Assembly (NCBI GenBank): GCA_017534965.1 | Contig: JAFXVA010000002.1 | Location: forward strand, 1-56,120 | Length of the DNA stretch: 56,120 nt | DNA from: Elusimicrobiaceae bacterium | GTDB lineage: Bacteria; Elusimicrobiota; Elusimicrobia; Elusimicrobiales; Elusimicrobiaceae | Direction of reading: 5' to 3' | Shown here: in pieces, positions 1 to 56,120 of the stretch | Numbering within the stretch: the stretch's first letter is position 1 | Layout of the letters: each line of letters begins with the position of its first letter | Position numbers and translations under genes: made by a program | Notes under the pieces: model-generated | Database searches by the model: none | What the model was told of the DNA's origin: nothing | Seen by the model: only the letters and a program-made list of their open reading frames with translations

Positions 1-1
1 C

Positions 2-286
2 CCCTTCTGCCGTGCTACAGGCACAAGAGCAAAACTTGTCGGCCTTAACACCGTCGGTTTAAGAAGAGCCGGCTGGACAAGAGAACAAATAAGCGCAGTT
101 AAAAATGCTTATAAAAAACTTTTCCTTGATACAACCCACACTATGAAGGAAACTTTAGACCTCCTTGAAAAAGATAATCCGACCCCGGAAGTTAAAGAAC
201 TTATTGATTTTTGCCGCAATACAAAACGCGGTATTATGAATGCTAGAATGCGTAAAGCAATCTCCAGCGGAGAAGATGATGAATAA
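2..286 (+). CDS. lpxA: LpxA, UDP-N-acetylglucosamine acyltransferase (C-terminal part)
   Basis: This is the 3' end of a gene that begins before the window. The frame runs open from base 2 to a TAA at 284-286 and encodes about 94 residues. It matches the C-terminal helical region of LpxA: a GTRAKLVGLNTVGLRRAGW-type stretch, then REQI..VKNAYK and a conserved acidic and basic tail. LpxA adds the first acyl chain to UDP-GlcNAc in lipid A synthesis in the cytoplasm. The stop overlaps the start of lpxI, so the two are translationally coupled, as expected for lipid A genes. The catalytic left-handed beta-helix lies outside the window and cannot be checked. Confidence 0.85.
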   Translation, partial: PFCRATGTRAKLVGLNTVGLRRAGWTREQISAVKNAYKKLFLDTTHTMKETLDLLEKDNPTPEVKELIDFCRNTKRGIMNARMRKAISSGEDDE

Positions 287-1097
287 ACTTGGCATTATCG
301 CAGGTGAAGGTAAATTCCCTATACTTATAGCAAAAGAAGCTTTTGCTAAAGGAGTGGAAGTTTTTGTCATTTGCGCAAAAAATAATGCAAGCGAAGAAGA
401 TTTTAAACCTTACGCAAAAAAAACTATTACTTTAAAACTCGGGCAACTAGGTAAGGCCTTAAAATTTTTTAAAGAAAATAGCGTCACTAAAGCTGTTATG
501 GCAGGACGCGTGGAACATTTTAATATCTTTAATTTAATACCTGATTTAAGAACAGCAAAAGTGCTTGCTTCTTTACGTGATATGCGCGCAAAAAGCATTT
601 TAGAAGCTGCTATAAATGAATTTAAAAAAGAAGGTATAGAGTTTCAGTCTTCAGCTTTGTTTTTAGATAGATTTATCCCGCAAAAAAGTGTTCTTACCAA
701 AAGAAAACCGACTGAAGAAGAAGAAAAGAATATTGAACTTGGTGAAAAAATTTCAAAAACACTAGCAACGCTTGATGTTGGTTTGACAAGTGTTATTTGC
801 GATAAAGCCGTTGTAGCAGTTGAGGGTATGGAAGGAACGGATAATTGTATTTTAAGAGCAGGCCAAATTGTTGCTAAAAATCCGGGGAAAAACAAATTTT
901 TAGTCGTGGTTAAAGTGGCACGGCCCAAACAAGATGACAGATATGATTTACCCATTATAGGCAAAGGCACAATAAAAGCTATGATTGAAGCCCGCGCAAA
1001 TGTGCTTGCTATTGAAGGTGGCAAAACTATTGTTTTAGATATTGATGAAGTGTGCAAACTTGCTGATAAAAACGCTATTTCTATTGTAGTAAGGTAA
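279..1097 (+). CDS. lpxI: LpxI, UDP-2,3-diacylglucosamine pyrophosphatase
   Basis: LpxI (DUF1009 family) hydrolyses UDP-2,3-diacylglucosamine to lipid X in lipid A synthesis. It replaces LpxH in many bacteria. The protein starts MNKLGIIAGEGKFP, the family's N-terminal nucleotide-binding loop. Near residues 218-224 is the strongly conserved QDDRYDLP block, which carries the acidic residues needed for metal catalysis in the family. The length of 272 residues is normal. The start is at 276 or 279 (two ATG in a row), preceded by GGAG at 269-272. A longer reading from 240 would run far into lpxA and is not needed. The gene overlaps lpxA by 8-11 bases. It converges with folC, with a single base between the stops and no visible terminator. 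Confidence 0.92.
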   Translation: MNKLGIIAGEGKFPILIAKEAFAKGVEVFVICAKNNASEEDFKPYAKKTITLKLGQLGKALKFFKENSVTKAVMAGRVEHFNIFNLIPDLRTAKVLASLRDMRAKSILEAAINEFKKEGIEFQSSALFLDRFIPQKSVLTKRKPTEEEEKNIELGEKISKTLATLDVGLTSVICDKAVVAVEGMEGTDNCILRAGQIVAKNPGKNKFLVVVKVARPKQDDRYDLPIIGKGTIKAMIEARANVLAIEGGKTIVLDIDEVCKLADKNAISIVVR

Positions 1098-1098
1098 T

Positions 1099-2289
1099 TT
1101 ATTTAGGCAAATATTTTTTAAGTTGACTAGAAAGGTAAAAACTACCCACTTGAATAATATTTGCCTTTATCTTTGTTAAATCTTTTTCTTCAATAAATTG
1201 GTAACCTTTAAAATATTTTTTTAATTCTGCTTTAGGGCAAGAATTCTTAAAATCTATTAAACAAACTTTTTTAAAATATGGTTTTAAAAGTTTAAGACAA
1301 GTTTTATAATCTTTTTCATAAGAAACGCCGTAAACTAAAATATTTTCTTTTTTAAAATAAGGACTTTTTAGGTAAGTATTTAAAAACTCTTTAATAGCGG
1401 CCGGATTATGTGCCCCGTCTTGAATTAAATAATTTTTACCGATTTTTTTAACTTCAAAACGCGCTTTAAAATCTTTTAAATTAAGATTTTTTATTTCTTT
1501 TTTAAAACCTAAAATATTGGCAGCAGTTATTGCTAAAGAAGCATTACTAGCTGCCTTACTGCCAAGCAAATTTAAAATATATTTTTTATCATGCAGGGTA
1601 AATTCCGTCGTATTTTTAACAAAATCAAGTTTAATATTATTTACAACAGGCATTATTAAAGGCGTATTTTTTTTAATACAAGTATCTTCAATAATTTTTA
1701 ATATTTTTTGCGAAACTTGCCCCAAAACACAAGGCTTTTCTTTTTTGATAATACCCGCTTTTTGATAAGCAATTTCTTCAAAAGTATTACCCAAAAGTTG
1801 CTCGTGGTCTTTATCAACGGAAGTGATTATACTTAAAGAGGAATTAATAATATTTGTGCTGTCTTTAAGCCCGCCGATACCGCACTCAAAAATAGCAAAA
1901 TCTACTTTTTTCAATTTAAAATAAACTAAAGCAGTTAAAGTCAAAAGTTCAAAAAATTTTAAAGGTTTTTCCTCGGCAGAAAGCACTTTTTCAAGACATT
2001 TACAAAAATCTTTTTGCGATATTTTTATTCCGTTTATGCAAATTCTTTCTCTAATATCAAAAATATGCGGCGAGGTAAAAAGCCCCGCTTTAAGTTTATT
2101 TTGTTTAGCAATTTCGGCAAGTAAAAAAGCAGTTGTCCCTTTGCCGTTTGTGCCTGCAATTAAAGCTGTTTTATAAGTAGCAGGCAAAACGCCAAGTTTA
2201 TCTGCCGTCTTTTTTAATGTAGGCAAAGAACCTTTTTTACCGCCGGAACTTCTATCTTTTAAAAGTGCCGTAAGTTCTTTAAAAGTCAT
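1099..2289 (-). CDS. folC: FolC, dihydrofolate/folylpolyglutamate synthase
   Basis: A Mur-ligase-type enzyme that adds glutamate to dihydropteroate and/or to folates. The ATP loop GTNGKGTT lies near residues 47-54. It is followed by the family blocks TSPHIFDIRERI, FECGIGGLKDSTN and a DKDHEQLLGNT segment. A QDGAHNP motif near residue 291 marks the C-terminal domain. The length of 396 residues is slightly short but complete. It begins 2 bases after the murA stop, so it is the last gene of the rpmE-prfA-prmC-murA-folC run. No terminator separates it from the convergent lpxI. The sequence cannot show whether it has both activities. Confidence 0.92.
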   Translation of the reverse strand: MTFKELTALLKDRSSGGKKGSLPTLKKTADKLGVLPATYKTALIAGTNGKGTTAFLLAEIAKQNKLKAGLFTSPHIFDIRERICINGIKISQKDFCKCLEKVLSAEEKPLKFFELLTLTALVYFKLKKVDFAIFECGIGGLKDSTNIINSSLSIITSVDKDHEQLLGNTFEEIAYQKAGIIKKEKPCVLGQVSQKILKIIEDTCIKKNTPLIMPVVNNIKLDFVKNTTEFTLHDKKYILNLLGSKAASNASLAITAANILGFKKEIKNLNLKDFKARFEVKKIGKNYLIQDGAHNPAAIKEFLNTYLKSPYFKKENILVYGVSYEKDYKTCLKLLKPYFKKVCLIDFKNSCPKAELKKYFKGYQFIEEKDLTKIKANIIQVGSFYLSSQLKKYLPK

Positions 2290-2291
2290 AT

Positions 2292-3560
2292 TTATTCAAA
2301 AGGGGCGGGGTTTACTCTTTTAATTTTTGCACCAAGAGCAGTTAGTTTTTCTTCAATTCTTTCATACCCGCGGTCTATGTGGTAAACTCTTTGCACTTCG
2401 CTTGTGCCTTTTGCACAAAGAGCCGCAATAACTAAAGCAGCACCACCTCTTAAATCAGAAGACATTACTATTGCCGGGGTAAAGTTTTTAACGCCTATAA
2501 TATGGGCACAATTTCGCTCTAAAGAAATATTTGCTCCCATTCTTATAAGCTCGGCGGCGTGCATAAAGCGGTTTTCAAAAATATCTTCGCTAACATCACT
2601 TTTGCCGTTAGCAAGGCACATTAAAGTCATCCAAGGGGCTTGCAAGTCTGTCGCAAAACCGGGGAAAGGTGCCGTTTTTATATTAACAGGTTTTATCTTT
2701 TTTGCTTTTTTGGAAATTTTAATTTCTGTTTCTGTTGTTTCAATTTTAAAACCGGCTTCGCAAAGATATTCAATTAAAATTTCATTATGACTGGGCACAC
2801 ATTCTTTAATTGTTATAGAACTGCCTGTTGCAGCGGCGGCCAAAAGATAAGTGCCTGTTTCAATTCTATCGGCAACAATAGTATGATTCATTGCACCGAG
2901 TTTTTCTTTACCTTCTATAACAATGCGGCCTCTGTTATCAATAATAATACTAGCCCCCATAGAATTAAGGGCATTTATTAAATCTTGGACTTCGGGCTCT
3001 CTGGCTGCATTTTCAATAATAGTTTTGCCCGGTATTAAAGAAGCGCACATCATTAAATTTTGTGTTGCGCCAACACTTGGGAAACTTAAAATAATTTTAG
3101 CCGGATTTAATTTGCGCGTCTTAATGATGATATTACCCTTATCCATACTGATTTTTGCGCCAAGTTTTTCAAAACCTTTCAAATGAATATCAACCGGCCT
3201 TAAACCTATTGCACAACCGCCCGGCAAAGGGACTTGCGTTTTTTTAAATCTGGCAAGCAAAGGCCCAGCCACCCAAAAACTTGCGCGCATTTGTTTAACT
3301 AAATCATAAGAAACGCTTGTTTTTAATTTGCGTTTTGCTTTAACAATTAAAGTGCCGTTATCATAAGAAACTTTTTTGCCAAGTTCTTCAAGTATTTTAA
3401 TTGTTGTTCTTATATCACGCAAATTAGGCACGCGGTTAATAACGCAATCTTCGTCGGTAAGTAGAGTAGCCATTAAAATTGGCAAAGCGGCATTTTTAGA
3501 ACCGCTTATTTCAACACTTCCTTTTAATTTTCTGCCACCTTTAATAATAAATTTATCCAT
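2292..3560 (-). CDS. murA: MurA, UDP-N-acetylglucosamine 1-carboxyvinyltransferase
   Basis: MurA carries out the first committed step of peptidoglycan synthesis, moving enolpyruvate from PEP to UDP-GlcNAc in the cytoplasm. The protein starts MDKFIIKGGRKLKGSVEISG followed by SKNAALPILMATLL, the standard N-terminus. The active-site loop is LPGGCAIGLRPVDIHLKGFE near residue 115, with the catalytic Cys present, so a fosfomycin-sensitive type is expected. The length of 422 residues is typical. The start at 3560 is chosen over one 21 codons upstream because it matches the family N-terminus and has AGGAGA upstream (complement of 3571-3576). It follows prmC by 22 bases. Confidence 0.95.
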   Translation of the reverse strand: MDKFIIKGGRKLKGSVEISGSKNAALPILMATLLTDEDCVINRVPNLRDIRTTIKILEELGKKVSYDNGTLIVKAKRKLKTSVSYDLVKQMRASFWVAGPLLARFKKTQVPLPGGCAIGLRPVDIHLKGFEKLGAKISMDKGNIIIKTRKLNPAKIILSFPSVGATQNLMMCASLIPGKTIIENAAREPEVQDLINALNSMGASIIIDNRGRIVIEGKEKLGAMNHTIVADRIETGTYLLAAAATGSSITIKECVPSHNEILIEYLCEAGFKIETTETEIKISKKAKKIKPVNIKTAPFPGFATDLQAPWMTLMCLANGKSDVSEDIFENRFMHAAELIRMGANISLERNCAHIIGVKNFTPAIVMSSDLRGGAALVIAALCAKGTSEVQRVYHIDRGYERIEEKLTALGAKIKRVNPAPFE

Positions 3561-3582
3561 AAATAAAAAATCTCCTATTCTT

Positions 3583-4425
3583 TTATTTTTTATGCACAAA
3601 AATAAATCTTTCAATACCTGCAAAATCTTTAATTACTTGCGGGTTTTGCCAAATATCTTCTCTAAAAAATTTTACCACTTTTGAGGCCTGTTCGCACCCT
3701 ATTTCTAAAGCTAGGAGCCCCTTTGGGTTAAGATAGTTTGGTGCCTCTTCGGCAATTTTCTTAATAATATCAAGGCCGTCTAGGCCACCATCAAGCGCAA
3801 GGTGCGGTTCGCAAAGGACTTCCGGGGAAAGTGTTTGCATATCATTTGTCGGAATATAAGGAGGATTGGAAATAATAAAATCAAATTTACTTTCAATTTC
3901 TTCAAATAAATTACTTTTAACAAAATTTATTTTTTTATCAATCTGCAAATTTTGCGCATTTGTTAAAGCAGTTTCAAGTGCAGATGTGGAAATATCCGTC
4001 GCCGTAATTTTGGCTTCTTTAAACAAAAAAGCCAAACTAATTGCAATACAACCAGAGCCGGTGCAAAGATCTAAAATACTGCTTGGCAAATTATTTTTGA
4101 ATTGTTTTAGACTTTCGTTTATAAGTTCTTCTGTTTCGGGGCGTGGGATTAAAACATTAGGGTTTACCTTAAAAACTCTACCCATAAACTCTGCTTGGCC
4201 TATAATATGGGCAAGGGGTTTGCCTTTAAGTTTTTCTTCTAAAATATTTTTGAAAAGGGTTTGCTGTTTTTCGTTAATAAAATCTTGGCTAAAGGCGCGC
4301 ACATAAGTTCTTGTTTTATTTAAAACAAAAGCCAAAATAAGTTCGCAATTAACCTCAGGTTCATCAATACCGGCGGCAATTAATTTTTCCGTCCCGTCTT
4401 TAATAAGAGCGGCAATAGTCATCAT
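3583..4425 (-). CDS. prmC: PrmC, release factor glutamine N5-methyltransferase
   Basis: PrmC methylates the Gln of the GGQ motif in peptide release factors, using S-adenosylmethionine. The N-terminal helical domain is followed by a Rossmann methyltransferase with [16 protein letters not shown] (SAM loop) and the catalytic NPPYIP motif near residue 186. The length of 280 residues is normal. The ATG at 4423-4425 overlaps the prfA stop in an ATGA arrangement. This couples the enzyme with its substrate gene, a conserved pairing. A second ATG follows at once at 4420-4422. Confidence 0.95.
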
Positions 4426-5486
4426 AAAGAAAGATGTTTAAGTTTTTCTTCTACTCTAAGTTTACGCAAATGTTCCAAAATTTCATCAATTTGGCCTTCC
4501 ATAATTTCTGCAATATTGTGGAAGTTTTCATTTAAGCGGTGGTCGGTAACGCGGCTTTGCGGGAAGTTATAAGTTCTAATTTTTTCAGATCTATCGCCTG
4601 TGCCCACTTGGCTTTTGCGTGCGTCGTAAATTTCTTTATTTCTTTTTTCTTCTTCTATTTGATAGAGTTTTGCTTTAAGCATACGCATTGCTTTTTCGCG
4701 GTTTGCGCCTTGGTGGCGTTCCTCGCGGCAACTAACAACTATACCTGTTGGTTTATGGATAAGGCGAACAGCGGTTTCCACCTTGTTAACATTTTGACCG
4801 CCTGCCCCGCCACTACGGCAAGTTTCCATTTCAATATCGGCAGGGTTAATTTGGATATCAATATCTTCGGCTTCGGGCATAATGGCAACGGTTACAGTTG
4901 AAGTATGCACGCGGCCGGAAGTTTCGGTATCTGGCACTCTTTGCACGCGGTGCGTGCCGGCCTCATCTCTAAGCCAAGAATAAGCGCCATCACCTTTAAT
5001 AAACATACTTGCGTATTTACAACCTTTAAGACCGGTTGGGGTATATTCCAAAATTTCGGTTTTCCAACCTTTAGAATCGGCAAAGTGCTGGTAAACTCTT
5101 AATAACTCGGCGGCAAAAATTGCACTTTCATCGCCACCTGCACCGGGCCTAATTTCAAGGTAAATATTTTTGGAATCGTTTGGATCTGGTGGAATAATTA
5201 AAATGCGAAGTTCTTGGATAAGTTGCTCTGGTTTGCCTTCAAGTTCGGCTAAATCTGCGGCGGCAAGTTCGCACATATCTTTATCACTGCCATCTTCTAA
5301 AATTTCTTTTGCCTCTTTAATTGCTGTTTGCACTTTTTCAAGTTCGGCAATTTTTTCAATGATAGGTTGCAGGAAAGCGTGACGTTTTGTTTTTTCTTTA
5401 AAAACTTCCGGCGCGATATTGCCTTGGGCAAGTTCGCGTTCAATATTAGTAAATTCTTCTTTAAATTTGCTTGTATCCATTTCCAT
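4422..5486 (-). CDS. prfA: PrfA, peptide chain release factor 1
   Basis: RF1 reads UAA and UAG and triggers peptide release. The GGQ motif is present in [13 protein letters not shown]. The stop-codon-reading tripeptide appears as PDT in [10 protein letters not shown], fitting the RF1 PxT pattern and not RF2's SPF. The length of 354 residues is typical. The ATG at 5486 is preferred because AAGGT lies about 8 bases upstream; the next ATG is at 5480. The gene sits directly behind a strong terminator hairpin at 5504-5540. Only about 15 bases lie between the U-run and the start, so its transcript must come from read-through or from a promoter inside rpmE. Confidence 0.96.
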
Positions 5487-5503
5487 ATTTATTACCTTGA
5501 AAA

Positions 5504-5540
5504 ACGGCAGGCCCTCAAAATTTTAAGTGAGGGCCTGCCG
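5504..5540 (-). terminator. Intrinsic terminator between rpmE and prfA
   Basis: A perfect 13-bp stem (CGGCAGGCCCTCA at 5505-5517 against 5528-5540) with a 10-base loop is followed on the minus strand by a run of T (complement of 5500-5504). It lies 15 bases past the rpmE stop and just ahead of the prfA Shine-Dalgarno. It should end most rpmE transcripts, and may act as a valve for prfA and the genes after it. Confidence 0.9.
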
Positions 5541-5555
5541 TCAGATTTTCTTTAG

Positions 5556-5927
5556 CTATTTAGCTTCTTTTTTATCAGCAGTTTTAGTTTCTTTTGCAGC
5601 TTTGGTTGTCTTTTTTACGAGATTTTTAACCGGTGCTGTGGAAAGAACTACTTTTTTGCTTGCTGTTCTTTTTGTATTCTTTTTAAGTTTAACTTCGGTT
5701 TTAGGTTTGCGAACCACCATTTGACCTTTGGTTGCGGCAAATTTCTTATTAAACTTTTCTACGCGGCCTTCGGTATCAAGCATTTTTTGTTTGCCGGTGA
5801 AGAACGGGTGGCAAGCAGAGCAAATATCTAATTTAACTGCTTTCATCGTAGAGCGGGTTTTGAATTTTGCACCGCAGGCGCAAACGACTTCTACGACTTC
5901 GTATTTAGGATGTATTTTTTCTTTCAT
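5556..5927 (-). CDS. rpmE: Ribosomal protein bL31 with long basic tail
   Basis: The first 70 or so residues are bL31: [19 protein letters not shown], then [12 protein letters not shown] and VEKFNKKF. The cysteine pairs mark the zinc-binding (C+) form. After the core the protein continues for about 55 residues rich in Lys, Thr, Ala and Val, making 123 residues where about 70 is usual. The tail has no recognisable domain and looks disordered and basic, so it may contact rRNA. The order rpmE-prfA-prmC is common in bacteria. A GAGGT Shine-Dalgarno precedes the ATG, with a TATAAT box farther upstream. Confidence 0.93.
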
Positions 5928-5961
5928 TTTGTATATACCTCAAAAAAATTAGTTCTTATAT

Positions 5962-5967
5962 ATTATA
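5962..5967 (-). promoter_or_regulatory. Probable -10 box of the rpmE promoter
   Basis: TATAAT on the minus strand, about 35 bases before the rpmE ATG, leaving room for a short leader with GAGGT. No good -35 hexamer is visible at 16-18 bases, so the call rests on the -10 match and the position at the head of the gene run. Confidence 0.45.
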
Positions 5968-6113
5968 CAATATTATGAGGTTTTTTATAAGTCTTTGTAT
6001 TTTTATTCTCAAAATAAACCCAAAATATAGTTTTGCAATTGTTTTCTGTGAAAATCTAAAGACTAAATTGCCTTACGAAGATTTTTTAAGAAAATATAGC
6101 CAAAGAAGAACAA

Positions 6114-6240
6114 ATTGCCTTAGCAAGGATTTTTAAGAAAATTTTAATTAGTTTTTTCTATCAGAAAAAATGATTTTAGAAATGAGGTATACCACGAGGG
6201 GACGGCAGTCCCGAGTATCCGAAATTTCTAAAAGATTAAA
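6114..6240 (+). repeat. Dispersed intergenic repeat, copy 1
   Basis: The layout is ATTGCC, GGATTTTTAAG, AATTTTAATTAG, a hairpin with a T6/A6 stem, GAGGTATACC, a second hairpin (GGGAC, loop GGCA, GTCCC at 6199-6212), then TATCCGAAATTTCTAAAA. The same order recurs at 27198-27320 with many base changes. The stem of the GGCA hairpin changes on both sides between copies. It lies between genes and has no open frame. Confidence 0.75.
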
Positions 6241-6254
6241 AATAACCCAAACAG

Positions 6255-6390
6255 AACACATTGCCTTACGAGGATTTTTTAGGTGCGGCAAAACCACACC
6301 GACCTATTTTTTATTTTCTTTAAGACAAGGTATAGTAGGGGACCACGCCCGCTAGGGCGGAACTATCCGAAGTCTTAAAAAAATAAAAAA
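6255..6390 (+). repeat. Dispersed intergenic repeat, second subtype
   Basis: It begins with the same CATTGCCTTACGAGGATT-type head, then carries a hairpin GGTGCGG/CCACACC (6282-6300) followed by a T-rich run. It ends with GGTATAGTA, a hairpin GCCC-GCTA-GGGC (6347-6358) and CTATCCGAAG. The middle is shared almost exactly with 55851-55985 and 56047-56120. The GGTGCGG hairpin plus T-rich tail looks like a plus-strand terminator, but no plus-strand gene precedes it here. Confidence 0.75.
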
Positions 6391-6407
6391 GAGGAAAAAA
6401 GCCGAAG

Positions 6408-6956
6408 TTAAGGACGGAAGCAATCGGCGCAGCGGGCCTCATAATCCTGCGCCCCACCCACATAAATCCTGCTTTTAATATTAACTTTTCTTTGTGTTCT
6501 ACGGGCCGGAGCACCGCAACAAACACAGCGGGCGGAAAGTTTTAAAACGCTATCGGCAACGGCAAGTAGTTTAGCCGTGCTTTCAAAGGGAACGGCCTGA
6601 TAATCCATATCAAGCCCGCAACAAATAACCCTTTTACCTCTTCTAGCAAGTTCTTGGGCCACATTGACAATTTCTTTAGTAAAAAAATTAACTTCATCAA
6701 GAGCGACGACTTCCGTATCCGCTTTAACTAAAGGCAAAATTTCTTCTGCTTTATCAACGGGTATGCCATCAAGTTTTTTTAAATCATGCGTGGCAATACC
6801 GCGCCTTGCGTAGCGTTTATCAAGAGTAGAATTAAAAACCTGCACTTTTTGGCCGGCATTAAGGCAAACTTCAACGCGCCTTATAAGTTCGGTGCTTTTG
6901 CCGGAAAACATACACCCGCAAACAACTTCTATTCTGCCATAGGGGACTTTTTTCAT
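6408..6956 (-). CDS. tdk: Thymidine kinase
   Basis: Type II thymidine kinase of nucleotide salvage, phosphorylating thymidine to dTMP. The P-loop is in GCMFSGKSTELIRR near residues 14-27. A DEVNFF motif near residue 92 supplies the Walker B Asp and the base. A lasso region with RRTQRKVNIKSR lies between two cysteine pairs (CVCC and CADC) that bind structural zinc. The length of 182 residues is normal for the family. It follows the lptD-like gene by 13 bases as the last gene of the long minus-strand run, and deoC in the same run also handles deoxynucleosides. Confidence 0.95.
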   Translation of the reverse strand: MKKVPYGRIEVVCGCMFSGKSTELIRRVEVCLNAGQKVQVFNSTLDKRYARRGIATHDLKKLDGIPVDKAEEILPLVKADTEVVALDEVNFFTKEIVNVAQELARRGKRVICCGLDMDYQAVPFESTAKLLAVADSVLKLSARCVCCGAPARRTQRKVNIKSRIYVGGAQDYEARCADCFRP

Positions 6957-6969
6957 ATTTCTTTTGCTC

Positions 6970-9051
6970 CTAATCTCTTAACATTTTATCATCGTGCCAG
7001 GGATAAGACTGATTTTCTGCCTGTTTTGGTGTTTGGCGATTGCCCGCGCCACCGCACATAACATTTATTCTAAAGGAAAAAGATAAATTTTTATTTCTAT
7101 CTCTAACGCCAACCATTAAAGAAACATCGTGGAAATCTTTATAAACTTTTATATGTTTTGAATAAGCGTGAATAGTGGAATCTTCCACTTCAAAATCTAT
7201 ACCCATATCAGCACGCCAAGTTATATTACGCGGGGCAAGAGTAAATTGAGTATTAAACAAAAATTTATCTCTATCGGTGCTATAATTTACTACACCGAAT
7301 TTTGCACTGCTACCATAAAGATTTTTTAAAACAGCGTCAATTACAAAGGCCTGGTTTGCCGTGTGAACATCATATAAATTTTGGATATAAATACTTGAAC
7401 CGGTTATCTGCGAAAAATAGCCAATTTCTGCAAGCAAGGGTTCTATTCTATATTTTGCTTCCCAACTTTCTTGTCTGTTTTGCAAATTATAACCGCTACC
7501 TAGTTTAAAATAAAGATTTGGCGTTGGTAAATAATAATTTTGGATATAGACTAAATTTTCTTCTTCCTTTTCATCAAAAGGATTTTCGGAAGTCAAAGCG
7601 CCGTCTTGCGTGCGCCTTGTGTAGCGGTATCCTATATCAAGCATACCGGTAATTAAATTTGAACGCAAATTTAATTGCCCGCCATAACGACCGACAAATT
7701 TATCTTCATCATTATTTGTAGGGTCTTTTAAAATAATATCTTGATTATAAAAAACACTTGGCGTTAAAGTAAAATTCTTATGTAATTTAAAATCTTTTGC
7801 ACTATTCCATTTTGCTTGGAAATACTGCACAAAATCATAATCACCTTTTTTGGTATTGTTAAAAGATACGGAAAAATTATTTACCACTCCCCCCGTATAA
7901 GGCAAAACAAAGGGGTTAAAAATCCAGTCCACTTTAGGCAAAATTTCTTCGGCGTTGGAATAGGTTTTATCGTCGGGGTTTAACTCGCGTCTGTTAGAAT
8001 AACTTACCCTTAAAGTGTTTGTTTTTGTTTGGCGTACAAAAGAAGCGCGCGTCAATTTATCCGGAGATACGACATAAGGATTTGCTCTAAAAAAGTCGTC
8101 GTTAAAATCGGCATCGGAAACATTTCTTGTTTCAAATTGGCTAAAATAAAGTGCTCCTTTTTTGTTTAAACTATCGGAACTATCGTGCACCTGCCACCAA
8201 TAACCGCCGTCAACGCCCCAGCGTTGCTCGGATTTTTCTTTATCATAAATTGTATAGGCCTGAATAGAACCGCGGAATTTTTGCGGGTCCAAATAACCAA
8301 TATTTAAACCATAACCAAAACCTGATTTTGTGTAATAATCTAAATTGGCTGCTGCCCTAAAATTATTTTTTGCATAAACGGTGGAAGTTAAAAAACCAAA
8401 ACCGGTATTACCGCTTTGGTCGAAATCTATATAAGTGGTAAAAAGTCTATCGGTGTTTAAAGAGCGGTAAAATATCGGAAAATAAAACACCGGCACTTTA
8501 CCGATTTTTAAAACAGCATTATAGGCAATTATTCTATCTTGAGGTATCAAATCTGCTTTACCGACATATAAAGTATAGTGCGGTTTTTCAATGGAACAAC
8601 AAGTTAACTCTGCCTTTTTTAAAAGGTATTGATCTTGGCGTGCTTCAATATCTTTGGCTTCTAAAACTCTGATAGGGCCATAATCGGCACTAAGGCCTTT
8701 CATAATAAGTTTTTTTGAGGCTATATCAAAATGAATATCTTGAACTTCAACAAGGCCGTCGTCTTGCTCTATGAGTGTCGGGCCTTGCGTAATTAAAACC
8801 TGCTGTTCGGTTAAAACTTGTATTTTTTCTGCTTTAATTTTGGAAATTTGACCTTGCGTTTTATTTTGATCTAAAACAATTACGACATTCCCATTTAACT
8901 CAGCAACACCTTGCTCTTTATCATAAACAACTTCATCTGCGGTAAAATAAATAAAATCTTCTTTCGTCGGACTTGGCAAAACATTATTTTGCCCGCACAC
9001 AAATACGGGCAAAAGAAATAAAATAAGTAAAGAAAATAATTTATTTTTCAT
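6970..9051 (-). CDS. lptD: LptD-like LPS-assembly outer-membrane protein
   Basis: A predicted outer-membrane beta-barrel of 693 residues that would insert LPS into the outer leaflet. It starts MKNKLFSLLILFLLPVFVCG, a signal peptide. An OstA/LptA-like beta-jellyroll region follows (FTADEVVYDKEQGVAELNGN, residues about 30-170). The rest is rich in alternating aromatic and polar residues, like a barrel, with the LptD-typical KIGKVPVFYFPIFYRS stretch. The start at 9051 matches the signal peptide and overlaps the ROK kinase by 11 bases; no Shine-Dalgarno is visible, so it probably depends on coupling. Identification at the family level is firm; the exact LptD role is inferred and fits lpxA and lpxI. 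Confidence 0.8.
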   Translation of the reverse strand: MKNKLFSLLILFLLPVFVCGQNNVLPSPTKEDFIYFTADEVVYDKEQGVAELNGNVVIVLDQNKTQGQISKIKAEKIQVLTEQQVLITQGPTLIEQDDGLVEVQDIHFDIASKKLIMKGLSADYGPIRVLEAKDIEARQDQYLLKKAELTCCSIEKPHYTLYVGKADLIPQDRIIAYNAVLKIGKVPVFYFPIFYRSLNTDRLFTTYIDFDQSGNTGFGFLTSTVYAKNNFRAAANLDYYTKSGFGYGLNIGYLDPQKFRGSIQAYTIYDKEKSEQRWGVDGGYWWQVHDSSDSLNKKGALYFSQFETRNVSDADFNDDFFRANPYVVSPDKLTRASFVRQTKTNTLRVSYSNRRELNPDDKTYSNAEEILPKVDWIFNPFVLPYTGGVVNNFSVSFNNTKKGDYDFVQYFQAKWNSAKDFKLHKNFTLTPSVFYNQDIILKDPTNNDEDKFVGRYGGQLNLRSNLITGMLDIGYRYTRRTQDGALTSENPFDEKEEENLVYIQNYYLPTPNLYFKLGSGYNLQNRQESWEAKYRIEPLLAEIGYFSQITGSSIYIQNLYDVHTANQAFVIDAVLKNLYGSSAKFGVVNYSTDRDKFLFNTQFTLAPRNITWRADMGIDFEVEDSTIHAYSKHIKVYKDFHDVSLMVGVRDRNKNLSFSFRINVMCGGAGNRQTPKQAENQSYPWHDDKMLRD

Positions 9052-9991
9052 TTTGTTTTGAAAGGGCGTATAAAGCCGCGCCCAAAGCACCAATATCTTT
9101 TTGTTTTGAAACTAAAATTTTAATATCTTTAAAAGGTCTTTTAATAACCTGTTTATCAAAAACTTCCCTCATAGCAGAAGTAAAATATTTTGAACCTTGC
9201 GCAACACCGCCTGCAAGGATAATAGCTTCCGGATTAAGTAAAAGCACGGCATCACTTAAAGCAACTGCCAAACAATACCCAAAATTATGCCAAATTTTTA
9301 AAGCATTTTTATCGCCGGCTTTTGCCGCATCGGAAAGTAATTTTATTGCAAATTCTTTTTCTTTTAATAATTTAGCTAAAACACTTTTTGGAGCAAGTTT
9401 AACAGCTTTTTCCATTTGTTTTTTAAGACCTTTTGTGCCGATATATGCTTCCAAACAACCTTTATGGCCGCAAGCGCATTTTAAGGCAGATTTAGAATAA
9501 TCTACTTTTATATGCCCAAACTCACCTGCTGAACCGCTGAATCCTTGATATAATTTACCATCAACAATAAGGCCGCAACCGACACCTGTGCCAAGCGTTA
9601 TAACCATTAGATTTTTATATTTTTTCTTAAACTCATATTCGTGAATACCCCAGGCAGCGACATTTGCATCGTTGCAGGCATAACAAGTATTGCCGGTTTC
9701 TTTTTCAAGCATATCTACAATTTTAAAATTATGCCAAGGAATATTAGGCGCAAAATGCAAAATACCTTTTGTATTATCCGTATCGCCGGCAACGCCCATA
9801 CCAATAACAAAATTATCACCTTTAAAATCTTTTTGCCATTCTTTAACTACAGAAGAAATTTCTTTAATAAAACCCTGTGCGGTTAATTTTATATTTGTAG
9901 GAATTTTGGTATTTTTTAAAATTTTTCCGTTTTGATTAATAGCTATAAACTTTACAAAAGTCCCGCCGATATCTATACCTATACTTATCAT
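9041..9991 (-). CDS. ROK-family sugar kinase, probably glucokinase
   Basis: A 316-residue ATP-dependent sugar kinase of the ROK family. The N-terminal phosphate loop DIGGTFVKF lies at residues 7-15. The sugar-binding ExGH motif appears as GEFGHIKVD, followed by the zinc-binding CACGHKGCLEAY. A second ATP loop is LAGGVAQGS. No DNA-binding domain precedes it, so it is a kinase and not a ROK repressor. Glucose is the most common substrate, but N-acetylglucosamine or mannose cannot be excluded. It overlaps xerC by 4 bases (ATGA at 9988-9991). Confidence 0.88.
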   Translation of the reverse strand: MISIGIDIGGTFVKFIAINQNGKILKNTKIPTNIKLTAQGFIKEISSVVKEWQKDFKGDNFVIGMGVAGDTDNTKGILHFAPNIPWHNFKIVDMLEKETGNTCYACNDANVAAWGIHEYEFKKKYKNLMVITLGTGVGCGLIVDGKLYQGFSGSAGEFGHIKVDYSKSALKCACGHKGCLEAYIGTKGLKKQMEKAVKLAPKSVLAKLLKEKEFAIKLLSDAAKAGDKNALKIWHNFGYCLAVALSDAVLLLNPEAIILAGGVAQGSKYFTSAMREVFDKQVIKRPFKDIKILVSKQKDIGALGAALYALSKQNEK

Positions 9992-10863
9992 TTATCCCCC
10001 TTTGGATGGGCGTGATCATAGACCTGTTTTAAATGCTCTAAGGAAACATGGGTATAAACCTGCGTAGCAGATAAACTTTTATGGCCGAGCATTTCCTGTA
10101 AACTTTTTAAATCACAGCCATTATTTAAAAGATGAGTTGCAAAAGAGTGCCTTAAACTATGCGGTGTTATTTTGTGTGCCAGATTGGCTTTTATGGCACT
10201 TTGTTTAACTATTTGGGCAAGGCCTTCACCGCTAAGGCGGGTGCCTTTAGAGCCAAGAAATAAAGGTGCATTATAAGAAGCATCCGGCCTTGTTGCAAGA
10301 TAATCACTTATACAACTTAAGGCAATATCGGTAACAGGCACTATTCTTTCCTTTGCTCCTTTACCAAAAACTCTAACCGTTCCTTGCGTAAAATTTATAT
10401 CACCAATATTAAGGCCGATAGTTTCACTCCTTCTAAGACCGCTTGAATACATAAGTTCAAGTATTGCCTGATTTCTTAAAGCAAATCTTGAAGTGCTGGG
10501 GGCCTGCATTAAATCACTTGCTTCCTTTTGGGTTAAAAATTTTGGCAGAAGTTTTTCTCTTCTTGGGGCATTAAAAAGTTTAAAAGGGTTTGCTTCAATA
10601 ATACCTCTGTTTGCAAGGAATTTAGCAAAACTTCTAAGCGAACTTATTTTACGTAGCATTGCCTGACGCGAAAGCCCTTTATTACTTTCCCACGCAAGAT
10701 AAGATCTAATATTTGCCAAAGTAAAATCTTTAATGTTAAGCAAATTTTTAAAATTCATATATCCGGCAAATTCTGCCAAATCACTACTATAAGCACGAAT
10801 AGTATGTTCTGATAAATTCCTGCTTTTGATATGAATTTTAAAATTTTCTATTTGCCTTAACAT
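9988..10863 (-). CDS. xerC: Tyrosine recombinase XerC/XerD-like
   Basis: A site-specific recombinase of 291 residues, the normal Xer size, which resolves chromosome dimers at dif. An N-terminal SAM-like domain (residues 1-90) is followed by the catalytic domain. The tetrad-type residues are visible: Arg in SSGLRRSE, Lys in FGKGAKER, His and Arg in HSLRHSFATH, His in LGHKS, and the Tyr nucleophile in QVYTHVS. It shares one base with the topA stop (TAATG at 10861-10865). Placement beside topA, dprA and comM is typical of a housekeeping Xer and not of an integrase. I cannot separate XerC from XerD by eye; no dif site was recognised. Confidence 0.9.
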   Translation of the reverse strand: MLRQIENFKIHIKSRNLSEHTIRAYSSDLAEFAGYMNFKNLLNIKDFTLANIRSYLAWESNKGLSRQAMLRKISSLRSFAKFLANRGIIEANPFKLFNAPRREKLLPKFLTQKEASDLMQAPSTSRFALRNQAILELMYSSGLRRSETIGLNIGDINFTQGTVRVFGKGAKERIVPVTDIALSCISDYLATRPDASYNAPLFLGSKGTRLSGEGLAQIVKQSAIKANLAHKITPHSLRHSFATHLLNNGCDLKSLQEMLGHKSLSATQVYTHVSLEHLKQVYDHAHPKGDK

Positions 10864-13172
10864 TATTTTTTATTTTCTCTGGCTTCTCTTATTTTTTGGG
10901 CTTCTTCGGGTGTAATTTGCACTATATTTTTGCATTTTGGATAACCGCTGCAGCCCAAAAATTCACCTTTGGCACTTTTTCTAAGAACTAAAGGTTTACC
11001 GCATTTTTCGCACTTTCTGCCAGAATCAATTGGACCGGAAGAAGCAATTTTATTGCCTTGTTCATCAATAGAATAGGTATTGCGACATTTTGGATAAGCA
11101 CTGCAAGCCATAAAACGACCGCGTTTGCCGTTTCTAATTACCATAGGACTTCCGCATTTTTCGCACTTTTCACTTGTCTGTTCTACAGAAGTATTTGCAC
11201 CGCTTAAACTCTTTTTGCCTTTACAAGTAGGATAATTGGCACAGGTTAAAAATTTACCGAAACGGCTTTGACGCTCAAGCATAGGTCCGCCGCAGAGTGG
11301 GCAAGTTTCGCCTTCAACGGCTTTAGGTGCGGGCTTTTTCATATTCTGTGCAGCATTAGCAAGGTCTTTTACAAAACCTTCGTGGAATTTGCTAATAACA
11401 TTAACCCAACCTTTAGAACCTTCGGCGATATCATCCAAAGTTTCTTCTACACCTGCCGTATAGGAAAGGTCCATAATATCTTTGAAAAATTCTTTTAATT
11501 GCTCGGTAACAACTATACCAAGGTCCGTTGCCACAAGTTTATTTGTTTTTGGTTGCTTGGCAACATATTTTCTATACATAATAGTTTTAATCGTAGGTGC
11601 ATAAGTAGAAGGTCTGCCAATGCCGTGTTTTTCCAAAGTCTTAATTAAACTTGCTTCATTATAGCAAGGAGGCGGAGTTGTTTTGTGTTCTTTTGTTTGT
11701 ATATCAAGAAGATTTAAAGTGTCGCCTTCTTCCATACTCGGCAAAAGAGCATCCTGTTTTTCTTCATCATTATTTTCCTCTTCCGGTTCATCTTGATAAA
11801 CAGATAAATACCCGTTAAATTTAATTGTTCTGCCGTTTGCTCTTAAAAGGCATTTATCGGCACCACCGGCAGAAATATCAATAGTTATAGTATTAAAAAC
11901 GGCTTCTGCCATTTGGGATGCAACAAATCTAAGCCAAATTAATTCATAAAGTTTAAATTGTTCCGGCGTAAGATATTTTTTAATATCTTGCGGGGTTTTG
12001 TTTACATCTGTCGGGTGGATGGCCTCGTGGGCTTCTTGCGCGCCTTTAACTTTGCTCTTATATACAGGCGGCTTTGCAGGAGCATACTCTGCCCCGTATT
12101 TTTCTTTAATAAAAGCACTTGTTTGGGTTTGAAGTTGCGTTGAAACATTGAAAGAGTCCGTTCTCATATAAGTTATAAGACCGGTTATCTGGCCCGCAAT
12201 TTCCACACCTTCATATAAACTTTGTGCTACCGACATTGTTTTTTGAGAAGAAAAACCAAGTTTATTATAAGCATCCTGTTGCATAGAACTGGTGATAAAA
12301 GGCGGTTTTGGTTTTTGTTTAACTTCCTTCTTTTCTATCTTTTCTACTTTTATCGGGCCTTGCCTTAAAACAGCGTTAAGGGCGGCCAAACTTTCATTTG
12401 AATCAAAAATTGTATTTTTAACTTTATAATCTTCGGCAAATAATTTATAGGTTGTGGTTCTTTCCACATTTTTGCCTTCCCATTTATAAGCACGGGCAAG
12501 GAAAGTTGGTTTTTCATTTGGTTTTTCAAGTTTAACTTTTAAAGACCAATAAGGTTGTTCTTTAAAGTTTTCAATTTCTTTTGCACGTTCTGCAAGCAAG
12601 CGAACTGCTACTGATTGCACGCGGCCGGCACTAAGTCCGCTTGTAATTTTACGCCACAAAAGCGGAGAAAGTTTATAACCAACAAGTCTATCTAAAACAC
12701 GGCGCGCTTGCTGGGCATCAACTAAATTATGGTCGATACCTCTTGCGTGGGCAAAAGAATCTTTAACTGCGGTTGGGGTAATTTCGTGAAAGAAAATTCT
12801 TTTTGTATTTTCCGGTTTTAATTTTAAAAGTTCCTGTAAATGCCAGGCAATAGCTTCCCCTTCTCTATCAGGGTCGGTAGCAAGGTAAACTTCGCTTACC
12901 TTTTTTAAAGCATCTTTCAAATCTGCAATAATGCGCGGTTTACCGCTTACTACATAAGTAGGGGCAAAATTATTTTTTTCATCAACGCCAATTTCTTTTG
13001 AAGGCAAATCTCTAACGTGGCCAAAAGAACTGCGCACAATAAAATTGGGGCCAAGAATCTTACTTATGGTTTTTTGTTTTGTGGGAGATTCCACAATCAC
13101 CAGAGCTTTGCCTGTTGGCTTTGTAGCTGTCTTAGCAGCTGTTTTTGTAGATGTTTTTGCATTTGTAGCCAT
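10863..13172 (-). CDS. topA: DNA topoisomerase I
   Basis: Type IA topoisomerase that relaxes negative supercoils. After a Lys/Thr/Ala-rich tail (residues 1-22), the Toprim domain starts ALVIVESPTKQKTISKIL. It carries the acidic triad in ATDPDREGEAIAWH near residue 100. The active-site Tyr is in GLITYMRTDS near residue 335. Three C-terminal four-cysteine zinc ribbons follow, starting CPLCGGPM, CEKCGSPM and CEKCGKPL. The length of 769 residues is typical. It starts 14 bases past the detached dprA C-terminal frame, continuing the common dprA-topA order. Confidence 0.96.
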   Translation of the reverse strand: MATNAKTSTKTAAKTATKPTGKALVIVESPTKQKTISKILGPNFIVRSSFGHVRDLPSKEIGVDEKNNFAPTYVVSGKPRIIADLKDALKKVSEVYLATDPDREGEAIAWHLQELLKLKPENTKRIFFHEITPTAVKDSFAHARGIDHNLVDAQQARRVLDRLVGYKLSPLLWRKITSGLSAGRVQSVAVRLLAERAKEIENFKEQPYWSLKVKLEKPNEKPTFLARAYKWEGKNVERTTTYKLFAEDYKVKNTIFDSNESLAALNAVLRQGPIKVEKIEKKEVKQKPKPPFITSSMQQDAYNKLGFSSQKTMSVAQSLYEGVEIAGQITGLITYMRTDSFNVSTQLQTQTSAFIKEKYGAEYAPAKPPVYKSKVKGAQEAHEAIHPTDVNKTPQDIKKYLTPEQFKLYELIWLRFVASQMAEAVFNTITIDISAGGADKCLLRANGRTIKFNGYLSVYQDEPEEENNDEEKQDALLPSMEEGDTLNLLDIQTKEHKTTPPPCYNEASLIKTLEKHGIGRPSTYAPTIKTIMYRKYVAKQPKTNKLVATDLGIVVTEQLKEFFKDIMDLSYTAGVEETLDDIAEGSKGWVNVISKFHEGFVKDLANAAQNMKKPAPKAVEGETCPLCGGPMLERQSRFGKFLTCANYPTCKGKKSLSGANTSVEQTSEKCEKCGSPMVIRNGKRGRFMACSAYPKCRNTYSIDEQGNKIASSGPIDSGRKCEKCGKPLVLRKSAKGEFLGCSGYPKCKNIVQITPEEAQKIREARENKK

Positions 13173-13186
13173 ATCTTTTATCTTCC

Positions 13187-13471
13187 TTAATTAAATTTAC
13201 TGCGGCTATATTTGCCGTCTGTGCAGATGATTACACCTGCAACTTCTAAACTAAATAAAACTGCACTTAACTCCGTTATATCCAAATCTGCTTCTAGCGA
13301 AAGTTCATCAATATTTTTAGAACCCTCGCCAATTAAATCAACAATTTTTTGTTCCTGCTCTGTTAAGGGCTCACTTGGGGCCTTACTTTCATTATAGAGT
13401 TTTTTTACCTTAAGGCCAAATTTTTTTGTGCTGGGGATAGCATCAATTATATCTTTTGCCGATAGAACCAT
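13187..13471 (-). CDS. Detached C-terminal winged-helix part of DprA
   Basis: A 94-residue frame in exactly the same reading frame as the upstream dprA part and separated from it by one TAA codon plus six sense codons. Reading through the TAA gives NK, stop, IKEGAG, MVLSAKDII, which matches the usual DprA continuation NK(L)IKEGA..V.SA.DI. Residues 35-94 resemble the C-terminal winged helix of DprA (EQKIVDLIGEGSKNIDELS). It could be translated on its own from the ATG at 13471, since a GGA-rich stretch lies upstream. Otherwise it is only made by read-through, or it is dead coding sequence. Confidence 0.75.
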   Translation of the reverse strand: MVLSAKDIIDAIPSTKKFGLKVKKLYNESKAPSEPLTEQEQKIVDLIGEGSKNIDELSLEADLDITELSAVLFSLEVAGVIICTDGKYSRSKFN

Positions 13472-13489
13472 ACCCGCCCCTTCCTTAAT

Positions 13490-14305
13490 TTATTTATTTG
13501 GTCCGCCGGAGGTTGGGCTGTCAATCGGACCGGGAACAGCCATAACATCAAGCCCTTGGTCAAGGGCCATTTTTGCTGTTATTAAAGCGCCGCTTTTAAC
13601 TTCGCCTTCTACTACTACAACTAAATCCGAAAGCCCTGCAATAAGGCGGTTTCTTCTTGGAAAATGGTGCGCTAAAGGCGGAGCGTCAAAAGGAAGTTCA
13701 GAAATTATTGCACCGCCAGTATCTAAAATTGCTCTTGCAAGTTCGCGGTTTTCAGCCGGATAGCAACGCCCTATACCTGTGCCGATTAAAGCCCAAGTTG
13801 CACTTTGATTTTTAACTGCTTCAGCGTGAACAACACTATCAATGCCGCGCGCAAGTCCGCTTACTAAAACAATTTCGCTTTGCGCAAGATCCCCTGCAAG
13901 TTGCGTAGCAGCGCGCCTGCCGTAAGGTGATATTTTGCGTGTCCCGACCATACCGACAGAAGCTCTCTCACTATCGTTCAAATCACCGCGGACATAAATT
14001 AAAATTGGGGCTTCCTTAATTTCGGTTAATCTTTTAGGAAAATCCTCTTCGCCGTTAAATAAAATCTTACCGCCGACTTTTTCTGTTTTTTCTATTTCTT
14101 TTTCAGCGTCAAGCATAGCGCAAGATTTTAAAAAATTCTCCGCACTTTCAAGTGAAATTTTACCTTCTTTACTAATAGTCTTAGCATCTTGTTTTAAAAG
14201 TTCGCAAGCACTGCCGAAAATTTCTATCATTTGCATAAGCCAATCGGCGCGCAAATAACTAAAAGAGTTAACTTTTATACGGGCAAGTTGTTCTTCAAAT
14301 CTCAT
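13490..14305 (-). CDS. dprA: DprA, DNA-processing protein (cut short by in-frame TAA)
   Basis: DprA binds incoming single-stranded DNA during transformation and loads RecA. The frame encodes an N-terminal helical region (residues 1-75) and the full Rossmann fold. Family signatures are MVGTRKISPYGRR, SGLARGIDSVVH, AVPGPIDSPTSGGPN and the ALITAKMALDQG helix. It stops at residue 271, right after GGPNK, exactly where family members continue with (L)IKEGA. The missing C-terminal part lies immediately downstream in the same frame. The likely cause is a TTA-to-TAA change at 13490-13492, or a sequencing error. It overlaps comM by 4 bases. The Rossmann core looks intact, so function may be partly kept. 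Confidence 0.88.
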   Translation of the reverse strand: MRFEEQLARIKVNSFSYLRADWLMQMIEIFGSACELLKQDAKTISKEGKISLESAENFLKSCAMLDAEKEIEKTEKVGGKILFNGEEDFPKRLTEIKEAPILIYVRGDLNDSERASVGMVGTRKISPYGRRAATQLAGDLAQSEIVLVSGLARGIDSVVHAEAVKNQSATWALIGTGIGRCYPAENRELARAILDTGGAIISELPFDAPPLAHHFPRRNRLIAGLSDLVVVVEGEVKSGALITAKMALDQGLDVMAVPGPIDSPTSGGPNK

Positions 14306-15843
14306 ATATCTCTAACCCCTTTTCTGTCTAAAGGTCTATATTGAAAAACTTCCATAAGATGCTCTCTTTTAATATCTTTAGAACCCTCTAAATCTGCAAT
14401 AGTGCGCGCTGTTTTTAAAATTTTATCAAGACTTCTGGCCGAAAGGCCAAGTTTCTTCATAGCAAGTTCCAAAACTTGTGCGCCGTCTTTTGGTAAAGCA
14501 CAAAATTCTTTTATCTGAGCAACACTCATAAAAGCATTTGCCGTTGTGGCAGTTCCTTTAAAACGCTCTTTTTGGATTTTTCTGGCTGCTATAACTTTTT
14601 CTCTGATTTCTTTACTTGTCGGGCCTTGGGCCTTTTTTTCCCAATCGCTAAAATTAACAGGCAAAAGATTAACCGTTAAATCAATTCTATCTAAAAGCGG
14701 ACCTGAGATTTTTGCTTTATAGCGACTAATTTGAACAGGCGTACAATTACACACTTTAACATTATGCCCGTGATAGCCGCAAGGGCAAGGATTCATTGCG
14801 GCAATAAGTGTAAATTTAGCAGGAAAAGTCAAAGTTTCTTTTGCTCTTGCTATTGTCACTTTAAAAGTTTCCAAAGGTTCTCTTAAGACTTCAAGCGAAG
14901 TTCTTGAAAACTCGGCAAATTCATCTAAAAACAAAACGCCGTTATGGGCAAGACTGACTTCTCCCGGTCTTGGATTTTGCCCCCCACCTACCAAAGCAAT
15001 ATTTGAAATTGTGTGGTGCGGATCTCTAAAAGGTCTTTGAAAATTACCTTTTCTTTTATTTAAAAGACCGCAGACAGAATAAATCTGCAAAATTTCAAGC
15101 ATTTCATCTTTTTCAAGCGGTGGCAAAATAGTTGCAAATCTTTTTGCAAGCATACTTTTGCCTGTTCCGGGCGGTCCCATCATTAAAACATTATGACCGC
15201 CAGCTGCGGCAATTTCAAGTGCCCTTTTAGCTAAAGTTTGGCCTTTAACTTCACTAAAATCTTCTGTGTAAACTTCTTGTAAAGTCAGTTTTTCTTCTGT
15301 TTCTGTTTGCTCTTGTTCAAAAGGGGTTTTCTCTTCAAGTAAATCAACAACTTGCCTTAAATTTTGCGCACTGAAACAAGCCATAGAAGCATATTTTGCT
15401 TCTTCTAAATTATCTTTAGAAATAACGGCCTTTTTCTTGCCTTTACGATCTAAAGCAATAAGCATAGGCAAAACGCCCGCACAGCCGTGCACTTTGCCCG
15501 TTAAGCCAAGAGAACCGATAAAAACATAGTGTTTTAAATTTTCTATTGCTCTGTCAGATAATTGACCGCTTGCGCCCAAAATACCAAGAGCAATAGGTAA
15601 ATCAAAATGAGTTCCGGATTTTTTAATTTCGGCAGGCACTAAATTTATTGTTATTTTTTTTACGGGAGAATCAAACCCGCTGTTTCTTATAGCAGCAAGA
15701 ACTCTATCTTTAGCTTCTTTTACTTCTTGGTCCGGCAAGCCAACTAAAGTTAAAGAAGGCATACCGGCAGCTATATCAACTTCAACCTTAACAATATAAC
15801 CTTCTATCCCTTTTAAACAAGCCGAAGTAAGTGAACAAAGCAT
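14302..15843 (-). CDS. comM: ComM/YifB-type Mg-chelatase-like AAA+ ATPase
   Basis: A hexameric helicase-like ATPase that promotes branch migration of transformed DNA in species where it has been studied. The N-terminal Lon-like domain (VGLPDQEVKEAKDRVLAAIRN, residues 1-170) is followed by the AAA+ core. That core has Walker A GPPGTGKSMLAKR, a DEFAEF Walker B and the Cys-rich AAMNPCPCGYHG block, plus the C-terminal QISRYKAKISGPLLDRIDL with its Arg finger region. The length of 513 residues is normal. It is followed by dprA with an ATGA overlap, a functional pairing for natural transformation. One base separates it from the lipoprotein gene before it. Confidence 0.93.
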   Translation of the reverse strand: MLCSLTSACLKGIEGYIVKVEVDIAAGMPSLTLVGLPDQEVKEAKDRVLAAIRNSGFDSPVKKITINLVPAEIKKSGTHFDLPIALGILGASGQLSDRAIENLKHYVFIGSLGLTGKVHGCAGVLPMLIALDRKGKKKAVISKDNLEEAKYASMACFSAQNLRQVVDLLEEKTPFEQEQTETEEKLTLQEVYTEDFSEVKGQTLAKRALEIAAAGGHNVLMMGPPGTGKSMLAKRFATILPPLEKDEMLEILQIYSVCGLLNKRKGNFQRPFRDPHHTISNIALVGGGQNPRPGEVSLAHNGVLFLDEFAEFSRTSLEVLREPLETFKVTIARAKETLTFPAKFTLIAAMNPCPCGYHGHNVKVCNCTPVQISRYKAKISGPLLDRIDLTVNLLPVNFSDWEKKAQGPTSKEIREKVIAARKIQKERFKGTATTANAFMSVAQIKEFCALPKDGAQVLELAMKKLGLSARSLDKILKTARTIADLEGSKDIKREHLMEVFQYRPLDRKGVRDI

Positions 15844-15844
15844 A

Positions 15845-16948
15845 TTAGATAAAAACCATCTCTACTGCATCAGGAGTAGTATTTAAAATAGTAAAGTTAT
15901 TATAATATTTTCTAATAATCTTTGCGGAAAATTCTTCCGAAGTAGCGACATTGGCCTGAACATCAAAAGTAGCATTGGAATTTACATATTTAACTAAGAC
16001 AAAATCTTCCACTTCTTTTAATTCTCTTAAAATTGTTTGCAATTTTTCAAGCCGTTGAATAGTGTTAACATCTTTTATTATAAACTTAAAAGTTTTTGCA
16101 CTGTTAATAGAAGCATTTATCGGCTCAATTAATTCTTTAGCAGCTTCAAAGCAGGCATTACCTAAAGCTTTTTGATAAGCCATTGTTTCATCCGCATCAA
16201 GACCGCTTGCACTTTGAGAGTTTTGTTCAATTACTTTATAATTATTTGTGCCAAGGGCAATAATATTTGCTTTTGCTCTTACTGGTTTAAATGTGGTGGA
16301 AAGTTGAGCAGCACTTTCAATATTATTTGCCGAATCATCGGCAATAACAGCAAAACGGACCCCTTCCTTTTTGGCTTTATCAACAATAGTTGTATTATTT
16401 TCTATATTATTTTGGCTCAAATTACCGCCATCAATTAAAGTATAGGGCTGGTTTTTAAAGGCCTTATAAATACCCTGTTTACAATATTGATTTAAAGAAA
16501 CTTCCTCTTTTTCCATTTCTCTTGTTGCAATAAAAATATTAGTTTTTTTGACATAAGAAGAATCTTGTAAATTCTTAATTTTAGTAGCGAGGTTACTTAC
16601 CAAAATCATCACCCGGGCTTCAAGGATATAATTTTCCCCTCTTTGCTCGCCATGTTTGGTATAGGCCTTTCTAATATAATTATCCGGTTTAGATAAAATT
16701 TCATCTTGAATATTCTTTGGATATTCCATATTGCTGTTAGAAGATAAAAAGACATCAACCGCTTTCTTTAAAGCATCTTGCTTGGCAAGTTTAAAGGCCT
16801 CTTTCTTCATACCGGAAATATCTTTTGCATTATAAGCAACTTCGGCCTTGCCGATAACATACTCCCCTTCGCCTTTTGGGCCAAGATTCATCCTTTGGCA
16901 AGCACCTATAAGTAAACTTGCAATTATTAAAAAAGATAACTTTTTCAT
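15845..16948 (-). CDS. Lipoprotein, possibly FlgT/LPP20-like
   Basis: A 367-residue protein with a clear lipoprotein signal, MKKLSFLIIASLLIGAC, with lipidation expected at the Cys. Residues 30-110 (a region with AYNAKDISGMKKEAFKLAKQ) look like the N-terminal fold of FlgT/LPP20-type envelope proteins, where a conserved helix of Ala and Lys precedes a strand. The middle part (residues 135-260) has alternating strands and helices like a TolB-N or FlgT middle domain. This is a weak, pattern-based match. The start at 16948 is chosen for the signal peptide and the AGAGG box upstream. It sits 19 bases after the DnaA-domain gene and 1 base before comM. The true function is unknown. Confidence 0.6.
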   Translation of the reverse strand: MKKLSFLIIASLLIGACQRMNLGPKGEGEYVIGKAEVAYNAKDISGMKKEAFKLAKQDALKKAVDVFLSSNSNMEYPKNIQDEILSKPDNYIRKAYTKHGEQRGENYILEARVMILVSNLATKIKNLQDSSYVKKTNIFIATREMEKEEVSLNQYCKQGIYKAFKNQPYTLIDGGNLSQNNIENNTTIVDKAKKEGVRFAVIADDSANNIESAAQLSTTFKPVRAKANIIALGTNNYKVIEQNSQSASGLDADETMAYQKALGNACFEAAKELIEPINASINSAKTFKFIIKDVNTIQRLEKLQTILRELKEVEDFVLVKYVNSNATFDVQANVATSEEFSAKIIRKYYNNFTILNTTPDAVEMVFI

Positions 16949-16967
16949 AAAACCTCTTTTCTGTATT

Positions 16968-19900
16968 TTATTTAAGGACATCGCCCAACACTTTTACATA
17001 ACTGCTGGGTTTTTTGATATCTTCATAAGGAATTATAGCACAACGAATCATCATAACTTCTAGCATATGCGTTAAGATATCGCAGAAATTATCTCTGATT
17101 GCCGGCTGAATTATTTTAGGATCCGGCCCTAAAATAATAGCAGCTTTCAAGTTTTTACTATCGCAAACATTGGCAATCTTAAAGGCAGAAGCAATAATAT
17201 GTTCTGTTGAATAAGCAGATTTCAAAGCAAAATTAAAACCGCCTTTTATACCAAGTTCTTTTGCGCGTTGCATAGTGGCATAAACAATCCATTTAAACTT
17301 ATCGGCACCTTCTTTAGGAAAGAAGAAACCAAAATTGCCCCAATTGGTATTTTCCCCTCTGCGGATTGAAAGCGGACTTGATAAATCCAAACTTTCAAGT
17401 TGGCTTGTGGAATCTTCACCTGTAATTGCGGTAATATAATTTAACAATTGTTCATAAGAAATAGACATACTGCTACTATCTTTTATGCGTCTTGCTAAAA
17501 CTTTTGCTCTCTTAATATCTTTGGCAATCATACCTAAAGTTAAATTTTCTCTACCGAAGAAACCTCTGCATTGGGCTTCGGTTAAGTCAATTTGAGCATC
17601 TAAAGTCATTTTGACATAAGCTTTCAAGAAATGGTTAGGTCTTAAAGGTTTCAATTCTGAAATCCACCCTTGGTCAAGTTTAAAGTTTGTTAATTCTTCA
17701 AACCTTGATAAACCTTGCGGCGGATATTTTGAAGAAATAACAAGTTGTTTTCTCTTAGCGACATAATTATTTAACACTTGGGAAATAAAATCTTTATTTG
17801 TTTCATTTACCGCCGTCAAATGTATATCATCTATAATCAAGACTTGGGCAGAATCTAAGAATTCTTTTACCTGATCTATAGTTCCGTTTTCAATTGCTCT
17901 TTGAACCCCTCTTGAGAAACGAACACCATTTGTAATAAATATTTTATCTTGAGAAATTTTCTTAGCAAATTCCGTTCCGATAGCATTTAAGAAATGGGTC
18001 TTTCCGCAACCGCCTTCACCAAAAACAAAGAAAGGATTATACATCGTTCCCGGGTTTTCTACAATAGACATAGCTGCCGCATGAGCAAAACGATTTGAAG
18101 ACATATCCATATTATCTAAAGTATAAGAAGGAACTATAGGCATTTCTATAGGCCAATTACTCTTTTTATAAACAGGAATAGAAGTTGTCTGAATAGTATG
18201 GTCAAAGCCATCAATTTGCTCTTGTTTTACATGTGGCATAGGAATAGGTTTAACAGGAGCACTAGGTTTAGCCGGAGCTTTTGTTTCTGCAGGAGCAGCT
18301 GGTGCTACAGGTGCTTTAGGAGCAGCGGGCGCTTTTGTTTCTGCAGGAGTAGCTGGCGCTGCCGGTGCTTTAGGAGCAACAGGGGCTTTTGTTTCTGCAG
18401 GAGCAGCTGGTGCTACCGGTGCTTTAGGCGCAACAGGCGCTTTAGGAGTAATAGTCTTTCTCATGGTTTTTGCTTTAGCAGCTTCTTCGTTTGCTATTCT
18501 AGCCTTCTTTTCTTGTTCGGCAGCAGCTTTTACTTTTAAAGCTTCCTCTTTTGAAATAGTAATTTTAGGCATAGCATTGTCTTTTTTCTTTAAATTCATA
18601 TCTGTTATATTCTCTCTATTTGGATTCTGTAGGTTTGCGTTTTTATCTTCAGAATTTATAATTTTCTGTGCAATAGCACTTGCTTGTAAAACTTGCTCTT
18701 CGGTTTTATTTCCCTTAACTATTGGAGCAGCCGGAGCAACAGCATTTGAAACCTCTTTTGCAACTATTTTTGCAGGCGGAATAATAGGTGCTTTAACATT
18801 CATTTTAGGTTCTACTTTCTTTTCTTCACTTTGTGCAACTGCCTGATCTGCTGGTGGAGGAACAACTTCTTTTTTAGGTTCTGCAACTTCAGGAGTATTA
18901 TTTCCTTCCTTAGCAGCATTTTTTAATTTTTCCGCTAAAATTCTATTTTGAGTTATAGTAATAACTCTTGGTGTAGGCATGGGGGTAGGTTCTTCAATTT
19001 TTTCTATTTTAGGTTGATCGGAAGAACTTTTATCATCATAAAATTGGCAGATAGTTTCAGCAGCAAAAATATCATCTAACGGAACTTGCGATTTTAAGAC
19101 CTCCCCTTGTTCTTTGGCAGGTTCTTTATCCAAGAGATTTTTAGAATCTAAAGAAACATCGGAAACTTTTTGAGCCCCAAGTTCTTCGGCAGGGAAAGCG
19201 GTGCCTTTAACAACAACCCCATGCATAGCTTTAGCTTCGGGTTTTGAAGCATTATTTACCACATTTGCTTTTGGGGAAATGGGGGCTTGCGCAGTTACTA
19301 TCTTTTTAGTAGCGGCATCAGTTTTAGCGGCGAGCTGTTCTATTGGTAAAGGACCGCTTGCAGCCGGCTCTGCTTTCTTGTTTTCAGAAGTAGAAACTTC
19401 TTTTTTCTTACCGAAGGAGAAAAGTCTTTTTAAAAAACCAATTTTTTCTTCTTTTTTAGCAGGTTTTTGCTCTTCTACTTTTTTGGAAACTTCCTTTTGT
19501 TCAGCTTTCGGTTCAATCTTTTTTTCTTCTTTAACTTTTTTTTCTTCAACTTTTATTTGAGCGGGAACAGGTCTTTCTTCTTTCTGATTTGCTGCTTGAT
19601 TGAAATTAGGAGGAATAGTTCCGGTTCTAGTATCTTCTAAATGAAGGGAAGGATTACCATTTAAAGTAATTTCTTTTCCATCACTTGAAGAAGATAGCCC
19701 CCCTTGGAAAGGGTCATTATTTCCAATTATATTGCCAAAAGGGTCATTATCTTCTGTAACAAAATCAAGTTTACCGCTACTAACTTGAAGCGGAGTTGAA
19801 CTTAAAGAAACATCTTTTCTGTTCATGGAACTTTTTTGGGCAATTTCTTCTATTTTAGCGCGGATTTTTTGCAAAATATCATCATCGTTGACATTTATTA

Positions 19901-20072
19901 GTTCAAACAAATGGGTAAGATTAGAAACTTTAACATCTATCAAAGAACAAAAGGAAGAAAGTTCCCTCAAAATAACTTGAGAATCGCTATCATCCCCTTG
20001 TATGCCAAGAACATAAGCAGAATTTTGTGTCCATTTATTTTCTAAAATTTCCCAATGTTTTATCATATTCAC
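16968..20072 (-). CDS. Giant protein with DnaA-type AAA+ domain and unknown C-terminal domain
   Basis: About 1,032-1,034 residues. Residues 1-100 form a small unknown domain. Residues 110-640 are low-complexity: acidic and Lys-rich, then three 18-residue Ala/Pro/Lys repeats. Residues about 640-885 closely match DnaA domain III, including SNRFAHAAA, ENPG.MYNPFFVFGEGG, Walker A GEGGCGKTH (near 685) and Walker B LIIDDIH (near 745). The box VII region, which in DnaA carries the Arg finger (ERLKSRF), reads ELTNFKLDQGW, so that Arg is lost. There is no DnaA DNA-binding domain. Residues about 900-1034 are an unrecognised alpha/beta domain. The start is the GTG at 20072, directly after the deoC stop, or the ATG at 20066. 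It is a DnaA paralogue, not the initiator; its function is unknown. Confidence 0.8.
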   Translation of the reverse strand: MNMIKHWEILENKWTQNSAYVLGIQGDDSDSQVILRELSSFCSLIDVKVSNLTHLFELINVNDDDILQKIRAKIEEIAQKSSMNRKDVSLSSTPLQVSSGKLDFVTEDNDPFGNIIGNNDPFQGGLSSSSDGKEITLNGNPSLHLEDTRTGTIPPNFNQAANQKEERPVPAQIKVEEKKVKEEKKIEPKAEQKEVSKKVEEQKPAKKEEKIGFLKRLFSFGKKKEVSTSENKKAEPAASGPLPIEQLAAKTDAATKKIVTAQAPISPKANVVNNASKPEAKAMHGVVVKGTAFPAEELGAQKVSDVSLDSKNLLDKEPAKEQGEVLKSQVPLDDIFAAETICQFYDDKSSSDQPKIEKIEEPTPMPTPRVITITQNRILAEKLKNAAKEGNNTPEVAEPKKEVVPPPADQAVAQSEEKKVEPKMNVKAPIIPPAKIVAKEVSNAVAPAAPIVKGNKTEEQVLQASAIAQKIINSEDKNANLQNPNRENITDMNLKKKDNAMPKITISKEEALKVKAAAEQEKKARIANEEAAKAKTMRKTITPKAPVAPKAPVAPAAPAETKAPVAPKAPAAPATPAETKAPAAPKAPVAPAAPAETKAPAKPSAPVKPIPMPHVKQEQIDGFDHTIQTTSIPVYKKSNWPIEMPIVPSYTLDNMDMSSNRFAHAAAMSIVENPGTMYNPFFVFGEGGCGKTHFLNAIGTEFAKKISQDKIFITNGVRFSRGVQRAIENGTIDQVKEFLDSAQVLIIDDIHLTAVNETNKDFISQVLNNYVAKRKQLVISSKYPPQGLSRFEELTNFKLDQGWISELKPLRPNHFLKAYVKMTLDAQIDLTEAQCRGFFGRENLTLGMIAKDIKRAKVLARRIKDSSSMSISYEQLLNYITAITGEDSTSQLESLDLSSPLSIRRGENTNWGNFGFFFPKEGADKFKWIVYATMQRAKELGIKGGFNFALKSAYSTEHIIASAFKIANVCDSKNLKAAIILGPDPKIIQPAIRDNFCDILTHMLEVMMIRCAIIPYEDIKKPSSYVKVLGDVLK
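18277..18438 (-). repeat. Three 54-bp tandem repeats inside the DnaA-domain gene
   Basis: Units start at 18277, 18331 and 18385, with the shared head GCTTTTGTTTCTGCAGGAG. Each codes for 18 residues of the type APVAPAAPAETKAP. The in-frame length makes copy-number change possible without a frameshift. The segment joins the disordered middle to the ATPase domain. Confidence 0.85.
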
Positions 20073-20708
20073 CTACACTATTTTTATCCCTGAACTTGTT
20101 CCCAGACGACTTGCGCCTGCTTCAATCATTTTTAAAGCATCCTCGCGGGTTCTAATTCCGCCGGAGGCCTTAACTTTTACCTTACTGCCTGCCGATGCAG
20201 CCATTAAAGCAACATCCTGTGTTGTTGCCCCTCCATCAGAAAAACCTGTAGATGTTTTTACAAAATCAGCCCCTACTTCAGCACATATTTTACAAACTCT
20301 TTGTTTTTCCTCATCGGTAAGGTAAGATGTTTCAATAATAACTTTCAAAATTTTACCGACACTTGCTTCCCTAACGGCTTGTATATCTTTTTTAACAAGG
20401 TCATACTCGCCTGCTTTGAGTGCGCCGATATTTATAACCATATCTACTTCGCTTGCCCCTTGTTCAATGGCGTGTTTTGCTTCAAAAGCTTTAACCGCAG
20501 AATCATTGGCCCCTAAAGGAAAACCTATAACTGTGCAAACTTTTACAGAAGAACCTTTCAAAAGTTCACTTGCATAAGCAACCCAACAAGGGTTCACACA
20601 CACCGATGCAAAGCTATATTCTTTTGCCTCATTACAGAGTTTTTCTATATCTTTGCGCTGAGCTATAGGTTTTAAGATAGTATGGTCTATATATTTTGCA
20701 ATATTCAT
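20073..20708 (-). CDS. deoC: Deoxyribose-phosphate aldolase
   Basis: DeoC splits deoxyribose 5-phosphate into acetaldehyde and glyceraldehyde 3-phosphate. The Schiff-base Lys is in [10 protein letters not shown] near residue 150. The second active-site Lys is in [10 protein letters not shown], and DHTILKP opens the barrel. The length of 211 residues is typical of the short class. It follows tpiA by 4 bases. The pairing makes sense because tpiA handles the triose phosphate that DeoC releases. The stop is directly adjacent to the next gene's first possible start. Confidence 0.96.
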
Positions 20709-20712
20709 AAAC

Positions 20713-21468
20713 TTATTTGTTATAGTTTATAATTCTTACAAATTGTTCTGCTACCAAAGATTGTCCGCCTACCAAAACACCGTCAACATCTTCTTTGGAC
20801 ATAATAGCATCAACATTTTCTGTTTTAACGCTACCGCCGTATAAAATACGAATTTGATCAGCAAAATTTTTATCAAATTGTTTTTCCAAAATAGTTCTGA
20901 TTGCTTTATGAACTTCTTGCGCTTGCTCCGGTGTTGCGGTTTTGCCCGTTCCGATTGCCCAGACAGGTTCATAAGCAATAACTAAATCTTTTAGCTCTTG
21001 GGCACTAAAACCTTTAAGTCCGCCTTCAATTTGTTCTTGAATAACATTTAAGGTTTTGCCTTCTTCTCTTTGAGCCAAAGTTTCCCCTACACAATAAACG
21101 ACTCTTAACCCTTGGGCAAGAGCCGCTTTAACTTTTTTATTTAAAATTTCATTGGTATCGCCAAATAAACTTCTTCTTTCGCTGTGGCCTAAAATCACAC
21201 AAGTTGCTCCGGCATCTTTAACTTGGTTTGGTGCAATTTGAGAAGTAAAAGCCCCCTTTTCTTCATAAAAACAATCTTGCGCACTAACAATAACATTACT
21301 ACCTTTTAAAACTTCGGCAACGGCATTTAAACTTGTAAAAACCGGTGCAACCATAATATCGGCATTATTTTTATTTTGTGCTTCTTTAATTGCCTGAGCC
21401 AAAGCTTTAGACTCCGCAATAGTTTTATGCATTTTCCAATTACCAGCAATAAATGATTTTCTTGCCAT
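20713..21468 (-). CDS. tpiA: Triosephosphate isomerase
   Basis: Interconverts dihydroxyacetone phosphate and glyceraldehyde 3-phosphate in glycolysis. Catalytic residues are visible: Asn and Lys in GNWKMHK, His in [10 protein letters not shown], Glu in [11 protein letters not shown], plus the phosphate-binding ILYGGSV. The length of 251 residues is normal. The ATG at 21468 has AGAGG upstream. A strong promoter lies in the 58-base gap after coaX, so the run from tpiA onward can be transcribed apart from coaX. Confidence 0.97.
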
Positions 21469-21501
21469 ATAAAAACCTCTTTGATATTAAATGTTATTCT
21501 T

Positions 21502-21530
21502 ATTATAGAAATTTTAACTAATTTTCTCAA
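21502..21530 (-). promoter_or_regulatory. Sigma70-type promoter for tpiA
   Basis: On the minus strand TTGAGA (complement of 21525-21530) and TATAAT (complement of 21502-21507) are 17 bases apart, near the ideal spacing. They lie about 34 bases before the tpiA ATG, leaving a short leader that contains AGAGG. Confidence 0.75.
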
Positions 21531-22297
21531 CCCTTTTTATATTTTTGGGCCAAATAAGCAATACCTAAAAGCGTGAGATTTGGCTCAAAAACATCAAAAA
21601 TTCCCTGTTTTGTATAGAGGTTTGCTATCCCGCCTGTTCCCACAATAAGAACTTTTGATTTAGGAAAAACTTCTTTCTTTAATCTATTTGTTATTTCTTT
21701 TGCGCTGCCAAGTAAAGTAAAATAGAGCCCTGCCTGCACTTGTGTTTGGGTTGTCATACCGGCTACCTTTTTAGCTATAACTAAAGGAACCTCTCCAAGT
21801 TGTGCTGCCCCTTGGGCAAGGGCTTTCATAGTTAAATTTAATCCTGCACTTATTGCTCCGCCAAGATAATAACCTTCTTTACTTACGGCACAAAAAGTAT
21901 TTGCTGTGCCAAAATCTAAAATAATTAAATTTTGTTTCGGATATAAAAATAAGGCGGCCTCAATATCGGCAATTCTATCAGCTCCCAAATCAGCAATACT
22001 GCCTTTTTTTACTTTTAAAATTGTTTTTGTGCTATCTATAATAAACGGCTCTTTTTTAAATTCTTTTTTACAAAAAGATTTGATGGGTTCTGTCAAAACA
22101 GGAACGACACTGGAAATTGCACAATCTTTTATTTTTTCTTTTTTTATTTTCTTTAAAGAAAATTGTTCTTTAATATATTTTAAAAAATCTCCTAACAAAA
22201 AATCTGTGGAAGGATAGCGCATTTCGCAAAGGACTTTCCCCTTTTTCACAAACCCCATTGTTATATGGGTGTTACCAATATCAAAAACCATTATCAT
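21527..22297 (-). CDS. coaX: Type III pantothenate kinase
   Basis: CoaX phosphorylates pantothenate, the first step of coenzyme A synthesis. It carries the ASKHA-fold motifs DIGNTHITMGF at the N-terminus, GADRIADIEAA in the middle, and LDFGTANTF. The length from the ATG at 22297 is 256 residues, normal for the family. That ATG is chosen because TACAAT lies exactly six bases before it, suggesting a leaderless mRNA; an in-frame ATG at 22291 is an alternative. There is no Shine-Dalgarno. The gene is divergent from the LpoB-like gene. Confidence 0.93.
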   Translation of the reverse strand: MIMVFDIGNTHITMGFVKKGKVLCEMRYPSTDFLLGDFLKYIKEQFSLKKIKKEKIKDCAISSVVPVLTEPIKSFCKKEFKKEPFIIDSTKTILKVKKGSIADLGADRIADIEAALFLYPKQNLIILDFGTANTFCAVSKEGYYLGGAISAGLNLTMKALAQGAAQLGEVPLVIAKKVAGMTTQTQVQAGLYFTLLGSAKEITNRLKKEVFPKSKVLIVGTGGIANLYTKQGIFDVFEPNLTLLGIAYLAQKYKKG

Positions 22298-22300
22298 ATT

Positions 22301-22340
22301 ATTATTGTAGCACATAGGGGCCTAAAAGTGCTACAATAAT
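22301..22340. promoter_or_regulatory. Perfect inverted repeat between divergent coaX and LpoB-like genes
   Basis: Arms ATTATTGTAGCAC (22301-22313) and GTGCTACAATAAT (22328-22340) match perfectly over 13 bp with a 14-base spacer. Each arm carries TACAAT on the strand reading outward, so the two -10 boxes face away from each other. The repeat may be a pair of symmetric promoters, or also an operator for a dimeric regulator that controls both genes. As RNA it would be a hairpin, but it has no U-run on either side, so a terminator is unlikely. Confidence 0.65.
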
Positions 22341-22370
22341 TTATTATAGACTTAATAAGGAGAAATGAGT

Positions 22371-22964
22371 ATGAAAAAGTTATTAGTTCTTTCTTTACTT
22401 TTGCCTATGCTTATTGCTTGTGGCACAAAAGTAGAGCGCATGGATACAAATACAACCAAAGATTTAAGCGGTAAATGGAATGATGTCGATTCTAGGACAA
22501 CCGCCGAAACAATGATTCAAGATTGTCTTAATGCTAATTGGTATAATAAAGCCCTCAAAGCAAAAGGCGGAAACGAACCCGTTGTTATTGTAGGCACAAT
22601 TAAAAATAATACTATGGAACATATTAACACTTCTACCTTTGTAGAAGAAATGCAACGCGCTTTAATTAACAGCGGTAAAGTGGAATTTGTTGCCTCCAGC
22701 GAAGAACGCGGAGAAGTTCGCGAAGAAAGACTTGAACAACAAGAATATTCCAGCGAAGAAACAAGAAAAGAGTTTGGACGCGAAGTCGGTGCCGATTATA
22801 TGCTCAGCGGTGTTTTAGATTCCATCGTTGACCAAGAAGGCAGAAAATCCGTTATTTATTATCAAGTCAACTTAAAATTAATAAATATCCAAACCAATCA
22901 AATTGTTTGGAACGGACAACAAAAACTTAAAAAATACGTTGCAAAGAATTCTTTAAAATTCTAA
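22371..22964 (+). CDS. LpoB-like lipoprotein (penicillin-binding protein activator family)
   Basis: A 197-residue lipoprotein with signal MKKLLVLSLLLPMLIAC. The mature part follows the LpoB/COG3417 pattern: VVIVGTIKNNTMEHINTSTF, then EEMQRALINSGKVEF, GREVGADYMLSGVLDS and a final VNLKLINIQTNQIVWNG strand. In enterobacteria LpoB reaches from the outer membrane to stimulate PBP1b; here that role is inferred. The start at 22371 is chosen because AAGGAG (22357-22362) is well spaced for it, while the ATG at 22365 is too close. It heads a plus-strand run of six envelope genes and is divergent from coaX. Confidence 0.85.
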   Translation: MKKLLVLSLLLPMLIACGTKVERMDTNTTKDLSGKWNDVDSRTTAETMIQDCLNANWYNKALKAKGGNEPVVIVGTIKNNTMEHINTSTFVEEMQRALINSGKVEFVASSEERGEVREERLEQQEYSSEETRKEFGREVGADYMLSGVLDSIVDQEGRKSVIYYQVNLKLINIQTNQIVWNGQQKLKKYVAKNSLKF

Positions 22965-22967
22965 AAA

Positions 22968-24287
22968 ATGATTATTGCTAGGCCCCGCTTTCTTATTGTT
23001 GTTTTAACAAGTATATTATGTGCTTGTGCGGGGCCTTCTTTGCAATATAAAAAAGATATTTCAAATTTGATGGCGAACCAACAATTTGAAAATGCAAGCG
23101 CAAAAATAAAAGCCAACCAAAAAAAACAATATGGCGATAGAAATGCCGTTCTATATCAACTTGATTTAGCCCTTGCCCAGCAGGCCTCTTATAATACAAA
23201 AGATTCTACCGCAAATTTTCTTGAAGCCCAAAGATTAAATGATGATCTTATTACAAAAAGTGTAACTAAAAACCTCGGCTCTGTAATGATAAATGATAAC
23301 ACTTTACCTTATAAAATGCCGATGTATGAACAAGCCCTAAATTACTTTTTTACAGCCCTAAACTATCTTGGCGAAAATAATTTTGAAGATGCTGCCGTTG
23401 AAATGCGTAAAGCCGTTTTCTTTTTAGATAGATATAGAGAAAGCACAAAAAAAACCTATAACGATGACCCTTTTGTGCAATATTTTGCAAGTATGATTTT
23501 TGAAGATATCGGGCAGTTATCTTCTGCCAGAATCGCAAGAACAAATGCCTTAAATGCCTATGAAAAATTAAAAGGTTATTTTAATGCTTCAGCGCCAAAT
23601 AGCACTTTACCGCCAAATTATAAAGATTTAGGAGAACTTGTCTTCATTCATTACAGCGGTAAAAGTCCTATTAAAATTTCAAATCAGGTAAGTGTTTCCT
23701 GGGATCGCCTTGGCTTTATTCTAAATAACAATAATTCCCTTCAAGGCACCCCAAAACAAACTATTGATGCCGTCTTTTCCGGTTTATATGGCAGAACTAT
23801 TGCTATTTCTTATCCTGTTTACATAGATGCTTTATATCAAGGCAGGACTTCAGCCCTTGTCTTACAAGACGGCAGACTCATAAAAACAAAAAATGTTGCC
23901 GATATTGCAAGTGCAGCAAAATTAACTTTAGAAGAAGAAAGCAGTGCCATTTGGGCAAGAACAGCAACAAGAGTTGTAACTAAATTTATTTTATCTAAAC
24001 AGGCCCATGATGTAGCAAGAAAAAATTCCGATAACGATGAGATGACTTTTCTTGTTGACTTAGCTACCACTATTTTTAACACAGCAACAGAACAAGCCGA
24101 CACAAGGGCCTGGGCCACTTTGCCTGCTCAAATAAAAATGGCAAATGTATTTTTGGAACCGGGAGAATATAATATAGATTTTTATAACTATAATGCCGCC
24201 GGCATGCCTATTGACACTTATCACTTTGATAATGTAAAAATAAAGAAAGGCAAACGCACTTATTTGTGGCGTTACAGTTCTAAATAA
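22968..24287 (+). CDS. COG3014-like lipoprotein with helical repeats
   Basis: A 439-residue protein with a lipoprotein signal ending in ILCACAG, with lipidation at one of the two cysteines. The N-terminal half is helical and TPR-like (residues 35-210, for example EQALNYFFTALNYLGENNFEDA and the AAVEMRKAVFF helix). The C-terminal half is mostly strands and ends with an EPGEYNIDFYNYNA region that looks like an immunoglobulin-type or carboxypeptidase-like fold. The overall pattern recalls the uncharacterised COG3014 family, which I associate with LpoB-like neighbours. It starts 3 bases after the LpoB-like stop. Biochemical role unknown. Confidence 0.7.
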   Translation: MIIARPRFLIVVLTSILCACAGPSLQYKKDISNLMANQQFENASAKIKANQKKQYGDRNAVLYQLDLALAQQASYNTKDSTANFLEAQRLNDDLITKSVTKNLGSVMINDNTLPYKMPMYEQALNYFFTALNYLGENNFEDAAVEMRKAVFFLDRYRESTKKTYNDDPFVQYFASMIFEDIGQLSSARIARTNALNAYEKLKGYFNASAPNSTLPPNYKDLGELVFIHYSGKSPIKISNQVSVSWDRLGFILNNNNSLQGTPKQTIDAVFSGLYGRTIAISYPVYIDALYQGRTSALVLQDGRLIKTKNVADIASAAKLTLEEESSAIWARTATRVVTKFILSKQAHDVARKNSDNDEMTFLVDLATTIFNTATEQADTRAWATLPAQIKMANVFLEPGEYNIDFYNYNAAGMPIDTYHFDNVKIKKGKRTYLWRYSSK

Positions 24288-24303
24288 ATTAGGAGGAATA
24301 AAA

Positions 24304-25230
24304 ATGAAAAAATTACTTACTTTGAGTTTTGCCCTGCTTTTAATCAGTGCTTGCTCAAACAAACATATACTCGTAAAAAATGCGGAAAAATATCCCGCCG
24401 ATAAGTATATAACAAAAGTTGCTTATGCAGAGAAAAAAGACCAGGCAAAAGAAAATGCCTTAAAAGATATCAAAACTCTTTATGCCTCTTTGCCTAAGGG
24501 CGATTCTTACACCGAAGCCCGCAGACAAGCCGTTTTAGATTCCGCAAAAATTGTAGAAACTTGGAAAGATAAAATAAATAAAAGATACTATGCCATGGCC
24601 GCTATTGATAGAGAACAAGCAAAAAAAATTACCGAGCCCGCCTATGCTCAAATTGACGGCAAATTGAAAAACATGGCAAATAAAATTGGACAAGAACAAA
24701 ATAAATGGCATGCCGTTCAATATGCTTTTGCTATGGAAGAACTTTTTAAAGAACGCCAGGGCTTAGATTCAGAATATGCCCTAATCTCCCATAATGAAAC
24801 CGCTTATCAAGAAAATGCTTTAAATGATTTTAAAAACAGTCGTGCCAAAGCTCTTGATAATATCAAAATCGTTTATGAATTTGAAGGTTTTGAAGATAAA
24901 ATTGTTAAGAGTAAAGTTATTGAAGCTCTTAATGATTTAGGGTTCGGAGTAAGTGAAAAACCTCAAGAAAGCGATATTATTTTACATATGAATATTGCTT
25001 TAGACCAATTCCCTTCAAAAACTACTAATGCTCTTTATTGGTGCACCGCAACGGCAAATGTAAATTTAAAAGAAGCTTCTAACGGCAATATTTTTGCAAC
25101 TATCAGTGAGCCTCAAAAAGTTGGCACTTTTAGACAGGAAGAAGCCCAAAGAAGAAGCCAAATAGCAGCCGGTCAAGCCGTAGCCCCTAAAGTAAAAGAA
25201 AAATTAGTTCAATATATAAATAAAAAATAG
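24304..25230 (+). CDS. LPP20-like lipoprotein
   Basis: A 308-residue lipoprotein with signal MKKLLTLSFALLLISAC and a strong AGGAGGA Shine-Dalgarno. Residues 30-120 resemble the LPP20 domain: a strand with YITKVAYAEKKDQAKENAL, then a helix, then the RRYYAMAAIDREQA-type strand and helix. Residues 170-308 form a second part with IVYEFEGFEDKIVKSKVIEAL and a NVNLKEASNGNIFATI strand pair, similar to the C-terminal region of FlgT-type or LPP20 relatives. It is the third lipoprotein in a row and probably outer-membrane anchored. The function of LPP20-domain proteins outside Helicobacter is poorly known; the role here is unknown. Confidence 0.68.
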   Translation: MKKLLTLSFALLLISACSNKHILVKNAEKYPADKYITKVAYAEKKDQAKENALKDIKTLYASLPKGDSYTEARRQAVLDSAKIVETWKDKINKRYYAMAAIDREQAKKITEPAYAQIDGKLKNMANKIGQEQNKWHAVQYAFAMEELFKERQGLDSEYALISHNETAYQENALNDFKNSRAKALDNIKIVYEFEGFEDKIVKSKVIEALNDLGFGVSEKPQESDIILHMNIALDQFPSKTTNALYWCTATANVNLKEASNGNIFATISEPQKVGTFRQEEAQRRSQIAAGQAVAPKVKEKLVQYINKK

Positions 25231-25243
25231 GAGAATTATTTTT

Positions 25244-25906
25244 ATGAAAAAATTACTTACTTTATCTTTACTTACCCTTTTTATTGCACCTTTCGTTTTT
25301 GCCCAAAACCAAAAAGAAGAAGAAACTTTATATGCTCTTGGTTATCAGCTCGGCAATAATGTAAGAGAGCAATTCGTAATTTCCTCTAACGAAGAGTATA
25401 AAGCCCTTTCACAAGGTATGCTTGATTCTTTACTTAAAAGAAACCCCAAAGTTAAATTAGAAGATTATCAAAAAGCAATACAAGCACGTTATGAAGCTGA
25501 TTCCAAAAAGATTTTAAATCAGCGCAAACTTGAACAAAACCAAGTTTTAACAAAAATTAAGAAAGATAAGAACTCCAAAGAACTTTCCAATGGAGCTGTT
25601 ATTCAAATAACACAAAAAGGCAAAGGCAAACAACCTAAAGCAACAAGCAATGTGAAAGTGCATTATGAAGGGGCTTTACTTGATGGAAAAGTTTTTGATA
25701 GTTCTATAAAAAGAGGACAACCGGCCCAGTTTGCTTTGAACCAAGTTATCAGCTGTTGGACTCTTGGTTTACAAGAAATGAAAGTTGGCTCTAAAGCAAA
25801 ACTCTTTTGCCCACCCGCAACTGCTTATGGCGATAACCAAGCAGGCCCTATACCGGCAGGCAGTTTACTTGTTTTTGATGTTGAACTTTTAGGAATAGAA
25901 GACTAA
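25244..25906 (+). CDS. FKBP-type peptidyl-prolyl isomerase, periplasmic
   Basis: A 220-residue exported isomerase of the FkpA/Mip type, assisting folding of envelope proteins. The signal peptide ends in PFVFAQ. An N-terminal dimerisation region (residues 25-100, with ALGYQLGNNVREQF) is followed by the FKBP domain (residues about 110-218). That domain has VKVHYEGALLDGKVFDSS, the PAQFALNQVISCW loop, CPPATAYG and a final LLVFDVELLGI strand. Its neighbours are lipoproteins and membrane proteins, so it may fold the products of its own operon. It follows the LPP20-like gene by 13 bases. Confidence 0.93.
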   Translation: MKKLLTLSLLTLFIAPFVFAQNQKEEETLYALGYQLGNNVREQFVISSNEEYKALSQGMLDSLLKRNPKVKLEDYQKAIQARYEADSKKILNQRKLEQNQVLTKIKKDKNSKELSNGAVIQITQKGKGKQPKATSNVKVHYEGALLDGKVFDSSIKRGQPAQFALNQVISCWTLGLQEMKVGSKAKLFCPPATAYGDNQAGPIPAGSLLVFDVELLGIED

Positions 25907-25910
25907 ATTT

Positions 25911-26498
25911 ATGACGAAATCTGTAAAAGTAAAAATAATTTTAATAATCACTTTTCTCACGTTAAGTGCTCTTATTATGACTTATAAATACTTTACAGAA
26001 TTTAAGCAAGCTCAAATTGATAGAGAAGAACAAGAAGAACAAAAAGTTGCTTGGGATTCTCCTATAAATCAATTTGAGTTTGCCGACCCTAATACCGAAA
26101 ATACGCAAGAACAACAAACTCAAGGGACTATTTCTAAAATTGATTTAAGCCCACAAGCTTTTTTACAAATTCAATATAGCACCCAACCGTTTGTTAATGC
26201 CCCCAATGCTAAAGAAATGGCAGAAAAAATTGCCACCTATGGCAAAGATCCTGCTATACAAAATTTCATAAAAGATATGGATAATGCTCTTAGCCAAGAG
26301 GGCGTAAATTTTGACTCTCTACCCTCGGTAGATGAATTTAAAAAGCAAATGGCCTCTACACAAACGCAAAAAATTTTGCTTCAATATAGTAAAGACCCTG
26401 CTTTTAAACAAGCCATGCAAAGAATCATGCAGGACCCGGCCTTTATGACAGGGTTTATAAATTATATAAATCAACCGGAGCAAGAAAGCTCCAAGTGA
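25911..26498 (+). CDS. Hypothetical protein with one N-terminal membrane segment
   Basis: A 195-residue protein not recognised as a known family. Residues 8-27 (IILIITFLTLSALIMTYKYF) form one membrane helix, with a basic N-terminus. The next stretch is Glu/Gln-rich (residues 30-75), and the last two thirds are helical with repeated KDPA motifs: GKDPAIQNFIKD, SKDPAFKQAM and MQDPAFMTGF. These three look like repeats of one short helical unit about 40-65 residues apart. It is probably an inner-membrane protein with a periplasmic helical part. It follows the FKBP gene by 4 bases. Confidence 0.6.
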   Translation: MTKSVKVKIILIITFLTLSALIMTYKYFTEFKQAQIDREEQEEQKVAWDSPINQFEFADPNTENTQEQQTQGTISKIDLSPQAFLQIQYSTQPFVNAPNAKEMAEKIATYGKDPAIQNFIKDMDNALSQEGVNFDSLPSVDEFKKQMASTQTQKILLQYSKDPAFKQAMQRIMQDPAFMTGFINYINQPEQESSK

Positions 26499-26505
26499 GG
26501 ATATT

Positions 26506-27051
26506 ATGTTAGCACCAATACTTGCCGCAATAATTATAATACTTTTAATCATCTATGCCGCCTATCCGCTTTTAATAAGTAAAGAATTTCACGGCTGGGC
26601 AAATATTGCTTTAACCGCTTTAATTTTATTTACGGTTATAGTTGTTTTATTTGTCATTTTAGGACATCAGAAAGGCAATAGAATACATTTTAAAACCATT
26701 CCGCATGTTGTGGAAGAAGCCACTGCCCCCAAACAAAACGAACAAGAACAACAAGTTACACAAAACGAACAAACTACTACTCAAAATCAAGAAACTTCTG
26801 TTCAAACAGAAAACACTGCCCCTGCTGCTAACCCGGAAGAAATAACCGATGAAGAAGCCCTTATGATAATAGCAAGAGAATATGTGGAAGCAGAAGAGGC
26901 CTTTAAAGCTAAAGGCGATAGCGATTATCAACAAAAAGCTGCCCAACAAATCATAGACAGATATGATTTTACTAATGAAGATTGGCAAACCTTCCTTGAA
27001 GATGCCGCAAGATATGATTTGTTTAACAAAGTAAAAGCAGAAATAAAATAA
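26506..27051 (+). CDS. Hypothetical protein with two membrane segments
   Basis: A 181-residue protein with no family recognised. Two membrane segments are visible at residues 4-24 and about 33-55, joined by a short loop. A Gln/Glu/Thr-rich disordered stretch (residues 72-115) follows. A soluble C-terminal helical part with ITDEEALMIIAREYVEAEEAF and the pattern DRYDFTNEDWQTFLED comes last. That final region could be a protein-binding helical bundle. It is the last gene of the LpoB-like run, 7 bases behind its neighbour and followed by a strong terminator. Confidence 0.6.
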   Translation: MLAPILAAIIIILLIIYAAYPLLISKEFHGWANIALTALILFTVIVVLFVILGHQKGNRIHFKTIPHVVEEATAPKQNEQEQQVTQNEQTTTQNQETSVQTENTAPAANPEEITDEEALMIIAREYVEAEEAFKAKGDSDYQQKAAQQIIDRYDFTNEDWQTFLEDAARYDLFNKVKAEIK

Positions 27052-27069
27052 AATTATAAAAAGATTAAC

Positions 27070-27104
27070 CCCCGTTGCTTTATAAATAAGGCAACGGGGT
27101 TTTT
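27070..27104 (+). terminator. Intrinsic terminator of the envelope operon
   Basis: Stem CCCCGTTGC (27070-27078) pairs with GCAACGGGG (27091-27099) around a 12-base loop, followed by TTTTT. It lies 18 bases after the last stop of the plus-strand run. Confidence 0.92.
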
Positions 27105-27197
27105 ATTTATACATAAAATTAAAATGGCGGAAAAATAAGATATCCGAAATTTGAAAAAAATTAAAATTTACCAAAAAGACGAAGGCACTAAAAATAT

Positions 27198-27320
27198 ATT
27201 GCCATAGTATTTTTGAGAGAATTTTAATTAGCTTTTTATATTAGAAAAAGCGATTCTTTCAAATGAGGTATACCTAGAGTGGCTGGCAAGCCCGTGTATC
27301 CGAAATTTGAAAAAAATTAA
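27198..27320 (+). repeat. Dispersed intergenic repeat, copy 2
   Basis: The same order of parts as at 6114-6240: ATTGCC, a T-rich stretch, GAATTTTAATTAGC, a hairpin GCTTTTT/AAAAAGC, GAGGTATACC, a hairpin GGCT-GGCA-AGCC (27281-27292), then TATCCGAAATTTGAAAAAAA. The GGCA loop is kept while the stem differs from copy 1 on both sides. Confidence 0.75.
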
Positions 27321-27348
27321 AATTTACCAAAAAGACGAAGGCATTAAA

Positions 27349-27387
27349 AAAACAGCCCTAACTTTTTAAATTAATTAGAGCTGTTTT
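27349..27387 (-). terminator. Intrinsic terminator downstream of hppA
   Basis: The minus strand reads AAAACAGCTCTAA, a 13-base loop, then TTAGGGCTGTTTT and a further T run. The stem has one G-T pair. It lies 20 bases after the hppA stop. Confidence 0.75.
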
Positions 27388-27407
27388 CAATTCCCTTAAA
27401 AGTTTTA

Positions 27408-29483
27408 TTACTTTAGTAAAGGAGTAATAAGTTTTAAAAGAGGTGCAATAGTTAAAGCAACTATTGAAATAAGTTTCATTAAAACGTTTAAGGAAGGCCC
27501 CGCGGTATCTTTAAAAGGATCGCCTACGGTATCACCAATAACAGCGGCTTTGTGTTGTTCAGTGCCTTTTCCGCCGGGGAGTGATTCAATATGTTTTTTG
27601 GCATTATCCCAAGCACCGCCGGCATTTGCCATAAATAAAGCAAGCATTACACCGGAAACGGTAGTTCCTACAATTAAGCCACAAAGCATTAAAGGGCCAA
27701 ACACAAAACCGATTATAGCCGGCGTTGCAATACCGATTAAGGCAGGCAAAACCATTTTTCTAATAGCAGATTTTGTGGAAATATCTACACATTTTTTATA
27801 ATCCGGCGCAGTTTTACCTTCCAAAATACCGGGAATTTCTTTAAATTGGCGGCGCACTTCTATAACCATATCATAAGCGGCCTTGCCGACTGCATCCATA
27901 GCCAAAGCAGAAAATAAGAAAGGAAGCATTGCCCCAATAAAGATACCTGCCATCATAAAGGGATTAGCCATATTAACGACTTGAATACCTACAGAAACTC
28001 TGTAAGCTTCAAATAAAGCAAGGGCTGTTAAAGCAGCCGAGCCGATTGCAAACCCTTTACCGATTGCCGCCGTTGTATTACCAACCGCATCTAATTTATC
28101 TGTTCTTTGGCGGACTTCAGGATCCATATTTGTCATTTGGGCTATACCGCCGGCATTATCTGCTATAGGGCCGTAAGCATCAACAGCAAGCTGAACACCC
28201 GTTGTTGAAAGCATACCCAAACCGGCAATAGCTACCCCATATAATCCGGAAAATTTATAAGATAAAACAACCGCTAAAGCAATAAAGATTGCAGGCCACA
28301 TTGTTGAAAGCATACCAACGCCAAGCCCTGCAATAATATTTGTTGCCGGTCCACTTTTAGAGTTTTCGGCAATATTATTTGTATGTTTTTTGCCTTCTGC
28401 AGTATAGTAATCTGTTATAAGACCAATTAAAATACCGCAAATAAGACCAATTAAAACGGCATAATAAATACCGCAATAATGATAAGTAGCTTCGCCAAAA
28501 TTAAATTCTTTTGGTGCAATAGCTTTAATTACCGGATAAGCAAAAATAGCAAATAAAGCAGAAGCCAAATAAAGCCCTTTATTTAAAGCTAATTGTGGGT
28601 TGATTCTCTTACCGATTTTAACGGCAAAAGTGCCTAAAATTGAAGCCGCAATACCTAAAGCCGCTAAAATTAAAGGTAAATAAACTAAATTTAAGCCATT
28701 TGTGCAAGAACACATAGAAGCCGTTGCCCCAATAACTAAAGAACTTAAAATCGCACCGCTGTAAGATTCAAATAAATCAGCCCCCATACCTGCAACATCA
28801 CCCACATTATCGCCCACATTATCAGCAATAGTAGCCGGGTTTCTTGCATCATCTTCAGGGATATTACTTTCTACTTTACCTACCAAATCAGCCCCAACAT
28901 CAGCTGCCTTTGTATAAATACCGCCACCGACACGGGCAAATAAAGCTACTGAACTTGCCCCTAGTGAAAAACCCGTCAAAACAGGTAAAAGGGTCTCTTG
29001 CATGATTTCTTTGGAAGAACCAAAAAGCAAAATATAAATATAAGCAAGGGCGGAAATACCAAGCAAAGCAAGCCCTACCACACTAAGCCCCATAACGCTA
29101 CCGCCGCCAAAAGCAACTTTTAAAGCTGCATTTAAAGATTTTTTAGCAGCACAAGCGGTTCTTGCATTGGTAAAAGTGGCAACTTTCATACCGACAAAAC
29201 CGGCAAGTCCGGAAAAGAAAGCCCCCACCATAAAAGAAACAGCCACCCAACTTAAATATCCTGTATTAAAAATTGCAAGAAGTAAAGCAACCAAAACTAC
29301 CACTACAAATAAAACTTTATATTCCCTTCTTAAAAAAGCACTGGCCCCTTCTTGTATGGCGGAACTTATTTTTTTCATTGCTTTTGTTCCGCGTGGTTTT
29401 TTGTAAACTATTACAGCTTTAATAAAAGCCGTAAGTAAAGCTACAAGTGAAACTGCTATTGAAATAAATAACAACTTTTCCAT
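27408..29483 (-). CDS. hppA: Membrane-bound ion-pumping pyrophosphatase
   Basis: Hydrolyses pyrophosphate and pumps H+ or Na+ across the inner membrane. A 691-residue, multi-span protein with about 16 hydrophobic segments. The catalytic loop has [13 protein letters not shown] and the [20 protein letters not shown] block. A second acidic loop ends with [16 protein letters not shown]. In [10 protein letters not shown] the position that is Lys in K+-independent enzymes is Ala, which predicts a K+-dependent enzyme; many of those pump Na+, but the ion is not proved here. GGAGG precedes the ATG. It follows the HD-GYP gene by 19 bases and ends at a terminator. Confidence 0.95.
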
Positions 29484-29502
29484 TTAATCCTCCGTATTGA
29501 TT

Positions 29503-30630
29503 CTACTTCTCATACAATTTTAAAATCTGTGGAAATTCCTTTTTAAAAACTTCCACAACTTTACTATCAAAATCTGTGCCTGCTTTGGAAACTATATAAT
29601 CGTAAGCTTTCTGCAAAGGCCATGCTCTTTTATAAATTCTATTCATACAAAGAGCATCAAAAACATCTGCTACAGCAAGTATTCTTGCTTCTATGGGTAT
29701 TTCTTCCCCTTTCAAGCCGTTAGGGTATCCCGAACCATCCCATTTTTCATGATGAGCAACACTCATTTTATAAGCTGTTTCCAAAATTTTTGATTTAGCC
29801 CCTTTAAGTATTTTTTCACTATACTTGGTATGCTCCTTCATAAGTTCATATTCTTGCGGGGTCAATTTGCCCGGTTTAAGCAAAATATGATCCGGAATAG
29901 CAACTTTGCCGATATCATGCAAAAGACTTGCATTTTTTATATTTTCAACTTCCCCTGCGGAAAAACCTAATTTTTTTGCAAGTATCTCGCACATAGCACT
30001 AATATGGGCTAAATGGGTTCTGGTATCATGCTGGTCGCGATATTCGGCCGCAACAGCTAGGCGGTAAATTGTTTCAAGATTTGCGAGTTTAACTTCCTCA
30101 TAAAGCGCCGCTATTTCAATATTACCGCTGGCAAGGGTTGCAAGCAATTTTAAAAGACCTTCATCACGGGAGTTAAACGGAGTATTATCTTCTTTATTAT
30201 TTAACTGAAATACTCCTATAACTTTTCCTTCTTTATTCCTTAAAGGAACAGCTAGTAAAGAAGTTGTTTTAAATCCTGTAATAATATCTAATTCTTTAGA
30301 AAATCTGCTATCGCTATAAGCATCGGCAATATTTATAGTATGCCCGCTTTGCGCAACTGCACAAGCAATATTATTGCCATTTAACGGCAAATGAATTTCA
30401 CTATATTTTAAACCTTTACCACTTGCTATTTTAGACCAAAACTCATTTCTGCTTTCGTCTTTAATAAAAATAAAACAACGTTTAACACCTATAATTTTTT
30501 GTATTTGCTGGGCTATTAAACCAAGCAAAGTATCCAAGCTGTTATGGTGGGCAATTTGTTTACCAAATTCCGTTAGCAAGTTTAATTTTTCCTGAGCATC
30601 CAATATGCTATTTTGTTTTTCGTCGTTCAT
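29503..30630 (-). CDS. GAF and HD-GYP domain protein, probable cyclic-di-GMP phosphodiesterase
   Basis: A 375-residue cytoplasmic signalling protein. A GAF sensor (residues about 15-175, with CFIFIKDESRNEF and LLAVPLRNKEGKVIGVFQL) precedes an HD-GYP domain (about 190-370). The metal and catalytic motifs are complete: HDIGKVAIP, the HHEKWDGSGYP signature, and GEEIPIEARILAVADVFDAL. The family hydrolyses cyclic di-GMP or related cyclic dinucleotides; the GAF ligand is unknown. It overlaps the GlcF-like gene by 23 bases, so its translation is probably coupled to it. This links lactate/glycolate-type oxidation with second-messenger turnover. Confidence 0.9.
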   Translation of the reverse strand: MNDEKQNSILDAQEKLNLLTEFGKQIAHHNSLDTLLGLIAQQIQKIIGVKRCFIFIKDESRNEFWSKIASGKGLKYSEIHLPLNGNNIACAVAQSGHTINIADAYSDSRFSKELDIITGFKTTSLLAVPLRNKEGKVIGVFQLNNKEDNTPFNSRDEGLLKLLATLASGNIEIAALYEEVKLANLETIYRLAVAAEYRDQHDTRTHLAHISAMCEILAKKLGFSAGEVENIKNASLLHDIGKVAIPDHILLKPGKLTPQEYELMKEHTKYSEKILKGAKSKILETAYKMSVAHHEKWDGSGYPNGLKGEEIPIEARILAVADVFDALCMNRIYKRAWPLQKAYDYIVSKAGTDFDSKVVEVFKKEFPQILKLYEK

Positions 30631-31681
30631 CTGAAATCTGAGCTAAGGTTAAAATATCTAATTTTATTTTATGCTTTTTAGCAATTTTATCATAAAAAAT
30701 CTTATCTTCCGGACAAAGAGCAATCAGTGTTTTCTCTTCATATTTTTTCAAGGCAGAAGTAAAAACCTGTTCTTCTTCAAAAGATAAATCACGCCAAAAC
30801 AAATTGGCCGGCGTATGTATAATGTCCTGTGTAAACTCTACAAAAAAATTAGCATTTAAGCAACTAACAATAGATATATCTTCTTTTTCCTTAAAAGAAT
30901 TATTGTTTATTATATAGAGCGTATCTTTTTTTTCAGATTCTTTTATATTTGGCAAAACAAGTTTTATTTCTTTAAAACTGCTAATGTTTTTTAAGAATCG
31001 CCATAGAATTATACTATCGGTATAAAGTTCCGCTTTTTTATAAGATTTAACTTCCTTTTTTAAATTTTTAAGTATATAAGCAAGCAAATCTTTATTACCC
31101 AGATAAAGCGCCTCACTTAAATATAAACTATTTTTTACCACTCTTGAAGAAGGCAATAAAGCCATAGTAAAAGCCGCAAAATTTAAACCTTCTTTAGAAG
31201 TTAAAAGCAATTTTTTTGTATCTTCTTTTTTGGCTTGTTTTATTTTTTTACCAAAACTTAAAAAAGGAAATAAAGTTGAAGAATATTTATGATAAAAGTT
31301 TAAATACTTTGTTCTTGAATTTGATTTTGAAAAATAATTTTTTAATTCAAAAATAAATTCTTCCGTCTTTAAATCTATGGCACAAAATTTAGAACACTGC
31401 CCGCATTGTGTGCAAGAATTAATACATTTTAAGAGCATGGCTTCGTTTTGTTTAATATCAATCTTACGTTCTAAAATAAGATTCAAAAGTTGAATTCTTC
31501 CTCGGGGAGAGAAATTTTCCATATTACGAGTTTTATAGGAAATACACCCTTGTAAGCAAGCCCCGCAACGGGTGCAACGCATACTTTGATCTTTTAAAAA
31601 AGAAAGTTTTCTTGCTACAGTTATAGCATCAATACTAAAACCTTGGTTTCTCAACTGATTGTTTTTTAAGTTTAAAGACAT
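30608..31681 (-). CDS. GlcF-like iron-sulfur protein lacking the usual CCG domains
   Basis: A 357-residue protein. Two ferredoxin-like 4Fe-4S motifs lie at the N-terminus, CTRCGACLQGC near residue 36 and CTQCGQCSKFC near residue 91, as in GlcF-type subunits that take electrons from a flavin dehydrogenase. Later residues align loosely with the rest of GlcF, but the two CCG (DUF224) motifs that normally bind further clusters are not visible. The C-terminal half therefore looks degenerate or rewired. The start overlaps the GlcD-GlcE gene by 47 bases; the next in-frame ATG would cut into the first cluster motif, so the long overlap seems real. It probably partners the fusion protein upstream. Confidence 0.78.
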   Translation of the reverse strand: MSLNLKNNQLRNQGFSIDAITVARKLSFLKDQSMRCTRCGACLQGCISYKTRNMENFSPRGRIQLLNLILERKIDIKQNEAMLLKCINSCTQCGQCSKFCAIDLKTEEFIFELKNYFSKSNSRTKYLNFYHKYSSTLFPFLSFGKKIKQAKKEDTKKLLLTSKEGLNFAAFTMALLPSSRVVKNSLYLSEALYLGNKDLLAYILKNLKKEVKSYKKAELYTDSIILWRFLKNISSFKEIKLVLPNIKESEKKDTLYIINNNSFKEKEDISIVSCLNANFFVEFTQDIIHTPANLFWRDLSFEEEQVFTSALKKYEEKTLIALCPEDKIFYDKIAKKHKIKLDILTLAQISDERRKTK

Positions 31682-33581
31682 TAAAATCCTCTAATTTATT
31701 AAATTTATTTTCTTTATCAAAAATTGATTTTAAAGACTTATGGATACTTGCCGGGCTGAAAGTTCCTTGTTCTTTAGCCGGCAGAGGTTCTTTTGTATCT
31801 TTGGCAAAAACGCGTATCGTTAAGGCCGTTATTAAAGCATACACGCCCATAGAACCGCAAAGAAATCTAATTAAATCATAACCGGCAACATTTTTAACAT
31901 TTTTACCACCGATATTATAAATTTCTCCGTTTGGTAAAATAAATTCAAGTTCGGTCACAAAATCAGCCATCGTTTTAAAGGCACCTCCGGCAAAAGCCTT
32001 GCCGATTGTTCCCTCAAAACTAGAATCTATAGGCAAACTCATTTTATGTTTATTTAAAAAGGCCTCAAGTTCGCTAACAGGACAACCGGCTTGCACTTTT
32101 ACAAGCCAATTTTTTTTATCAAGTTCCAAAATTTCTTTTACCTCAGATAGCAAAGTTTCTTTTATATTAATTTCTTTTGCCTCTTTTATTTTTTCCTGCA
32201 AGGCAATAATATTTTTTTGTTTTGAAGCATAAGGTTCTTTTAAACTTTTAGTTGCCAAAGGCAAAATTTTATCGGGATTAGCAAGATTAAACGGATCCAA
32301 AATTGTTTTTATCTGACGCATTAAGTTTAAAGTTTTTTCATCATACATAAAACTCATGGCGGCGCGTTTTTCTATGCCTATACCATGTTCCGCACTAATG
32401 CTAGCACCTATAGAACCGATGAAAGCATATATTTCTTTTATGGCTTTACTTATTTGAGCATTGGCATATAAATTTGAGGGATCGCAAACAATATTCGGGT
32501 GGATATTGCCATCGCCCGCGTGAAAAACTATCCCCGCTTTAATTTGATAATTATTCAAGATTTCCTTTATCTTTTTAATAGCCAAAGCAAGATCACTCCT
32601 TGCTACACAAGGGTCAAGCGAAATTACGGCTTTATTTAATCTTGCAAGGGCGCTGCAGGCCTCTTTGCGTTTTATCCAAAGATTTTTGGCTTCTTTTTCA
32701 TCGACAATTATAAAATCAAGAACATTATTTCTAGCGCAAATATTTTTTACTTTTTCTAAAGAAGATTCTTCCTCAAGTTCTATAAGTAAAGAGGCCTCTT
32801 TACCGGGAGTATTTAAAGCAATTTCATCAAGGGCTTCTAAGGCACTTGGCACAATTCCGCAAGCAATAATTTCTTCCACGCTTTTCATTGCCTGATCAAG
32901 ATTTTTAAAATCTGCCTGTATGGTTATTTTTTGTTTAGGTAAAGGCAAAATCTTTAACCATAAACGAGAGATAACACATAAAGTACCTTCGGATTTTAAA
33001 AGTAAAGAAAGCAAATCCGGGCCTTGGAAATTACGCTCAAGATGCATCAAAGCCCCGGTGGAAGTTACTAAATCAGCTGCAAGAACATTTGCTAAAGTAG
33101 AGCCATATTTTAAAGTTTTTGCTCCGCCGGAATTTAAAGCCGCATTAGCCCCAAGCGTGCAAAAAGCACCGGAAGCAGGATCGCCCGCAAAGAAAAAACC
33201 TTCCTCGGCTAGAGCCTCCTGTAAATCTTGGTTAATTACCCCGCTTTGAACAACTGCTATTCCTTTTTTAGTATCTATTTTTTCTATTTTATTTAAAGGT
33301 TTTAAGTTTAAAATAACACCGCCTTTTAAAGGAACGGCAGCCCCATCATGATTAGTAGCACACGCACGTGGGGTATAAGGAATTTTATATTTTATTAAAA
33401 GGTTTATAAGTGGCCAAAGAGTTTCCGGTTTTTTTATATTCAAAACGGCCTGGGGCACACTTTTAACGGGACTTCCGTCAAAACCATTTAACAAACAACT
33501 TATAGTATCACAAAAAACATTTTCAGCTCCTATTAAAGAACTGATTTCTTGTCTTGCCTTGTTGAAATTATTATTTATCAT
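31635..33581 (-). CDS. GlcD-GlcE-type fused FAD-linked oxidase
   Basis: About 648 residues. Residues 1-455 form a full GlcD-like flavin dehydrogenase: an FAD-binding PCMH fold with ACATNHDGAAVPLKGG and SGAFCTLGANAALNSGG, then the FAD-oxidase C domain ending in AEHGIGIEKRAAM and LDPFNLANPDKI. A second, shorter PCMH-like region follows at residues about 475-600 (VQAGCPVSELEAFLNKH, GNVAGYDLIRF-type sequence), resembling GlcE. GlcD and GlcE are normally separate, so this is a natural fusion. The substrate is a 2-hydroxy acid such as glycolate or D-lactate; which one is not shown. The second of two adjacent ATG (33581) sits six bases after TATAAT and is preferred. Confidence 0.85.
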   Translation of the reverse strand: MINNNFNKARQEISSLIGAENVFCDTISCLLNGFDGSPVKSVPQAVLNIKKPETLWPLINLLIKYKIPYTPRACATNHDGAAVPLKGGVILNLKPLNKIEKIDTKKGIAVVQSGVINQDLQEALAEEGFFFAGDPASGAFCTLGANAALNSGGAKTLKYGSTLANVLAADLVTSTGALMHLERNFQGPDLLSLLLKSEGTLCVISRLWLKILPLPKQKITIQADFKNLDQAMKSVEEIIACGIVPSALEALDEIALNTPGKEASLLIELEEESSLEKVKNICARNNVLDFIIVDEKEAKNLWIKRKEACSALARLNKAVISLDPCVARSDLALAIKKIKEILNNYQIKAGIVFHAGDGNIHPNIVCDPSNLYANAQISKAIKEIYAFIGSIGASISAEHGIGIEKRAAMSFMYDEKTLNLMRQIKTILDPFNLANPDKILPLATKSLKEPYASKQKNIIALQEKIKEAKEINIKETLLSEVKEILELDKKNWLVKVQAGCPVSELEAFLNKHKMSLPIDSSFEGTIGKAFAGGAFKTMADFVTELEFILPNGEIYNIGGKNVKNVAGYDLIRFLCGSMGVYALITALTIRVFAKDTKEPLPAKEQGTFSPASIHKSLKSIFDKENKFNKLEDFNVFKLKKQSVEKPRF

Positions 33582-33587
33582 CATCTT

Positions 33588-33616
33588 ATTATAGTGTATA
33601 ATTTATGTATGGCAAA
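33588..33616 (-). promoter_or_regulatory. Promoter of the glcDE-type operon, probably leaderless
   Basis: On the minus strand TATAAT (complement of 33588-33593) has TTTGCC at 17 bases upstream. Six bases separate the -10 from the ATG at 33581 (three from the one at 33584). No Shine-Dalgarno is present. Confidence 0.55.
33597..33602 (+). promoter_or_regulatory. -10 box of the metallophosphatase gene, leaderless
   Basis: TATAAT ends six bases before the ATG at 33609. With usual start-site spacing, transcription would begin at or next to the A of the ATG. TTATCA at 33575-33580 is a modest -35 at 16 bases. There is no Shine-Dalgarno in the upstream stretch. It overlaps the divergent glcDE-type promoter. 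Confidence 0.6.
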
Positions 33617-34403
33617 ATCTACCCTAAAACCAATAATGGTGTTAAGCGATGCTCATGGTTTTTATCATTCTCTATCGGCAGTTTTAATACACGCAGGTTT
33701 AATAGATCCTGATTTAAAATGGACCGGCAAGAACACCATTATAATACAAATTGGAGATATTATCGATCGTGGACACGACTATAAAGCCATTGATTTGATA
33801 CTTAATTATTTACAAAATGAATCAAAAAAAGAAAAGGGCCAAGTAATCCGTTTGCTTGGTAACCATGAACTTGAAATTTTAAAGAAAAATTATTTTGTAA
33901 CTACTATGCCTTATTGGGAAATTACCCCCTTTAGAGATAAATTAATTAATGATATTTTAACGGGTAAAGTTCAAGCAGCTTGGTCCGGCAGGGGGTTTTT
34001 GTTTACTCACTCCGGTTGCACGGATGCCATGTATGAGGTATTAAAAAAAGACTTACCGCCAAAACCAACAGCCCAACAAATTGCTAAATTGTTAAATAAT
34101 ATTTTGGTTGAAAGTGTAAAAAAGGAAGATTTCTCCCATCCAATTTTTTATGTAAGCCAGTCCCGCGGAGGAAGAGATCCTTTTGCCGGTATTTTTTGGG
34201 CCGACTTAAATGAACTGCTTTTAAGCCATAATGCTTGCCCTTTTAAACAAATTGTAGGCCATACCATGGTGCCGCAAATAATAATAAGTCCCGATAAAAA
34301 AGTTATTTGCGTTGATGTCGGTATGCCAAGAGTTTTTGAAGGAAAATTTGAATATCTTAAATTTAAAAACAACAAATATAAAATAATTAAAATAGAGGGA
34401 TAA
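33609..34403 (+). CDS. Metallophosphatase, calcineurin-like
   Basis: A 264-residue cytoplasmic phosphoesterase of the calcineurin/PPP type. Metal-binding motifs are in order: SDAHGFYHSL (DxH), IGDIIDRGHD (GDxxDRG), LLGNHELE (GNHE), FTHSG and VGHTMVP. The GDxxDRG/GNHE order places it near the bacterial Shewanella-like or ApaH-like phosphatases, so a phosphoprotein or dinucleoside polyphosphate target is possible. The start at 33609 is chosen for the TATAAT placed six bases before it and because it opens at the first conserved strand. It is followed 2 bases later by mazG, which also clears unusual nucleotides. Confidence 0.85.
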   Translation: MAKSTLKPIMVLSDAHGFYHSLSAVLIHAGLIDPDLKWTGKNTIIIQIGDIIDRGHDYKAIDLILNYLQNESKKEKGQVIRLLGNHELEILKKNYFVTTMPYWEITPFRDKLINDILTGKVQAAWSGRGFLFTHSGCTDAMYEVLKKDLPPKPTAQQIAKLLNNILVESVKKEDFSHPIFYVSQSRGGRDPFAGIFWADLNELLLSHNACPFKQIVGHTMVPQIIISPDKKVICVDVGMPRVFEGKFEYLKFKNNKYKIIKIEG

Positions 34404-34405
34404 AA

Positions 34406-34804
34406 ATGGAAAAAGATTTGAGTATTTCTTTTACAAACTTAATTGAAACTTTTAAAAAATTAAGAGGGCCAAACGGATGCCCTTGGGATAAAGCCCAAAC
34501 TCACCAAAGTTTAATTAAGTGTTTGAGAGAAGAAAGCCAGGAAGTGATTTCCGCAATAGAAAAAAACGACGACGAAAACTTAAAAGAAGAACTTGGCGAT
34601 TTGATGTTACAGGTTATCTTTCATGCTTTAATTGCCGAGGAAGAAGGCCGTTTTACTTTAAAAGATGTTATAGAGGGGCTTAATAATAAATTAATTTCGC
34701 GCCATCCACATGTTTTTGGCTCTGCCAAAGCTAGCACGCCCGAAGAGGCCCTTGCCCAATGGAAAGCCTCTAAATTAAAAGAAAAAGCAAATAAAAACAA
34801 ATAA
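34406..34804 (+). CDS. mazG: MazG-family nucleoside triphosphate pyrophosphohydrolase
   Basis: A 132-residue single-domain MazG, converting NTPs to NMPs and PPi, usually to remove non-canonical nucleotides. The metal-binding helices are EESQEVISAIEK and EELGDLMLQVIFHA; the GCPWDKAQTHQSL stretch is the family's N-terminal signature. Many MazG proteins have two such domains; here only one is present, so it may act as a dimer or tetramer. GAGGGAT precedes the ATG, and it follows the phosphoesterase by 2 bases. Confidence 0.92.
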   Translation: MEKDLSISFTNLIETFKKLRGPNGCPWDKAQTHQSLIKCLREESQEVISAIEKNDDENLKEELGDLMLQVIFHALIAEEEGRFTLKDVIEGLNNKLISRHPHVFGSAKASTPEEALAQWKASKLKEKANKNK

Positions 34805-34870
34805 ACAAGCTCATTATTTTATATACTATAAAATAGGAAAAAATATATCAGGGGAAAATGGAGAATAATA

Positions 34871-37420
34871 ATGAAAATACATTCCTTTAAAGTTACACCG
34901 AATTTACCGCAAAATATGAAGTTCTTGGAAGAACTTTCAAATAATATGTGGTTTGCCTGGAATTGGCCGGCAATTACTTTATTTTTAAGAATAGACGAAA
35001 AACTTTGGGAAGAATCCCAAAGAACACCGAAATGGCTTATGGCAAGCGTATCGCAAAAACGCTTGGAAGAATTAAGCAAAGATAAAGATTTTATTAATCA
35101 CTTAAATTTTGTAGAAAAATTATATCGCAATTATTTAAACAATAAAGATACCTGGTTTAATAAAAATAAAGGCGCAGGTAAAGAAAATTTCTTAACTGCT
35201 TATTTTTCTATGGAATATGGTATAGGCGAAGGTTTGCCCATTTATTCAGGCGGTCTTGGTATGCTTTCAGGCGACCATATTAAAAGCAGTAGCGACCTTG
35301 GCCTACCCTTAATCGGTGTTGGTTTATTTTACCAAAAAGGATATGTAAAACAAGTTTTAAATAAAGACGGCTGGCAAGGCGAAGCTTACCCGGAAAATGA
35401 CTGGGCCCACATGTCTGTTGAAGCTGTAAAAAATAAAGAAGGAAACAATTTAACGGTTGATATCCCCCTTGGCAGGGAAACCGTTAAAGCAATGGTTTGG
35501 CGTGTGCCTGTAGGAAGAACTTCGCTTTACTTGCTTGATACCAATTTACCGGAAAATGCCCCCGCCCACAGAACTATTACCGAACAACTTTACGGCGGTG
35601 ATAGAGAAAACAGAATTAAACAGGAAATTATTTTAGGTGTCGGTGGCGTAAAAGCTTTAAAAGCCATGGGCCTTAAACCTAGCGTTTATCATATTAACGA
35701 AGGGCACTCTGCTTTCTTACTTTGCCAACGCATAATTGATATTATGCAAGAAAAGAAAATCTCTTTTGAAGAAGCAAGAGAAATTGTTTGGGCAACTTCT
35801 GTATTTACAACCCATACCCCCGTTATCGCAGGTAATGAACATTTTGATTTTAATTTGGTTAAAAAATTCCTTGAACCTTATGTCGCACAACTTGGTATAG
35901 GGTGGGATGCCTTCCTTGATTTAGGTAAAGAAACGCCAAATGCTTCTATGTTTTGCATGACTGTTTTTGCTTTAAAACTATCTGCCTATTTAAACGGCGT
36001 TGCTAAATTACATGGCGTTGTTTCAAGAGAAATGTGGAAGAATATTTGGCCCGGTTTAAATGTAAATGAAGTGCCTATAACAAGCATCACAAACGGCGTT
36101 CATGTGCCAAGTTGGGTTAGCCACGAAGCAAGCGAGCTTTATAAAAAATATGTCTATGGTGGCAATAATGAAATGATAACTTTTGACCAAAATATGTTTA
36201 ATAAAGTTAAAGATATTCCTGATAATGAACTTTGGCAAACCCATACTATTAGAAAAGAAAAACTTATTAATCATATCAGAAACAGAGCTGTCGCCCAGGC
36301 AAAACGCTTATCTTCCAATATCAATTTGGCAAGAACAGCCGCAAATGTCTTAAAGCAAGATATTTTGACTATTGGCTTTGCAAGAAGATTTGCCACTTAT
36401 AAAAGAGCGACCTTGCTCTTTAAAGATTTAGACCGCCTTAGCAGAATTGTTAATGACCCACAAAGACCGGTGCAATTTGTCTTTGCCGGTAAAGCACACC
36501 CGGCAGATACAGCAGGTAAAGAATTTATTAAACAAATTTTTAATATTATGCTTGACCCACGCTTTAAAGGTAAAGTCGTTTTTGCAGAAGATTATAATAT
36601 GAACCTTGCCAGATATATGGTGCAAGGCGTGGATGTTTGGCTTAATAACCCTGTTCGCCCGATGGAAGCATCCGGCACAAGCGGTATGAAGGCCGCTTTA
36701 AACGGAGCCCTTGCTTTATCTATCTTAGATGGCTGGTGGGATGAAGTCGGTCCGTGTGATTTTAGTTGGTCTATTATCGGCGCACAAAGTTATAAAAATG
36801 ATGCCGAAAGAGATGAAGTCGAATCCCAAGCCCTTTATAATTTAATTGAGCAAGAAATTGTGCCCACTTATTACGACAGAGATAAAAACAATTTACCGAC
36901 AAAGTGGATAGAAAAAATGAAAACTTCTATTGCTACTATTGTTCCTTTCTTTAATACAAACCGCATGGTGCAAGAATATTATGACCGCTTTTATACAAAA
37001 GCCCATTATTACGGCAATATCTTAAATGAAAACGGCAATACTACAGCCCTTGCTAAATGGAGAAGAAATATTGATGCTAATTGGCCTAGAGTTTCTATTA
37101 CCGATACAACAGGCAATATAGACAGAAATATTCTTGTAGGCGAAACTTTAAAATTTAGTGCAAAAGTAACCCTTGGTGATTTAAAACCGGAAGATGTTGT
37201 TGTGCAATTCCAACTAGGTTTAAGAGGCCTTGGCGGTGCTTTTGAAAGTGTTAAAGATTGCGAGATGATTTGTAAAGGTAAACAAGGCGATGTTTATATC
37301 TACGAAATTGACTTAAAACCCGAGTTAAGCGGGCGCCAAGATTATGCTATGCGCGTAATACCTTTTAACAAGAATATCCCCCACGCATGGACACCTATCC
37401 ACATCCGCTGGGAAAATTAA
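34871..37420 (+). CDS. glgP: Alpha-glucan phosphorylase
   Basis: Releases glucose 1-phosphate from glycogen or maltodextrin using PLP. The length of 849 residues and the N-terminal WFAWNWPAITLF domain (DUF3417 type) place it in the Thermotoga-like phosphorylase group, not the E. coli GlgP/MalP group. The PLP Lys lies in GTSGMKAALNGAL, and the active-site loop GIGEGLPIYSGGLG is present. It has a leader with TATACT near 34822 and a GGAG Shine-Dalgarno. It is followed by a symmetric terminator shared with the next, convergent gene. Confidence 0.94.
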   Translation: MKIHSFKVTPNLPQNMKFLEELSNNMWFAWNWPAITLFLRIDEKLWEESQRTPKWLMASVSQKRLEELSKDKDFINHLNFVEKLYRNYLNNKDTWFNKNKGAGKENFLTAYFSMEYGIGEGLPIYSGGLGMLSGDHIKSSSDLGLPLIGVGLFYQKGYVKQVLNKDGWQGEAYPENDWAHMSVEAVKNKEGNNLTVDIPLGRETVKAMVWRVPVGRTSLYLLDTNLPENAPAHRTITEQLYGGDRENRIKQEIILGVGGVKALKAMGLKPSVYHINEGHSAFLLCQRIIDIMQEKKISFEEAREIVWATSVFTTHTPVIAGNEHFDFNLVKKFLEPYVAQLGIGWDAFLDLGKETPNASMFCMTVFALKLSAYLNGVAKLHGVVSREMWKNIWPGLNVNEVPITSITNGVHVPSWVSHEASELYKKYVYGGNNEMITFDQNMFNKVKDIPDNELWQTHTIRKEKLINHIRNRAVAQAKRLSSNINLARTAANVLKQDILTIGFARRFATYKRATLLFKDLDRLSRIVNDPQRPVQFVFAGKAHPADTAGKEFIKQIFNIMLDPRFKGKVVFAEDYNMNLARYMVQGVDVWLNNPVRPMEASGTSGMKAALNGALALSILDGWWDEVGPCDFSWSIIGAQSYKNDAERDEVESQALYNLIEQEIVPTYYDRDKNNLPTKWIEKMKTSIATIVPFFNTNRMVQEYYDRFYTKAHYYGNILNENGNTTALAKWRRNIDANWPRVSITDTTGNIDRNILVGETLKFSAKVTLGDLKPEDVVVQFQLGLRGLGGAFESVKDCEMICKGKQGDVYIYEIDLKPELSGRQDYAMRVIPFNKNIPHAWTPIHIRWEN

Positions 37421-37437
37421 ATTATATTCAACCATTT

Positions 37438-37470
37438 AAAAATCCCCAAGTTTTAAACTTGGGGATTTTT
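37438..37470. terminator. Bidirectional intrinsic terminator
   Basis: AAAAATCCCCAAG (37438-37450) pairs perfectly with CTTGGGGATTTTT (37458-37470) around a 7-base loop. Because both arms carry A/T runs outside, it can stop transcription of glgP and of the convergent secreted-protein gene. Confidence 0.93.
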
Positions 37471-37489
37471 ATTTTGAATCTTAAATATT

Positions 37490-38428
37490 TTATTTAGTAT
37501 AAGCATCCATAGAAATTAAAATATTCTGTGGATCTTTTACTTGAGCTGACTTAGGTAAATTGCCAAAGATAGAGTTAACTTCCAATACCATATCGGCAAT
37601 ACTTGCTGTCCCGTTTTCAGTAGTATATTGGCGATTAATAATACCGACAAAACTTTCAAAAAGTTTTTTATTTGAAGCTTTCAAATTTCTAAGATTCTTT
37701 TCAAAAGTTTCTAAAGAATTTTCTAAGTTTTGGCCCCAGAAACTTTCATTATCTGCTTTTGCACCATACATACCTATAACATCTTCAAAATTTTTTCTAA
37801 CACTTTGCACTATTTGGCTGTTTGCAGTTTCATTTTTTTGCAAATAATTTAACATCTTAATAGCATCTTGATAAGGCTCTGCATTTAAAGAGTTAATTAA
37901 GCCATCCTTATCTTTTATTGCTGAAGCTTGTGGCATATAACCGTTTACTTCATTTAAAAGGAAGGAAAGACTTACTGAGCCATAGCGAGTATTATATTTT
38001 GTATCAATAATATTCATTGTGGCATAAAAAGCCGCAGTATTTTTGCTTTTTAATGTTATTAAGGCAGGACTTAAATCTCTTTCAAAAGGAGTTATTAAAT
38101 TTTGGGCAACGAAATCAGATCTGCCCCCTTGATTAGCACGGGAAGCAATTTCCTTAATAGTAGAAAAAATACCCTCAATATCACCGGCAACAGCTGTATA
38201 TTGATGTTTAACTTTATTTAATTTCGCCCCAATCGGACCTAAACTATCAGCCAAGTCTTGCTGATTTTTTTCTTGACTTAAAACCTTACTTAAAGATTTT
38301 ACACTTTCCTTAGTGTTAACAATAATACTTTTTTCAAGACTTTCATTCTGAGCTCCTGCACAGAAAGCAGAGCCCGCTAAAGAAGCAACACAAATAAGAG
38401 ATACAAAAAGAATATTCCCTTTTTTCAT
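37490..38428 (-). CDS. Secreted protein with internal duplication, function unknown
   Basis: A 312-residue protein with a signal peptide (MKKGNILFVSLICVASLAG, cleavage near FCAGA). No family recognised. Two related units are visible: residues about 83-183 (FERDLSPALITLKSKN, YATMNIIDTKYNTRYGS, FLLNEVNGYMPQASAIKD) and about 203-309 (FEKNLRNLKASNKK, VGIINRQYTTENGTAS, MVLEVNSIFGNLPKSAQVKD). Each is helical, with a short strand-like turn, and ends in KDKDGLI or KDPQNIL. It has a very strong Shine-Dalgarno (GGGAGGGAAG), so it is probably made in quantity. It is free-standing, with its own terminator. Confidence 0.65.
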   Translation of the reverse strand: MKKGNILFVSLICVASLAGSAFCAGAQNESLEKSIIVNTKESVKSLSKVLSQEKNQQDLADSLGPIGAKLNKVKHQYTAVAGDIEGIFSTIKEIASRANQGGRSDFVAQNLITPFERDLSPALITLKSKNTAAFYATMNIIDTKYNTRYGSVSLSFLLNEVNGYMPQASAIKDKDGLINSLNAEPYQDAIKMLNYLQKNETANSQIVQSVRKNFEDVIGMYGAKADNESFWGQNLENSLETFEKNLRNLKASNKKLFESFVGIINRQYTTENGTASIADMVLEVNSIFGNLPKSAQVKDPQNILISMDAYTK

Positions 38429-38489
38429 AAATACTTCCCTCCCTTAATTTTATTATGCCAAAAAAAAGGCAAAATGACAAAGAGCAAAA

Positions 38490-38515
38490 GGCCTAAACGG
38501 AATATTTTTTAGGCC
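38490..38515 (-). terminator. Probable terminator after lpd
   Basis: The minus strand reads GGCCTAAA, a 10-base loop, TTTAGGCC, then TTTT. A second short palindrome, TAGGCCTAAAGGCCTA, lies at 38526-38541 between it and the lpd stop. The U-run is short, so termination may be partial. Confidence 0.5.
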
Positions 38516-38552
38516 CATAATATTATAGGCCTAAAGGCCTAGTATAAAAACC

Positions 38553-39881
38553 CTATTTTAACACTTCAGATAAAGTGGGATGGGCAAAAGTTATTTGTTC
38601 TAAATCAGCAAGAGTCATATTATTTTTTATGGCAAGAGCAATTATATGAATAAGTTCGCCTGCCTGCGCGCCCACAATTTGCGCACCGACAATTTTACCT
38701 GTTTGTTCTTCAGTAATAATCTGGCAAAAACCTTCGCTGTCACCTTGGGCTAAGGCGCGGCCGTTTGCCAGATAAAAACTCTTATGCACTTTGACAGGTA
38801 TTTTGACATTTTCTTTTAAAAGACCGATACTTGCGGCTTCCGGCCAGGTATATAAAACAGCAGGTATTAAATCATTATTATAAACTGCTTTGCCTGTTAA
38901 AATATGGCTTACAGCTGCACTTGCTTGTGCGCTTGCTGCGTGGGCAAGCAAAGTAAGTCCCGTAATATCGCCAACGGCATAAATATTATCTTTAAGTTGC
39001 ATTGTTTGAGTGTTTACTTTAACACCTTTTTTATCATAGTTAATGCCAAGTGCTTCAAGATTTAAATTAGACAAATCTGCAACGCGACCAAGGGCAAGTA
39101 AGACTTCTTCGGAGGTAATTTTTTCGCCATTTTCTAAAATTATAGTTTTTTCGCTATCGCTAATTTCTATATTTTGTGCGCCGATACCTGTTTTAATTTC
39201 AACACCGCGTTTTTCAAGCGCATTTGTAATTGCGCGGCTGATATCCTGGCCCATAGCAAGCGCGATATTTGGCAATTTTTCCACTAAAACAACTTTTACG
39301 CCAAGAGCATTAAAGAAGCAGGCAAACTCACAGCCGATAGCGCCGCCACCAAGAATAGTTATAGATTTTGGCAGTTTTTCTAAGTTAAAAATATTGCTAT
39401 TATCTAAAAGTTTATCTTTAAATTTTTCAAAAGCAGGCGGATAAAAGGCCTTTGTTCCGCAAGCAATAATAAGAGCATCAAAAGTTATTTCTTCATTGTT
39501 AACTAAAATTGTTTTAGAATCTTTTATTTTAGCAGTGCCTTTAATTATATTTACTTTTGCGCTTTTATATAAAAAATCAAGCCCGCGTTTAAGGCGCATA
39601 ATAACGGACTGGCGGCGTTGTTGTATTTTGGAAAAATCATAGGAAGATGCTAAAGAAGAAAGATCTTCTTCTTTAGTGCTATATTTGGCAATTTCTTTTA
39701 AAGAAGCAAACTCGTGCGCGCTTGATAGCCAAGTTTTAGAGGGAATACAACCGCAGTTTAAGCAAACACCTCCAATCTCGCCTTGTTCTATTAAACTAAC
39801 TTTTGCACCAAGTTTTGCTGCCTTTAAAGCTGCTTCTTGCCCGGCTGGTCCGGCACCTATAATTACTATATGTTTTTCCAT
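38553..39881 (-). CDS. lpdA: Dihydrolipoamide dehydrogenase (E3) or close relative
   Basis: A 442-residue flavoprotein disulfide reductase. FAD loop IIGAGPAGQEAA is at the N-terminus. The redox-active disulfide is in GGVCLNCGCIPSK (residues 37-49), a NAD-binding GGGAIGCEFA lies in the middle, and the second FAD segment is NIYAVGDITG. The C-terminal catalytic His-Glu pair is in FAHPTLSEVL. The disulfide motif GGVCLNxGCIPSK is the lipoamide type and not the mercuric or glutathione type. No E1 or E2 gene is nearby, so it may serve a glycine-cleavage or 2-oxoacid complex elsewhere. It is divergent from radC. Confidence 0.88.
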   Translation of the reverse strand: MEKHIVIIGAGPAGQEAALKAAKLGAKVSLIEQGEIGGVCLNCGCIPSKTWLSSAHEFASLKEIAKYSTKEEDLSSLASSYDFSKIQQRRQSVIMRLKRGLDFLYKSAKVNIIKGTAKIKDSKTILVNNEEITFDALIIACGTKAFYPPAFEKFKDKLLDNSNIFNLEKLPKSITILGGGAIGCEFACFFNALGVKVVLVEKLPNIALAMGQDISRAITNALEKRGVEIKTGIGAQNIEISDSEKTIILENGEKITSEEVLLALGRVADLSNLNLEALGINYDKKGVKVNTQTMQLKDNIYAVGDITGLTLLAHAASAQASAAVSHILTGKAVYNNDLIPAVLYTWPEAASIGLLKENVKIPVKVHKSFYLANGRALAQGDSEGFCQIITEEQTGKIVGAQIVGAQAGELIHIIALAIKNNMTLADLEQITFAHPTLSEVLK

Positions 39882-39920
39882 TTTTTCTTAACCACCTTTT
39901 TTAATGCCTTAATAAAAGTA

Positions 39921-39926
39921 TATAAT
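39921..39926 (+). promoter_or_regulatory. -10 box of radC, leaderless
   Basis: TATAAT ends six bases before the radC ATG at 39933, and no Shine-Dalgarno is present. TTTTTA at 17 bases is a weak -35. The spacing places the transcript start at the ATG. Confidence 0.6.
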
Positions 39927-39932
39927 ATTTAT

Positions 39933-40631
39933 ATGAGTCAAAAACCTTCTTTCTTCGGACATAGAGAACGCTTGCGCAAAAAATTTTTAAACAGCGGTAT
40001 TAACTCTTTTTTGCCACATGAAATTTTAGAATTAATTTTAACTTACTCAATACCAAGAAAAGATACCAAAACTTTAGCTTGGGCTTTGATTAAAAAATTT
40101 GGCTCTTTAAGTGATGTCCTTGATGCAAAAGAAGAAGATTTAAAACAAGTTAAAGGTATTGGCCCTTCAACAATAGTTTTGCTAAAGTTAATGCGTTCAG
40201 TAATGCGTAATTATTCTTTAGAGAAAATTAAAGATAGAAAAGAAATTTCTACTCCGGAAAATTTACTTAATTTTTGTAAGGCCTCCCTGCAAGGTCAAAA
40301 AGAAGAAGCCTTTGAAGTTATTTTTCTTACCATTAGAAATACCGTTATCGCCGTTGAAAGACTTTGCCAGGGAACACTTGATAAAGCCCTTATATCGCCA
40401 AGAAAAATTTTAGAAAAAGCTTTTAGTTATAATGCTGCCGGTTTGATTTTTATACATAATCACCCATCCGGCGAACCGGGCCCTTCAGAAGAAGATAAAA
40501 ACTTAACCGAAACTTTAACCCGTATCACCAACTCTTTAGGTATTATGGTTTTAGATCATATTATTGTAGGGCGCGGAAAAGTCTTTAATATGAAAGCAAA
40601 TGCTTATATTTCCAGCGAGGAAGATAAATGA
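39933..40631 (+). CDS. radC: RadC-family JAB1/MPN metalloprotein
   Basis: A 232-residue protein. The N-terminal helix-hairpin-helix (residues 45-85, KQVKGIGPSTIVLLK) is followed by the JAB/MPN metal site HNHPSGEPGPSEED. Despite the name, RadC's role in DNA repair is doubtful; members are often induced with competence genes. The start at 39933 is chosen over an upstream ATG because it gives the family's N-terminus (RERLRKKFL) and sits six bases after TATAAT. It overlaps the next gene by ATGA (40628-40631). Confidence 0.92.
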   Translation: MSQKPSFFGHRERLRKKFLNSGINSFLPHEILELILTYSIPRKDTKTLAWALIKKFGSLSDVLDAKEEDLKQVKGIGPSTIVLLKLMRSVMRNYSLEKIKDRKEISTPENLLNFCKASLQGQKEEAFEVIFLTIRNTVIAVERLCQGTLDKALISPRKILEKAFSYNAAGLIFIHNHPSGEPGPSEEDKNLTETLTRITNSLGIMVLDHIIVGRGKVFNMKANAYISSEEDK

Positions 40632-41911
40632 CAACTCTTTTAAAACAAGTTTTAAAACACCAAGTTTACCCCGCTATGGGTTGCACGGAGCCGGTATCAA
40701 CGGCTTTATGCGCCGCTAAAGCAGCAAGTATGGTTAAAGGTAAAATTATAAAAGCAACTATTTTTGTAGATAATGCCACCTATAAAAATGGCCTTGCCGT
40801 GCGCCTGCCTAATACAAAAAAAGAAAGAGGAAATCTGCTTGCCTCAGCCCTTGGCTTAATTATAAAAAAACCCGAACTTGATATGGAAATTTTAAAAGAG
40901 GTTAATAATAAAAATTTAAAGCAGGCAAAAGAACTTATTAAAAATAAAGTTGTTGAACTTAAAATAAAAAATAAAAAAAGTTTTTATATTGAAACAAATA
41001 TCTTTACGGATAAAAAAGAAAAAGCAACCGCTATAATTTGCACGCACCATACAAATTTTACTTATCTTTCTTTAAACGGAAAAATCTTGAAAAATGAAAA
41101 AACACAAAATAATAAAAATTGTTCCTTTAATAATTTGCTAAAGAAAGCCACCTTAAAAACTTTAATAAAGGAAGCCCAAAACGCAGACAGCAAAGATTTA
41201 AAATATATCAAAAAAGGTATTTTAATGAATTTAAAAATATCTAAAGAAGGCAAAAAATTAAAAAAAGTGGGTTATTATTTGCAAAATCTTGTAGATAGAA
41301 AAATCTTAAGTAAAAATTTGGTAAATAATACTAAAATACTTTGTGCTTTTGCCGCTGATGCCCGTATGGACGGCATACCTTTGCCCGTTATGAGTAGCGG
41401 CGAAAGCGGCAATCAGGGTATTGTTGCCATACTTGCGCCTTATAATGTGGGTAAAGCCCTAAAAATAAAAGAAGAAATTATTTTAAAAAGTATTGCCTTA
41501 TCTCATTTGCTTAATGCTTATGTTAAAACTTGGACGGGCGAACTTGCGCCAATTTGCGGTTGTGCTATTGCAGCCGGTGTAGGGGCGGCCGCTGCCCTTG
41601 TTTATCAGCAAAAAGGTGCTGATGTAAATAAAATAACTTTGGCTATAAATAATATTATCAGCGATATCGGCGGTATGCTTTGCGACGGAGCAAAAAGCGG
41701 TTGCGCCTTAAAAGTGGTAAGTTCGGTTGATAGCGCATTAAGAGCCGCCTTTATGGCAATTAATAATTATGGGATCAGCAATATTGAGGGCTTTGTCGGT
41801 AAAAATGCTCAAGCAACTATACAAAATTTAAGTAAAATTTCTGCTATTGGTATGCTAAAAGTAGATAGCACTATTTTAGGTATTATGGAAGAAAAAACCA
41901 AATGCAAATAA
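40628..41911 (+). CDS. CyuA/UPF0597-type protein, probable L-cysteine desulfidase
   Basis: A 427-residue member of the family related to the L-serine dehydratase alpha domain. It begins near GCTEPVSTALCAAKAAS. Further conserved Cys-containing stretches are ICGCAIAAGVGAA and MLCDGAKSGCALK, which together fit a labile iron-sulfur cluster. Related enzymes release sulfide, ammonia and pyruvate from cysteine. The middle (residues 110-230) is Lys-rich and more divergent. The length is normal. It is coupled to radC by an ATGA overlap, and overlaps the methyltransferase gene by 10 bases. The substrate is not settled by sequence. Confidence 0.82.
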   Translation: MTTLLKQVLKHQVYPAMGCTEPVSTALCAAKAASMVKGKIIKATIFVDNATYKNGLAVRLPNTKKERGNLLASALGLIIKKPELDMEILKEVNNKNLKQAKELIKNKVVELKIKNKKSFYIETNIFTDKKEKATAIICTHHTNFTYLSLNGKILKNEKTQNNKNCSFNNLLKKATLKTLIKEAQNADSKDLKYIKKGILMNLKISKEGKKLKKVGYYLQNLVDRKILSKNLVNNTKILCAFAADARMDGIPLPVMSSGESGNQGIVAILAPYNVGKALKIKEEIILKSIALSHLLNAYVKTWTGELAPICGCAIAAGVGAAAALVYQQKGADVNKITLAINNIISDIGGMLCDGAKSGCALKVVSSVDSALRAAFMAINNYGISNIEGFVGKNAQATIQNLSKISAIGMLKVDSTILGIMEEKTKCK

Positions 41912-42600
41912 GTTTTATTTTAGTTAAACCAAGAAATCCGCAAAATATCGGCGCGGCAGCACGCGCGATGGGTAATTTCGGCTTTGAAGATTTGCGCTTA
42001 ATAAACCCCTGGGCCCCGACTTGGCAAGAAGCCAAAAGTGCCGTCGGCGCAAGCCCGATTTTAAAAAAAGCAAAAGTTTTTGACTCCATTGAAGAAGCCG
42101 CAAAAGATGCCAATATTTTAATTGCTACGACCGCTTTAAAAAACAGAAAGCCCTTTCAGCAAATTTTAACTTTAAATAAAATTGATTCTTTTTTAAAAGA
42201 AAATAAAGATAAAAAAATTGCTATTTTGTTTGGTAGTGAAAAAACCGGTTTAAGTGCCGAAGATATTGATAAAGCAGATTATATTTTAAATATACCGACT
42301 TCGGCAAAGGTGCCTTCTATAAACTTGGCGCAGGCAGTTATTTTATGTTGCTGGGAATTTTCTAAATATAATTTAAAAACACCGCGCACAAATATCAAAA
42401 AATCTGCCACAATTAAGGAAAAAGAAATTGCTTTAAACAATCTTTCTTTACTCCTAGATAAACTTGACCTTCCGCCTATTTTAAACAAAAGAATTTGCAC
42501 GCAAAAAATACAAAAAATAAGTGCAGCAAAAAACTTTACTAAAGAAGATATTTTCTTTATAAATTCTATCGTCCAAAAGATAATAAAGAAATTAGATTAA
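41902..42600 (+). CDS. TrmJ-like SPOUT RNA methyltransferase
   Basis: A 232-residue SAM-dependent 2'-O-methyltransferase of the SpoU/TrmH class. The family blocks are LVKPRNPQNIGAAARAMGNFG at the start, LFGSEKTGLSAEDI in the middle and IPTSAKVPSINLAQAV near residue 135, which forms the trefoil knot. The C-terminal helical tail and the length resemble TrmJ, which modifies residue 32 of tRNA. The exact RNA target is not shown. Its TAA and the stop of the convergent pfkB-family gene overlap in the palindrome TTAA at 42597-42600. Confidence 0.87.
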   Translation: MQISFILVKPRNPQNIGAAARAMGNFGFEDLRLINPWAPTWQEAKSAVGASPILKKAKVFDSIEEAAKDANILIATTALKNRKPFQQILTLNKIDSFLKENKDKKIAILFGSEKTGLSAEDIDKADYILNIPTSAKVPSINLAQAVILCCWEFSKYNLKTPRTNIKKSATIKEKEIALNNLSLLLDKLDLPPILNKRICTQKIQKISAAKNFTKEDIFFINSIVQKIIKKLD

Positions 42601-43508
42601 ATCTTAGAAGCGTTTAGATATTCTTTTAGGCGTTTATCAATTTTTGTTTTATCAACGCTGGCAAGTTTTGAAACACTAAAACTTTCTATCGCAAAAGAAG
42701 CCATAACAGAACCCATAGCAAGAGCGCGTTTAATATTTTTTAAACTATGCCAATTTTTAACAGAAGCAAGATACCCGACAAAACCACCGCCAAAACTATC
42801 GCCTGCGCCTGTGGTATCTTTTGGATATTCCACTAAATAAGGCGGAATTTGGCAAAGGCAATCTTTGCTAACTAAAAGTGCGCCGTGGGGCCCAAGTTTA
42901 ATAACAGCAATTTGCGGACCCATTTTTAAAATTTTACGCCCGGCTTCAATAAGATTATAAGAACCGGTAAGTTGACGGGCTTCGGCCTCATTTACAAAAA
43001 GTATATGCACTTTTTTTAACAATTTTAAAAGTTCCGGCTTATTATTGTTAATCCACAAATTCATTGTATCGCAAGCAATAAGGCGCGGACCTTTTAATTG
43101 TTTTAAAACTTCAAGTTGTAAAGAAGGGGCAATATTTGCAAGAAAAACAACTTTTGTATCTCTATCTTGCTCTTTTATTTTAGGGCAAAAATCCGAAAAA
43201 ACATTTAGTTTTGTTGATAAAGTTGTGGCATTTTTAAAATCTTTATCGTAAGTAGCACTCCAAGTAAAAGTTTTGCCTTCTTTAATTTCTAAAGATTCTA
43301 AATTGATACCACGCTTTTTAAAAATATCAATATGTTTCTTGGAAAAATCTTTCCCTACGATAGCAACCAATTTTGTTGGAGCAAAAAAGCTGGCCGAAAT
43401 AGAAGAATAACTGGCCGAGCCACCCAAAACATTTTTGGCACTTGCTTTGTGTGTTTTAATGCTATCAAACGCAATAGAACCAACTATTAAAACGCTATTT
43501 TTTGCCAT
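42597..43508 (-). CDS. PfkB-family sugar or nucleoside kinase
   Basis: A 303-residue kinase of the ribokinase fold. The first PfkB signature is in the GGSASYSSISASFFAPTKL region near residue 29. The second is DTTGAGDSFGGGF near residue 235, which carries the catalytic Asp and the anion hole. The substrate is open: adenosine-kinase-like and ribokinase-like members look similar at this level, and the pattern VNEAEARQLTG is shared by both. It is the last gene of the addB run, 2 bases after the PpiD-like gene, and there is no terminator before the convergent methyltransferase gene. Confidence 0.85.
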   Translation of the reverse strand: MAKNSVLIVGSIAFDSIKTHKASAKNVLGGSASYSSISASFFAPTKLVAIVGKDFSKKHIDIFKKRGINLESLEIKEGKTFTWSATYDKDFKNATTLSTKLNVFSDFCPKIKEQDRDTKVVFLANIAPSLQLEVLKQLKGPRLIACDTMNLWINNNKPELLKLLKKVHILFVNEAEARQLTGSYNLIEAGRKILKMGPQIAVIKLGPHGALLVSKDCLCQIPPYLVEYPKDTTGAGDSFGGGFVGYLASVKNWHSLKNIKRALAMGSVMASFAIESFSVSKLASVDKTKIDKRLKEYLNASKI

Positions 43509-43510
43509 TT

Positions 43511-44206
43511 TTAATCTTGTTGTTCGCCCTGATAATTGGGAGCAAGTTTAGTAAAAGTTATTTGATGGCTTTGATTAAAACTATGAGAAAAATTATTTGC
43601 CAAGGTTTGTGCTTTTAAAAGCATAAACTGAGCTTTTTCTGCGGTTTTATCTTTAAAAATAGTATTTTGTATAAACTCTTCTTCCTGAGGAGAAGTTTTT
43701 GCCGTAAGAATTAAAATCTTCTGAAAGTTTTCTGCAAGTTTATCATTTTTTATATTTTGCTCAAATTCTTCCGGATTCATACCAAGGCGGTTTCTGATAA
43801 TCCACAAATAATTATCTTTATTAAAAACACCTGAAAGATTAAAAAGCGGGCTGTTTTTAATAGAATAAGCAATTTCCATATCACTTACGCCAAGGCCAAG
43901 TTCACTTGCTGCTTGTTTAAAAACAGATTTGGAAATTAAATCTTGTAAAACAACTTGTTTTAATTGTTCACGCACGAGCTCATCTTGTTCCTCTGTTTCT
44001 TGGGCTTCCATAACTTGATAGGCATTTTTTAATTCGCGGTCATAGTCAATATACTTAATAGCATCTTTGCCGACTTTTGCAACAGGAGCATTAGGCCCGT
44101 AAAGTTCGTTTGCGGCCCCAACTCCGACATAACCTAAACCGCCTAAAAAACAAACAATGATGAAAATTAAAATAGCAACTTTAAATCTCGTGAAAAATGA
44201 AATCAT
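43511..44206 (-). CDS. PpiD/SurA-N-like membrane protein without a PPIase domain
   Basis: A 231-residue protein with one N-terminal membrane helix (residues 10-29) and a SurA-N-type chaperone region (residues about 40-185: VAKVGKDAIKYIDYDRELKNA, then LKQVVLQDLISKSVFKQAASELGLGVS). The parvulin or FKBP isomerase domain of full PpiD or SurA is missing, and the protein ends soon after the helical region. It may be a holding chaperone of the inner-membrane face. It overlaps the bactofilin gene by ATGA at 44203-44206. Confidence 0.78.
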   Translation of the reverse strand: MISFFTRFKVAILIFIIVCFLGGLGYVGVGAANELYGPNAPVAKVGKDAIKYIDYDRELKNAYQVMEAQETEEQDELVREQLKQVVLQDLISKSVFKQAASELGLGVSDMEIAYSIKNSPLFNLSGVFNKDNYLWIIRNRLGMNPEEFEQNIKNDKLAENFQKILILTAKTSPQEEEFIQNTIFKDKTAEKAQFMLLKAQTLANNFSHSFNQSHQITFTKLAPNYQGEQQD

Positions 44207-44640
44207 TTCTTTTTCTCCTTATCTTTAGAGGTTTCTTTTTTTTCTTCTTCCTCATAATCAATTTTTTCTTCGTCTTCAAAATTTTCCGGTTCTTCCTTGT
44301 TAACAACTTTAATGCTAGCGTTAACTTCAGCTCCGCCTTCAATTAAGATTTTTTTGGAACGGACATTTCCGTTTAGTTTTGCTGTGCTTAAAATTTCAAC
44401 ACTTTCTGCGCAAATATCACCTTCCAAAGTGCCGATAATCACAACACCTTTTGCGCTAATATTGCCTTTCATAAAACCATTTTTGCTAACAGTAACATAT
44501 TGGGCATTATCTACATTGCCTTCTAATTTGCCATCAACTCTTACGGAACCTTGTAAATCCAAAGTCCCTTGGAAATAGCATTCTTCACTAATTACGGAAA
44601 CATAATCGCCGTTTTTTATATCTTTGTTTAAAAAGCCCAT
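44203..44640 (-). CDS. Bactofilin
   Basis: A 145-residue bactofilin, a cytoskeletal protein that polymerises without nucleotide through a right-handed beta-helix. The core (residues 10-110) shows the repeating G-x-V/I pattern: FQGTLDLQGSVRVDGKLEGN, VTVSKNGFMKGNISAKGVVI, GTLEGDICAESVEILS and AKLNGNVRSKKILIEGGA. The C-terminal 35 residues are Glu/Lys-rich and disordered. The pair with an upstream M23 peptidase is well known: together such genes shape the cell by placing wall hydrolysis. It starts 12 bases after the M23 gene. Confidence 0.95.
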   Translation of the reverse strand: MGFLNKDIKNGDYVSVISEECYFQGTLDLQGSVRVDGKLEGNVDNAQYVTVSKNGFMKGNISAKGVVIIGTLEGDICAESVEILSTAKLNGNVRSKKILIEGGAEVNASIKVVNKEEPENFEDEEKIDYEEEEKKETSKDKEKKK

Positions 44641-44652
44641 ACTTCCTCCGTT

Positions 44653-45585
44653 TTATTTATCATTGTTAAAATATCCGCGTGGGTTGACAGGGGTGCCGTC
44701 CTTCCAAACTTCATAATGTAAGTGAACGCCTGTTGAACGCCCTGTTGTTCCCATAGCGGCTATTGTTTGACCGCGGCGAACTCTATCGCCTTTTTTAACT
44801 TTTATATCTGCTAAATGCCCATATAAAGTGGAATAGCCAAAGCCATGGTCTATTAAGACCGCTTGACCATAACCTTGTGCCCAACCTGTCTGACGGACAA
44901 CGCCATCAGCCGTTGCATAAATTTTTGCGCCCGGTTTGCCTGCAAAATCAAGCCCATAGTGATAAGAGGCAACATAAGTGCCAAAAGGGGATAATCTATA
45001 TCCAAAACCGGAAGTTATCCTTGTTTTATCTGTAGGCCTAATTGAAGGCGTTGCGTCTTTAATATTTCTTTGGTTTGCATAGAACCAAGCAATTTCTTGA
45101 AAAGAAGCCAAACGATCTTGGGCAAGTTCATTTGTTTCTTTTAAGTAATTAAGAATTTCTTGCTCGTCTATATTATCACCTTTTTGGGAAAATATTTCCT
45201 TAAAGCTGAGGCCTCTTTCTTCTTTTGCCTGCTCTATGCCCGCAGGTAAATTAATATGTTTACCGGCTTGCATACCGAGCATCTTACGCATTTGCAAATC
45301 TGTATCTCTAGCCATTTTTAAATATTTGCGGTTATGAGCGACTTCTTCGGCTATGAGGGCAAATTTCGCTTTTATTATTTTATTATCTGCTTTTGTAACA
45401 TTATAATCTATATAACGCGTTACAATAAAAATACTATAAATTGTAAAAATCAACCAAAAAAATAAAAATAACAAGATAAACCAGGGATATACTTTTATTC
45501 TATACCCCGCACTAGAACGCGGCATAAAAGAAATTTCCATGCGTTCAAACAATAATCTTGCTAGCTGGGATTGATTCTTTCTCAC
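44653..45585 (-). CDS. M23 peptidase, membrane-anchored cell-wall hydrolase
   Basis: A 310-residue LytM/M23 endopeptidase. Residues about 33-57 form a membrane helix, followed by a coiled-coil-like stretch (60-150) and the M23 domain (about 185-305). Zinc ligands are His and Asp in SYHYGLDFAG and the HxH in HLHYEVWKD. Catalytic residues look intact. The start is GTG at 45585; the nearest upstream in-frame codons include a stop, and ATG codons at 45540 or 45525 are alternatives. TATAAT lies only two bases before this GTG (complement of 45588-45593), so an internal promoter with a downstream start is possible. Its neighbour is a bactofilin, as expected. Confidence 0.88.
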   Translation of the reverse strand: MRKNQSQLARLLFERMEISFMPRSSAGYRIKVYPWFILLFLFFWLIFTIYSIFIVTRYIDYNVTKADNKIIKAKFALIAEEVAHNRKYLKMARDTDLQMRKMLGMQAGKHINLPAGIEQAKEERGLSFKEIFSQKGDNIDEQEILNYLKETNELAQDRLASFQEIAWFYANQRNIKDATPSIRPTDKTRITSGFGYRLSPFGTYVASYHYGLDFAGKPGAKIYATADGVVRQTGWAQGYGQAVLIDHGFGYSTLYGHLADIKVKKGDRVRRGQTIAAMGTTGRSTGVHLHYEVWKDGTPVNPRGYFNNDK

Positions 45586-45622
45586 AAATTATATTCTATC
45601 AAATTTAGCAGTAATATGGCGC

Positions 45623-45922
45623 CTAAAGGCCAAAACCGCCTGGCATATTGCCAAGAGCTTTTTTAGCTGCTGCAGTTTGGCTCTCTTTGATGGCTTTGTT
45701 TACAGCTTCTTTTATTTCTTCGGCGAAATTTTCTTTAGATAAAGAACTTAAATCTGTAAGAATATTAACATTTTTTATCTGTTGAGAGCCTGTTATCGTA
45801 ATTTCAATATTCTCATTATAGCTTAAAACTTTAATTTCGACATTATCAAGTTCTTTTCTTACTTGCTCCATTTGGCTTTTTAATTTAAGAATATTTTTTA
45901 AATCTCCTAATTTTTCAAACAT
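45623..45922 (-). CDS. YbaB/EbfC-family nucleoid-associated protein
   Basis: A 99-residue small DNA-binding protein. It has the family's helical N-terminus (KLKSQMEQVRKELDN), a central strand set (VLSYNENIEITITGSQQIKNVNI) and a C-terminal Gly/Met-rich tail (LGNMPGGFGL). Such proteins bind DNA as dimers and often sit next to recR or recombination genes. Here it follows addA by 8 bases, which fits. The length is normal. Confidence 0.92.
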   Translation of the reverse strand: MFEKLGDLKNILKLKSQMEQVRKELDNVEIKVLSYNENIEITITGSQQIKNVNILTDLSSLSKENFAEEIKEAVNKAIKESQTAAAKKALGNMPGGFGL

Positions 45923-45930
45923 AATATCTC

Positions 45931-48900
45931 CTATATTTCAAAAAGCAAATCTTGGCTTAAATAGGCAAGAGCTTTTTTAATTTCTTTATTTTTAAACATT
46001 TTTTTAACCGCCTGCTCATACATATCAAGCTGGCGTTCGTATTTTAGAGAATACGCTTTTAAATCCTTATCTTCTATTTTATCAGTTTTAAAATCAACAA
46101 TAAAGAGTTGGCCTTGTTTATTCTTAAATAAAGCATCTATAACCCCATTAATCAAAACTCCGTTTTCATACATACTAAAAGGTATTTCCGAACCGAGAAA
46201 ATCCATAGTTTTTAACTCTTTTAAAATTGCCCCCCCTTTAAAAGTATTTAAAAGTTCTTGGCAGGGAGCAAGTAAAGTTTTATCTTCCAAATCTAAAGTT
46301 TTCATAGCCAAAGGCAAATCAAAAGAACCTGTTTGAAAATAATTATTTAAGGCCTTGTGAATAAGACTTCCAATATCAAGAGATTTTTGAATTTTAGTTT
46401 TATCTCCTTTTAACTGAGAAGGGGCCAAAACTTCCTCTTTCTTATAACTTTCAAATTCTGCTTTATTTTTTTGCCAAGACTCTATAAATCCGGACCAATC
46501 CTGTGTTTCCTGCGATACAAGATTATTCTTTTTTTGTATTAGAAAACTTTGCGGGTCTTTATATTCAAAAGGAGTAGTGCAAAATAAATCATTTTCAAGA
46601 CTATCTTGGCTTGGATAACAACCGCAATTTTTTAAAGAATTTTCTATTGTTCCGTTTGTTTTTTGATTGGTGGCCCCTATAAAAAGTTTCTCTTTAGCTC
46701 TTGTTAAAGCGACATAAAGCAAACGTTCTTGTTCTGCCTTTCTGTGCAAAAGTTCTTTTTCTTGAAGAATAAAATAATTTAAGTTTTTTAAAGAGTTTAA
46801 ACTTACCCCTATTTTGCCTTCAAAATCATCTACATACTTTTCATCTTTTTGGTTTGTTCCGCTATAGAAAGAATCTACCAAAATAACTACTTTTGCACTT
46901 AAACCCTTGGATTTGTGAATAGTCATTATATTAACGATATCAAAATTTTCCTCAACTAAAGAACTTTGGCCTTCTTTTTGAATAGTGTTATTATCTTCCG
47001 TCTGCATATAAAGCAATAATTGCCCCAAAGTAAAACCTTTTGAGGCCTGTTCAAAAGCAATTCTTAAAAATTTATTTAAGTTGGCAAGAGTTTGCTCACT
47101 GGAACAGGCAAGTGTTTCCAAAATAACAAAATCTGTTTTATAAAAGAGTTCATTTAATAATTCTTTTAAAGTCAAATGGCCTGCTTTAAAATGGAAATCC
47201 CTTAAAAGTTTATAAATATCTTTTACGGCTGAAGAACTTTTAAAATCTTTAGCAAAAATGTTTAGGGCTTTTTGTTGCCATAAATCTACAAGTTCTTCAT
47301 CTTTCATTGAACAAAGCGGGCTTCTTAAAACGCCAATTAGGGCAAGTTTATCTTGCGGATCATATATAACCTTTAAAATATTTATAATATCAATAATTTC
47401 CTGCGACTCGTAAAAATTGCCGCTTGATTCTAAATTATAAGGGATATTTAACCTTGTTAAAGCATTAGTATAAATATTTATACTTCTGGAAACGGGATAA
47501 AGAATAGTTATATCTTTATAAGATAAAGTTTTGCCATCGGCAAATTTCATTTTACCGACATTATCTTTTATCCAAGTAGCAATTATATTTGCCTCATTTG
47601 AGCGCAAATTATCAATATTAACTTTTTCCTGGCAGTTTATTAAGAAAAAATTCACTTTTTCGCTATTGGGTTTTTCCCCTTTTTCAAGTTCAATATAGCG
47701 CGGTTGAATAAGAGTTTTTTCTTTAATGGCATTTTTTCCCCATTTATTAACAAAATCTATTATTTTGCCTTGACTTCTGAAGTTTGTAGTAAGATAGCAA
47801 GTGCGTGCCTGTTGTTCTTGCATAAGTTCCAAAAATTTTTGATAGGCAGAAATATTGGCCCCCCTAAAACGATAGATTGATTGTTTTGGATCCCCTACAA
47901 CAAAAAATTTGCCCGGCTCCAAAACAATATCTTGCCAAGCAGCAGAAGAAGATTCCTCTTTTTCAGCCAAAAACAACATTAATTGGCCTTGCGCCATATC
48001 GGTATCTTGGAATTCATCTACCATCAAACTTTTATAACGTTTTTTAAGTTCTCTGCGGACTTCAATATCTTTCTTAACCAATTCTAAAGCAAAATAAATA
48101 CATTGATTATAAGACACTAAATTTTGTTTAAGAATTTGTTCTTTTACATTTTGGGCTAAGGCCCTAAACAGATTATAGGCCTGGTCTAAAAGATGCAATT
48201 TCTGTGGTGTTAAAGCATTAGCCAAATCAACAAAATTTGAAACAAAAGCTTGTTCGTTTTTATCTTCCCAACCTTTTACAAAATCCGAAGATTTCACTTT
48301 TGTTAATTCTTCCCGGACGGGCATTTTTAGTAATTCTGCATGACTTAAAGAAGAAAGATTTTTTAAAAACTCCGCTAAACGCTCTATTGCCAGCTCAAGC
48401 AAATTTTCTATTTTTCTTTTTTTCTTCTTTTCCGGCAAATTAGCAGTTAGTAAATTTTTAGCAATATTAATTTGATTACTAATAAAAGTATTTATCTGAG
48501 GCAAGGAACTTTTAAAAGAGCAATAATCAAAATAAGGCTCCATTAACATTTTGGCAAAAGCTTTTAAATCTTCTAAAGAGGCCTCTTTTAGCAAATTTTC
48601 CCATAATTCGCGGTGGGGGCTTTGCAGGGAAAGTTCTTCTTCCAAAAAAGTAGCCCAATTTTTATTAAAAATATAATCTCCCATAAAACCGGTGTCAATT
48701 TCTACCTCGGGAGCAAGGCCTGCTTGCAAAGGAAAAGATTTTAAAATTTGAAAAGCAAAACTATGTATGGTAGAAATTTGAGCTCTTTCTATAAGTTCGA
48801 AATTTTGTTCTATTAATTCGGCAAGTTTTTCTTTTTCTTTACCAAAAATTTCTTCCAAGTAAGTTACGGCTTCTTTTAGCCAAGGGGCTTCTTCTTTAGA

Positions 48901-49209
48901 AGTTAAAACTAAAGAAATTATTCTTAAAATATTTATAACACTTTGCTTAATTTCAGCAGCGGCTTTATCGGTAAAAGTAATTGCAACAATTTCATCAATT
49001 TTTAAACCTTTGCCCAGTAGCAAATGACAAATTTTACAAGAAAGTAATTGCGTTTTTCCTGTTCCGGCGCCGGCTTCCACAATGATATTTTGGTTATAAG
49101 ATCTAACGGCTGCACGGCGTTGCGCCTTATCCGGCGGAGTAAACTTTGGATCTTCCTTGCCAAGTGTTTTTAAAACTTTAAAAATATCTTCTTTTTCTTG
49201 TTCTGTCAT
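45931..49209 (-). CDS. addA: AddA-like helicase-nuclease
   Basis: A 1092-residue UvrD/RecB-type helicase of the AddAB double-strand break repair complex. Walker A is VEAGAGTGKTQLLSCKI near residue 42, Walker B and QxxQ-like LMVDEFQDTDMAQGQ, and motif VVGDPKQSIYRFRGAN. Late helicase motifs follow (IMTIHKSKGLSAKVVIL, VALTRAKEKLFIG). The C-terminal RecB-family nuclease has GVIDALFKNKQGQLFIVDFKTD near residue 1045. The product processes DNA ends for RecA. It overlaps addB by ATGA at 49206-49209. Confidence 0.93.
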   Translation of the reverse strand: MTEQEKEDIFKVLKTLGKEDPKFTPPDKAQRRAAVRSYNQNIIVEAGAGTGKTQLLSCKICHLLLGKGLKIDEIVAITFTDKAAAEIKQSVINILRIISLVLTSKEEAPWLKEAVTYLEEIFGKEKEKLAELIEQNFELIERAQISTIHSFAFQILKSFPLQAGLAPEVEIDTGFMGDYIFNKNWATFLEEELSLQSPHRELWENLLKEASLEDLKAFAKMLMEPYFDYCSFKSSLPQINTFISNQINIAKNLLTANLPEKKKKRKIENLLELAIERLAEFLKNLSSLSHAELLKMPVREELTKVKSSDFVKGWEDKNEQAFVSNFVDLANALTPQKLHLLDQAYNLFRALAQNVKEQILKQNLVSYNQCIYFALELVKKDIEVRRELKKRYKSLMVDEFQDTDMAQGQLMLFLAEKEESSSAAWQDIVLEPGKFFVVGDPKQSIYRFRGANISAYQKFLELMQEQQARTCYLTTNFRSQGKIIDFVNKWGKNAIKEKTLIQPRYIELEKGEKPNSEKVNFFLINCQEKVNIDNLRSNEANIIATWIKDNVGKMKFADGKTLSYKDITILYPVSRSINIYTNALTRLNIPYNLESSGNFYESQEIIDIINILKVIYDPQDKLALIGVLRSPLCSMKDEELVDLWQQKALNIFAKDFKSSSAVKDIYKLLRDFHFKAGHLTLKELLNELFYKTDFVILETLACSSEQTLANLNKFLRIAFEQASKGFTLGQLLLYMQTEDNNTIQKEGQSSLVEENFDIVNIMTIHKSKGLSAKVVILVDSFYSGTNQKDEKYVDDFEGKIGVSLNSLKNLNYFILQEKELLHRKAEQERLLYVALTRAKEKLFIGATNQKTNGTIENSLKNCGCYPSQDSLENDLFCTTPFEYKDPQSFLIQKKNNLVSQETQDWSGFIESWQKNKAEFESYKKEEVLAPSQLKGDKTKIQKSLDIGSLIHKALNNYFQTGSFDLPLAMKTLDLEDKTLLAPCQELLNTFKGGAILKELKTMDFLGSEIPFSMYENGVLINGVIDALFKNKQGQLFIVDFKTDKIEDKDLKAYSLKYERQLDMYEQAVKKMFKNKEIKKALAYLSQDLLFEI

Positions 49210-52181
49210 TCTTTTCTAAACTCCGTCAGTTTTTTTACTTGAGCACTAAAAAACGCTCTTCTTTGGGAAGGGCCGTGATTTTTGCGGCAAATATCCGCAT
49301 AATCACAATATTGGCAATTTTGCACGCCGGGATTTATAATAAACAAACCATCTTCTATCAAACTTTCTAAAAATTCTATTGCTTTATAAAATTTGTCTTT
49401 AAAGGTTAAATATTCGTCGTAGTCAATTTCCTTAAACGCCTTATCTTTTAAACTGCCATAAGCCATTTTACCGGGATTACAATTCTTTAATTCGGGCAAA
49501 CTTTTGGCAAGTTCAAAATAAATAGGGCCTTGGAAATTAGCCAAAGTAAAAATTAATTTAAAAGTAGAACCTTTATTTTTCATGGCCCCTGTTTTATAAT
49601 CTATTACATCAAACAAAGTATTATCTTTAGAAAGATCAATTCGGTCAATTTTGCCATGAATTTTAAAAGAACCTAAACGGGCACAAATATCTTTTTCAAA
49701 ATAAGAAGGTATCTTATTTTCCTCTTGTAATCTTGTTAAATCTTTAACTATAAAATCTTTTATTTCCTGCTCCAATTCTTTACAAAAAATGAGCCAAAGC
49801 AAAGGATAAAGACCATATTTTTTATAACCTTGTTTCGGTAAGTTCTGATTAATAAAATCTTGCAGAATATTTAAAGAACCTTCCGCAAAGATTTTATCAA
49901 ACAATTTATTTTTGGCAAGATGTTTATAAAATTGTTCCAAGATTGTATGGGCTAAATTGCCTCGGTCGCGGCTATCTATTTGATCTCTTTGTAAAACAGA
50001 GGTATCTTCCCTTTTCAAAATATTGTCAAATAAATATTGAGCAGGGCAAAGATAGGCCTTTTGTAAAGAGGATGGCGACAGCCCTTTTTTATTTACATGT
50101 TCCCATAAAGGCCCTTTTTGGTGGCAAATTAAATCTCTATCACCCAAAGGGCCTTCCAAACTTAAACTAAAAGCAGAGGCAAAAAGGTCTTCTTCTTTTT
50201 TAAGAAGTTTCGCTGCCAAAGCAAAATTGCCTTTTAAGGCCGTAAAGGCGGCGGCTTCCTGCGGATTTAATAAATCAGGGGCAATTTTATACCACTCCAG
50301 CAGTTGTTCTGCCGGGCGGCGACTTAAAGAAAAAACTTCAACTTTATCTAGAATCTTTATAAGCAAACTAAGATAAATGGAAGATATTTTTACTTTGCCT
50401 TCGCTATCGCATCTTTCATAAATTAAAATAGCCCTATCGCTTGCCGCACTTAAAGCGATATAAAAAAATAATTTTTCCTCATAATATCTTTGCGCGCTTA
50501 TCTTAATAGAAAAACCGATTTTTTCTAAAGCACTGCGCCAAGAATCTTTAAAAATAGGATCTTCGCTGACAGAGGCCGGCAACTGCCCTTCATTTAGCCC
50601 TAAAATAATTACCGTTTTAAAAGATTGGCCCCTTAAATTCATAATATCGGCAATGGTTAGGGAATTTTCTAAATTAACCACAATATTTATTTTTTCTTGT
50701 TCTACCAAATAGTTAAACTCGTCTAAGAACTCGCCCCTTTTGGCTGGGCGCACTTTATCAAAAGCAGAAAGATCTTTTAAAATTCTTTCAAGAGTATCAA
50801 AAAGTTTTTGTTCTTCCTCTGTTAAAATTTCTAAATCAAGGAAAAGATTAAAAATTTCTTTTACCTGTAAAGCAAGAGTATTAAAACTTATGCCTTCTTC
50901 AAGCAAGGTAACCTTCTCTTTAATTTTAGTAAGCAGAATTTTTAAAGTAAGGGCGCAGTTATCGCCCTTTTCTATGGCTTGGTCAAGCAAAGTTATCCAT
51001 TGTTCAAAACCGGTTTGCACGCCAATATTTTTTATAGTTTGCGCCCAATAGGGTTGCCTATTTTTTAAATAAGGACTATTGATGAAAGATAAAACGCTGT
51101 CTTTATTAAAATTATTTCTTGCAATATTCAGCAAATTTATACAGATATTTATTAAAGGTCTTGCCTTAAAAAGATCTTCATAATTAATATTTATAGGAAT
51201 AGCGTTTTGTTCAAAAACTTGGATGATATAATCTTTATAAGGTTCTAAAGAACGGGCGCAAACTGCTATATCTTTAAAAGCTATTCCGCTTTTATGTAAA
51301 AGCAAAACTTCTTTAGCGGCACTTTTAATTTGGTCTAAAATGCCGGAAGTATCTATAATTTTTATAGGAACTTTATATTTTGCCCCTTGTTCTTCCGGAG
51401 TTTCAAAAAGATGCCTGCAGAAAGTTTCCAGCTCACTTTTAGGTAAAGAGGCCTCTTTATGTTTGGTGCTGATACCAACGATATTAGTTAAATAAAAATC
51501 TTTTATATATTTATAAGACGGAATATCTTCATAAGGGAAGAACACCGCGGTTGAATAATTTTGGCTGACTTCTTTTAAAATATCATATTGTAAGGAAGTA
51601 AAATCATAAATGCCATAAAAAATAATTTTCTTAAACCCTCCAAGATATTTATTTTGCGCTATATTATCATAAGCAGAAGTAAAAAAATCTTTATAGGAAC
51701 TTCTGCCGGAAGATTTTGTTAAATCCAAATAATTTTGATAAATAAAAACCAAATCTTTTAAATCTTTTGTAGCCAAAGAAGAGTCAAGCTCCTCTATTTT
51801 AAGCAAATCTTGCGGCATAATTAAGGCATTTTGCATATCCATAAAAGAAGCTTCCAAAGCACGCACATAACCCATTGAGGAATTAAACTTATTCTTTTGC
51901 AGAAAATCTTTTAATTTAAAATAATCTAATGCGGTTTTTTGTCTTAAAGGGATATACTTTTCGCTTGTTTGATTTACGGCGTAAACAAGCCCCAGCATAT
52001 CTTGCCAAAAGACGCAGGAAAGGCACTCGCTGGAAGATAAAAGTTTTTCCTTTAAACTTTGGGCAAGACGCTTACTTTGGGTGATTACCAGCACTTTATC
52101 AAGAGGACCTTTTTTAATTTCGGTAAAGTATTTTAAAAATTCTTCTTCAAGTGCTTTATAAGAGCCGCTTATAAGTTCCAT
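49206..52181 (-). CDS. addB: AddB-like nuclease with iron-sulfur cluster motif
   Basis: A 991-residue partner of AddA. The N-terminal region keeps an AddB/UvrD-like layout (VLVITQSKRLAQSLKEKLL) but the P-loop Gly-Lys-Thr is absent, so helicase activity is unlikely. The C-terminal nuclease has GKIDRID and DVIDYKTGA. Its iron-sulfur Cys set is visible: one Cys in AYLCPAQYLFDN and three in CQYCDYADICRKN. TATTAT stands six bases before the ATG at 52181, and there is no Shine-Dalgarno. It is the head of the addB-addA-ybaB-M23-bactofilin-PpiD-like-pfkB run and is divergent from uppP. Confidence 0.88.
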   Translation of the reverse strand: MELISGSYKALEEEFLKYFTEIKKGPLDKVLVITQSKRLAQSLKEKLLSSSECLSCVFWQDMLGLVYAVNQTSEKYIPLRQKTALDYFKLKDFLQKNKFNSSMGYVRALEASFMDMQNALIMPQDLLKIEELDSSLATKDLKDLVFIYQNYLDLTKSSGRSSYKDFFTSAYDNIAQNKYLGGFKKIIFYGIYDFTSLQYDILKEVSQNYSTAVFFPYEDIPSYKYIKDFYLTNIVGISTKHKEASLPKSELETFCRHLFETPEEQGAKYKVPIKIIDTSGILDQIKSAAKEVLLLHKSGIAFKDIAVCARSLEPYKDYIIQVFEQNAIPININYEDLFKARPLINICINLLNIARNNFNKDSVLSFINSPYLKNRQPYWAQTIKNIGVQTGFEQWITLLDQAIEKGDNCALTLKILLTKIKEKVTLLEEGISFNTLALQVKEIFNLFLDLEILTEEEQKLFDTLERILKDLSAFDKVRPAKRGEFLDEFNYLVEQEKINIVVNLENSLTIADIMNLRGQSFKTVIILGLNEGQLPASVSEDPIFKDSWRSALEKIGFSIKISAQRYYEEKLFFYIALSAASDRAILIYERCDSEGKVKISSIYLSLLIKILDKVEVFSLSRRPAEQLLEWYKIAPDLLNPQEAAAFTALKGNFALAAKLLKKEEDLFASAFSLSLEGPLGDRDLICHQKGPLWEHVNKKGLSPSSLQKAYLCPAQYLFDNILKREDTSVLQRDQIDSRDRGNLAHTILEQFYKHLAKNKLFDKIFAEGSLNILQDFINQNLPKQGYKKYGLYPLLWLIFCKELEQEIKDFIVKDLTRLQEENKIPSYFEKDICARLGSFKIHGKIDRIDLSKDNTLFDVIDYKTGAMKNKGSTFKLIFTLANFQGPIYFELAKSLPELKNCNPGKMAYGSLKDKAFKEIDYDEYLTFKDKFYKAIEFLESLIEDGLFIINPGVQNCQYCDYADICRKNHGPSQRRAFFSAQVKKLTEFRKE

Positions 52182-52187
52182 ATTAAA

Positions 52188-52193
52188 ATAATA
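52188..52193 (-). promoter_or_regulatory. -10 box of addB, probably leaderless
   Basis: TATTAT on the minus strand (complement of 52188-52193) ends six bases before the addB ATG. An overlapping TATATT would give eight bases. No Shine-Dalgarno precedes the ATG. The region is very AT-rich, so the exact box is less certain than at the other four loci. Confidence 0.45.
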
Positions 52194-52228
52194 TATAATT
52201 TTATTATATTATTGTATAGGATATTAAT

Positions 52229-53005
52229 ATGACGATAACAACAGGTATAATTTTAGGTTTACTTCAGGCCTTGGGGGAATTTTTGCCAATTTCAAGCTCG
52301 GCCCATTTGGTTTTATTTTCGTTTTTTACAAATAACACTTATCAGGGTTTAACTTTTGATGTTTTGCTACATTTGGCCACCTTAATTGCAGTTTGTTTTT
52401 ATTTTAGAAAGGATTTGTTTAATCTTATTAAAAAGGGTTTTACCGAACCAAAAAGTTCTGACGGGCGTTTGTTTTGGTATATCGGCCTTGCCACTATACC
52501 TGCCGCCGTTGCGGGTTATTTTTTGGAAGATTTGGCAGAAGAAACTTTTAGAGCCCCTTGGGTGCTTGCAACCACTTTAATAATTTTTGCCCTTTTGCTT
52601 TTTGTTGCCGATAGAAAAGGTAAACAAAATATCAAAGATAATTTAAGTTTAAAAGTTATGCTGTTAATCGGCTGTGCGCAGGCACTTGCCTTAGTGCCGG
52701 GGGTTTCGCGATCAGGCATAACAATTACGGCGGCCCTCTTCCTTGGTTTATCAAGGAGTTTAAGCGCAAGGATTTCCTTTCTTTTATCTATGCCGATAAT
52801 CGCAGGTGCAGCGGTTTTAAAGTTATCCCATATCTCTTTATCACAGATTGACGCGCCCCTAATTGCGGGCTTTTTAAGCGCGCTTATTGGTGGTTTTTTG
52901 GTAATTAAATTCTTAATGAAGTATATTCAAAAGCACAATTTTGATATCTTTGTTTACTATAGAATCTTACTCGGTATAATAATACTTATAAAACTTGCTT
53001 TTTAA
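52229..53005 (+). CDS. uppP: Undecaprenyl-diphosphatase
   Basis: A 258-residue, multi-span inner-membrane enzyme (BacA/UppP) that recycles the lipid carrier for cell-wall and LPS synthesis and lends bacitracin resistance. Catalytic signatures are LLQALGEFLPISSSAHL near residues 11-28 and PGVSRSGITITAALFLGLSR near residue 157. The length is normal. The upstream region has AGGAT about 5-7 bases before the ATG and a TATAGG that could be a -10 box. It is divergent from addB. Confidence 0.95.
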   Translation: MTITTGIILGLLQALGEFLPISSSAHLVLFSFFTNNTYQGLTFDVLLHLATLIAVCFYFRKDLFNLIKKGFTEPKSSDGRLFWYIGLATIPAAVAGYFLEDLAEETFRAPWVLATTLIIFALLLFVADRKGKQNIKDNLSLKVMLLIGCAQALALVPGVSRSGITITAALFLGLSRSLSARISFLLSMPIIAGAAVLKLSHISLSQIDAPLIAGFLSALIGGFLVIKFLMKYIQKHNFDIFVYYRILLGIIILIKLAF

Positions 53006-53013
53006 AATGGGTC

Positions 53014-53042
53014 TTGACAACTTTACTTTTTTACATTATACT
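53014..53042 (+). promoter_or_regulatory. Strong sigma70-type promoter for the pilin transcript
   Basis: TTGACA (53014-53019) and TATACT (53037-53042) are exactly 17 bases apart. The expected transcript start is near 53049-53051, which coincides with the first base of the leader's closing stem. It lies only 8 bases after the uppP stop. Confidence 0.85.
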
Positions 53043-53048
53043 ATAAGT

Positions 53049-53248
53049 GTAATGGAAACTGCCGGATTGTTTGCTTTAAGCAAGCTCTTTGGCTTTAGTT
53101 CTTTGAAAAGAATAAGTTGTTATTTGGGTTAAACCTATTTAAGTCCTTTTTGTTCTCCTAGGGAAAAAGGGGAAGCGCTTTCAGGGCTTAAATATATCAA
53201 CTTTTCCATTATGCCCAAAAGCAATGTTGTAAAAATGGAGAAAATAAA
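53049..53248 (+). ncRNA. Structured 5' leader of the pilin gene, candidate riboswitch or RNA thermosensor
   Basis: A 200-base untranslated leader with several helices found by eye. Closing stem P1: AATGGAAA (53051-53058) with TTTCCATT (53203-53210). P2: GTTTGC/GCAAGC (53069-53074 and 53080-53085). P3: TTCTT/AAGAA with a UGAA loop (53099-53112). P4: 11 bp, TATTTAAGTCC (53136-53146) with GGGCTTAAATA (53184-53194). TTTTCCATT (53202-53210) can instead pair with AATGG-AG-AAAA (53234-53244), which contains the GGAG Shine-Dalgarno. So P1 and RBS masking exclude each other. I recognise no known riboswitch class in it. No terminator precedes the gene. Confidence 0.6.
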
Positions 53249-53650
53249 ATGAAAAACAATAAAGGTTTCACCTTAATTGAATTATTAGTCGTCGTGTTAA
53301 TTATCGGTATTTTGGCTGCTATCGCATTGCCTCAATACTTTAAAGCTGTTGCAAGATCCAGAGCTTCTGAAGCTTTGATGATCACCAAAAACGTTAAAGA
53401 TGCTGCCGAAAGATTCGCTTTGGCACACAATGGTACCTATCCTACCACCTTCGATCAACTTGATATTAACGTTCAAGCTGATACCAACGTTTATACCTAT
53501 GCTATGACTCAAACAGAAGTCACCGCAACAGCTAAAGACAGAAACCATGGTGTTGACTTAACCTACACCTTCGGTGAAGAAGTTACATCTCCTACCTGCG
53601 AAGATGCTGGTAGTGATAACACCTGCGAAGGCTTAGGTTTAGGAGACTAA
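53249..53650 (+). CDS. Type IV pilin-like protein
   Basis: A 133-residue prepilin with a six-residue leader (MKNNKG) cleaved before Phe by a prepilin peptidase. The N-terminal helix [20 protein letters not shown] follows, with the conserved Glu at position 5 of the mature form. The body has [20 protein letters not shown] and a C-terminal Cys pair (residues about 116 and 124) that can form a disulfide loop. The protein is short for a major pilin, and its codon use looks adjusted for high output, so it may be a major or a minor pilin. It has its own promoter, long leader and strong terminator. No assembly genes are adjacent. Confidence 0.93.
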
Positions 53651-53673
53651 TCTTTGTTAACCATTAACAAAGA
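53651..53673 (+). other. Hairpin directly after the pilin stop codon
   Basis: TCTTTGTTAA (53651-53660) and TTAACAAAGA (53664-53673) pair perfectly over 10 bp around a CCA loop, starting right after the TAA. It has no T run behind it, so it is not a terminator; it may protect the mRNA 3' end. Confidence 0.7.
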
Positions 53674-53700
53674 ATTATAAAGTTGTTATTATATAACATA

Positions 53701-53730
53701 AAACACCCCTCTTTTTAAGAGGGGTGTTTT
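53701..53730 (+). terminator. Intrinsic terminator of the pilin gene
   Basis: AAACACCCCTCTT (53701-53713) pairs with AAGAGGGGTGTTT (53717-53729) around a TTT loop and runs into a T-rich stretch. It is a strong, textbook terminator. Confidence 0.95.
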
Positions 53731-54049
53731 TTATTTGTTTTTATCTTATCCGTTTTGTCGGTTGGGCGATAGAGAGCGTTTAAAATAAGACTAGATTCCA
53801 AACAAAAACTCTCTGAAATGACGATTAAATTAAATAGAGCAAATTGTTTTGCAAGGATTTTGGAGTCAAATTTTGTTTTAATAGAACAAATGGTTTTGCA
53901 AGGATTTTGCGTTTCAAATTCCGCCCGAATAGAGCAAATGTTTTGCGTTTAGAGAAGGCTTGCCGAGTGAAGCATATCCCAAGCGGGCGGCAGCCCCGTA
54001 TATGTGAACGAGGCATAACGCACTATAAACGCAAAAGTTTTAGAAAAAA
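53731..54049. other. Gene-free gap of about 320 bases with repeats
   Basis: No gene seen. Holds three imperfect copies of an element of the form AATAGAGCAAATGTTTTGC followed by AAGGATTTTG (near 53833, 53879 and 53929). A hairpin of the dispersed repeat family then follows. The sequence TTTTGCGTTTAGAGAAGGC (from 53941) recurs exactly at 56019-56030 and on. No clear terminator for lysS is visible. Confidence 0.7.
53833..54030 (+). repeat. Dispersed intergenic repeat, divergent copy 3
   Basis: It begins with three GCAAAT..TTTTGCAAGGATTTTG-type units, related to the short motif at 6064-6270. It ends with a hairpin CATAT...GGGC-GGCA-GCCC...ATATG (53973-54004; inner stem 53985-53996). The GGCA loop and the A/T-rich flank match copies 1 and 2, but the outer stem is here fully paired. 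Confidence 0.6.
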
Positions 54050-55573
54050 CTAGTCTTGTTTCTTGAGAGTAGGAAAGAAAATAATTTCCCTAATACTATC
54101 TTGGCCGGTAAGTAGCATAATTGTGCGGTCAATACCAATACCCATACCGCCTGTTGGTGGCATACCGGATTCTAAGGCCTCAATATAATCTCCGTCTAAA
54201 ATATCGGCATTTTCAGCATCTTCACCTTTGGCTTTTGCTTTGGCAATGGCTTGGTCTTTTAAGCGTTGTAATTGGTCGGCGGGGTCATTTAACTCGCTGT
54301 AAGCATTTCCAAGTTCACTGCCACAGACAAAGGCCTCAAAGCGTTCCACCAGTTCAGGATCGCCCGGTTTGGTTTTGCTAAACGGACTAACGGCAGTTGG
54401 GTAATCAAAAGCAATTACAGGGCAGTTGAAACCTGCCAAGAGTTTTGTTTCAAATAATTCGTCAAATAATTTGCTGTCCGGATCATCGGCGGAAAAAGAA
54501 ATACCTTGTTCTTTGGCAAGGGCGGCTAAAGGCTCTCTTCTAAATTGGCGGCCGTCTAACACTTCGTGAATATCATGGCCAAATTTTTCCTGCCAAGCTT
54601 GTGGAATATACAAGCGTTTAAACGGCGGAACTAAATTAATTTCCTGTCCGTGGAACATCACTTTTTCTACGCCGATTGATTTTGCGGCATTACCTAAAAT
54701 TTCTTCAAACAAATCAGCCATAGTGTTTACATCACCGTAAGCCTGATAAAGTTCCATCATAGTAAATTCGGGGTTGTGGGTTGTGTCAATGCCTTCATTG
54801 CGGAACATATGCCCGATTTCATAAATGCGGTCAAAGCCACCCACAATTAAACGCTTGTGATACAACTCTAAGGCAATACGCAATCTTAATGGCATTTTAA
54901 GAGCATTGTGATAGGTTTGAAACGGACGCGCAACCGCACCGCCGGAATCAGGCGTTAAAATAGGGGTTTCCACTTCCAAATAACCTTTTGCGTCAAGAGT
55001 GCGACGAATAGAAGAAATTATTTTTGCTCTTTTTACAAAAATATCTTTAACTTCTTCGTTAGCAATTAAATCTAAATGGCGTTTGCGAAAGCGAACTTCG
55101 GTATCTTGTATGCCGTGGAATTTTTCCGGCATAGGTCTAACGGCTTTTGAAATAAGTTCAACTTTGGTTGCTTTAATAGTTTTTTCATTTGTGTGAGTTA
55201 AGAACATTTTACCGCTTACTAAAACGAAATCGCCAACGGCAATATGTTTTTTAAAGAAGGTATAAGGTTCATCGCCAACGCTATCTTTTTGAACATAAAT
55301 TTGAATTTTACCTGAGAAATCTTTAATATGCGCAAAAGAGGCCTTACCCATCAAACGAAGTTGCACCAAACGCCCTGCTACAACGACTTCACTATCAATA
55401 GGGGCTTCCTTTGCCTGAGCGCAGTTTTGTTTTGGCTCAACATGGGCTGGATAAGGATTAAAACCACTTTCTTTTAAAGCGTTAATTTCGTTATATTTAT
55501 TTTTAATAATTTCGTCTAAAGCACTTTGCGTTTGTGCGGGTTTTGCTTGCGCGGGTTTTGTTTGGTTTTCCAT
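54050..55573 (-). CDS. lysS: Lysine-tRNA ligase, class II
   Basis: A 507-residue lysyl-tRNA synthetase. After a Lys/Pro/Ala/Gln-rich tail (residues 1-17), an OB-fold anticodon-binding domain (about 60-165, VVVAGRLVQLRLMGKASFAHIKD) is followed by the class II catalytic core. That core has motif 2 RNEGIDTTHNPEFTMMELY and motif 3 GMPPTGGMGIGIDRTIMLL. The length is normal. The Shine-Dalgarno is GAGGA. The tRNA-Met gene lies upstream on the same strand, with an intrinsic terminator between them that ends only about 15 bases before the start codon. Confidence 0.97.
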   Translation of the reverse strand: MENQTKPAQAKPAQTQSALDEIIKNKYNEINALKESGFNPYPAHVEPKQNCAQAKEAPIDSEVVVAGRLVQLRLMGKASFAHIKDFSGKIQIYVQKDSVGDEPYTFFKKHIAVGDFVLVSGKMFLTHTNEKTIKATKVELISKAVRPMPEKFHGIQDTEVRFRKRHLDLIANEEVKDIFVKRAKIISSIRRTLDAKGYLEVETPILTPDSGGAVARPFQTYHNALKMPLRLRIALELYHKRLIVGGFDRIYEIGHMFRNEGIDTTHNPEFTMMELYQAYGDVNTMADLFEEILGNAAKSIGVEKVMFHGQEINLVPPFKRLYIPQAWQEKFGHDIHEVLDGRQFRREPLAALAKEQGISFSADDPDSKLFDELFETKLLAGFNCPVIAFDYPTAVSPFSKTKPGDPELVERFEAFVCGSELGNAYSELNDPADQLQRLKDQAIAKAKAKGEDAENADILDGDYIEALESGMPPTGGMGIGIDRTIMLLTGQDSIREIIFFPTLKKQD

Positions 55574-55587
55574 AAAAATTCCTCTAT

Positions 55588-55610
55588 AAAAAAAGCCCGA
55601 ACTTGCGGGC
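55588..55610 (-). terminator. Terminator between tRNA-Met and lysS
   Basis: The minus strand reads GCCCG-CAAGTT-CGGGC followed by seven T (complement of 55588-55594). It ends 14 bases before the lysS ATG, so no full promoter fits behind it. It probably ends the tRNA transcript and lets only part through to lysS. Confidence 0.85.
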
Positions 55611-55642
55611 CTTATTTTTAAATCTTCTACTAGGTAAAAGTA

Positions 55643-55716
55643 TGCGCCCGACAGGACTTGAACCTGTGACCCATCCGTTATGAGCGGATTGCTCTAACCA
55701 ACTGAGCTACAGGCGC
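55643..55716 (-). tRNA. tRNA-Met (anticodon CAU), probably elongator
   Basis: A 74-base cloverleaf is complete: acceptor GCGCCTG/CGGGCGC with one G-U pair, D-arm GCTC...GAGC, and an anticodon stem ATCCG/CGGAT around loop CTCATAA. The variable loop is GGGTC, and the T-arm ACAGG/CCTGT has loop TTCAAGT. CCA is not encoded. CAU may also mark the Ile tRNA that receives lysidine; the similarity of GGGTCACAGGTTC to elongator Met tRNAs favours Met. It is not an initiator, since the acceptor starts with a paired G and the anticodon stem lacks three G-C pairs. Confidence 0.92.
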
Positions 55717-55724
55717 ATATATTT

Positions 55725-55754
55725 ATTTTATCAAAATTTACCTGTTTAGGCAAA
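55725..55754 (-). promoter_or_regulatory. Possible promoter of the tRNA-Met gene
   Basis: On the minus strand TTTGCC (complement of 55749-55754) and TAAAAT (complement of 55725-55730) are 18 bases apart. The -10 box ends about 8 bases before the mature tRNA 5' end. The -35 is weak but matches that of the glcDE-type promoter. Confidence 0.4.
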
Positions 55755-55850
55755 TAATGTGTTTTATTCTTTTATCGGATATTCTTTTGTTATCTTATTT
55801 GGTTTGTTTAAACTTTATGACTTGTCAATTTTTTTGTTTGCTTGGTTTTT

Positions 55851-56120
55851 AGAGGGTATATTTTTGCGTCATATTTTTTAGGTGCGGTAAAACCGCACCG
55901 ACCTATTTTTTATTTTCTTTAAGACGATGTATAGTAGGGTATCACGCCCGAAGGGCGGTGCTATCCGAAATTTCTAAAAAATTAAAACAGAGTAAATTTT
56001 TTATAAGTATTTTGCGTTTAGAGAAGGCGCAGATGAGATCTAAAATAGAGGGTATATTTTTGCGTCATATTTTTTAGGTGCGGTAAAACCGCACCGACCT
56101 ATTTTTTATTTTCTTTAAGA
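55851..56120 (+). repeat. Tandem 196-bp intergenic repeat, one full and one partial unit
   Basis: The 74 bases at 55851-55924 recur without a change at 56047-56120. The unit holds a hairpin GGTGCGGT/ACCGCACC, a T-rich run, GGGTATCACGCCC-GAA-GGGC (inner stem 55946-55956) and TATCCGAAATTTCTAAAA. The tail of the unit (56019 on) includes TTTTGCGTTTAGAGAAGGC, as at 53941. It shares its middle with 6281-6390. Confidence 0.85.

Follow-up and report, generated by a model that had tools for sequence, protein, structure and literature searches.

DnaA is among the most conserved of bacterial proteins, and the DnaA derivatives known to us, Hda and the helicase loaders, all serve DNA transactions. In Escherichia coli DnaA, R285 is the finger required for ATP-dependent assembly and intrinsic ATPase activity, R281 stabilises oligomers and R334 is required for hydrolysis (PMC5742627). 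The DnaA-like protein described here is encoded in a 56,120-nucleotide stretch of an Elusimicrobiaceae genome (the window; contig JAFXVA010000002.1 of GCA_017534965.1), and it shares with DnaA (TIGR00362, PF00308) the AAA+ domain III, with Walker A and B and the SNRFAHAAA motif. Unlike DnaA, it is without domains I and IV, carries a new N-terminal domain (N-domain) and a new C-terminal domain (CTD), and is not the replication initiator of its genome. The helicase-loader-type AAA+ proteins IstB, DnaC and DnaI form a neighbouring AAA+ branch and gave weak sequence matches, but the window protein is much closer to DnaA and has no transposase or helicase partner nearby.

The open reading frame listed at 16968-20072 on the minus strand, 1034 codons from its GTG, is real and intact; the ATG two codons inside it is the likelier start (Table 1). 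The original prediction had recognised DnaA domain III in this large frame, and the Bac_DnaA model (PF00308) matched it with 109.8 bits (cut-off 23, E 2e-31), all of the quoted motifs being found. The DnaA equivalog model TIGR00362 gave 126.5 against a cut-off of 343.9, and no Pfam match to the DnaA N-terminal or DNA-binding domains (I and IV) was obtained in the window protein up to E 1. The long disordered region foreseen ahead of the ATPase was found as a linker of 552 residues (K 14%, A 14%, P 11%, E 10%), very variable in length among relatives. In a species of the same genus the gene is an open frame of 1625 aa (G001:C1:160400-165274), so that the linker varies by hundreds of residues, and a 922-aa open frame elsewhere (L134:5622-8387) has two tandem N-domain matches ahead of the ATPase.

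Table 1. Features of the DnaA-like gene and its neighbours; positions refer to the window and residues to the listed open reading frame.
Feature	Position	Strand	Basis or remark
DnaA-derived gene	16968..20066	-	preferred start ATG 20066 (MIKHWEIL); listed ORF 16968-20072 begins with GTG 20072
N-domain, residues 3-83	19824..20066	-	HMM E 3e-12; hhalign E 2.5e-15
Disordered K/A/P/E-rich linker, residues 84-636	18165..19823	-	composition and identity per block; open-frame lengths in relatives 511-1625 aa
DnaA domain III AAA+ core, PF00308, residues 649-803	17664..18128	-	Pfam match
Walker A GEGGCGKT	17997..18020	-	sequence; K invariant in all groups
Walker B LIIDDIH	17820..17840	-	sequence and residue alignment
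Changed box VII/Arg-finger region ELTNFKLDQGW	17664..17696	-	sequence and residue alignment
New CTD, residues 914-1032, (beta-alpha)4 fold	16977..17333	-	HMM E 4e-27; hhalign E 3.6e-12; AlphaFold of family member pLDDT 94
Downstream lipoprotein gene	15845..16948	-	likely ATG 16948; no Pfam match; 19 bases after focal stop codon
Upstream deoC and tpiA	20073..21468	-	flanking genes

The genome (1.32 Mb in 47 contigs, 96.5% complete) was searched for a true dnaA, and one other PF00308 protein was found in it. This is a complete DnaA of 456 aa (G000:C24:133173-133655) in which the Arg finger, sensor 2 and the signature DHTTILHA at the C-terminus are all intact, and the window protein is thus not the only DnaA of the genome. 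We conclude firmly that the window protein arose by recruitment of a DnaA paralog and bears two new domains. In another genome of the phylum (G086, L081), the true and apparently sole DnaA reads LLIADIQ at Walker B in place of LLIDDIQ. Anti-phage defence was considered for the window protein and set aside, PADLOC having given weak matches at the level of the ATPase only.

Both new domains were followed through the relatives with profiles. That another C-terminal domain takes the place of domain IV had been proposed before and holds: residues 914-1032 are a separate domain by iterated profile and by predicted fold. Residues 3-83, which had been overlooked, are a conserved domain as well; their profile had the window protein among its seeds. 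Because profile iteration can drift, separate alignments of derived and deep-branching members were compared by hhalign, and both domains were matched between the two sets (Table 1). Deep-branching members have the layout N-domain, linker, DnaA domain III, linker, CTD, and the same order of N-domain, domain III and CTD is met in the window protein. Each of the two domains also occurs without an ATPase. CTD paralogs of this kind sit directly upstream of the DnaA-like gene in 24 of 54 loci, and the N-domain was seen once as a split gene (L085) and once fused to a GGDEF domain (L143). The two domains are previously undescribed and have no Pfam family defined.

For structure modelling of the CTD, AlphaFold was run on a deep-branching member with 41 aligned sequences, the window protein included. 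The model (pLDDT 94, pTM 0.88) has four strand-helix units, a Rossmann-like (beta-alpha)4 arrangement. In a fold search the structures closest to it were Argonaute MID domains (MIWI MID, 4p1z, with TM 0.70/0.73 over the (beta-alpha)4 fold) and lumazine synthase. Rossmann-like folds are common. An Argonaute relationship was rejected: the CTD is 8-9% identical to the MID domain, no Pfam or PDB sequence match supports kinship, and lumazine synthase and other Rossmann-like folds were retrieved at similar E-values. The N-domain model reached pLDDT 88, and its fold search gave no match at E <= 0.001.

Matches were present in all 40 close-relative genomes; apart from the DnaAs, those from the window's family and from its sister family were full-length relatives. 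When 295 genomes from the phylum were searched, every one belonging to f1 or f2 had a match with an E-value of 1.5e-104 or lower. In most other families of either class a second protein, distinct from DnaA, was present; proteins of the same layout extend across most of the phylum Elusimicrobiota. Genomes of family f15 had as a rule only one match, the CTD was not found in six of them, and two of the f4 genomes tested and three of f5 lack it too. A DNA-pattern scan for the CTD over 84,980 species returned 26 loci, all in Elusimicrobiota; the scan was strict, as the window's own order was not returned, and distant relatives in other phyla could escape it. No CTD relative was found in 2.9 million viral contigs, and a viral origin of the domain was rejected on that ground.

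In a tree of 70 ATPase domains, the true DnaAs of the phylum formed one clade (99/86) and the derived DnaA-like proteins, the window protein included, a separate clade (100/99) on a long stem. Deep members were placed between the two with weak support. The node uniting deep and derived members is also weakly supported, so that it is chiefly the N-domain and CTD, common to both groups, that speak for a single origin of the DnaA-like family.

Walker A K178 and Walker B D235 and D236 are kept and nearly universal across members. Like DnaA, the deep members also retain sensor 1, box VII, Arg finger and sensor 2: D269, R285 and R334 are intact in 25/25 and R281 in 24/25. In the window's lineage the catalytic and finger residues that DnaA has are lost. 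The change reported earlier in the box VII Arg region was borne out, the R281 position being L and the R285 position K in the window protein, and two further changes were found, D269 to K at sensor 1 and R334 to G at sensor 2. No sampled member of the window's family or the sister family retains D269, R281 or R334; R285 is replaced by K, Q, E or N in most of them, with R kept in 4/13 members of the window's family. From these losses and the roles of the E. coli residues, we infer that hydrolysis and canonical head-to-tail assembly have been lost in this lineage. Compared with the sister species, the window protein shows 96-97% identity in the CTD, about 76-88% in the ATPase and 20-62% over most of the linker; selection between sister species is thus strongest on the CTD and not on the ATPase.

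The original prediction left two roles open, a DnaA-derived scaffold or an Hda-like regulator of DnaA. The second, in which the protein would act on DnaA at the replication fork, is now very unlikely. The window protein is, like Hda (TIGR03420), a DnaA-derived ATPase without the DNA-binding domain IV, and no Hda was found in the genome, but it is large and multidomain, scored 45.2 against a cut-off of 194.8 with the Hda model, and lies among non-replication genes, a genomic context unlike that of Hda. No clamp-binding motif was found beside the ATPase, the only candidate being QVIL at residue 30, inside the N-domain. With the Arg finger lost, it would have nothing with which to trigger DnaA hydrolysis. 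A DnaA-derived scaffold fits and is favoured: Walker A and B are kept, the residues needed to sense ATP between subunits and to hydrolyse it are lost, the CTD is under the strongest constraint, and the true dnaA lies elsewhere in the genome.

Genomic context was compared over 54 distinct loci. The position directly before a lipoprotein gene, to which the original prediction drew attention, is correct for the window, but its conservation is regional only (15/54 loci, class Elusimicrobia). Upstream, deoC and tpiA are probably functionally unrelated to the DnaA-like gene. In much of the class Elusimicrobia the gene order is DnaA-like gene, lipoprotein gene, comM, dprA, topA and xerC, with comM downstream in 16/54 loci. 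In the window, dprA (13190-14311, minus strand) has one in-frame stop at about 13490-13492, either a pseudogene or an assembly error, and an intact 372-aa dprA is present in relatives such as G006.

This order brings natural transformation into consideration, with the DnaA-type ATPase handling incoming DNA or coupling pilus retraction to DNA uptake. Besides comM and dprA following the gene in the window's class, a PilT gene precedes it in others, and in the related Endomicrobium the competence genes have been conserved and are expressed (PMC8809381). The other class, however, does not show the comM/dprA linkage; there, other genes follow the kinase described below. Domain IV is gone, two residues with which DnaA binds single-stranded DNA are replaced in the window protein (V211 by Q, R245 by T), and the dprA of this genome is interrupted. 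We regard a role in transformation as unlikely.

A PilT-family ATPase gene (TIGR01420), counted if on the same strand and no more than 3 kb upstream, was found in 27/54 loci, and a GAF histidine kinase gene lies downstream in 29/54, often overlapping. PilT is a partner only, as the DnaA-like protein itself is no PilT-type ATPase. These two are the deep-rooted neighbours of the DnaA-like gene, the cluster being present in deep branches. The linked PilTs form a single clade (SH-aLRT 98) apart from the remaining PilTs of the phylum in the sample, and the association is therefore old and specific. PilT family members were present in every tested genome carrying the DnaA-like protein. In many relatives, a microcompartment-like operon (shell proteins, aldehyde dehydrogenase and a PduL-like protein, identified by eye) lies just upstream of the pilT/DnaA-like cluster (L097-L107, L113-L115). 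The GGDEF fusion noted above (L143:3362-4804), an N-domain joined to a diguanylate cyclase directly upstream of a dedicated pilT, constitutes a link to c-di-GMP.

In the window and its sister species, no dedicated pilT, CTD paralog or GAF histidine kinase adjoins the gene. The GAF protein at 29506-30642 (minus strand) was considered as the kinase partner and rejected: apart from a GAF-like region, its other half looks HD-GYP-like and not like a histidine kinase, and it is likely a c-di-GMP phosphodiesterase. Closest to the linked clade is one PilT from the window's family that is not itself linked (L167, L172), for that reason a candidate displaced partner.

The linkage might be only historical, and the protein a general scaffold of the cell pole or envelope. 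The long disordered linker of variable length, the CTD as the most conserved part, the lipoprotein neighbour in the window's class and the mixing of N-domain and CTD into different proteins would suit such a role. Set against it are the dedicated PilT clade, which accompanies the cluster in many families from both classes, and G235, in which a lone CTD paralog still adjoins a pilT and no DnaA-like protein was found. This reading we consider quite improbable.

On balance, the DnaA paralog was probably recruited to a pilus-associated signalling or scaffold complex and, in the lineage of the window, decayed to a scaffold that still binds ATP. It would have arisen early in the phylum Elusimicrobiota, losing domains I and IV and gaining the N-domain of about 80 residues and the Rossmann-like CTD of about 120. 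It would form a complex with the ATPase-less CTD paralogs (often with the N-domain too), the dedicated PilT-family ATPase and the GAF histidine kinase, and the conserved linkage argues well for such membership. The complex would most likely control or position a type IV pilus-type machine. In the orders that branched off early and keep the catalytic and finger residues, the DnaA motor is probably ATP-switched and self-assembling; in the window's lineage the protein may serve as an ATP-binding, probably non-hydrolysing scaffold with the CTD as a conserved docking surface.

Two observations count against recruitment to a pilus complex. The window's own family has no pilT, kinase or CTD paralog beside the gene, so that its link to pili is by descent only. 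Furthermore, PilT is retained but the DnaA-like protein missing in f4, f5 and many genomes of f15, so that the DnaA-like protein is not needed for retraction as such. The linked PilT could also serve another type II/IV-like machine.

No paper linking a DnaA-like protein with pili, or reporting this Elusimicrobiota family, was found in the literature. As a tentative proposal, an initiator ATPase may have become the switch that organises a pilus control complex specific to the phylum, its motor decaying to a scaffold in one lineage while the protein persisted. The members of such a complex would be a PilT paralog, a sensor kinase, adaptors sharing the two new domains and, in one case, a c-di-GMP enzyme. 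If true, surface machines would here have a kind of regulator for which model bacteria offer no known counterpart. If linked to both a pilus motor and a sensor kinase, a derivative present across the phylum would be an example of a DnaA-type ATPase employed outside replication, and the series from intact to motif-less ATPases within one family would offer a natural experiment on what becomes of an AAA+ domain after hydrolysis is lost.
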